Source of the DNA: Opitutales bacterium
GTDB lineage: Bacteria; Verrucomicrobiota; Verrucomicrobiia; Opitutales; JABSRG01
Assembly: GCA_028280845.1 (NCBI GenBank)
Contig: JANQKZ010000012.1
Coordinates: 1-33,521, forward strand
Direction of reading: 5' to 3'
DNA length: 33,521 nucleotides
Every line of letters begins with the position of its first letter. The first letter of the stretch is position 1. Positions 1 to 33,521 of this stretch are shown piece by piece. The notes under the pieces are model-generated. The model saw only the letters and a list, made by a program, of their open reading frames with translations, was not told the DNA's origin and did no database searches. Both the position numbers and the translations under genes were made by a program.

Positions 1-2
1 TG

Positions 3-51
3 CAAGCAGGAGGCCCTACGAACTAAGCCCAATTGTAGGGCCCGTTGCTTG
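3..51. repeat. Two-part inverted repeat at the window edge
   Basis: CAAGCA (3-8) pairs with TGCTTG (46-51), and GGCCCTAC (12-19) pairs with GTAGGGCC (35-42). The two stems are separated by a short internal loop and capped by a 15-nt loop. No T-run follows on either strand, so a rho-independent terminator is not supported. It could be the end of an intergenic repeat or a processing site of a gene lying outside the window. The rest of the stretch up to 248 shows no gene or clear signal. Confidence 0.5.
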
Positions 52-248
52 TCAACGTGGCTAGAATATTTGGATGCTTGCCTTAACTTAGGGCCATTCG
101 GGATAGATTCCATTCCATGTATTCTGTGGTTTCCGTAGTTAAAGCCAAGGCACAGAAGGAGAATTTATTGGGAGGATGAACCGGACGACATATCCACGCC
201 TATTGGCAGTTAGTTAATTTCATATCTTTCGTAGTTCAAAAAAAACGC

Positions 249-1496
249 TTATGGCCGAACACCTTCCGGATCCATCCTCATCCGTTTGCGGGCCCATTTA
301 CGAAAAAGCACCCGGTCTTTCCTCCGCCCGTTCAAGGTTTGCCCAATCCAGGTGGAGCGGACGAAGAGATCGTAGAGCACGATCGACACTCCGGCCGTCA
401 TGACGGATACCGCAATCAGCTTCAGCGACCAATGGATCGAAAATTCAGCCACCGCAATTTGCAGCCAGATCACGAGAGGTAGGTGAACCAGATACATCCA
501 ATAGGAAGAATCCGCCAGGTAGCGGACGACCGCATTGGGCCTATCGAGAACAGCTTTAAAGAGCCCGATACTGAGGAAGACCAGGGTCCACATCATCAAC
601 GCGTAGCTGAGGGCAAAGCCTCCACGTATCCATGCATAATAGGGGTGCCCGATATCGGTCTGGTATTGGGATAACTCGAGCGTCACCCCAATACTGACCA
701 GGCAGAGGACGACCCGTCCCCAGCTTAACCGGGCGAATGCTTCCAGCATGGCGGGCTGCCGGTGGAGCAACCATCCCAAGATAAAGCACCCGCCATAGAC
801 CAGAAGGACGGGAAGGTGGGGAACGAGGGATTTGTCGGGCGTATCCATCCCCCACAGGTTCATGAACCAGAGACAGATGGCGGTGGGAATGGCGAGGATA
901 AACAGGGAACCGCGGGATTGGGCCATCCAGACAACCATCGAGTCAACGTGGGGGAAGACCCCGTCATACAGCTTGGGCACAAGGCGAAGGAACGCCCGCC
1001 CCAGGAGCACAATGGCCGTAATCAACAGGAGGTAGTAGAGGAACCAGAGGTGCGTTCCCACCAGAAGGTCCTGGGGAAGCGTGCTGAGCGAAAGAAAACC
1101 CACCTTCAATCCTTCGAGGATATTCACCTCTCCCCGCATACTCGCGCTCCCGATCACCCAGGACCCGACAATCAAGGGGCGCAGGACGAACCATCCCACT
1201 ACAAGGGGGATGGCTATCCGAATTAAGCGAGACTGGATGAAGGAGCGCGCCCCTTTACGGTGAAAGGTCATGTGACTGAAAAAGCCGGCGATCAGAAAGA
1301 ATACCTCCATGCGGAACGAATGACTGACCAGGACAAACCCCGGGACTGCCGCCCCGGTGGATACGTCCATTACGGCCCAACCGATATAGATCGGCATGAA
1401 GGACAGGCTGGCATGGAAGACCACCCCGAGCAGGAGTGCGAAAGCGCGAACGGCATCGAGGTAGTCCAGGCGGGGAGGAGAGGCCAAGGAGGTCAT
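249..1496 (-). CDS. Acyltransferase family 3 membrane protein (OpgC-like)
   Basis: This 415-residue protein is predicted to be an integral inner-membrane O-acyltransferase. The N-terminus reads RLDYLDAVRAFALLLGVVFHAS, split here only as RLDYLDAVRAFA and VVFHAS, which is the typical first helix of the acyltransferase-3 family with the conserved histidine of the FHAS segment. EVFFLIAGFF around residue 64 matches the family's second helix, and about ten hydrophobic helices follow. These enzymes move acyl groups from a cytoplasmic donor to a periplasmic or surface glycan; the closest named relative by pattern is the glucan modification protein OpgC/MdoC. The substrate cannot be read from sequence. 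It is the downstream neighbour of the CIA30-like gene on the same strand, 25 bp away, so the two may be cotranscribed. No strong Shine-Dalgarno site precedes the ATG. Confidence 0.8.
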   Translation of the reverse strand: MTSLASPPRLDYLDAVRAFALLLGVVFHASLSFMPIYIGWAVMDVSTGAAVPGFVLVSHSFRMEVFFLIAGFFSHMTFHRKGARSFIQSRLIRIAIPLVVGWFVLRPLIVGSWVIGSASMRGEVNILEGLKVGFLSLSTLPQDLLVGTHLWFLYYLLLITAIVLLGRAFLRLVPKLYDGVFPHVDSMVVWMAQSRGSLFILAIPTAICLWFMNLWGMDTPDKSLVPHLPVLLVYGGCFILGWLLHRQPAMLEAFARLSWGRVVLCLVSIGVTLELSQYQTDIGHPYYAWIRGGFALSYALMMWTLVFLSIGLFKAVLDRPNAVVRYLADSSYWMYLVHLPLVIWLQIAVAEFSIHWSLKLIAVSVMTAGVSIVLYDLFVRSTWIGQTLNGRRKDRVLFRKWARKRMRMDPEGVRP

Positions 1497-1521
1497 GATT
1501 AATATTCCGGTGGAGGGTGAT

Positions 1522-2124
1522 TTAATAAAAACTGATTTCGTCGATCTCGAAGGCGAAAGACTCCGGCTGCATCCCCACGGCCACCAGGCTCAAACTGACC
1601 AGCGTTTTCGGATTGAGCGGAATCTGCTCCGACCAGGCCCGTTTCATCGCGGAAAAGGGAATCTTCACTTCGTGGAAGTTACTGTCCCGCTGTCGGATAA
1701 TGGGGGCGGCGTGATAGTCAAAATTGGTGATTTCCGAACTGTTGGCAGAGATGGCCAGATTGCCGCTACGCACGCGAATAACGAGGCGAACCCCCACGTA
1801 TGCGCTCATGTCCTGGGGCTGCCCCTGGGGATTCAGCAAGAGCACGGTGCTGGCCCAGCCTGGCTGGCCCCGTGGTGGAGAGATCTCCCCCGTTGCTGAG
1901 AGCACTCCATCTTTGATCTGGTGTTGGGTTTGGGTCTTTCCACCCACTGAGGTGTCGTCCATGAACAGACGATCGATACCCAGGCTGTTTTGCTGGGGAT
2001 CGTTGAAGTCATCGACCAGGGGACCAATCGGTTCGGTCTCTGCCGTTAACAGAGAGCTCAGGGTGAAGACTCCGGCCAGGGCGAGACCGGCCAGACGACG
2101 GGTGGAGGGTATGGATTTCATCAT
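1522..2124 (-). CDS. Secreted CIA30-like domain protein
   Basis: The 200-residue product starts with a signal peptide (MMKSIPSTRRLAGLALAG, then a hydrophobic core ending near LLTAE, residue 29). The mature part looks like one CIA30-type beta-sandwich: DDFND near the start, DDTSVGG, DGVLSATGE, GWAS, DMSAYVGVRLVIRV, ITNFDYHAA and a closing FEIDEISFY. CIA30 was named for complex I assembly in mitochondria, but bacterial secreted versions are of unknown role and resemble carbohydrate-binding jelly-rolls. No catalytic residues are recognisable. Two ATG codons are adjacent at the start and either could be used. It diverges from the sigma factor gene, leaving about 200 bp for two promoters. Confidence 0.65.
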   Translation of the reverse strand: MMKSIPSTRRLAGLALAGVFTLSSLLTAETEPIGPLVDDFNDPQQNSLGIDRLFMDDTSVGGKTQTQHQIKDGVLSATGEISPPRGQPGWASTVLLLNPQGQPQDMSAYVGVRLVIRVRSGNLAISANSSEITNFDYHAAPIIRQRDSNFHEVKIPFSAMKRAWSEQIPLNPKTLVSLSLVAVGMQPESFAFEIDEISFY

Positions 2125-2223
2125 GATTTAAATGAAGACAGTTATGGTTTGCGTGAGAATGGATCTGCCGTCGCGGCTGATTTCATTCGGTGTTCGATTC
2201 TTAAGTGCCCGTCGTACCAATCG

Positions 2224-2294
2224 AGGTGACAGGGTTTTTGATTGTTTTCGGTTTTATGGACAGATTTCGTTTTTTTTGAAAAAATCTGTCACCT
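2224..2294 (+). promoter_or_regulatory. Alternating inverted repeats in the sigma-factor leader
   Basis: The segment AAATCTGTCACCT (2282-2294) can pair with either of two upstream arms. AGGTGACAG (2224-2232) matches CTGTCACCT (2286-2294) over 9 bp, and GACAGATTT (2259-2267) matches AAATCTGTC (2282-2290) over 9 bp. The two hairpins share CTGTC and so exclude each other. The structure ends 35 nt before the sigma-factor ATG. It may be an RNA switch in the 5' leader or a set of TGACAG operator half-sites; the transcription start is not known. Confidence 0.45.
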
Positions 2295-2329
2295 GCTGGC
2301 TAATTCCCGGCACTGGTTATTGGAAACGT

Positions 2330-3955
2330 ATGAAAATCGAAACCAACAGTCTCGCCGGAGAGGAGCACAGTGATGCTTCCCTCGTCGCCGCATCTCTCGA
2401 TGGAGATCGGCAGGCTTTCGGGAATATTGTCACGCGCTATCAGGGCTTACTGTGCTCCTTAGCCTACTCCTCCCTCGGTAACTTAAGTGAAAGCGAAGAT
2501 GTCGCCCAGGACACCTTCATCGAGGCATGGAAGAAACTCGGGAACTTGCGGGAACCCGAAAAGCTCAAATCCTGGCTCTGCGGCATGCTCCGCTTCAAGA
2601 TCAGCCACCACCAGAGAAAAGAGGCGCGCCAACCCGTCCGCCAAGCCGGAGAGCTCCAGGAAGCCGACGTGTTGGATTCGAATGAAGACCCCATTGAAAC
2701 GGTTGCCATGAAAGCAGAAGAGCAGGCCCTCCTCTGGCAAGCCCTCGAAGCGGTGCCAGATACCTACCGCGAAACCTTAATCCTCTATTATCGGGAGCAC
2801 CGGTCCATTGAACATGTCGCCAGCGAGCTGGATGTCTCGGAAGACGCCGTCAAGCAACGACTCTCCCGCGGCCGGAAAGTACTGCAGGAAAAAATGATGA
2901 GCTTCGTCGAGGGAGCCTTGGAGCGCACCGCGCCCACCCAGGTCTTTACCGTCGCCGTTATGTCCACCCTGGCCAGCTTGTCGCCCCCTACAAAGGCGGC
3001 GGGCGCAGGAGTCACTGCAGCTCAAGTCGGAACCGCCTTCAAGTGGGCCACTCTCGTCGCCATGCTGGCCTCAGTATCCGGCTTCATCAGCTCCTTCTTC
3101 GCCCTCCGGGCCAACCTGGACCAATCGCGCACCCAACGGGAACGCCAGACAATCATTAGAACCGTCGCGGTGTTCCTGGGAGTGGCCCTCGGCTACATCG
3201 CCGGTGTATGGGGCCTCCGACACTTGGCCCTGGCCGAAGTGGGACATGTCCCCACCCTCGCCTTCCTCTCACAGGGGCTCACCATCGGCTTTGTCGTGAG
3301 TTATGTAGCTATGACCTTTATCATGATGAAACGCATGCGCACGCTCCGCACGGAAGAGCGCCGGCGCCGACCCGACCTGTTTCAATCCCCCGAAGATCAA
3401 CCCGGATCGAAGACGGGAGAATACAAAAGCCGGCTCAGCCTGTTCGGTGTTCCCCTCGTTCATGCCAAGTTCGCCATGGCGGAGGAAGGTGACAAGCCGG
3501 CTTTCGGTTGGATTGCCTTAGGTCACCAGGCCAACGGCCTCCTTTTTGCCTGGGGAGGAATCACTGTGGCCCCCGTTTGTGTAGGAATCGTCACCTTTGG
3601 CCTCATATCTGTGGGAGCCGTGGGCTTTGGCCCCATCGCCATGGGCACCGTCGGGGTCGGTATCATCGCCATGGGTGCCTCCGCCGTCGGTTATAAGGCA
3701 TATGGCTCACTCTCTGCCCTCGGTTGGGAAAGTGCTTTCAGCCAGGCCTTCTCCATCGCCAGGGAAGCTGCTATCGGGCCCATCGCTTTTGCCAGGGAAG
3801 TCAACAACGAGACCGCCGCCGCCCTGACCAACCTATCCACCGTCGGCCAAACCTACGTCCTCATCCTCGCCATCATGGTAATCATGGTTCTCGTTCCCGT
3901 GATCTGGTACGCTAACAACGTCCGCAAACGCTTCCGCCAGCCCAAAGCTAACTAA
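2330..3955 (+). CDS. ECF-type RNA polymerase sigma factor with membrane and glycine-repeat C-terminus
   Basis: The open frame extends upstream to 2132, but the ATG at 2330 gives a 541-residue protein whose sigma domain starts normally, so this start is preferred. Region 2 covers about residues 18-95 (DRQAFGNIVTRYQG, SEDVAQDTFIEAWKKL) and region 4 about 128-185 (LEAVPDTYRETLILYY, SELDVSEDAVKQRLSRGRK). After that come roughly 350 extra residues: hydrophobic segments near 240-258, 278-296 and 310-330, a charged linker, LFGVPLVHAKF near 372, a run of Gly-x-Ala/Ser-x-G steps from about 392 to 455 (for example GPIAMGTVGVGIIAMG) and a last helix near 515-533. Long sigma factors with C-terminal membrane parts occur in PVC bacteria, where the extension is thought to replace a separate anti-sigma factor. 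The target regulon is unknown. Confidence 0.8.
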   Translation: MKIETNSLAGEEHSDASLVAASLDGDRQAFGNIVTRYQGLLCSLAYSSLGNLSESEDVAQDTFIEAWKKLGNLREPEKLKSWLCGMLRFKISHHQRKEARQPVRQAGELQEADVLDSNEDPIETVAMKAEEQALLWQALEAVPDTYRETLILYYREHRSIEHVASELDVSEDAVKQRLSRGRKVLQEKMMSFVEGALERTAPTQVFTVAVMSTLASLSPPTKAAGAGVTAAQVGTAFKWATLVAMLASVSGFISSFFALRANLDQSRTQRERQTIIRTVAVFLGVALGYIAGVWGLRHLALAEVGHVPTLAFLSQGLTIGFVVSYVAMTFIMMKRMRTLRTEERRRRPDLFQSPEDQPGSKTGEYKSRLSLFGVPLVHAKFAMAEEGDKPAFGWIALGHQANGLLFAWGGITVAPVCVGIVTFGLISVGAVGFGPIAMGTVGVGIIAMGASAVGYKAYGSLSALGWESAFSQAFSIAREAAIGPIAFAREVNNETAAALTNLSTVGQTYVLILAIMVIMVLVPVIWYANNVRKRFRQPKAN

Positions 3956-4229
3956 GAGAAAGACTCCAGCCAAGGAACAAGGACACCATCTTAGGATAAA
4001 CGAACGGGACCATCGATGCATTCGATAAAGGTAAGCAGGAGGGTGAGGCGCAAAATCTGCGATTCTTGTTTTTCGTCCCTTTCGTGTTTTTCGTCGTTCA
4101 ACTCATCCTCTCACAGAGTTCCAAGGGCACAGAGGGAAATTAGAGGGAGTAGGAGGACGAAATGCTTCTCAGTCTATAGAACTGCTTTGCAGTGACGTGC
4201 CGCTTTCGCTCGATAGTGGCTCAAGAAAA

Positions 4230-5315
4230 TCAAAGGCTGACCACCCAAGTATCCTTTTCCAGCCCGAGGAAGATCGCCAATTCCGCGACCTCCTGGCCCG
4301 CCGCCTCCCGGAAAGCCCGGTCCTTTGGTCGTTGGTCAACATAGCCAAAATCCACCTCGAGCCGGCTATCCACCATCGCCGCGTTGGCCCAGCCGATTAC
4401 TGTGTCGCGCCACAGCACCGGCATGGCGTAGTAACCCAATTGACGTTTCGCTGGCGGGGTATAGGCCTCAAACCGATACCGCCAGCCCCACAAATGCTCG
4501 AAGCGGGACCGGTCGCGTACCACCGGGTCAAACGGCGCCAGAATCCGCAAGCGATCCGGGTCCCACGCCCCTCCGACCCGCTGGTCGATCGACAGGTAGT
4601 CCATCCCGTCCACCGGATCGAAGCGAACCTGCCCAGTATTGATCAATCCCTGCAAAATTGCCTGCCGGTCGCGAACCTGAGGCATCAGGTAATCAAAATG
4701 CCGCAACTCACTGATGAGAAAGCTGCGCGTCGTGGCCCCCATGGCCTGCAAGGCAGCCAGGAGGATTGCCTCAAACCGCTCAACTTTGGATAGGGACGGT
4801 TCCACCGGAATGGTGGCTTCATAGATCCGGATTCCCTGTTCCCGATGACACACCCGCAAGGCGCCGCGATCATGAAGCGCGTCCATGATCATCTTCGATG
4901 ATCGCGAATACCCGCCCCAGTAGTTGCGGATCCGTGCTCCGCCAACCTGCGCCTCCAACTCCTTGGGATGCATGGGACCGTGCTTCCGTATCCATGCCAG
5001 GGCTTCCCGTTCAGCAACGGTGAGTGGCGCATCCTCATCTTTGGGATGCACGGTCTCCCACAGAGCCTTCGTAGTAAACCCATAGGCAAAGAGGAAACAC
5101 TCCTCCAACCCCAGCCGCCGATACGATCGCTCCAAGCCTCCGGCACGGTACCCCTTCACCCGGTGCCGCAAAATCAAATCCTGTGCCCGCGCCGGGCTCC
5201 GAATCGGATCCGCCTGAACAAACCCCAAGCGTCGGATCGCCGCCCCCAAGGTCTTGGGTGCAAACAGACTCTGTCGCAAGACCCGTTTACGGAATTGATC
5301 TATCGTGGTGTTCAT
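4230..5315 (-). CDS. YcaQ/AlkX-like winged-helix DNA glycosylase
   Basis: The 361-residue protein belongs to the HTH_42 superfamily, in which YcaQ (AlkX) excises bulky and cross-linked alkylated bases from DNA. Diagnostic stretches are LGFVQADPIRSPARAQDLIL near residues 30-50, SYRRLGLEECFLFAYG, YWGGYSRSSKMIMDAL and the C-terminal RYRFEAYTPPAKRQLGYYAMP and GWANAAM. The catalytic pair in this superfamily is QxQ in AlkZ and QxD in YcaQ; here Q34-A35-D36 is visible, which places it with YcaQ. It would act on chromosomal DNA as a repair enzyme. It is a single gene, divergent from the BlaI-type repressor, with about 370 bp between the two starts. Whether it resolves interstrand crosslinks as in E. 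coli is inferred from family membership. Confidence 0.85.
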   Translation of the reverse strand: MNTTIDQFRKRVLRQSLFAPKTLGAAIRRLGFVQADPIRSPARAQDLILRHRVKGYRAGGLERSYRRLGLEECFLFAYGFTTKALWETVHPKDEDAPLTVAEREALAWIRKHGPMHPKELEAQVGGARIRNYWGGYSRSSKMIMDALHDRGALRVCHREQGIRIYEATIPVEPSLSKVERFEAILLAALQAMGATTRSFLISELRHFDYLMPQVRDRQAILQGLINTGQVRFDPVDGMDYLSIDQRVGGAWDPDRLRILAPFDPVVRDRSRFEHLWGWRYRFEAYTPPAKRQLGYYAMPVLWRDTVIGWANAAMVDSRLEVDFGYVDQRPKDRAFREAAGQEVAELAIFLGLEKDTWVVSL

Positions 5316-5613
5316 ATGGTTGCATATATCCCCAACCGGTAAGTCGTATACCTCAAGCTCGATATGAAAAACATTTCTCCCACAGGGCCATAGAGCTCAC
5401 AGAGATGTTTAATCCTTTCGCGTCTACTCGTGGTAAAAAACGAGGATGATGCAGATCGGAAACTCAATCGGTCTGCGACAGGGGCCCGTGGCCCGGAAAG
5501 ATCGATTCCGGCCTTGGATTGCAGGTTCGTTTTTGAAATCTCACGCGAACGGACCAAACCACAGAGCTTGCTATCCTTACCGCCGCTAATCTGCATGCCT
5601 CCAGGAAAATCAC
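5316..5613. other. Gene-free part of the divergent intergenic region
   Basis: About 300 bp between the glycosylase start and the repressor promoter. Possible frames on both strands here have no recognisable domain and are not called. No repeat or hairpin of note was seen apart from a 5-bp GGTTG/CAACC pair near 5320. Confidence 0.4.
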
Positions 5614-5669
5614 TTGACATCTCAGTCCATTTGTCTGACTTTAGCCTCAAAATCAGACAAATTGTCTGA
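5614..5669 (+). promoter_or_regulatory. Promoter and triple-octamer operator of the BlaI-like repressor
   Basis: TTGACA at 5614-5619 is a perfect -35 hexamer; the -10 (GACTTT, 5637-5642, 17-nt spacing) is weak. Three copies of TTGTCTGA lie downstream: 5631-5638 (direct), 5653-5660 (inverted) and 5662-5669 (direct). The last two form a 17-bp perfect palindrome, TCAGACAA-A-TTGTCTGA. It sits 16 bp before the repressor ATG, as expected for an autoregulated BlaI/MecI-type operator, whose usual core is ACA-n2-TGT; here the core would be ACA-AAT-TGT. Confidence 0.6.
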
Positions 5670-5685
5670 AAAAAACGGAAAAACC

Positions 5686-6066
5686 ATGGTGAAAAAATCA
5701 ATCAATGTAACGGAGGCGGAATTGGCAGTCTTGGAAGTATTGTGGCAGGCGGGGCCGAGCACGATCCGCCAACTGACCAATGCGATATACAAGGAAGGGA
5801 CCAACAGCGAGTACGCCACGGTTCAGAAGTTATTGGATCGGTTAATGGACAAGGGCTGTGTCAACAAGAGCAGAGAATCCAGGGCCCATGCCTTTTCGGC
5901 CAGAATCAGCCGGGAGGAAATGATTGGAAGCGGCTTGGAGACCTTGGCAGAGAAACTCTGCCGTGGGTCCCTGACCCCCCTTCTGATCCATCTCACCGGC
6001 AAAGTACAACTTTCAAAATCGGACCGCGACGCACTGCGTCAATTGATTGAGGATTCCGAGCAATAA
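5686..6066 (+). CDS. BlaI/MecI/CopY-family transcriptional repressor
   Basis: The preferred start is the ATG at 5686 (MVKKSINVTEAE), since the frame upstream of it runs through the operator. The 126-residue product has the family's winged helix: TEAELAVLEVLWQAGPSTIR, TVQKLLDRLMDKGCV and SRESRAHAFSA. Members bind DNA as dimers at promoter palindromes and are inactivated by proteolysis that depends on a partner M56 membrane peptidase. That partner is the next gene, beginning 13 bp after this stop, so the pair forms a BlaI-BlaR1-like signalling operon. No beta-lactamase or efflux gene is next to it, so the regulated function is unknown; autoregulation at the upstream octamers is likely. Confidence 0.88.
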   Translation: MVKKSINVTEAELAVLEVLWQAGPSTIRQLTNAIYKEGTNSEYATVQKLLDRLMDKGCVNKSRESRAHAFSARISREEMIGSGLETLAEKLCRGSLTPLLIHLTGKVQLSKSDRDALRQLIEDSEQ

Positions 6067-6079
6067 AGAAGGTCGTGCC

Positions 6080-7654
6080 ATGAATCCAATAATTGAGTGG
6101 TTACTTTCCAATTCCATCGTGGCGGTGGTACTCTGCCTGTTGGGTGCCTTAGCCATGCGTGTCTCCAAAACCCCGGCCCTTGGCCATACCCTATGGGTGC
6201 TGGCCCTGGTGAAGATGATCACTCCTCCCCTGTTCTATCTGCCGGTGAATGTTGACCTTGGATTTTCAGTGCCCGAGAGCATTCCCCTCACGGAATCCGT
6301 CACCCAGGATCTGGCCATGGGTAGGAATGCCTCGATCCACAGGGAACAGATCTCCGCCTTTCCCAAGTTGGATCCTTTCATGCTCCTCTTGGGGCTTTGG
6401 GGGGCGGGAACGGTTGCTTGGTTTTTTCTATCCGCCCAACGATTGATCCGCTTCCGTCAGCTTTTGAAGCAATCCGATCGCGCTACCGGAAACCTGAACG
6501 CACTAAGCGAAGAAACAGCCAAGGGGATGGGCCTCCAAGCGGCGCCTGAACTCTACCTCGTGAAGGGTGTGGTTCCACCGATGTTGTGGGGATTTTTCGG
6601 GAAGTCCCTCATCCTGTTTCCCGAAGAGTTGATTCGTTCTCTGAGCCGTGGCGAAAGCGCCACCTTGTTGGCCCACGAAATGGCCCATTACCGTCGGCGG
6701 GATCATTGGTATCGGTGGATTGAAATCCTGGTCACCGGAACGTTCTGGTGGAACCCCGTGGTCTGGTGGGCTCGGAATGGATTACGCCAGGCCGAGGAAG
6801 AATGCTGCGATGCGTGGGTCGTAAGGACGATTCCCTTCTCTGCCAAACAGTACGCCCGGGCCATTGTGAAGACTTTTGATTTTCTTGCAGGAGAATCCAC
6901 GCCGATCCCCGCTAACGCGTGCGGGGTCGGCGACCCCAATAACACCAAACATATTAGGAAAAGGTTTAAGATGATATTAAAATTGGACCCATCTCATAAA
7001 ATGTCGTGGAAGCATGTGTTGATCATAGGTTTCACCGCCGCCGCCCTGCTACCCCTCTCCGGAATCGCCTACAACTCGGAATCCCGGGAAGACAATGACC
7101 GGCAGGAGCTTCCCCGTGAGTTGATAATGGATGACTACGATGCGGAAAGTGAAGCCTCCCTCCACGAACGAGTCAGGCGACTGGAAAGACTGACGAGTGA
7201 ACTTCTTGCCGCCTTACGGGATGATGAGGCTACCCGTGACCGGAGGACGGAAGGCCGCGAGAGAACGAACCGGCAACACGAAGAACGGACCGAGGATGAA
7301 ATTCGTATAGGGTTTTCTCATCCTCGCGAGCTGACCATTCGACAACGCGAGGAACGGGCCGAGCGTGAAATTCAAAATCTCCGCCGACAACAAGACATTC
7401 GCAACGAGCAACGGCAACTCCGCATACGCCAGGCTCAAAAGGAACTACAACGGGCTGAAGAACAGCTTAAACACATTCAAAAGCAGTTTGAGGACGGCTT
7501 TGTTGGAGAGGAAAAACTAGCCGGCGCCAAAGACTCGGTCGACGATGCGAGGATCGAGATGAAATACATGGAACTCGAACTCGAACTCGAACGGGAGCAG
7601 TTCAAACGTCAAATCCAGGAGCGGATTCGTGCCCTGGAAGATGAAAGCTTGTAA
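6080..7654 (+). CDS. M56-family membrane peptidase with C-terminal coiled coil
   Basis: The ATG at 6080 is chosen because it begins the first membrane helix (MNPIIEWLLSNSIVAVVLCL); product 524 residues. Helices are visible near 9-29, 35-55 and 100-118, with another near 313-330. The zinc site is H199-E-M-A-H203 in LLAHEMAHYRRRDHW, followed by EEECCDAW near 239-246, which supplies the likely third ligand. This is the BlaR1/MecR1 gluzincin fold facing the cytoplasm. Unlike BlaR1 there is no penicillin-binding sensor domain. Instead, after the last helix, about 180 residues are almost entirely charged, rich in Arg, Glu and Gln, with internal near-repeats (RQHEERTEDEI and RQREERAEREI), and should form a long coiled coil. 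It probably controls the BlaI-type repressor encoded just upstream. Confidence 0.85.
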   Translation: MNPIIEWLLSNSIVAVVLCLLGALAMRVSKTPALGHTLWVLALVKMITPPLFYLPVNVDLGFSVPESIPLTESVTQDLAMGRNASIHREQISAFPKLDPFMLLLGLWGAGTVAWFFLSAQRLIRFRQLLKQSDRATGNLNALSEETAKGMGLQAAPELYLVKGVVPPMLWGFFGKSLILFPEELIRSLSRGESATLLAHEMAHYRRRDHWYRWIEILVTGTFWWNPVVWWARNGLRQAEEECCDAWVVRTIPFSAKQYARAIVKTFDFLAGESTPIPANACGVGDPNNTKHIRKRFKMILKLDPSHKMSWKHVLIIGFTAAALLPLSGIAYNSESREDNDRQELPRELIMDDYDAESEASLHERVRRLERLTSELLAALRDDEATRDRRTEGRERTNRQHEERTEDEIRIGFSHPRELTIRQREERAEREIQNLRRQQDIRNEQRQLRIRQAQKELQRAEEQLKHIQKQFEDGFVGEEKLAGAKDSVDDARIEMKYMELELELEREQFKRQIQERIRALEDESL

Positions 7655-7673
7655 GCAGAAGGTTATCATACCG

Positions 7674-7699
7674 GAGGGACCGTCCTGAGGCGGTCCCTC
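7674..7699 (+). terminator. Hairpin after the M56 gene
   Basis: GAGGGACCG (7674-7682) and CGGTCCCTC (7691-7699) form a perfect 9-bp stem with an 8-nt loop, 20 nt after the peptidase stop. There is no T-run behind it, so it is either a terminator that does not depend on a U-tract or a transcript-stabilising hairpin. Confidence 0.5.
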
Positions 7700-7883
7700 A
7701 CTATCTGGGGAACCGGAAACGAGGCTCATCCGTTCTAGTAACAGCACAGCTGGTAATGCTTTAGTTCCGGATGATCGATGCCGTATTTAGGCCGGGATCA
7801 ATCTCATTTCTGGACGGAACACCGGGTCCGACCTTGTGCGGTTTCCCCTTTTTTGTGTTGCTATGGGTAAATCTTCTCTTCCT

Positions 7884-8753
7884 ATGAATCGATCCCTGTC
7901 TCTCCTCCTGTCCAGCCTGGCCTATTCCTTCTTCCTCGGCGGCTCTCTCCTCGACGCAGAGCCTGTCCCCAAGTTGGTTCTCCTCTGGGAAACCGAGCCC
8001 ATCTTCAGCTACCCGGAATGCGCCGTCTATGACCCCGAGCAGGAGGTGGTCTACATCAGCAACATAGGCGAGACGCCCAAGGATGTGCCCCCCAACGGCG
8101 ACGGATTTGTCTCCGTGATGAACCTCGACGGATCTGTCAAAACCCTGAAGTGGATTCAGGACCTCAATGATCCCAAGGGCATGGATATCTGGAAGGACAC
8201 GCTTTGGGTGAATGATCGCGACGCCATTGTCGAAGTCGATATCCCAAAGGATCAGGTTCAGCAGCGCCATGAGCTTGATGACGTAGTCTTCCTCAACGAC
8301 ATCGGGGTCGGCCCCCGAGGGCAGATCTATTCTAATGATGCCGACGGGCACAAAGTCCTGGCTTTTAAGAATGGCACATGGGACGTCTTTTGGGAGGACC
8401 CCGATGAGGGACGCCCGAACGGAGTCTGGGTGGAAGAGGACCGCATCCTCCTCGCTATGAACTGGTCCCACCAACTGATTTCCATGGACACCAAGACGAT
8501 GGAGCAGACCGTCCTCCTCGACAACATTGGCGCTGCCGATGGCATCGAACCGGTTGGCAACGGCGGTTATCTCATCACCGACTACCTGGGCCAGGTCTTT
8601 TATCTTTCTCCCAGTGGGAAAGGAACCGTCCTCCTCGACTCCCGCGGGGAGCAACACACCGCAGACCTGGAGTATATCCCGGACCAACAGCTCGTCATCA
8701 TCCCCCGGCACAAAAACCATACGGTAGCCGCCTACCGACTAAACTGGGATTGA
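7884..8753 (+). CDS. Secreted SMP-30/gluconolactonase-like beta-propeller
   Basis: The ATG at 7884 is preferred over one 48 bp upstream because it begins a clean signal peptide (MNRSLSLLLSSLAYSFF, cut near LLDAEP). The mature part of about 260 residues is a six-bladed propeller of the SMP-30 type: PECAVYDPEQEVVYISNI, DPKGMDIWKDTLWVND, LNDIGVGPRGQIYSND, PNGVWVEEDRILLAMNW, ADGIEPVGNGGYLITDYLGQ and LEYIPDQQLVIIPRH. Blades carry Asn/Asp pairs typical of a divalent-metal site (ND, NG, DG). The reaction is unknown; relatives hydrolyse sugar lactones, others are structural. It is a lone gene followed by a repeat cluster. Confidence 0.72.
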   Translation: MNRSLSLLLSSLAYSFFLGGSLLDAEPVPKLVLLWETEPIFSYPECAVYDPEQEVVYISNIGETPKDVPPNGDGFVSVMNLDGSVKTLKWIQDLNDPKGMDIWKDTLWVNDRDAIVEVDIPKDQVQQRHELDDVVFLNDIGVGPRGQIYSNDADGHKVLAFKNGTWDVFWEDPDEGRPNGVWVEEDRILLAMNWSHQLISMDTKTMEQTVLLDNIGAADGIEPVGNGGYLITDYLGQVFYLSPSGKGTVLLDSRGEQHTADLEYIPDQQLVIIPRHKNHTVAAYRLNWD

Positions 8754-8771
8754 TCAAAAAGAAGGAATCAG

Positions 8772-8799
8772 GGGAGGGCTGCCTGGTATGCGGCCGGGA
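8772..8799 (+). repeat. REP-like hairpin repeat, copy 1
   Basis: This copy starts GGGAGGGC and folds as GGCTGC / GCGGCC around a 7-nt loop containing TGGTA, then GGGA. One U-G type pair is present in the stem. It lies 18 bp after the SMP-30-like gene stop. Confidence 0.65.
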
Positions 8800-8852
8800 T
8801 GCGCCAGTAGCATATGGGCCATTTCATGCTGTCGGGCCCAACCATGAAAAAA

Positions 8853-8878
8853 CCGGCGGGATACCATCCCGCCCTCCC
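8853..8878 (-). repeat. REP-like hairpin repeat, copy 2 (inverted)
   Basis: On the minus strand this reads GGGAGGGCGGGA-TGGTA-TCCCGCCGG in two parts: a GGCGGGA/TCCCGCC stem with loop TGGTA. Head, loop and position match copy 1, but three stem pairs are different and paired. A 7-bp hairpin TTTCATG/CATGAAA (8822-8828/8843-8849) fills the space between copies 1 and 2. Confidence 0.7.
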
Positions 8879-8904
8879 GATTCGGATTTTCTTGCGATGT
8901 CAAC

Positions 8905-8924
8905 GCGGACGGTAGCCGCCCTCC
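8905..8924 (-). repeat. Possible degenerate REP-like copy
   Basis: GCGG-ACGGTAG-CCGC followed by CCTCC has the same shape (4-bp stem, 7-nt loop, pyrimidine tail) as the inverted copies but a different loop. It is listed as a possible decayed member. Confidence 0.3.
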
Positions 8925-8953
8925 ATACAGCATCGGTCGTAGGGAACCTCCTT

Positions 8954-8981
8954 GGGAGGGCTGCATGGTATGCAGCCGGGA
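8954..8981 (+). repeat. REP-like hairpin repeat, copy 3
   Basis: Starts GGGAGGGC, stem GGCTGCA/TGCAGCC (7 bp, perfect), loop TGGTA, ends GGGA. It is the cleanest direct copy and differs from copy 1 at two positions. Confidence 0.7.
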
Positions 8982-9089
8982 GGCCTTTATTCTTCGGAAC
9001 CCGGCGAACGGGGCTATACGGCTTGCCCAATTTACATGGCAGAGGTTTCCAGTGGCTCGCCATACCCTTCAAGGCTGCGAACAGTTTGA

Positions 9090-9114
9090 CGGCGGGATAC
9101 CATCCCGCCCTCCC
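9090..9114 (-). repeat. REP-like hairpin repeat, copy 4 (inverted)
   Basis: Same as copy 2 over 25 bp: stem GGCGGGA/TCCCGCC, loop TGGTA, head GGGAGGGC on the minus strand. The gene-free stretch 8754-9177 otherwise holds no credible coding frame. Confidence 0.7.
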
Positions 9115-9177
9115 TGAAGAAAGTCTACCCAACAGTCCTCAGATCTGCGTCCGTCCGTGTCCATCCGTGGTCAAATC

Positions 9178-10575
9178 TCACATCTCAAAAAACACCTTCG
9201 CGTTCCCATAGCAGATGCGCTTTACCATATCGCCGACAAGTTCGTCATCATTGGGGAGGAGGCCCTGCTCCATATCATCCCCAAGCAGATTGCATAGGAC
9301 CCGGCGAAAATACTCATGGCGGCAGTAGCTCATGAAACTGCGACTGTCAGTCAGCATACCAACGAAATGGGAGAGGAGGCCATTGTTGGAGAGGGCATTC
9401 ATCTGCCACTCCATCGCTTCCTTCTGGTCGAGGAACCACCACCCGCTGCCAAATTGAATCTTCCCGGCGAGGCTGCCGTCCTGGAAGTTCCCGATCATCG
9501 TAGCAAAGAGATAGTTATCAGCCGGATTCAGGTTGTAGATGATTGTCTTGGGGAGCGCCTTGGCTACTTCTAAGGAATCGAGGAACTGCTGGCATTTCCG
9601 CGCCTGGGCAAAGTCCCCGATCGAATCAAACCCGGTATCAGGCCCAAGGTTGGCGAACTTCCGTGTATTGTTATTGCGCATACAACCCAAATGGAGCTGC
9701 ATGACCCACCCCTTCTCCGCATTCCATTGTCCGACTTCCCGCATCAGGTAGAAGGCAAACTGCTCTTTCTCTTCCGGGCTGGCCGCAGTCCCACTGAGGG
9801 CACGGGCATAAATTCGTCCAGCAGTTTCCTCGTCACACTTGGCAAAGTAACACCGCTCCAACCCATGATCCGAGGCGCGGCCTCCCACCGCATGAAAGGC
9901 GTCATGGCGCTGCCGGAGGGCGCTCATAAACGCGGGAAAGGTCCCAATGGGCTGACCACTGGTTTCGGCTAACCGCGTGCACCAGGTCAGGAAACTGGCA
10001 GGGTCATCCACCTGCATGGCCTTATCCGGGCGAAAAGTCGGGATTACCCGGGTACCGATTCCCAAGAGCTGAATGGCCTCGTGATGGACCAATGGATCCG
10101 CCGGATCATCCGTTGTTCCCACCAGCGCCACCTTAAATCGATCCAGGATCTTGTGCGCTTCAAAGTCGCCCTCATCAAACTGGGCCTGGGCCCGGTCCCA
10201 GATGGCCTGGGCGTTATCCTCATGAATCAGGAGATCTATATCGAAATAGCGTTTCAACTCGAGGTGCGACCAGTGGTAGAGCGGGTTGCGCAACGCGGCC
10301 GGCACTGTTCGGCAAAAAGCCATGAATTTATCATAGGGTTTAGCATCCCCGGTGCAGTATTGCTCTGGCACGCCGTTGGTCCGCATGGCGCGCCACTTGT
10401 AATGATCGCCTTCAAGCCAGATATCAAACAGGTTTAGAAAGCGTCGATTCCTCGCCACATCTTCAGGAGGAAGATGGCAGTGATAATCAAAAATGGGTTC
10501 ATCTTTGGCATAGGTATGATAGAGCCGGCGCGCAGCTTCCGTCTGCAACAGAAAATCGTCCGTGATGAATGACAT
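9178..10575 (-). CDS. uxaC: Uronate isomerase
   Basis: Glucuronate/galacturonate isomerase interconverts D-glucuronate with D-fructuronate and D-galacturonate with D-tagaturonate, the first cytoplasmic step of hexuronate breakdown. The start at 10575 (MSFITDDFLLQTEAARRLYH) is chosen over an upstream extension because AAAGGAGG precedes it and it gives 465 residues, close to the usual 470. FDYHCHLPPEDVA shows the metal-binding H32-x-H34 of the amidohydrolase fold. Other family stretches are WLEGDHYKWRAMRTNGV, LGTRVIPTFRPDKA-type (here IGTRVIPTFRPDKA), MQLHLGCMRNNNT and MLTDSRSFMSYCRHEYFRR. It is the last gene of a minus-strand cluster with a TRAP transporter and a PP2C phosphatase, which supports a uronate role for the transporter. 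Confidence 0.95.
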   Translation of the reverse strand: MSFITDDFLLQTEAARRLYHTYAKDEPIFDYHCHLPPEDVARNRRFLNLFDIWLEGDHYKWRAMRTNGVPEQYCTGDAKPYDKFMAFCRTVPAALRNPLYHWSHLELKRYFDIDLLIHEDNAQAIWDRAQAQFDEGDFEAHKILDRFKVALVGTTDDPADPLVHHEAIQLLGIGTRVIPTFRPDKAMQVDDPASFLTWCTRLAETSGQPIGTFPAFMSALRQRHDAFHAVGGRASDHGLERCYFAKCDEETAGRIYARALSGTAASPEEKEQFAFYLMREVGQWNAEKGWVMQLHLGCMRNNNTRKFANLGPDTGFDSIGDFAQARKCQQFLDSLEVAKALPKTIIYNLNPADNYLFATMIGNFQDGSLAGKIQFGSGWWFLDQKEAMEWQMNALSNNGLLSHFVGMLTDSRSFMSYCRHEYFRRVLCNLLGDDMEQGLLPNDDELVGDMVKRICYGNAKVFFEM

Positions 10576-10645
10576 AGTCCTCCTTTTGGGTTGAATCGTG
10601 GGTTGTGGAGAATGAAATGAGGTAAGAAACGCGAGTGGCTGGAAT

Positions 10646-12412
10646 CTACTTGGGCCGAATGGCAACAGCCAGCATGCAGATGTCATCATCCAATTCATTG
10701 TCATGACAAAAATGATCCAGGGCCTGGGACACTGCTGAAATATATCCCGAGGGCGTGCTGGGAGCATGCTGGGTTAGGGCTTTGCTTAAACCCTGGATCC
10801 CAAACTCCTGCTCGTCCGGGTCTTCGGCTTCGATGATCCCATCGGTAAAGAGAAAGAGATCCGCCGCGGCCGGAAGCTCCACCGAGCCTTCCGTGTAGGC
10901 GCTGGATACTTCCAGCCCAAGGGCACTCCCGATCCCATCCTTGGGAAGCGATTCTACCGCCCCCTTCCCGCCGCGGTGGATCCCGATCAAAGGATAGGGA
11001 TGCCCCGCATTGGCAAAGCGGATTAAGCCGACCTCCAAATCGATAACGAGGTAGGCGGCGGTCACAAAGCGAGGGAAATTTGGCTCATTCGCCAGGGTCG
11101 TGAGCTTCTCATTAAGAAAACCGAGTAGCGCCACGGGATTATCCAGATGCTCCGGAGCTTCCAGAATAAGGCCTCGGATCAGCATGGTCACGAGAGCTGC
11201 TTTGACCCCATGGCCCATGACATCGCAAATGATGATTCCCAGATGATTATCATCTATAGGAACCAGGAAAAAGAAATCGCCCGCCAAATGATGACTGGGC
11301 TCATATATAAAACGGGCCTCCACATCCCAATGTGTTCCGCTCAAGCAGAAGTCCCCGTTTTGGCCGAAATTGGTCGATAACAGCTTTTCCTGCAGTTGGC
11401 GGGCTACCCAAAGCTCAGCCTCCATCTGCTGGTTCTTCTGCAACAAGGCCGCCTGAGCGATTTGCGCCCGGTGTTCAGCCTCTTTCTGCTTGGAGACGTC
11501 CAGCGTCATCCCGACCAAACCGATGACCGCTCCCTGCGGATTCTTGAGAGGAACCTTGGAGGTCAGGATCCAGCGCCCGCCCTGCAGGGGGCTCTCATCG
11601 TAATCGATGCGATCGCGAATGGCCTCGGCCTTGTCCATAAGCTGAATGTCTTCCGCCTCTATCCGTAACACACGATCGCCCTCCAGGAAGTCGGAAAGCT
11701 TTTTGCCTTGAGACGCCCCGCGTGTCTCGATGCCCAGACGCTTTTTATACTCATCATTGATGAGCAGGTAGCGACCGTCTCGATCTCGCACGAACACTCG
11801 ACAGGGCAGGATCTGGATAATCGTCTCCAGTAAGGTCTTTTGCCGATCTACCTCCATTTCCGCCCGCTTCTTATCCGTCACGTTGCGCGACAGACCAAAG
11901 GTCCCAATGATTTCCCCTGTCTCGTCGTGAAGGGGAAGCTTGGACGTGATATCCCAGGACTCACTCCCATCCTGTTGGAAATGGTGTTCTTCGTAAAAGT
12001 AATGCCCCTCACCGGTCCGGATAATATCCTGCTCGTCTCGATACTTGGCCGCGGCAAATTCCTCCTGGAAAAAATCAAAGTCCGACTTCCCCACCGCCTC
12101 TGCTGGTTCCGTGACCCCCAGGTGGATCGCCTGGGCATGATTGACCAGGGTAAACCGGCTTTGAAGGTCTTTGAAATATACATAATCCGGCAACAGGTCC
12201 ATGAGCTGCTGGAAGTAAAGCTCATTGCGCTTATCCAGAGACTCCTTTGCCTCCATGCCATCCGTATGTCCCAGCTCGTAGGCAAATTGGATGACCTTTC
12301 GCAACTTCCCGGATGACACGGATACCTCGGTTTCCGACATATCATCCAAGTCTACGCCAAGGAGACTGATAACTCGATCCGCTAGGGCCTGTCTGGATTT
12401 ATCAACTAGCAC
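10646..12412 (-). CDS. PAS-PAS-PP2C (SpoIIE/RsbU-type) serine phosphatase
   Basis: This 588-residue cytoplasmic protein should dephosphorylate an anti-sigma antagonist or similar phospho-serine protein. Two PAS domains lie at about 64-180 (LMDLLPDYVYFKDLQSRF) and 190-312 (IIQILPCRVFVRDRDGRYLL), each closed by a PAC-like segment (GTFGLSRNVTD, GLVGMTLDVS). A short coiled coil follows at about 312-345, then the phosphatase domain at 360-586. Metal-binding motifs are visible: AGDFFF near 377-382, CDVMGHG 396-402, FTDGIIEA from 522 and DDDICMLAV from 575. The start codon would be GTG at 12412; an ATG at 12340 is an alternative. It sits between dctM (63 bp upstream) and uxaC (70 bp downstream), so its input may be linked to uronate supply. 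No kinase or STAS partner is in the window. Confidence 0.85.
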   Translation of the reverse strand: MLVDKSRQALADRVISLLGVDLDDMSETEVSVSSGKLRKVIQFAYELGHTDGMEAKESLDKRNELYFQQLMDLLPDYVYFKDLQSRFTLVNHAQAIHLGVTEPAEAVGKSDFDFFQEEFAAAKYRDEQDIIRTGEGHYFYEEHHFQQDGSESWDITSKLPLHDETGEIIGTFGLSRNVTDKKRAEMEVDRQKTLLETIIQILPCRVFVRDRDGRYLLINDEYKKRLGIETRGASQGKKLSDFLEGDRVLRIEAEDIQLMDKAEAIRDRIDYDESPLQGGRWILTSKVPLKNPQGAVIGLVGMTLDVSKQKEAEHRAQIAQAALLQKNQQMEAELWVARQLQEKLLSTNFGQNGDFCLSGTHWDVEARFIYEPSHHLAGDFFFLVPIDDNHLGIIICDVMGHGVKAALVTMLIRGLILEAPEHLDNPVALLGFLNEKLTTLANEPNFPRFVTAAYLVIDLEVGLIRFANAGHPYPLIGIHRGGKGAVESLPKDGIGSALGLEVSSAYTEGSVELPAAADLFLFTDGIIEAEDPDEQEFGIQGLSKALTQHAPSTPSGYISAVSQALDHFCHDNELDDDICMLAVAIRPK

Positions 12413-12448
12413 AAAATGGGTATCTTAGAATTCCTCAATGCAAAGGCA

Positions 12449-12461
12449 ATGCCGACGGCAT
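12449..12461. promoter_or_regulatory. Short palindrome between dctM and the phosphatase gene
   Basis: ATGCCG-A-CGGCAT is a perfect 13-bp palindrome in the 63-bp gap. The central spacer is too short for an RNA hairpin, so if functional it would be a protein-binding site. It could be chance. Confidence 0.25.
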
Positions 12462-12475
12462 CGATGTGAATAATT

Positions 12476-13768
12476 TTACAACCCAAATAATTGGGGCAGC
12501 GCGAGGGAAATGGCAGGCACATAAGTGATTAACAGTAAAGCAATCACCATCGCTACGAACATGGGCATAAGCGGTTTGATCATCTTCGCAATGGTCGTGT
12601 TCCCTACACTACAGCCGACAAACAAACAGGTGCCAACCGGCGGTGTGCACAAGCCGATACACAGGTTGGCAATCATCACGATTCCAAAATGGACGGGATC
12701 CATCCCCAGATTGATCACGACGGGCAAAAAGATGGGCGTGAAGATCAGCACCGCAGCCGTCATGTCCATGAAGATCCCAACAATCAGCAGCAGCACATTA
12801 ATGATCAACAGGATGACAATGGGATTCTCCGAAATCGACAACAACGCCTGACTCACACTCTGGGGCACTTGCTCATAAGTCAGAATCCAGCTCATCGCCT
12901 GACTTGCCCCAACCATCAGCATGACCACAGCCGTCGTTTTGGCCGCCCGCAACACGATGCGTGAGATATCTTTTATTTTCACCTCCCGGTAGATCACGGT
13001 ACCCAGGATAAAGGCATAGGCCACGGCAACCGCCGACGCTTCAGTGGCCGAAAAAATTCCTTTCAGGATACCGCCCAGCACGATAATGATCAGCATCAGG
13101 CTGGGCAGCGCGGAGCCAAACCCGACCAGGACTTCTTTGACCGAAGCCACCTTTCCCGCTCCGACATCCTCTTTGCGAACCAGAAAAAAGCAGGCGATCA
13201 TGATAAAGGATCCCATAATGATGCCCGGCAGCACTCCCGCGAGGAAGAGCGCCGCGACCGACACATTGCCCGCCACCACAGCAAATACGATCATGACATT
13301 GCTCGGCGGGATCAACAGTCCGGTCGTGGCCGATGTCGTGGTCACCGCAACGCTGAACTCCCGGCCATACTTCTTCTCCTCCATCCCCGGAATCATGGCC
13401 GATCCAATCGAACTGACCGCCGCGGCGGCCGAACCCGAGATCGCTCCAAACAACATACAGGTGATGGTATTGACATAGGCTAGCCCCCCATGGAAGCGGC
13501 CGACGACGGAGTTGGCGAAATCCATCAACCGCCGGGCCATCCCACCCTCGCCCATCAGCACGCCAGACAGGATAAAAAAGGGAATGGCCAGGAGGGGAAA
13601 CTTCCCGATGCCCGTGGACAATCGCTGCGCCGTGATATAGGCCGAGGGCACTTCTCCCAGGGAAAAAATCGTCACAAAACTGGCTAATCCGATACAAATC
13701 GCGATCGGCACATTGATGACCAACAAGGCGAAAAAGAAAATCAGGATAATGAGTACTTGGGGGTCCAT
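12476..13768 (-). CDS. dctM: TRAP transporter large membrane subunit DctM
   Basis: The 430-residue protein is the large permease of a tripartite ATP-independent periplasmic transporter, which uses the sodium or proton gradient to import organic acids. About twelve hydrophobic helices are present. Family stretches include LLAIPFFILSGVLMGEGGMARRLMDFA (cited in part), GFHGGLAYVN-like FHGGLAYVNTITCMLFGAISGSAAA, LLIPPSNVMIVFAVVAG, and GLCTPPVGTCLFVGC. Length is standard. It is preceded on its strand by dctQ after a 100-bp AT-rich gap, longer than the 3-bp dctP-dctQ gap. With uxaC two genes downstream, the likely substrates are hexuronates; this is inferred from context. Confidence 0.93.
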   Translation of the reverse strand: MDPQVLIILIFFFALLVINVPIAICIGLASFVTIFSLGEVPSAYITAQRLSTGIGKFPLLAIPFFILSGVLMGEGGMARRLMDFANSVVGRFHGGLAYVNTITCMLFGAISGSAAAAVSSIGSAMIPGMEEKKYGREFSVAVTTTSATTGLLIPPSNVMIVFAVVAGNVSVAALFLAGVLPGIIMGSFIMIACFFLVRKEDVGAGKVASVKEVLVGFGSALPSLMLIIIVLGGILKGIFSATEASAVAVAYAFILGTVIYREVKIKDISRIVLRAAKTTAVVMLMVGASQAMSWILTYEQVPQSVSQALLSISENPIVILLIINVLLLIVGIFMDMTAAVLIFTPIFLPVVINLGMDPVHFGIVMIANLCIGLCTPPVGTCLFVGCSVGNTTIAKMIKPLMPMFVAMVIALLLITYVPAISLALPQLFGL

Positions 13769-13868
13769 ATCGTAATTAAAAATTGAAAACTAAAAAATTA
13801 ACGAAGAGCCCTCGTAACGTCCGTTTGTGAGAAGATTTCAAATCTGTAATGTCGAATATGAAATCCAT

Positions 13869-14396
13869 TCAATCCTCCAAGCCGTAGAGTTCATGCCCCT
13901 TCTGGGCGGGATGCTTACCGGTGAATAGCTCGATCAGGTGCTCCAACCCGAAGAGGACGAAGAACACTCCACTGATCGGAACAACGGTGTAAATATAGCC
14001 CACCTTCCAGCCGAGCGCCGGGCTGATCTGTCCCGCTTCAAGGGTCCGGGCTACAAGCACTCCTCCCCCATAGATCAGGCAGATGACAGCGAAGGCCAGA
14101 ACGACGAATTCCACGAAAATCGCGGCCCATTTCTGCGCCACCGGGTCAAGTTTCCCCACAAAGTAATCCACCCCCAGGTGGCCGTTCTCCTCAAAGGTCA
14201 CCGCCGCGCCCAAGAGCGATACCCAGATGAGCAAATAAATGGCGAGCTCCTCCGTCCACCGGCTTTGAGACCCCAGGACATATCGGGAAAAGACCCCCCA
14301 CAACACATCGAGGGTCAACACAATGAAGGCCACCACCAATACAATCTCCAGGGACCGTACGAGTATATTTCGGATATGTTGGAGTGAACGATGCAT
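13869..14396 (-). CDS. dctQ: TRAP transporter small membrane subunit DctQ
   Basis: A 175-residue four-helix protein of the DctQ family. Recognisable parts are VLTLDVLWGVFSRYVLG, RWTEELAIYLLIWVSLLGAAV and EENGHLGVDYFVGKL, in the order expected for the small TRAP subunit, which pairs with DctM in the inner membrane. It starts 3 bp after the dctP stop, showing tight translational coupling. Confidence 0.92.
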   Translation of the reverse strand: MHRSLQHIRNILVRSLEIVLVVAFIVLTLDVLWGVFSRYVLGSQSRWTEELAIYLLIWVSLLGAAVTFEENGHLGVDYFVGKLDPVAQKWAAIFVEFVVLAFAVICLIYGGGVLVARTLEAGQISPALGWKVGYIYTVVPISGVFFVLFGLEHLIELFTGKHPAQKGHELYGLED

Positions 14397-14399
14397 GGC

Positions 14400-15410
14400 T
14401 TATTCGACCGCTTGGATCCGTTCAATCAACTCGCCGATAGGAGTGCCCTTGTAAGACTCCAGCATGGGCCTGACCGCTTCCTGAAAAGGGGCTTTGTCCG
14501 GATAGTATATGGTCACCCCTTCCTTCTGCAGGTTGACCATACATTCCTCCACATACTCCTTCCAGATGACCCGTTGATACTCTACCGAGTCGTTGGCCGC
14601 CTCCGTAATCCACGCCTGCTGTTGGGGAGACAGCGAAGACCAGATTTGCTCACTGAACATGACGATGTCCGGAATCCTCGAGTGTTCATCCAGGCTGTAA
14701 TGCTTGGCCACCTCCCAGTGCCGGCTGTCATAGACACTCGGTGCATTGTTTTCCGCCCCATCCACCATTCCTTGCTGGAGCGCCGTGTAGAGCTCACCAA
14801 ACGGTATCGGTGTAGCTGAGCCTCCCATCGTGTCGATCATGTCCATCGAAGTTTTGCTCCGCATTACACGAATCTTCAACCCTTCCAGATCAGCCGGGGT
14901 CAGGACCGGCGCATCAACCGTGTAAAAGCTCCGCGCTCCTGAGTCGTAATAGCATAAACCGTGAATCCCCACATCTTTGCCTTTCAGCAGCATTTCCTGG
15001 CCAATCTCTCCCTTGAGGATTTTCCAGTAGTGCTCCTCATCACGAAAAAGATAAGGCAGGCTGAATACCCCCATTTCAGGAATAAACCCCTCCATCGGGG
15101 CGGAGCTGGTCTTGATCATGGCCAGTGCCCCCCGCTGTAACTGCTCAATGGTCTCCGTTTCACTCCCCAACTGCCCGCTGGGAAAGACCTGAATCTCCAC
15201 CGTACCCCCGGATAGCTCGTCCACGCGCTCGGCCATATACTCCATCGCTATATGCACCGGGGCAGCGGGGGGAAGCGTATGGGCTAACTTCAATACAGTC
15301 TTGCCCGCATTTCCTCCAGTATCCCGTATCAATACACTGAATACTGCAGTCGTCAGCACAGCGCCAACCGCTAAACCGAGCAACAGAAACGAAACGGATT
15401 TCTTATCCAT
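14400..15410 (-). CDS. dctP: TRAP transporter substrate-binding protein DctP
   Basis: The 336-residue protein has an N-terminal signal or anchor helix (KKSVSFLLLGLAVGAVLTTAVFSVL) and a DctP-type binding domain: LKLAHTLPPAAPVHIAMEYM, EIQVFPSGQLGSETETIEQL, MEGFIPEMGVFSLPYLFRD, and LEGLKIRVMRS, whose arginine normally holds the substrate carboxylate. GMVDGAENN fits the group of TRAP binding proteins that take sugar acids. It captures the substrate in the periplasm and delivers it to DctQM. It is first in the five-gene cluster ending with uxaC, so hexuronate is the probable ligand. Its promoter should lie in the divergent region up to 15648. Confidence 0.93.
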   Translation of the reverse strand: MDKKSVSFLLLGLAVGAVLTTAVFSVLIRDTGGNAGKTVLKLAHTLPPAAPVHIAMEYMAERVDELSGGTVEIQVFPSGQLGSETETIEQLQRGALAMIKTSSAPMEGFIPEMGVFSLPYLFRDEEHYWKILKGEIGQEMLLKGKDVGIHGLCYYDSGARSFYTVDAPVLTPADLEGLKIRVMRSKTSMDMIDTMGGSATPIPFGELYTALQQGMVDGAENNAPSVYDSRHWEVAKHYSLDEHSRIPDIVMFSEQIWSSLSPQQQAWITEAANDSVEYQRVIWKEYVEECMVNLQKEGVTIYYPDKAPFQEAVRPMLESYKGTPIGELIERIQAVE

Positions 15411-15424
15411 GATTTATAAAACTA

Positions 15425-15523
15425 ACACGTGTGGGGTCTTTCGCAATCCAAACTATTTTCTACCCCCTGTCCACCTTCAACGGAGGCTGCGGGAGAAAAA
15501 AGTAACTTTAGTATATCGCTAAA
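15425..15523. promoter_or_regulatory. Candidate operator sites in the dctP upstream region
   Basis: The 238-bp divergent region has an 8-bp palindrome ACACGTGT (15425-15432), 15 bp before dctP on its strand, and an inverted pair TTTAG/CTAAA (15507-15511/15519-15523) with a 7-bp spacer. Either could bind a regulator of the uronate cluster. No regulator gene is nearby and neither matches a site I can name. Confidence 0.25.
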
Positions 15524-15648
15524 TTAGCCATGAATGGATCCTTACCTCCTTTTTATAGGTTTATGCAATCCCTCACGACTTCTTTCTCGACCGTCTGGGC
15601 GGGGAATGGAAAATCCCTGCTAACCGTTATCCTCCTTCTCGCACCACA

Positions 15649-16677
15649 ATGAACCCCCTGCTCCAATCCCCCTCCTTCGCCATCTTTATCTGCACCACAA
15701 TCTGCCTCAGTGCACCTATCTCCGGTCACGGCCACCTGGACGAATCTCCTTCCCCAATTGGAGAGGCCTGGACCGGCAACGGACAGCACCGGTATACGGC
15801 CCGGGCGGATTGGGCGCATTTCGAAGATGGAGGCGATGTGGGATCGACCCATGGCGGCATTGCGATTGATCGCGAGGGCAATCTCTACATCTCCACGGAC
15901 GGCCCCCGGGGCATTTGCGTTTTTTCGCCGGATGGCACGCTACTCAAAACTTTTGCCCCCGGTTATGCAGGCACCCACGCGTTGACCCTCCGCGAAGAGG
16001 ACGGACGCGAAGTGCTCTATGGAGCCCATTTAAAAGGGCAACGCATCTTCAAGCTGGACCTCGATGGGAACCTGCTTCTCGAGATCAAGGACACCCCGGA
16101 GGCTCCCATCCCCGGATCCTTTAAGGGCTTAACGGCTATAGCCGTGGGCCCGGATGGACGCATCTACGCCGGCGTGGGATATGGCTCCAACCGCATTCAT
16201 ATTTTTGATGTAGAGGGAACCTTGATCAAGTCTTTCAATGAAAAAGGCGCTCAGCTCGACCAGACTCACACCTGCCATGGAATGGCCATCGATACCCGCT
16301 ACGCGGAGCCTCGCCTGCTGGTCGCGGACCGGGAAAACCACCGCCTGAAGCATTATGATCTGGATGGAAATTTGATCAGTATTTACGCCACCCACCTACG
16401 GCGCCCCTGTGCGATGAGCATATGGGGAGACTATTGTGCCGTCGCCGAACTCCAGGGTCGCGTGACGATTCTTGACAAAAATGGAACCCCCGTCGCCTTC
16501 CTCGGAGACAACCCGAATGAGGCCCAGTGGGCCGCTTTCGAGACCGCCTTGGATGACATCCCTCCGGGAATCTTTACGGCCCCGCACGGCCTCAGCTATG
16601 ACGCCAAGGGCAACCTCTACGTCCAGGACTGGAACCAAACCGGGCGCATCAGTCAGCTGAAGAAAGTGGAGTTTTAG
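15649..16677 (+). CDS. Secreted NHL-type six-bladed beta-propeller protein
   Basis: The 342-residue product has a signal peptide (PSFAIFICTTICLSAPISG) and then repeated NHL-like blades: GGIAIDREGNLYISTDG, ICVFSPDGTLLKTF, AIAVGPDGRIYAGVGYGSNRIHIFD, LLVADRENHRLKHYDLDGNLISIY, and GLSYDAKGNLYVQDW. The periplasmic or extracellular location and fold are well supported; the activity is not. Similar proteins are common near DUF1501/PSD1 genes in PVC genomes. It diverges from dctP and converges with the cytochrome-LRR gene. Confidence 0.7.
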   Translation: MNPLLQSPSFAIFICTTICLSAPISGHGHLDESPSPIGEAWTGNGQHRYTARADWAHFEDGGDVGSTHGGIAIDREGNLYISTDGPRGICVFSPDGTLLKTFAPGYAGTHALTLREEDGREVLYGAHLKGQRIFKLDLDGNLLLEIKDTPEAPIPGSFKGLTAIAVGPDGRIYAGVGYGSNRIHIFDVEGTLIKSFNEKGAQLDQTHTCHGMAIDTRYAEPRLLVADRENHRLKHYDLDGNLISIYATHLRRPCAMSIWGDYCAVAELQGRVTILDKNGTPVAFLGDNPNEAQWAAFETALDDIPPGIFTAPHGLSYDAKGNLYVQDWNQTGRISQLKKVEF

Positions 16678-16695
16678 CGTTCCTCATCTGTTAGG

Positions 16696-16715
16696 AAGGG
16701 AGGTAAGCCCTTTTT
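16696..16715 (+). terminator. Weak terminator after the NHL-type gene
   Basis: AAGGG/CCCTT with a 7-nt loop followed by TTTTT, 19 nt after the stop. The stem is only 5 bp, so the call is tentative. Confidence 0.35.
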
Positions 16716-16743
16716 GAAGCGTTCGTAGTCCAAAGAATACGAC

Positions 16744-18351
16744 CTAAAGCTCGGGGTCTAAAGGCTCGGGAAAGGCGTCCTCCGTCGGAGTAAGTTCTCC
16801 TCCGGGATTCGGCGCCTCCGCTGGCTCCTCCCCGGGCTCGGGTTCTGGCTCATAGGCCGGTTCTTCTGGTTCGGGTTCCAGGACCTGAGGTCGCACATCG
16901 GGCGCGGTATACCCACCGATATTGACTTGGGCGGTCTCGATCGAAATCTGCTTTTCCAGGGAGGCGATATCATCGCGGAGTCGACCAATTTTTCGGGCAT
17001 CGGTCAGCGCCAATTCCAGAGCGTCGGCTCCAGATTCGCTCGCATAGGTTTGCCAGACGAAGACCTGGCGCAGGGACTCCATGTGGCTGAGTTGTTGGAT
17101 ACCTTCATCACCGACCCGGGTTCCCACCAGATTGAGCGACTCCAACTGGGTCAATCCTTTCAAATGCACCATGGCAACATCCCCGATTTTCGTTCCATCC
17201 AGTTTAAGGACTTGCAGATTTTCCATGGATTTCAAAGCGGCGAGGCCCGGGTCTGTCACGGCCGTCTGGCCAAGGTCCAACCGTTGAATTACCCGCTCCA
17301 GCGGCGCTAAATCCGCTAAGGTCCCATCCCCGAATGCTTCTCCCCGAAATCGAGCCACCACCTCCACATAGGGGTTGACTGGGTCCAACAACCTGATTTG
17401 CACCCCCGTGCTGGCTTCAAGTTCACGGCTGCGTTCGATAACCGCGGCACGTTCGGGAAGGGGCTCCCGATCATTCACTTTCAAACCCAATCGAGCGTAG
17501 AGGGTCGGCTCCATATCCCGGGGCAGGGCGATATCGGCCAGCGTAGCCGTTTCAGAGGCTCCGGTCTCCACCCACCATTCCATGAGCCGGACTTCCTCCG
17601 GGGTTAACTGAGGTTTCCCTTCCGGCGGCATGCGTTCCTCATCCTCCAACGGCAACCATAGCCGGAAAATCAGTTCGGAATTTTCAAGGTCTCCCGGCTC
17701 CACGGATGGCCCATAATCACCCCCTTGCATCAGGTGAGCGTAGCTGTCCAGCCGCAAGTCTCCCCTCATCTTTTCCTCGCCGTGGCAAGACGCACATTTA
17801 TCCATGAGGACGGGATGAATAAAAGTGTCATAGATAATGAAATCAGAAGGGGCTTTTGCGACCACCGCAACCGCTTTACCCGCCTCCTCCACGGCCTCGG
17901 ACTCCGGGTTTAGCGCTTTGAACAAAGCATCTTCGAGGTATCCCTTTCCATGCGTCAGCGACCCCCCGTAATGCCCGGCCATGACCATCACGACTATGGT
18001 CGCTACGAGGGTGAATCCATACCAGATCGGTCGGTTCCGCAGGATAAAGAGTACGACTCCCAGCACCGTAACGGCAATGCCCGTTATGCGGTGGTATAAC
18101 AGCAACGCTTCCCCGTATCCGCCATCCATAGCCAGAAACCAGCCAAAAACCGAGGAGGCAATCGCCGAGCTAGCAAAACAGAACAGGACGAGACTCCTCA
18201 GCGATATCTTGCGGGTCTGTTGTTCGGGCGGAGCCTGCCAGCGCTCGACCCTATTCCAGATCTCCAACACCACGAGGAGGAAAAGGATCCCGATGGGCAG
18301 GTGAACGACGAGCGGATGGAGCCGCCCGGCAAAATCAAGCCACGCTTCCAT
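16744..18351 (-). CDS. DUF2231-like membrane protein with cytochrome c motif and leucine-rich repeats
   Basis: This 535-residue protein joins several parts. Residues 1-130 are a four-helix DUF2231-like membrane domain (LHPLVVHLPIGILFLLVVLE, with paired histidines near 12 and 17). Next is a planctomycete-type cytochrome c segment with the haem motif C186-A-S-C189-H190 and the RMPPEGKPQLTPEEV and LMEWWVETGA stretches. Residues about 345-455 form leucine-rich repeats (NLQVLKLDGTKIGDVAMVHL, LESLNLVGTRVGDEGIQQL), then a short coiled coil and a 40-residue Glu/Pro tail. The start shares one base with the DUF1501 stop (TAATG). It is the third gene of the PSD1 operon. A role in electron transfer or haem sensing at the membrane is inferred only from the haem motif. 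Confidence 0.8.
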   Translation of the reverse strand: MEAWLDFAGRLHPLVVHLPIGILFLLVVLEIWNRVERWQAPPEQQTRKISLRSLVLFCFASSAIASSVFGWFLAMDGGYGEALLLYHRITGIAVTVLGVVLFILRNRPIWYGFTLVATIVVMVMAGHYGGSLTHGKGYLEDALFKALNPESEAVEEAGKAVAVVAKAPSDFIIYDTFIHPVLMDKCASCHGEEKMRGDLRLDSYAHLMQGGDYGPSVEPGDLENSELIFRLWLPLEDEERMPPEGKPQLTPEEVRLMEWWVETGASETATLADIALPRDMEPTLYARLGLKVNDREPLPERAAVIERSRELEASTGVQIRLLDPVNPYVEVVARFRGEAFGDGTLADLAPLERVIQRLDLGQTAVTDPGLAALKSMENLQVLKLDGTKIGDVAMVHLKGLTQLESLNLVGTRVGDEGIQQLSHMESLRQVFVWQTYASESGADALELALTDARKIGRLRDDIASLEKQISIETAQVNIGGYTAPDVRPQVLEPEPEEPAYEPEPEPGEEPAEAPNPGGELTPTEDAFPEPLDPEL

Positions 18352-19811
18352 TAAGATAAAATACCGTTAACCACATGACCATGCACATCGGTCAATCGGA
18401 AATCCCGCCCCTGGTAACGGTAGGTCAGGCGCTCATGGTCAATCCCAAAGGTCGCCAGCATGGTGGCATGCAAATCATGCACATGGACCTCCTGCCCGTC
18501 TTTGATAAACCGGTATCCCAGCTCATCAGTCGACCCCCAGGTGATGCCCGGCTTAACGCCCCCGCCTGCCATCCACAGGCTGAACGAGTTGATATGGTGG
18601 TCCCGGCCCGTCCCCCCCTGAGCCATGGGCGTCCGCCCGAATTCACTGCCCCAGATGACGAGGGTGTCATCCAACATGCCGCGCTGTTTGAGATCTTTGA
18701 TCAGACCGGCTGAGGCCTGATCAACCATCCGGCAAACCTCCGGCATCCGATCATCCAGATTGTTGTGATGATCCCATCCACGATGGTAAAGCTGAATAAA
18801 ACGGACGCCCCGCTCAGCCAATCGGCGGGCCAACAGGCAGTTGGAAGCAAAGGTACCATCGCCCGGTTCATCGATCCCGTAGAGATCCAGGGTCGACTGC
18901 GGTTCATCGGCCATGTCTGTCAACTCAGGCACACTCGACTGCATTTGAAAAGCGAGTTCATACTGGGAGATGCGCGTCTGGATTTCCGGGTCTAACCGCT
19001 CCCGTTCCTGCAGTTCATTGAGGGAATTGATGGCTTCCAGAGCCTGCCGTTGTTCGCTCTGGCACACCCCTTCCGGATTGCCCACATAGTGGACGGCCTC
19101 CCCCTTACTCTGGAAAGGTACCCCTTGAAATTTGCTCGGCAAAAACCCACTCGACCATTGCTTGGAGGAGATCGGCTGGCCCTGTCCACCCCCCGCTGAC
19201 ATAAGCACGACATAACCCGGCAGGTTTTCCGTCTCTGCCCCCAGTCCGTAAAGAAGCCAGGACCCCATACTGGGGCGCCCCTTGATAATGGATCCGGCAT
19301 TCATAAAGGCATGTGCGGGATCGTGGTTAATCTGCTCGGTATGCATCGACCGGATAATGCAGATGTCATCGGCGATCGTCTGGGTATGCGGAAGCAGGTT
19401 GGATATCATCTGCCCTGACTGCCCACACCGTGTAAAATCAAAAGAAGACCCACGGGCAATCAATTCCGACCCTTGTAACTGAGCCAGCTGTTCCCCTGCC
19501 GTAAAGGATTCAGGGAAAGGCTGTCCGTGGATCTTCCGCAACATGGGCTTATGGTCAAAGGTTTCAAACTGGGATGCTCCTCCGGCCATGCAGAGATGGA
19601 TGATCCGCTTTGCGCGCGGCATAAAGTGCGGACTGGTCAGAATACCCCGCCAGCGCCCGCTCGGGTTTGCCGCGGCTTTCAACACCCCTGGATTGAGGAG
19701 CGATCCCAAGGCGAAGGACCCCAGGATCCCGGCCGACTTCCCCAAGAAGGTCCTGCGGGATAAGGCCTGCTGGTTTGCTTGGAATTGATGAAGGGCTCTG
19801 GGGATATTCAC
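18351..19811 (-). CDS. DUF1501 family protein with Tat signal
   Basis: The 486-residue product begins with a twin-arginine export signal, SRRTFLGKSAGILGSFALGS, at residues 18-37. The body matches DUF1501, a branch of the alkaline phosphatase/sulfatase fold: RIIHLCMAGGASQFETFDHKP, MHTEQINHDPAHAFMNAGSI, RGVRFIQLYHRGWDHHNNL and VIWGSEFGRTPMAQGGTGRDH. The conserved His and Asp residues in DHH and GRDHH are in place. Known activity of the family has not been settled. It starts 3 bp after the PSD1 gene stop and overlaps the next gene by one base, so the three genes are one operon. Confidence 0.9.
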   Translation of the reverse strand: MNIPRALHQFQANQQALSRRTFLGKSAGILGSFALGSLLNPGVLKAAANPSGRWRGILTSPHFMPRAKRIIHLCMAGGASQFETFDHKPMLRKIHGQPFPESFTAGEQLAQLQGSELIARGSSFDFTRCGQSGQMISNLLPHTQTIADDICIIRSMHTEQINHDPAHAFMNAGSIIKGRPSMGSWLLYGLGAETENLPGYVVLMSAGGGQGQPISSKQWSSGFLPSKFQGVPFQSKGEAVHYVGNPEGVCQSEQRQALEAINSLNELQERERLDPEIQTRISQYELAFQMQSSVPELTDMADEPQSTLDLYGIDEPGDGTFASNCLLARRLAERGVRFIQLYHRGWDHHNNLDDRMPEVCRMVDQASAGLIKDLKQRGMLDDTLVIWGSEFGRTPMAQGGTGRDHHINSFSLWMAGGGVKPGITWGSTDELGYRFIKDGQEVHVHDLHATMLATFGIDHERLTYRYQGRDFRLTDVHGHVVNGILS

Positions 19812-19814
19812 AAT

Positions 19815-22800
19815 TCAATACCTCACAATCGTTTCGTTTAAATTGAGCAGGACACGCGTGACAGCCGTCCAACTGGCCAGTTCGACAGGATCCAGGTGTT
19901 CGGGAGCCTGGCTGTTCCCGATGGAAGTAAAGGCCAGCGCCGCCGCCGCATCGCTTTCGTAATGCGCCTGACGCCCCGCGAAGAAATGAGTCAAGGTCTC
20001 CTGCTCCTCAACCGTAGGTTCTCGCCCCAGGGTTCTGAAAAACAGGGCTCGAACCCGATCTTCCACGTCCAGGTTGGCGTATTCCAATAACGAATTCTGA
20101 GCAAAGACCCGCGCAGCTTCGACAAAAGTAGGATCATTTAACAGGGTCAATGCCTGCTGAGGTGTGTTCGACAAGGTGCGATCTGCGGTACACTCCTCGC
20201 GACCGGGGGCATCAAAGTTAGCCAACATCGGGTGGAGGAAGGTGCGCTGCCAATGCATGTAAACCCCACGGCGATACTGTTGCTCATCCGGATCGGATTC
20301 ATACCGGCGTATTGGAAAGTTTAAATGTTCATAATGTCCGGGCGGCTGATAGGGACGTACACTCGGCCCCCCGATGTCGTCCACCAGGAGCCCGGATACG
20401 GCCAGGGCGTTATCGCGAACAAACTCAGCTTCCAGGCGCCGCGCACTTTGCCGGGCAAGGAGCCGGTTATCGGGATCCAGGTCGACCAGTTCCGGGCGAC
20501 CCTTGGCTGTTTGCCGGTAGGTGGAGGAGGTCACGATCAACTTGATCATCGCTTTGATGTCCCAGCCGCGTTCCACGAATTCGATGGCAAGGTAATCCAA
20601 TAGCTCCGGGTGGCTTGGCCACTCTCCCTGGTTGCCCAGGTCATCGGTTACCGAAGAGAGGCCAGTGCCAAAAAACTGCTTCCACAACCGATTGACGAAG
20701 GTCCGGGAAGTCAAGGGGTTCTCCGGGTGGGTGATCCACTCCGCCAGATCGAGGCGCGTCTGCCGGTTTCCCTCGGTGGAGGATCTCAACTTCGCCATGA
20801 AGGCTGGGGTTTCCGGAAGCACGACCTCTCCCGAATCGTCCTGCCAATCTCCTCGTGGCAAAACCCGTATTTCCATCGGCTCCGTTGCCTGGGTCACCAT
20901 CGTGGGCGTCCAGCCGTCGCGGCATAAGAGAATTTCCTTTCGATAGTAAAACCGCTGCTCATTGGGATCGTTCGCTAAGGGAATGCCGGTTTCCACAAAC
21001 GCTTCGACGAGGGAATCCAGGAGGCCATCCACAGGATCTGTCGCAGGGGAGATCATTCCCAATGGACTTACCGATAGGCGCATGCTGCCGACATCCCGGG
21101 AACGAATTTCCACGACGATCTGGTCCCCGGGCTCGAGGTTCAAGACGCGTTTGGGGTGAAAGAGATAGAAAAACCCGTCATGCTGAAGACTGACGGCCGA
21201 ATGCACACGATCCCATAAATAAGGGGCATGCCAGCCATTAAAATAGTTTCGCGTGGGGGCGCTCGCTTCGCCCATGGCCATGTCAATGGTTTCAAACTCC
21301 TCTTGCCCGTCGCGCTGAATCTTCCACTGAAGATCGATCTCAAAATACCCCGCCGGGTTCCGGGTGATGGACCCGTTATTTGCGGAATCGGGGACAAACT
21401 CAATTTTCAGAGTACCGATATCCCTTAGCTCCGGGTCCAGGTGAAAGGTGAGCGTATCTTTCCTCCACATGTCATCGTGAATATCTTCGCTGCTGATCGA
21501 GATCAGCCCGCCGTCCTTGAGACTGAGGTAATCCCGATCCCGGCTCGAGGTCGCCGAAGTGGGAACCTGGACCTCCCACCCGGTCGGGTGCTCTTCCAGA
21601 AATCCCTCCAGGGTATCCACCCAATGGGAAAACCGCTCCATCTCATTCGGGTCGTCCGCAATGCGGGCAGCGTGGTCGGAAATAAATTGATCCCACCCGC
21701 TTTGCAGCCGTGCCAGCCGTTGAACAAGGTAATCGCTCTTGACCTCGATCTCAGGGGGAAAGGGATGGTTATTGTTCCAGCCCTTTAATTCTGGCTCGGG
21801 TGTATAATCATAATCGCTATAGACCCCGAACTGTTTCACATCGGCAAAGAAAGCGGCGAGAGAGTAAAAATCTTTCGTTGTAAAAGGATCGTACTTGTGG
21901 TCGTGACACTCCGCACAGGCCAGGGTGGAGCCGAGGAATGCCGTGGATACGGCCCGGACCCGATCGGCGTTATACTTGGCTAAATACTCCTTTGCTTGGG
22001 CCCCTCCCTCACGCGTCATCATATTCAACCGATTAAACCCGGTGGCCACCAGTTGGTCCGCAGTCGGATCGGGGAGGAGATCCCCCGCGATCTGCTCCGT
22101 TAAAAATGCATCGTAGGGCTTGTTGGCATTAAATGCCTCAATGACATAATCCCGGTAGGGAAAGATGTTTTGCCCCTGGTCTCCATGAAACCCAACGGTA
22201 TCGGCAAACCGGACTACATCCAGCCACGGTACCGCCATGCGCTCCCCAAAGTGAGGCGAGTCCAGCAAGCGGTCGACCAAGCGCTCATACGCGTCTGCCC
22301 GATCATCCGTCACGAACGCTTGCACCTCCTCCGGGCTGGGCGGCAGCCCGACCAGGTCCAGGCTCAACCGACGGATGAGTGTATGCCGGTCCGCCTGCGG
22401 GGATGGAGACACCCGGTGCTCATCGAGTTTGGCCAGAACGAAGGCATCGATCGGGTTCGACACCCAGTCGGGTTGGCTCACCACCGGAGGATCGACCCGT
22501 TCCGGAACCATGTACGCCCAATGCGGTTCATAAGCGGCTCCCTGTTCAATCCAACGGGTTAAAATTGCCTTATCCCGATCGCTTAACTGATGTAAATTAT
22601 CCGGAGGCGGCATCACCTCTGAGGCTTCCGTCGCCATAATCCGTTTCCAGACCTCCGATTCCGCCGGACTGCCCGGTTGGATGGGGGTAAATTGGGATCC
22701 ATCCGCCCGTATGATCGGCGCATGGGCTACCGCCTCCAGATCGAGCCGCAAACCGGCTTCATTTGTGGATTCATCGGCCCCATGACACTTAAAACAAGTA

Positions 22801-23006
22801 TTCGAGAGGATGGGCCGGACATCCCGATTAAAGCGGATTTGCTCCGGCAACGGGGCAGCCACACCGAATCCCAGCATACCAAAGATGAAAACACCCGGCC
22901 ACACAGACCGAGTCCAAAAAAGGGGACGACAGTTAAGCTTGGAGAACAACAAAAGGGGTAGAATTCCTGACCAGAAGAATAAGTTATGAATCCATAAGGT
23001 TGGCAA
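19815..23006 (-). CDS. PSD1 / DUF1549-DUF1553 planctomycete-type cytochrome c protein
   Basis: With the TTG at 23006 the product is 1063 residues. An ATG at 22877 or a GTG at 22904 would shorten it but spoil the hydrophobic export signal, so the start is unsettled. The order of domains is typical: a PSCyt1 haem motif C71-F-K-C74-H75 (NTCFKCHG), DUF1549 at about 184-390 with a second motif C364-A-E-C367-H368 leading into DHKYDPFTTKDFY, a variable beta-rich middle, and DUF1553 at about 775-1040 (NRLWKQFFGTGL, WDIKAMIKLIVTSSTYRQ). The protein is likely periplasmic. Such proteins always occur beside DUF1501 genes in Planctomycetes and Verrucomicrobia; their reaction is not established. Confidence 0.9.
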   Translation of the reverse strand: MPTLWIHNLFFWSGILPLLLFSKLNCRPLFWTRSVWPGVFIFGMLGFGVAAPLPEQIRFNRDVRPILSNTCFKCHGADESTNEAGLRLDLEAVAHAPIIRADGSQFTPIQPGSPAESEVWKRIMATEASEVMPPPDNLHQLSDRDKAILTRWIEQGAAYEPHWAYMVPERVDPPVVSQPDWVSNPIDAFVLAKLDEHRVSPSPQADRHTLIRRLSLDLVGLPPSPEEVQAFVTDDRADAYERLVDRLLDSPHFGERMAVPWLDVVRFADTVGFHGDQGQNIFPYRDYVIEAFNANKPYDAFLTEQIAGDLLPDPTADQLVATGFNRLNMMTREGGAQAKEYLAKYNADRVRAVSTAFLGSTLACAECHDHKYDPFTTKDFYSLAAFFADVKQFGVYSDYDYTPEPELKGWNNNHPFPPEIEVKSDYLVQRLARLQSGWDQFISDHAARIADDPNEMERFSHWVDTLEGFLEEHPTGWEVQVPTSATSSRDRDYLSLKDGGLISISSEDIHDDMWRKDTLTFHLDPELRDIGTLKIEFVPDSANNGSITRNPAGYFEIDLQWKIQRDGQEEFETIDMAMGEASAPTRNYFNGWHAPYLWDRVHSAVSLQHDGFFYLFHPKRVLNLEPGDQIVVEIRSRDVGSMRLSVSPLGMISPATDPVDGLLDSLVEAFVETGIPLANDPNEQRFYYRKEILLCRDGWTPTMVTQATEPMEIRVLPRGDWQDDSGEVVLPETPAFMAKLRSSTEGNRQTRLDLAEWITHPENPLTSRTFVNRLWKQFFGTGLSSVTDDLGNQGEWPSHPELLDYLAIEFVERGWDIKAMIKLIVTSSTYRQTAKGRPELVDLDPDNRLLARQSARRLEAEFVRDNALAVSGLLVDDIGGPSVRPYQPPGHYEHLNFPIRRYESDPDEQQYRRGVYMHWQRTFLHPMLANFDAPGREECTADRTLSNTPQQALTLLNDPTFVEAARVFAQNSLLEYANLDVEDRVRALFFRTLGREPTVEEQETLTHFFAGRQAHYESDAAAALAFTSIGNSQAPEHLDPVELASWTAVTRVLLNLNETIVRY

Positions 23007-23100
23007 ACCCTTTCCAAACTGATTGTTGAGCCCGCCTTCAAGCCACTTTCACATTTGACCCTGCTACCGCCGGTAAGCTAATTCCCTTCGATAAACCCTG

Positions 23101-23547
23101 ATGTTAAAATTCCTCACCAGAGTGCATCGCTCCAAAAGTGATCGGGCTACTTTTGCCCGGTTCGCCACGGTGGGTGTCACCATATCCCTCATTGATGCGG
23201 GCGGGCTCTACATCGTAATGTCTCTTGGTCTCGACCCCTACCTCGGGCGGGTCTGCTCCTATGCCGCCGCGATGGCCGCCGGATATGTTTTGAACCGATA
23301 TTTCACCTTCCACCATGTCGAAATCAACCGGGCTCTCTGGCACTCCATGGTGCGCCACTTCAGTGTACACGCAACCGGCGGGGCCTTGAACTTCGGGGTA
23401 TACAGCCTGGTCCTGTTATTGGGTCCGCACCTCAACAGCTCGCCCAAGCCCTGGATCCTCCTTCCGCTTTTCGGTGTATGGATTGGCGGGATCGCCGGAC
23501 TCTGCTTTAATTTCTTCTTCTCCAAGAAATTAGTCTTTGATAATTAA
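23101..23547 (+). CDS. GtrA-family membrane protein
   Basis: The 148-residue protein has the four helices of the GtrA family (near 19-41, 47-67, 85-107 and 118-143) and its two signature stretches, GYVLNRYFTF and CFNFFFSKKLVF. GtrA members are thought to flip polyprenyl-phosphate-linked sugars across the inner membrane for surface glycosylation. The sulfotransferase gene begins 5 bp after its stop, and two glycan genes follow, so a role in export of a sugar intermediate fits the operon. The exact substrate is unknown. Confidence 0.85.
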   Translation: MLKFLTRVHRSKSDRATFARFATVGVTISLIDAGGLYIVMSLGLDPYLGRVCSYAAAMAAGYVLNRYFTFHHVEINRALWHSMVRHFSVHATGGALNFGVYSLVLLLGPHLNSSPKPWILLPLFGVWIGGIAGLCFNFFFSKKLVFDN

Positions 23548-23552
23548 CCCCT

Positions 23553-24734
23553 ATGCTGGGTGTCTTTATCAGAAGCATGGGCCTCCACCTGAAGTGGTTC
23601 GGCCAATCCTTTGTCCAATCCTCCTCGGGGCTCGCTCCACTGAATGGACGCCGTCTGGTCTTTCTCTTCTTTGCCTATCCCGCTTTCGTCGCCGCCCAGC
23701 TACTCCATTGGCTAGGCCACCTCCTCGACGAAATTTGCTTTCCCGGCTACCGCAAGGTCGAGGTCAAAGCGCCTGTCTTCATCACCGGTATCCCAAGAAG
23801 CGGCACCACATTTGTCCACCGCACCCTGGCCGCCGATGACCAGCAATTCACCACCGTCTCGACCTGGGAAGCCATCCTTGCCCCTTCCATAACCGAGCGG
23901 AAACTGGTCCTCACCTTCACAACCATCGACCGCTGGTTCGGGCACCCGATCAAAAGACTGTCCCGGGTCGTCACCCGAAGGCTGTCTGGCGATTTCGACG
24001 ATATCCACGAGGTGAATTTATCCGCTGCAGAGGAGGATTACCTCTGGCTCCTCCCTGCCGGAGGCTGCTTCATCATGTTGCTGGCCTTTCCCTTTTCCCC
24101 CTGGCTCAAACAACTGGGCATGTTCGACCGCATGGAAGCCTCTGCCAGAAATGGTCTCCTCCGGACCTACCATCGCTGCATCCAGAAACATCTCTATAAC
24201 AAAAAGGGCAACCCGCGCTTCCTCTCGAAAAACGCCGCCTTCGGTTCCTGGGCCGGCGACCTGCTCCAGAAGTATCCCGATGCGAAATTCATTATCTGCG
24301 TACGAGACCCACTTTCCGCTCTGAGTTCGCAGTTAAGCTCGCTTCAGGGGGCCCGTGCCATCTTCGGCACCGATCCCCACGGCACCCACACCCCGGCCCT
24401 CTTTCGTGAAATATTCGCTCACAACTACCTGGGCCTGGGCCAGTTTCTTGAAACCTGTCCACCTCAAACTGCGGTCTGCCTCAACCAGTCTGAATTGAGA
24501 GCCGCATCCGCCGAGCTCCTCGCCGCATCCCTCCGACACCTTGATATTGAGCGCACCCCGGCCCTGGCCGCCGAGCTGGATAAATTGAAAACCCCCACCA
24601 CCAGCAAACACTGCCACCAAGCGGCCGATTTTGGCTTCGAAAAAACAGAAATCGAAGATTGCATGGGGCCTGCATTTGGGGTGATTTTGAACTCCGGGCA
24701 CCGAATAAAACCGCGATCTACTGGGCATTCATGA
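23553..24734 (+). CDS. Sulfotransferase family protein
   Basis: The 393-residue protein transfers sulfate from PAPS to an acceptor hydroxyl. The PAPS 5'-phosphosulfate loop is clear in FITGIPRSGTTFVHRTLA (residues 77-94), and the 3'-phosphate site is suggested by FIICVRDPLSALSS near 250. A hydrophobic stretch near residues 35-60 could hold it at the membrane. SAAEEDYLWLLPAGG resembles bacterial members that modify glycolipids or lipids. It overlaps the next gene by an ATGA junction. The C-terminus beyond about 370 (RIKPRSTGHS) is not conserved-looking. The acceptor is probably the glycan made by the neighbouring genes; this is inference. Confidence 0.82.
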   Translation: MLGVFIRSMGLHLKWFGQSFVQSSSGLAPLNGRRLVFLFFAYPAFVAAQLLHWLGHLLDEICFPGYRKVEVKAPVFITGIPRSGTTFVHRTLAADDQQFTTVSTWEAILAPSITERKLVLTFTTIDRWFGHPIKRLSRVVTRRLSGDFDDIHEVNLSAAEEDYLWLLPAGGCFIMLLAFPFSPWLKQLGMFDRMEASARNGLLRTYHRCIQKHLYNKKGNPRFLSKNAAFGSWAGDLLQKYPDAKFIICVRDPLSALSSQLSSLQGARAIFGTDPHGTHTPALFREIFAHNYLGLGQFLETCPPQTAVCLNQSELRAASAELLAASLRHLDIERTPALAAELDKLKTPTTSKHCHQAADFGFEKTEIEDCMGPAFGVILNSGHRIKPRSTGHS

Positions 24735-25900
24735 GTATGGACTCCATTCCAAAAAAGGCAGCACCTGCCCGCTCACCCAAAGTCATCCCGAAGCCCACCA
24801 AGCCCCCCTCCCCTGCCGCCGCTATTCGCGTGGCCTTCTTTTCCGACTCCCTGCCCGAGCGCAACGGCACCGGTGCCTACTATTTTGACCTGGCCCACCA
24901 TCTCGAGGCTCAGGTCGAGGCCTTGGAAGTCTTCCAGCCCCTCCCCCGCGGCAAGCATTCCTTCCTCTCCCTCCCCATGCCCGGCGACCCCATGCAGCGC
25001 CTCGTAACTCCCAATGTGTTTCGCCTTTCCGAGGGCTATCACAAGCTCAATCCGCATGTTGTGATCTCCGTCACCCCAGGTCCGTTCGGCCTCTTTGGGC
25101 TCTACCTCGCCAAACGCCATAAGGCGAAATTCATCACCGCCTTTCACACGGACTTCGAGCAGCTCACCCGTATTTACTGGAATGCTTTTTCGCGCACCAT
25201 GGCCAACCTGACCCTGCGCACCCTCAACCGCATTCTCTGCAAGAGCAGTGTCGCTGTCTTGATCAACAATTCCAACCTAGAGAAAGACGTCCGCCCCCTC
25301 GGGGCCAAGGCGGTCGAAATCATGGGTACCCCCCTCCAACCCGCCTTCCTCGATACCCCCATGAAGCCCCTTCCGCCCCAAATGGAGCGAATCTGCTTCG
25401 CCGGTCGCCTCGCCGCCGAAAAGAATGTCAACCTTATCATCGAGGCCGCCCGTGAGCTTCCCGATGTTGAATTCGTCATTGGCGGAGATGGTCCCCTTCG
25501 GTCCAAACTGCAAGCCTCGGCCCAGGGTCTCGATAATGTGAAATTCCTCGGCTGGCTCTCCCGCACCCAGCTCATCGAACTCCTCGATACCTCCAGCCTC
25601 TTGCTCCTTCCTTCCAAACTCGAAACCTTTGGATCCATCGCCCTCGAGGCCATGGCCCGCGGACGGCCGGCCCTCGTCTCCGCCAACGCCGGCATTCATG
25701 ACTGGCCCATGCTCAAGGACGGCCTCTTTGCCCTCCAACCCGGCCAGTCCCTCGCCGACGAAATCCGCACCCTCCGTAAAATCCCCAAGGAGACCTGGCA
25801 GGAAAAGGCCCTCACCTGTCGTAGCGCAGCCGAACAACTGAACCACGAAACCATCGGCCATTGGGTGGAGCTCCTCAGTAATTATTCCAAGGCCGAGTGA
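24731..25900 (+). CDS. GT4-family glycosyltransferase
   Basis: The ATG at 24731 overlaps the sulfotransferase stop as ATGA, which points to translational coupling and gives 389 residues; a second ATG is 6 bp later. A Pro/Lys-rich N-terminal tail of about 30 residues precedes the GT-B fold. The first domain shows VAFFSDSLPERNGTGAYYFDLA and FITAFHTDFEQLTRIY; the second shows ICFAGRLAAEKNVNLIIEAA, FVIGGDGPLRSKL and the nucleotide-sugar EX7E motif in ETFGSIALEAMARGRP. The pattern is close to diacylglycerol/phosphatidylinositol glycosyltransferases of the GT4 family, so a membrane lipid acceptor is possible. It belongs to a four-gene surface-glycan operon. Confidence 0.88.
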   Translation: MSMDSIPKKAAPARSPKVIPKPTKPPSPAAAIRVAFFSDSLPERNGTGAYYFDLAHHLEAQVEALEVFQPLPRGKHSFLSLPMPGDPMQRLVTPNVFRLSEGYHKLNPHVVISVTPGPFGLFGLYLAKRHKAKFITAFHTDFEQLTRIYWNAFSRTMANLTLRTLNRILCKSSVAVLINNSNLEKDVRPLGAKAVEIMGTPLQPAFLDTPMKPLPPQMERICFAGRLAAEKNVNLIIEAARELPDVEFVIGGDGPLRSKLQASAQGLDNVKFLGWLSRTQLIELLDTSSLLLLPSKLETFGSIALEAMARGRPALVSANAGIHDWPMLKDGLFALQPGQSLADEIRTLRKIPKETWQEKALTCRSAAEQLNHETIGHWVELLSNYSKAE

Positions 25901-26619
25901 TCAAATCTGACCAGGAACCCCAGGATCAGGCGATCATTTCCATCCACGACCTGATGCCCCACACCATGGATCGCGTCGAAGCGATTCTGGATTGGTTGAA
26001 GGAAAAATCCATTCCGCCGGTCTCCCTCCTCGTCGTCCCCGGTCTCGATTGGAAGTCGTCCCAGATCGACCAGATTCGCGTGCTCGCCGCTGCCGGTCAC
26101 CCCATCGTTCCCCACGGATGGATCCATCATACCCGTCCGCGCCGCCTCTACCATCGCCTCCATGCCGCAGTGATTTCCCGAGACGTCGCCGAGCACCTTG
26201 ACCTCGACTCCGCCGGGGTCCTCGCCCTCCTCCAACGCTCTCGGGCCTGGTTCGAGAAAAATGAAATCCCGGTCGGCGATCTCTACATCCCGCCCTCCTG
26301 GGCTCTCGGCTCCATCACTCAGGATGATTTAAAAGCCGCACCATTCAGCCTTTTTGAAACCACCACCGGCCTGCTCACCCAATCCTGCCTCAAAATCCCC
26401 CTCCCCCTTGTCGGCTTCGAGGCGGATACCCCACTGCGCCAACATTTCCTCTCCTGGTGGAATAAGACACAGGTTAACAAAGCCCGGAAATCCGGCTTAC
26501 CACTGAGGATTTCCATTCATCCCGATGATCTTAACCTGCTGCTAAGGCAGCAGCTCGAGGAAATTATCTCAGTGGATTGGGAGTTCATCGGCTATGACTC
26601 CTTCCGGGCCCTGCTCTAG
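25897..26619 (+). CDS. DUF2334-like polysaccharide deacetylase-fold protein
   Basis: The GTG at 25897 overlaps the glycosyltransferase stop as GTGA; product 240 residues. AIISIHDLMPHTMDRVEAIL holds the catalytic-type Asp after SIH, and IVPHGWIHHTR supplies the metal-binding histidines of the polysaccharide deacetylase fold. LRISIHPDD near 210 matches the later conserved His. The family removes acetyl groups from N-acetylated sugars, here perhaps on the lipid-linked product of the preceding gene. The gene ends exactly where the 275-bp inverted-repeat element begins; its TAG stop contains the first base of the element after the TA target, and removing the element would leave TAA at the same codon, so the protein is intact. 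Confidence 0.78.
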   Translation: MIKSDQEPQDQAIISIHDLMPHTMDRVEAILDWLKEKSIPPVSLLVVPGLDWKSSQIDQIRVLAAAGHPIVPHGWIHHTRPRRLYHRLHAAVISRDVAEHLDLDSAGVLALLQRSRAWFEKNEIPVGDLYIPPSWALGSITQDDLKAAPFSLFETTTGLLTQSCLKIPLPLVGFEADTPLRQHFLSWWNKTQVNKARKSGLPLRISIHPDDLNLLLRQQLEEIISVDWEFIGYDSFRALL

Positions 26620-26891
26620 AGCAATCTGCATTTAAATTGACGCGCTGGTGGGCTCAAACAGGGGAGCAGCGCAAGACGGTTTGGCACGTAGCGCACGAGA
26701 CGTGCGTAAGTACCAAACTAACACCGCGACCTCCCCTGTTTCAGTCCATCCCTTCGGGACTTTGCGCTTTTGGTCGGCAACAGCGTTCCCTCCTTAGCAA
26801 AAGCCCTTACAGGGATTTCCGCTAAGGAGGCGCCTCGTTGAACGACCAAAATCGCAAGGCCAGCGTGTCAATTTAAATGCAGATTGCTCTA
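26617..26891. mobile_element. MITE-like element with 32-bp terminal inverted repeats
   Basis: The left end 26617-26648 and the right end 26860-26891 are inverted repeats matching at 31 of 32 positions, starting TAGAGCAATCTGCATTTAAA. If the outermost TA is a duplicated target, the element fits the Tc1/mariner-IS630 pattern. The interior has no transposase frame. It is made of nested stems: AAACAGGGGAG/CTCCCCTGTTT (26656-26666/26731-26741) enclosing GTTTGG/CCAAAC and CGCACG/CGTGCG; a small TCCC/GGGA hairpin (26749-26759); and TTTTGGTCG/CGACCAAAA (26768-26776/26843-26851) enclosing CCTCCTTAGC/GCTAAGGAGG (26789-26798/26821-26830). Together these give a closed junction of two arms on the terminal stem. 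A structured RNA or repeat of another kind is the alternative. Confidence 0.75.
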
Positions 26892-26981
26892 AGTGAGCAG
26901 ATTAGGGCCTTTACCCCAGATAATTTTGGGTTGAAGCAGTTGCCAAAATGCATTTTATTTCACCCTTACTCGCTTCTGCAA

Positions 26982-27092
26982 ATGCCTATGCCTCTCAAGG
27001 TCAATAAACAGGAAGCCCGTTTGCTTATTGTTTTAGGGATCCTCTGCCTCATCTTTATCATCTGGTTCGCCGTATCCAAATTGATCGGCTAA
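26982..27092 (+). CDS. Possible small single-helix membrane protein
   Basis: A 36-residue frame starting MPMPLKVNKQEARLL and continuing into a strongly hydrophobic helix (LIVLGILCLIFIIWFAVSK). The frame stays open upstream to 26877, inside the inverted-repeat element, but that part is not protein-like. No Shine-Dalgarno sequence is clear. The positive charge before the helix and short tail are typical of small membrane proteins. No family is recognised, and it could be chance. Confidence 0.35.
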   Translation: MPMPLKVNKQEARLLIVLGILCLIFIIWFAVSKLIG

Positions 27093-27385
27093 AGTCCCTT
27101 GCCTGCCTCCCTGATTCCTGCCTGAGCCGAGGTCCTCCCCACCCCGGAAGCATGCCCCAATCGGCAAAGCAAAACGGCCACCCCATCCATCCTGGCGAAT
27201 CACCCCCACGGTGAATGTCAAAGCGGCAAGACGGAACCAGAGCCTCCTGCAATCCTGCTTTTTCCCCTAACGCTGATTTCCGCGCTCGTGATAACCAGTT
27301 GCCTGACAAGAAAATAAAGCCCGGAGTTCGATCATAAACGAAGCTTCGGTTGTGTGTCTTTTTTGTGGCCTGTCGTAGTGACCCC

Positions 27386-28522
27386 TCACCTTTGAGGCTT
27401 AGCGTAGCCACCCCCCGCCGCCGGTAACACCTCGATCAGGACCAGTTCCGGTGGACACATGAACCGCAAATTCGGCAGCCCTCCCGCATGCGTGCTCCCC
27501 ACCCCGGAGCTGATCGATGCCCGGGTCGCCCCGATTTCCATAAACCCTCGGGACATGGACTTGGGAACCTCGCTTTCAAGGACGAGGGGGCCCAGAAAGG
27601 GCAACCGGATCTGCCCCCCATGCGTATGCCCGGCCAAACAGAGGTCAATCGGAAAGGCAGCAGCCTCCAGGATAAAATCCGGTGCATGCCCTACGAGAAC
27701 AGACAACGCTCCCTCAGGCACCCCGGAAATCCACCCCTCAATGGTATCCACCCCGGTCTCTCGATAACGGGACGGGAACAACCCTAAGCCCTGCAAAGCA
27801 ATGAACCCGCCATCCCATTCGATCAGGAAGGGGCGCACCCCTAACATGGTCACCGGTTTCAACGCGTCGGCAGGCATTTCATACAGGGGCCCATCCGTAT
27901 CCCCATACGCCGAAAAGAACCCCACCGGAGGAGACAACTGACCAAAGAGCTCGACCAGCTTGGGAATCTCACTCTCTACGGTGAACGGGGGGAGAGGCTG
28001 CACCCAATCCCCCGTATTGATAATGATATCCGGATCCAATACACCGATCTGACGGATGATTTCCTCTTCAAACGCTCCAATCCCTCCCGATTGAATATCG
28101 GACACATGGACAATCCGAAGAGCTTCCGTCACATGAGGACTCCAGAATTGCACCTCTCGAATAACCAGGCGCTTCGGTTCAATTTCGGTAACATAGTGGC
28201 GGAGCCCGAGAAGCCCGCCTCCCACGGCAATCACCAGGAGACCGGAGAGGAGCCCCCAGAATCGAGGGGACCTCCCTTCACCCAGAATGGCTCCGCCCCC
28301 TATCAATAATCCAACAATCAAGCTAGCTAACGGCATCAACTCAAAATTGAAGCGAAACGCCCGCGCAATTATCGCAAAGTCCGGCGCAAACACCCCCTGC
28401 CGGATATAAACCAGGTTTACCCCTATCCACACGAGTCCCCATACCAGGAGTAATCCGAGAAACCACCAATTCCACCACCATCCCCTCCCTGTGCCACTCT
28501 GACTGCCCTTGTTCTCAGACAT
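27386..28522 (-). CDS. Membrane-anchored metallophosphoesterase, YkuE-like
   Basis: This 378-residue protein has three N-terminal hydrophobic segments (about 18-40, 62-80 and 88-107) and a calcineurin-like phosphoesterase domain from about 134. Visible motifs are LRIVHVSDIQ (D142), INTGDW (D172), AYGDTDG (207-211), VGHAPD (H279) and LAGHTHGGQIRLP (H299, H301). The usual DxH is D-I-Q here and GNHD/E is GDTD, so two common metal or catalytic histidines are missing while the GHTH site is kept. Relatives cleave lipid-linked or nucleotide phosphates near the membrane. The substrate and the effect of these changes are unknown. It is a single gene; the 27093-27385 stretch downstream of it holds no visible feature. 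Confidence 0.78.
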   Translation of the reverse strand: MSENKGSQSGTGRGWWWNWWFLGLLLVWGLVWIGVNLVYIRQGVFAPDFAIIARAFRFNFELMPLASLIVGLLIGGGAILGEGRSPRFWGLLSGLLVIAVGGGLLGLRHYVTEIEPKRLVIREVQFWSPHVTEALRIVHVSDIQSGGIGAFEEEIIRQIGVLDPDIIINTGDWVQPLPPFTVESEIPKLVELFGQLSPPVGFFSAYGDTDGPLYEMPADALKPVTMLGVRPFLIEWDGGFIALQGLGLFPSRYRETGVDTIEGWISGVPEGALSVLVGHAPDFILEAAAFPIDLCLAGHTHGGQIRLPFLGPLVLESEVPKSMSRGFMEIGATRASISSGVGSTHAGGLPNLRFMCPPELVLIEVLPAAGGGYAKPQR

Positions 28523-28787
28523 AACCCCATGTTAGAAAACTCCTTACCCCAACCTCCATCCAAATCGCCATCCTTTTGCGCTTACGCTTATGCTCTCGTA
28601 GTTTTTTCCCAGGAATCGTGACCTCCCGCCTTCCGCAGTAGCTTCAGCGAGGAAGGAGGCCCCTCCTACGGTCCGCCCCCGAGTTCCACTCACTCCCCCA
28701 AATACTGCAATATCCCCGCCTGCCGTGAACCATCTCAAAGCGAGGATATCGGCGAAAAAATCGAAGCCGGACATAGCGTAACCCTCC
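28523..28787. other. Gene-free intergenic stretch with a short hairpin
   Basis: The 367-bp gap between the phosphoesterase start and the thioredoxin-fold gene stop contains CCTTCC/GGAAGG (28629-28634/28651-28656) and, directly after, GGAGG/CCTCC (28655-28659/28662-28666). No coding frame here has domain support. The phosphoesterase promoter should lie in its first part. The remainder is the terminator listed separately. Confidence 0.4.
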
Positions 28788-28819
28788 AAAAAAAGCCCCC
28801 TGACGAATCAGAGGGCTTT
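28788..28819 (-). terminator. Rho-independent terminator of the thioredoxin-fold gene
   Basis: On the minus strand AAAGCCCTCTGA pairs with TCAGGGGGCTTT around a TTCG loop, with one mismatch, and is followed by a run of seven T. It ends the transcript about 70 nt after the gene's stop codon. Confidence 0.85.
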
Positions 28820-28889
28820 CCTTACGAACAGAGCTGAATGCTATTGGTGGACTTGAAAGTAAAGAGGCTCTTTTCGGTTTTGGCAATAA

Positions 28890-29501
28890 TTAGTTCGGAT
28901 ATTTGACGCTGCAGCCATAGGGACGCGTGTTCGAGACCGGCACGGGCTCCCCGCTTTTTGAGGCCATTAATACCATATCTACATAATTATCAGCCCTTTC
29001 CACATCTCCGGCATTTGCCGAGGCGATGCTGTCAATCGCGCCCTGATAGATCAGGGTCCCTTCCGGGTTGATGATGTAAATGTGAGGCGTGGTCCGGGCG
29101 CCATAGGCTCTCCCTACCGTTCCTTTATAATCGAGGAGAATGGCAGTGGGCTTGGCTCCCTTTTTCTTCGCCGTTTTGTTGGACTTCTCCGGGGATTCAT
29201 ACGTCCCTGAGCCTTTCCCTGCCGAATTGATCGACAACCACACCACCCCTTTTTTCGTCCAGTCCTTCTGCAAGCGCTGCATATTGCCGGAACTGTAGTG
29301 TTTTACGACAAAGGGACAACCATGGTTAAACCATTCAAGGACAACATATTTCCCTTTAAAATCTGACAGATTGTGACTCATACCGTTTGTGTCAGTAAGG
29401 GTGAACGCGGGGGCGGCTTCCCCGGACTTAACCTCAGCCTGGGCTGAACCCAACGCCAATACGGCGACGGCAAAAAGGAGGGTGATCGATTTCAGTTTCA
29501 T
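28890..29501 (-). CDS. Secreted thioredoxin-fold (redoxin) protein
   Basis: The 203-residue protein has a signal peptide (MKLKSITLLFAVAVLALG, cut after SAQA) and a redoxin domain: GEAAPAFTLTDTNG, LSDFKGKYVVLEWFNHGCPFVVKHY, and TTPHIYIINPEGTLIYQGAID. Only one cysteine is in the active-site turn (GCPFV), so it lacks the CxxC of thioredoxins; a second cysteine is in the C-terminal YGCSVKYPN. This pair is seen in a PVC/Bacteroidota family of periplasmic redoxins that may act as peroxidases or reductases. It is a monocistronic gene with its own terminator. Confidence 0.82.
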   Translation of the reverse strand: MKLKSITLLFAVAVLALGSAQAEVKSGEAAPAFTLTDTNGMSHNLSDFKGKYVVLEWFNHGCPFVVKHYSSGNMQRLQKDWTKKGVVWLSINSAGKGSGTYESPEKSNKTAKKKGAKPTAILLDYKGTVGRAYGARTTPHIYIINPEGTLIYQGAIDSIASANAGDVERADNYVDMVLMASKSGEPVPVSNTRPYGCSVKYPN

Positions 29502-29655
29502 AGGTCTATGGGATTTAAGTTGAGAATATGTATCAACATGAGGCGTTTTTGTTCCATTTCAAGGTGCACAACCTGATTAAAAACCCGTTGGAATTCCTCC
29601 TCACCCTTGAAGAAAGCGCTAAAAGGTTCAGGTTGCATCAAGACACAAACGACTC

Positions 29656-30534
29656 ATGCTAGCTAAAACATCCTATCCGGACTCTCCCTTCTTTCCCATG
29701 GTTCTGACCTGCCCAGACTCTGAAATTGATATCGCCACCGTGTGGCCGTCGATTGTCGAAAAAGCTCAACGAGCAACCGACAACGAGCCGGCTATGGTGC
29801 GGTTTATGAATGAGGCCGTGCTGCAGCGCGATAGCCTGGAGGAAGCCGTCGCCTTTCGCCTGGCCCGTAAATTCGGCAGGGTGAACAACACGGAACAGGA
29901 CCTCCGCCGAACCTTTATGGAAGTGTTCGAGAAAGACCCGAATATCGGCGAGGAAATCCGCCACGACATCATTGCCATCAAGGAACGCGACCCGGCCTGC
30001 CCCGATTACCTCATCCCCATGCTGTACTACAAGGGCTTCCAGATTCTCACGAGTTACCGAATCAGCCACTGCCTGTGGAAAGAAGGCCGCCGGGAACTCG
30101 CTTACTATTTTGAGAGCCTCAATAACGAAGTATTCTCCGCTGATATTCACCCTGCCGCCCGCATCGGCTGCGGCATTCTCCTCGACCATGCCACTAGCTT
30201 TGTCGTCGGGGAAACCGCCGTCATCGACAACAACGTGTCCATCCTTCATGAGGTCACCCTGGGCGGAACCGGAAAGCAACAGGGCGATCGCCACCCCAAA
30301 GTAAAATCCGGCGTTCTCATCGGGGCCGGCGCGAAGTTACTGGGCAACATTACGATCGGCGAAGGTGCGAAAATCGGTGCTGGGAGCGTTGTCCTGGAAG
30401 ATGTCCCTCCTCACGTGACCGTAGCCGGCGTTCCCGCCAAAATCGTCGGCCGGACCCCGGAGGAAAATCCGGCGGCCGAAATGGATCAACAGCTGGAATG
30501 CCCCCATACCCAGGAAAACGGCGGCGGCATCTAG
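29656..30534 (+). CDS. cysE: Serine O-acetyltransferase
   Basis: Serine acetyltransferase makes O-acetylserine from serine and acetyl-CoA, the first step of cysteine biosynthesis in the cytoplasm. The 292-residue protein has the N-terminal alpha domain ([24 protein letters not shown]) and a left-handed beta-helix of hexapeptides from about residue 160. D163-I-H165 and L176-D177-H178 match catalytic residues of the family, and [28 protein letters not shown] and [11 protein letters not shown] follow. The C-terminus is about 20 residues longer than in E. coli and rich in Glu/Gln/Gly. A second ATG 42 bp downstream could be the start. No cysteine synthase gene is next to it. Confidence 0.93.
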
Positions 30535-30568
30535 CTGGTTTGAAACCGGATACCCTCAGGAAACGGAA

Positions 30569-30722
<154 letters not shown>

Positions 30723-30728
30723 CCCCCG

Positions 30729-31520
30729 CTACACAAAAATCACGCCTTCACAGAATTTGTGGATCCGACCACCGATATCGACGCGGTCCCCGCGAAGCCG
30801 GCATTGGAGGAGTCCGGTTCGTTCCGATGCCTGAAAGGCGACCAACTCCGTTTTTCCTAACTGCTCCGCCCAATAAGGAATGAGCGAGCAATGGATGGAT
30901 CCGGTAACCGGGTCCTCCGGGATCCCATAGCTCGGAGCGAAATACCTGGAGACAAAATCATAGTTCGGGTCATCGCTCGCGCCGGTCACGATCAACCCCC
31001 GGGAGCCAAGGGTTGAGATTAAATCGAGGTCGGGCTTCAGGCTCCTCACATCGGATTCACTCATCAAAACGGCCAATACATCCATCCCCGTGAATACGGC
31101 TTTCATAGAATCCCCAAGCCAGGCCTTCAACGCCTCATGACCCGCTAACGGATCTACCGGCAACACCGGGAAATCCAGAGAGAATCGATCCTCGGAAAGG
31201 CGATTTACGGTTAAGGGGCCGCTCCGCGATGAAAAACACACGGAATCCTTTGCTGGATCTGCCTGAAGGAGATGTCCTCCGGTTGCCAGGGTGGCATGAC
31301 CGCAAAGGTCTACCTCCCCACCCGGGGTAAACCACCGTAGCTGGTAGGCTTCGCCCTCCGTATGGGGAATATAAAACGCCGTTTCACTATGCTTGTTTTC
31401 CGCCGCAATATTCAACAGCAGGTCATCACTCAACCATTCCTCCAGCGGGCACACACCTGCCGGGTTTCCCATAAAGGGTCCCTCCGCAAACGCATCATAA
31501 ACGTGGTAAGGTATCTTCAT
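30729..31520 (-). CDS. PhzF-family isomerase/epimerase-like protein
   Basis: The 263-residue protein has the duplicated diaminopimelate-epimerase-like fold of PhzF. The family's catalytic glutamate is E46 in NKHSETAFY, and the other hallmarks are present: [28 protein letters not shown] and [14 protein letters not shown]. PhzF isomerises a dihydro-hydroxyanthranilate in phenazine synthesis, but most homologues have other, unknown substrates, often aromatic or enamine-like compounds. ATG at 31520 follows GGAATGGG, a modest ribosome-binding site. It is on the same strand as the DJ-1-like and methyltransferase genes; gaps of 155 and 108 bp leave a shared transcript possible but unproven. Confidence 0.85.
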
Positions 31521-31675
31521 ATCCCATTCCTTTTCTTAGGCGTATTCGTTGTTGTAATCGTATTGGAACAAAGAGACCGCTTATCCGATGCCGGAGAGCA
31601 AGGGAATTTCGAGTCACGACCCCGGAATGCTCCTTCGTCATAGTATCCCCTCACATTCATTCTCAATTTCACGGT

Positions 31676-32272
31676 TCACTCTGATGATGTCTCCGGGCTC
31701 CATCGGTACTCCATCACCTCCGCCTGCTGCCGGGCAGCCCCCACCCCATGCAGCTCGGCGATCAGAGCAAAGGCCGCATCAATCCCGGCTGAAACCCCGG
31801 CAGAAGTCAGGACCTGGCCATCCCGAACGAACCGGACATCGCGCAGCCAGGTCGTTTCCGGGTAGGCCTGCTCCAGTCGATCGATTGCCGCGTAATGCGA
31901 TGTCGCTCGCAATCCGGACAATAACCCGGCCTGCGCCAGCACATGGGCTCCCGTGCAAATGGAGAACAGCATGGCTCCTCCCTCCGCGAGTCGCCGCAGG
32001 TGAGCCAGGACGGATTCATTCGAGACAACCCGAAGGGTACCCCGCCCGCCTGGAATCACCACCAGATCGGCCGAGACGACAGACTCCAAGGGCGTTTCCG
32101 CTCTCAGCCCGAGCCCGGTTCTCGCTTCGACCTCCAGGGACTTCTGGGCCGCGGCAAATACCCGGGGAAACCGGGGACGCCCCTGGTCATCCAGGCATTC
32201 GCCCAGCACCTCGAGCGGCCCGGCAAAGTCGAGCACCTCAACTTGATCAAAGAGCAGAAAGACGGTATTCAT
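31676..32272 (-). CDS. DJ-1/PfpI-family protein, isonitrile-hydratase-like
   Basis: The ATG at 32272 (MNTVFLLFDQVEVLDFAGPLEVL) is the natural start and gives 198 residues; the frame upstream is unrelated. The DJ-1/PfpI nucleophile elbow is SICTGAHVLAQAGLL with Cys106, and the conserved Glu is E21. DLVVIPGG and LSGLRATSHYAAIDRL and SAGVSAGIDAAFALI place it nearest to the isonitrile hydratase and ThiJ-like transcription-factor domain group; it has no AraC DNA-binding part. Actual substrates in this group vary widely, so the activity is not assigned. It lies between the methyltransferase and PhzF-like genes. Confidence 0.82.
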   Translation of the reverse strand: MNTVFLLFDQVEVLDFAGPLEVLGECLDDQGRPRFPRVFAAAQKSLEVEARTGLGLRAETPLESVVSADLVVIPGGRGTLRVVSNESVLAHLRRLAEGGAMLFSICTGAHVLAQAGLLSGLRATSHYAAIDRLEQAYPETTWLRDVRFVRDGQVLTSAGVSAGIDAAFALIAELHGVGAARQQAEVMEYRWSPETSSE

Positions 32273-32380
32273 AGAGAGGCATCTAGGGAATAGTGTCAGG
32301 GAATCGCGTGGCAACGAAAAGATTCTTACCCTGGTCACCAGACACCAGGCATTAGGCACACACCGGAAATGGACCGCTAT

Positions 32381-33178
32381 CTACTTCCGATGCAGGATCA
32401 ACATCTGATTACTGCCCTTCAAATACTGGAAGGGAATCTCGACCACCTCGGCGCTGATTCCGTCGTCATTGAACAGGTCAATACGCAGCCGCTGGAGATG
32501 CTTATAGGGTCTGGCGTTGTGCCCCAGCAACGGGTAGAGGCGCACCTCTCCACCATGGTTCAAATCACACACCCGTGCCATTTCCCTGCACGACTCCAAA
32601 ATGAAGGCATAATCAAAATGAGCGGCATAGAGAAAGAGGTAGTGGTGGTTGAGCACCAGGTCGAAGGAAGCGTCATTGAAAGGTAAATTGGGCAACTGCC
32701 CCGAAAAGTAGCGCCCCTGGGCCAGTCCCGCGGAGAAATCATGACTGAAGTGCTGGATGGCGGCTTCCCGCAACTCCCGCACAAAGCCAAAATCCTTCAT
32801 GTGGTCAAAATTATAGAGCTCCGGATGCGCCATGGTCTTCTCCAGCACGATTTTCATATCTGCCTCGGCCAGGTGTGCCAGGGCTTCCACCCCCTGGTCA
32901 TACATTGGATCCAGGGCTTTCGCCTGAATCCCTTTGCGGATGGCTTCGGCGGTGAATGAAGAGGCCCGGGCATGACAATCCAGCACCCGGCGTCCCGTGA
33001 TCTGGTCGGCCTGAAAATTGAAGAACCATTCGTATTCAGCAAAGGTCCGGCCATAAAAGGCAATGCGATCAAAGCGGATCTCTCCTTTTCCTTTGGGTGG
33101 AGAATCGGGGTGGACCAGGTGGTCGGAGTCTGGGCTCATCGTGTCAAGCATGTGGGTGGGTTGATTCATGTCTAACAT
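32381..33178 (-). CDS. Class I SAM-dependent methyltransferase-like protein
   Basis: The 265-residue protein matches a Rossmann-type methyltransferase: RRVLDCHARASSFTAEAI at residues 63-80 (motif I), an acidic motif in ALDPMYD near 89-94 and LPFNDASFDLVLNHHYLFLY near 163-182. Motif I is unusual: in the close family it reads LDxxxGxSSF, and here glycine is replaced in CHARASSF. The substrate is unknown. Two ATG codons 9 bp apart begin the frame. The gene starts 25 nt after a terminator hairpin that forms part of a leader-peptide attenuator, so its expression is probably controlled by aromatic aminoacyl-tRNA supply. Confidence 0.7.
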   Translation of the reverse strand: MLDMNQPTHMLDTMSPDSDHLVHPDSPPKGKGEIRFDRIAFYGRTFAEYEWFFNFQADQITGRRVLDCHARASSFTAEAIRKGIQAKALDPMYDQGVEALAHLAEADMKIVLEKTMAHPELYNFDHMKDFGFVRELREAAIQHFSHDFSAGLAQGRYFSGQLPNLPFNDASFDLVLNHHYLFLYAAHFDYAFILESCREMARVCDLNHGGEVRLYPLLGHNARPYKHLQRLRIDLFNDDGISAEVVEIPFQYLKGSNQMLILHRK

Positions 33179-33202
33179 GGGGAAATAATGGATTCGAAAT
33201 TG

Positions 33203-33239
33203 AAAAATAAAAAAGCCGGCTCTTTCAGGAGACCGGCTT
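33203..33239 (-). terminator. Attenuator terminator hairpin upstream of the methyltransferase gene
   Basis: On the minus strand AAGCCGG (33239-33233) pairs with CCGGCTT (33219-33213), extended inward by CTC/GAG past one bulged base, with a 6-nt loop, and is followed by TTTTATTTTT. Its 5' arm overlaps the 3' half of a second possible helix: CGCCAAGCC (33243-33235) is complementary to GGCTTGGCG (33298-33290) inside the leader ORF. The two foldings exclude each other, as in Trp attenuators. Confidence 0.8.
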
Positions 33240-33282
33240 GGCGCAAAAGGTTAAGGGCTGGAATGCCACTCAGGGCTGACCT

Positions 33283-33384
33283 TTACCATCGCCAAGCCAT
33301 ATTCCAACGCCACCAGTAAGCTGCAACTGCGTCGGACATGGCGCAGGTAAAGCGAAAAAAGAAAAACTCAGCGTTAGTGGGCAT
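33283..33384 (-). CDS. Aromatic-residue leader peptide of an attenuator
   Basis: A 33-codon frame starts with ATG at 33384 (MPTNAE, then FFFFRF), has a second in-frame ATG at 33339, and ends YWWRWNMAWRW followed by TAA. It holds five Phe, five Trp (all within the last ten codons) and one Tyr. TTGGGAA before the first ATG is a weak ribosome-binding site; none is seen before the second. A ribosome stalled at the first two Trp codons (33315-33310) would leave the antiterminator arm at 33298-33290 free, while one at the stop codon would cover it. This is the logic of trpL-type control by charged tRNA-Trp, with possible input from tRNA-Phe. No product function apart from translation is expected. 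Confidence 0.72.
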   Translation of the reverse strand: MPTNAEFFFFRFTCAMSDAVAAYWWRWNMAWRW

Positions 33385-33444
33385 TTCCCAAGCAATGCAC
33401 CGCCCCACTCCATTGTGCAAGAAAATTTTCCAGACTCCGCTCGC

Positions 33445-33521
33445 CGACCTCCAACTTCCGCCTCCCGACCACCGACTCCCGATCTCCGACCTCAGACCTC
33501 CGACCTCCGACCTCCGATCAC
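33445..33521. repeat. Second heptanucleotide tandem array, running off the window
   Basis: Eleven consecutive 7-bp units of the type CGACCTC (variants CGATCTC, CGACTCC, CGACCAC and others) run to the last base and likely continue. The array is more diverged than the one at 30569-30722 and has a different unit, but the same length and pyrimidine-rich CG-starting pattern. Confidence 0.75.

Follow-up and report, generated by a model that had tools for sequence, protein, structure and literature searches.

A putative tryptophan-codon attenuator preceding a single predicted methyltransferase gene in the Opitutales

We conclude that a predicted class I methyltransferase (MTase) gene of an Opitutales bacterium is very probably controlled by a ribosome-mediated transcription attenuator that has Trp control codons and is devoted to this one gene. 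The gene lies near the end of the window, by which we mean the whole stretch of DNA that was analysed (33,521 nucleotides of contig JANQKZ010000012.1). In the trp and phe operon attenuators of Proteobacteria, a leader peptide is combined with mutually exclusive hairpins, and the initial annotation had proposed such an arrangement here from the letters of the window. That reading is now strongly supported by conserved Trp codons, by covariation, by the mutual exclusivity of the two helices and by the folding expected in both ribosome states. The parts named in the initial annotation, a 33-codon ORF on the minus strand, a perfect 9-nt complement between 33298-33290 and 33243-33235 and a terminator with a U-tract following the leader stop (33239-33203), were all recovered and are listed in Table 1. 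The two hairpins had been described as mutually exclusive, and this holds both in the window and in the alignment of relatives: five bases (33239-33235), corresponding to five alignment columns, are used by both helices, so that the antiterminator and the terminator exclude each other. The hairpin escaped a simple terminator scan on account of the bulged U in its stem. In the window no Rfam family, including Trp_leader, matched above its gathering score, and at a relaxed threshold the only hit was a sub-threshold suhB match over the terminator.

Table 1. Features of the leader and of the gene that follows it (window coordinates).
Feature	Position	Strand	Details and basis
Promoter-like element (putative)	33392..33420	-	TTGCAC (33420-33415), 17-nt spacer, CATTGC (33397-33392)
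Leader ORF MPTNAEFFFFRFTCAMSDAVAAYWWRWNMAWRW	33384-33283 including TAA	-	33 codons plus TAA; ORF listing
Control Trp codons	-6 = 33315-33313; -5 = 33312-33310	-	leader codon counts in 34 genomes
Further TGG codons in leader ORF	33306-33304, 33294-33292, 33288-33286	-	
Leader stop codon TAA	33285-33283	-	
Antiterminator 5' arm GGCUUGGCG, within leader ORF	33290..33298	-	covaries with 33243-33235 in relatives
Antiterminator 3' arm CGCCAAGCC	33235..33243	-	33239-33235 common to terminator 5' arm
Intrinsic terminator	33203..33239	-	stem AAGCCGG-U-CUC / GAG-CCGGCUU (33239-33213), then U-rich tract UUUUUUAUUUUU to 33203
Class I SAM-dependent methyltransferase-like gene (predicted)	32381..33178	-	265 aa, one Trp; ORF, fold, family profile

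The closest MTase relatives of the window protein are only about 40% identical to it, and conservation upstream of their genes is therefore informative. A profile search of 373 genomes of the order found the MTase in 51, and in 34 of these the same layout precedes it: an ORF with Trp codons, an antiterminator arm inside this ORF, a terminator with a U-tract and then the MTase gene. These 34 genomes span three families, the home family (f1), f13 and f21, and a scan of named genomes identified f13 as the Opitutaceae of the Verrucomicrobiota. The suspicion that the host belongs to the PVC group is thus supported, since the Opitutaceae are in the same order as the window genome and carry the same leader. 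The comparison of orthologous leaders that had been suggested as a check was carried out, and both the Trp codons and the complementary segments have been kept.

Leader codons were numbered from the codon that opens the antiterminator 5' arm. With this numbering, Trp occupies position -5 in 27 of the 34 leaders, -4 in 21 and -6 in 9; every leader (34/34) has at least one Trp codon between -7 and -1, with one placed 3-6 codons ahead of the arm in all 34, and the distance from Trp codon to arm is nearly fixed. The background at codons -25 to -9 is a single Trp in 564 codons of the same leaders. Some genomes of one genus have just one Trp codon left before the arm. Upstream of the control codons the peptide varies freely across the 34 leaders. 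The initial annotation had remarked on the dual Phe and Trp content of the leader, and dual sensing of the two is not supported: the upstream leader codons of the 34 genomes contain 23 Phe, none of them conserved in position, and because Phe lacks a positional pattern like that of Trp, the FFFFRF in the window leader is incidental.

These counts bear on the idea that the leader encodes an arrest peptide, a nascent chain of the TnaC or Erm kind whose ligand is free Trp, an antibiotic or some other small molecule and which so responds to something other than scarcity of Trp-tRNA. An MTase behind a leader peptide does resemble the inducible rRNA methyltransferases, as in the tylosin-induced yxjB gene, where the source, in outline, describes leader-peptide control of an rRNA methyltransferase gene (PMC6851288). 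There, as proposed here, expression of a methyltransferase gene depends on ribosome stalling at a leader peptide. In the yxjB type as so outlined, however, an antibiotic triggers the stalling, whereas the conserved Trp codons of the present leader point to Trp-tRNA. Moreover, the enzyme has a class I fold for which neither fold nor family profile gave a link to any rRNA methyltransferase family. An arrest peptide might also account for an Arg that is invariant at position +2 among the 34 leaders, but this codon lies within the base-paired arm, where RNA pairing can explain its conservation, and conservation is confined to the Trp codons that immediately precede the arm, the peptide upstream of them being variable. 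We consider an arrest peptide very unlikely and retain the reading in which the Trp codons are sensed as codons.

The downstream end of the promoter-like element lies 7 nt before the leader ATG, and G000 and about a dozen Opitutaceae genomes have a TTGC(A/C/G)-N17-CATCA(A/C)-like pair whose end is 5-9 nt ahead of the leader start codon (ATG or GTG). A start could be assigned in 33 leaders, and none of these has a Shine-Dalgarno sequence in the usual place; one genome (G134) was left out of this count, having no start codon in the sequence examined. The position of the promoter-like element together with the lack of a Shine-Dalgarno sequence suggests that the leader ORF is probably leaderless or nearly so, with transcription starting just before the ATG. 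The trpL of Sinorhizobium meliloti is leaderless (PMC7298713), and the window leader would resemble it in this respect.

If the antiterminator is real, each leader should be best served by its own partner arm. The arms were anchored independently, by the codon frame on one side and by the terminator on the other, and the 3' arms were then permuted among genomes. The mean score for pairing with the own 3' arm was 21.7, compared with 16.2 for permuted arms, and none of 100,000 permutations reached as high a value (34 genomes). In the antiterminator helix 87.3% of cells are paired, with 21 double-change cells against 6.6 in shuffled sets (0/500), and in slid registers the pairing falls to 25-47%. 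For the terminator, 97.7% of stem cells are paired in the 34 genomes, with 42 double-change cells against 7.1. The helix sets behind the values of 87.3% and 97.7% consist of concatenated blocks with constant linkers, which leaves the counts unaffected; a MAFFT alignment of contiguous sequence gave 87.0% paired cells for the antiterminator and 17 double-change cells against 6.0 (0/500). Examples of covarying antiterminator arms are GGCUUGGCG/CGCCAAGCC, GGCUCGGCG/CGCCGAGCC, AGGUUCGGCG/UGCCGAACCU, AGGCUCGAC/GUCGAGCCU and CGGCUCU/AGAGCCG.

A covariance model built from 26 leaders scored more than 55 bits at 44 of the 46 named Opitutia loci, a set that shares some genomes with the 34 above, and gave no match at archaeal MTase homologs or at those of the leaderless clade. 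Each of 25 carrier genomes has one strong match, located at the MTase gene, and in 384 genomes of the class every match below an E-value of 1e-7 is at the MTase gene. Other genes under the same leader were considered and discarded: the matches inspected below about 39 bits were ordinary gene-end terminators. A leader of this kind is absent before trpE in 26 genomes (the home genome and the 25 carriers). On the MTase tree the leader requires a single change (support 87/72), the leaderless relatives falling outside, and it therefore arose once on this tree.

Two further explanations may be weighed against these data. In the first, the terminator belongs to the upstream gene, the small ORF is accidental or a truncated frame and the MTase has its own promoter after 33203. 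The terminator is indeed of the intrinsic type, and the upstream gene is out of view because the contig stops at 33521. Against this explanation stand the spacing of the Trp codons, the conserved start region and the way in which ORF and terminator arm covary across 34 genomes, together with the single-copy link with the MTase gene, and we regard it as exceedingly improbable, though an additional promoter may lie between the terminator and the gene. In the second, the main action is in trans, exerted by the short terminated RNA or by the leader peptide as with rnTrpL and peTrpL of Sinorhizobium, and control of the MTase is secondary. The similar leaderless start and Trp codons of S. meliloti trpL (PMC7298713) would fit such a role, but in every case the element lies in cis ahead of the MTase gene and nowhere else, and attenuation in cis explains the covariation and the Trp spacing. 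A primary action in trans is accordingly judged highly unlikely, though a supplementary one may occur, and we continue with attenuation in cis.

Folding of the RNA agrees with two alternative states. For the window RNA, minimum-energy and centroid predictions both give the antiterminator as long as the arm is free, and the terminator once it is masked. Among the 34 genomes the antiterminator formed in 30 partial transcripts and the terminator in all 34 masked transcripts; the exceptions, in which the partial transcript lacks the antiterminator in this register, are G049, G311, G329 and G369, from two genera. When the complete transcript is folded, the terminator has the lowest energy in 26 of the 34 genomes, and antitermination there must therefore rely on the order of folding during transcription. 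Attenuators in general depend on folding during transcription.

From these elements the following sequence of events may be proposed. RNA polymerase would start just before the leader ATG and a ribosome would follow on the leader ORF. With plentiful Trp-tRNA, this ribosome would reach the stop codon at 33285-33283 and cover the arm at 33298-33290, whereupon the segment from 33239 would fold as the terminator and transcription would end near 33203. With Trp-tRNA in short supply, the ribosome would instead pause while its A site holds the Trp codon 33312-33310. The leading edge of a ribosome lies about 16 nt from the first base in the P site. When the A site is occupied by codon -5, this standard footprint ends beside the arm's first base; a ribosome that has reached the stop codon overlies the arm. 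In the window the leading edge of the stalled ribosome would be about one nucleotide before 33298, leaving the arm free to pair with 33243-33235, to remove the 5' arm of the terminator and so to allow readthrough and synthesis of a nearly Trp-free MTase. Readthrough into the MTase gene at low Trp-tRNA, as first proposed in the initial annotation, is thus consistent with the geometry and with both folding states.

The window protein is a predicted class I SAM-dependent methyltransferase. Its structure model has a pLDDT of 87; all 1000 of 1000 aligned chains had Z of at least 5, methyltransferases being most of the matches listed, and the best match was 2pxx (Z 12.8, rmsd 3.2, 172 residues). No specific family stands out in the structural comparison, which gives the general class I methyltransferase fold only, and the protein shows no close tie to a named enzyme. 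Methyltransf_11 was matched weakly by 38 of 44 family members (E up to 0.01), the window protein taken alone being below the Pfam cut-off, and a sequence search of the PDB with the MTase yielded no informative match. Similarly, a scan of named genomes with the window protein alone found nothing and one with the family alignment found homologs. Two of these (L166, L167), in Methanobacteriaceae archaea, are about 40% identical to the Opitutaceae MTase and have no leader, which suggests transfer of the MTase between domains. The MTase is not known to have a Trp-related function.

Leader-bearing MTases contain 0.22 Trp per 100 residues, many having none at all, and leaderless relatives contain 1.03, a comparison that represents one clade and one evolutionary change and is unreplicated. 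The two archaeal homologs have 2-3 Trp each. This depletion would fit a protein that is made during Trp starvation. Two unusual loci were seen in the family. In L012 (G001, from the same family as the window genome) an in-frame TAG lies near the end of the MTase and the leader is intact, which may reflect a sequencing error or early decay. At L068 and L199 (G211) a Trp-codon leader, LWWIHELARRWSNGEK, is kept before an MTase gene with an apparently broken N-terminal frame.

We attempted to deduce the role of the MTase from its neighbours and abandoned this approach, as the neighbours vary between clades. In the window the MTase is followed downstream by genes of the DJ-1/PfpI and PhzF families (30732-32275, minus strand). 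There is no clear terminator directly 3' of the MTase in the window, and the two genes might be co-transcribed with it; the order MTase, DJ-1/PfpI, PhzF is unconserved among relatives. In four Opitutaceae (L076, L078, L080 and L081, in G355, G333, G371 and G223) an ORF of roughly 110 residues overlaps the end of the MTase and is likely to be its operon partner; we take it to resemble an antibiotic-biosynthesis-type monooxygenase. The window also contains intergenic tandem arrays of heptamers, CCGACCT x10.6 (33444-33517) and ATCCCGC x22 (30569-30722). CCGACCT-like copies occur at many other places and at contig ends of the same genome, and repeats of this type are probably the reason that the contig ends where it does.

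It is instructive to compare this element with known systems. With the trp operon attenuators of Proteobacteria (E. coli trpL-trpE, S. meliloti trpL-trpE(G)) it shares a short ORF with tandem Trp codons and mutually exclusive antiterminator and intrinsic terminator. It differs from them in phylum, in its target, which is an MTase gene rather than trp genes, and in placing the antiterminator arm within the leader ORF, where the ribosome itself would cover it. In contrast to the four-segment attenuator of E. coli, it has no conserved protector (1:2) hairpin. The initial annotation had reported no dedicated helix of this sort, and the wider comparison agrees: an imperfect candidate is present in the window alone, and pairing across the 34 genomes is not above that of shuffled controls (mean z -0.08). 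Candidate Trp attenuators in Actinobacteria, as outlined in their source, likewise combine a leader containing Trp codons with alternative hairpins, and one of them precedes trpS2, which encodes a tryptophanyl-tRNA synthetase, in Streptomyces avermitilis (PMC1262725). A Trp attenuator can therefore serve a gene outside Trp synthesis, but the target there is within Trp usage, the phylum is unrelated and no methyltransferase is a target among the candidates so outlined (PMC1262725). In the literature that we searched, we found no leader-peptide attenuation for Verrucomicrobia or Opitutaceae and no Trp attenuator on a methyltransferase gene.

These results extend ribosome-mediated attenuation, by comparative evidence, to the Verrucomicrobiota and to a target without a known link to Trp. 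With its antiterminator arm in the leader ORF and no protector, the element offers a compact, minimal attenuator for comparison, and an uncharacterised enzyme family gains a concrete physiological cue. In the genomes sampled there is a Trp switch on the MTase and none on trpE, which implies that the cell treats the MTase as a product for times of Trp-tRNA shortage; the enzyme may thus serve Trp limitation. It is conceivable, if rather doubtful, that the loop is closed, with the MTase acting on the machinery that decodes Trp (tRNA-Trp or the ribosome, for example) or removing a Trp mimic that blocks charging, while its own leader reads out the decoding of Trp codons. If this were so, it would constitute a dedicated response to Trp starvation outside Trp synthesis, transport or charging. 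Such switches normally control Trp synthesis, and the pattern described here points to an as yet unrecognized response to Trp starvation.
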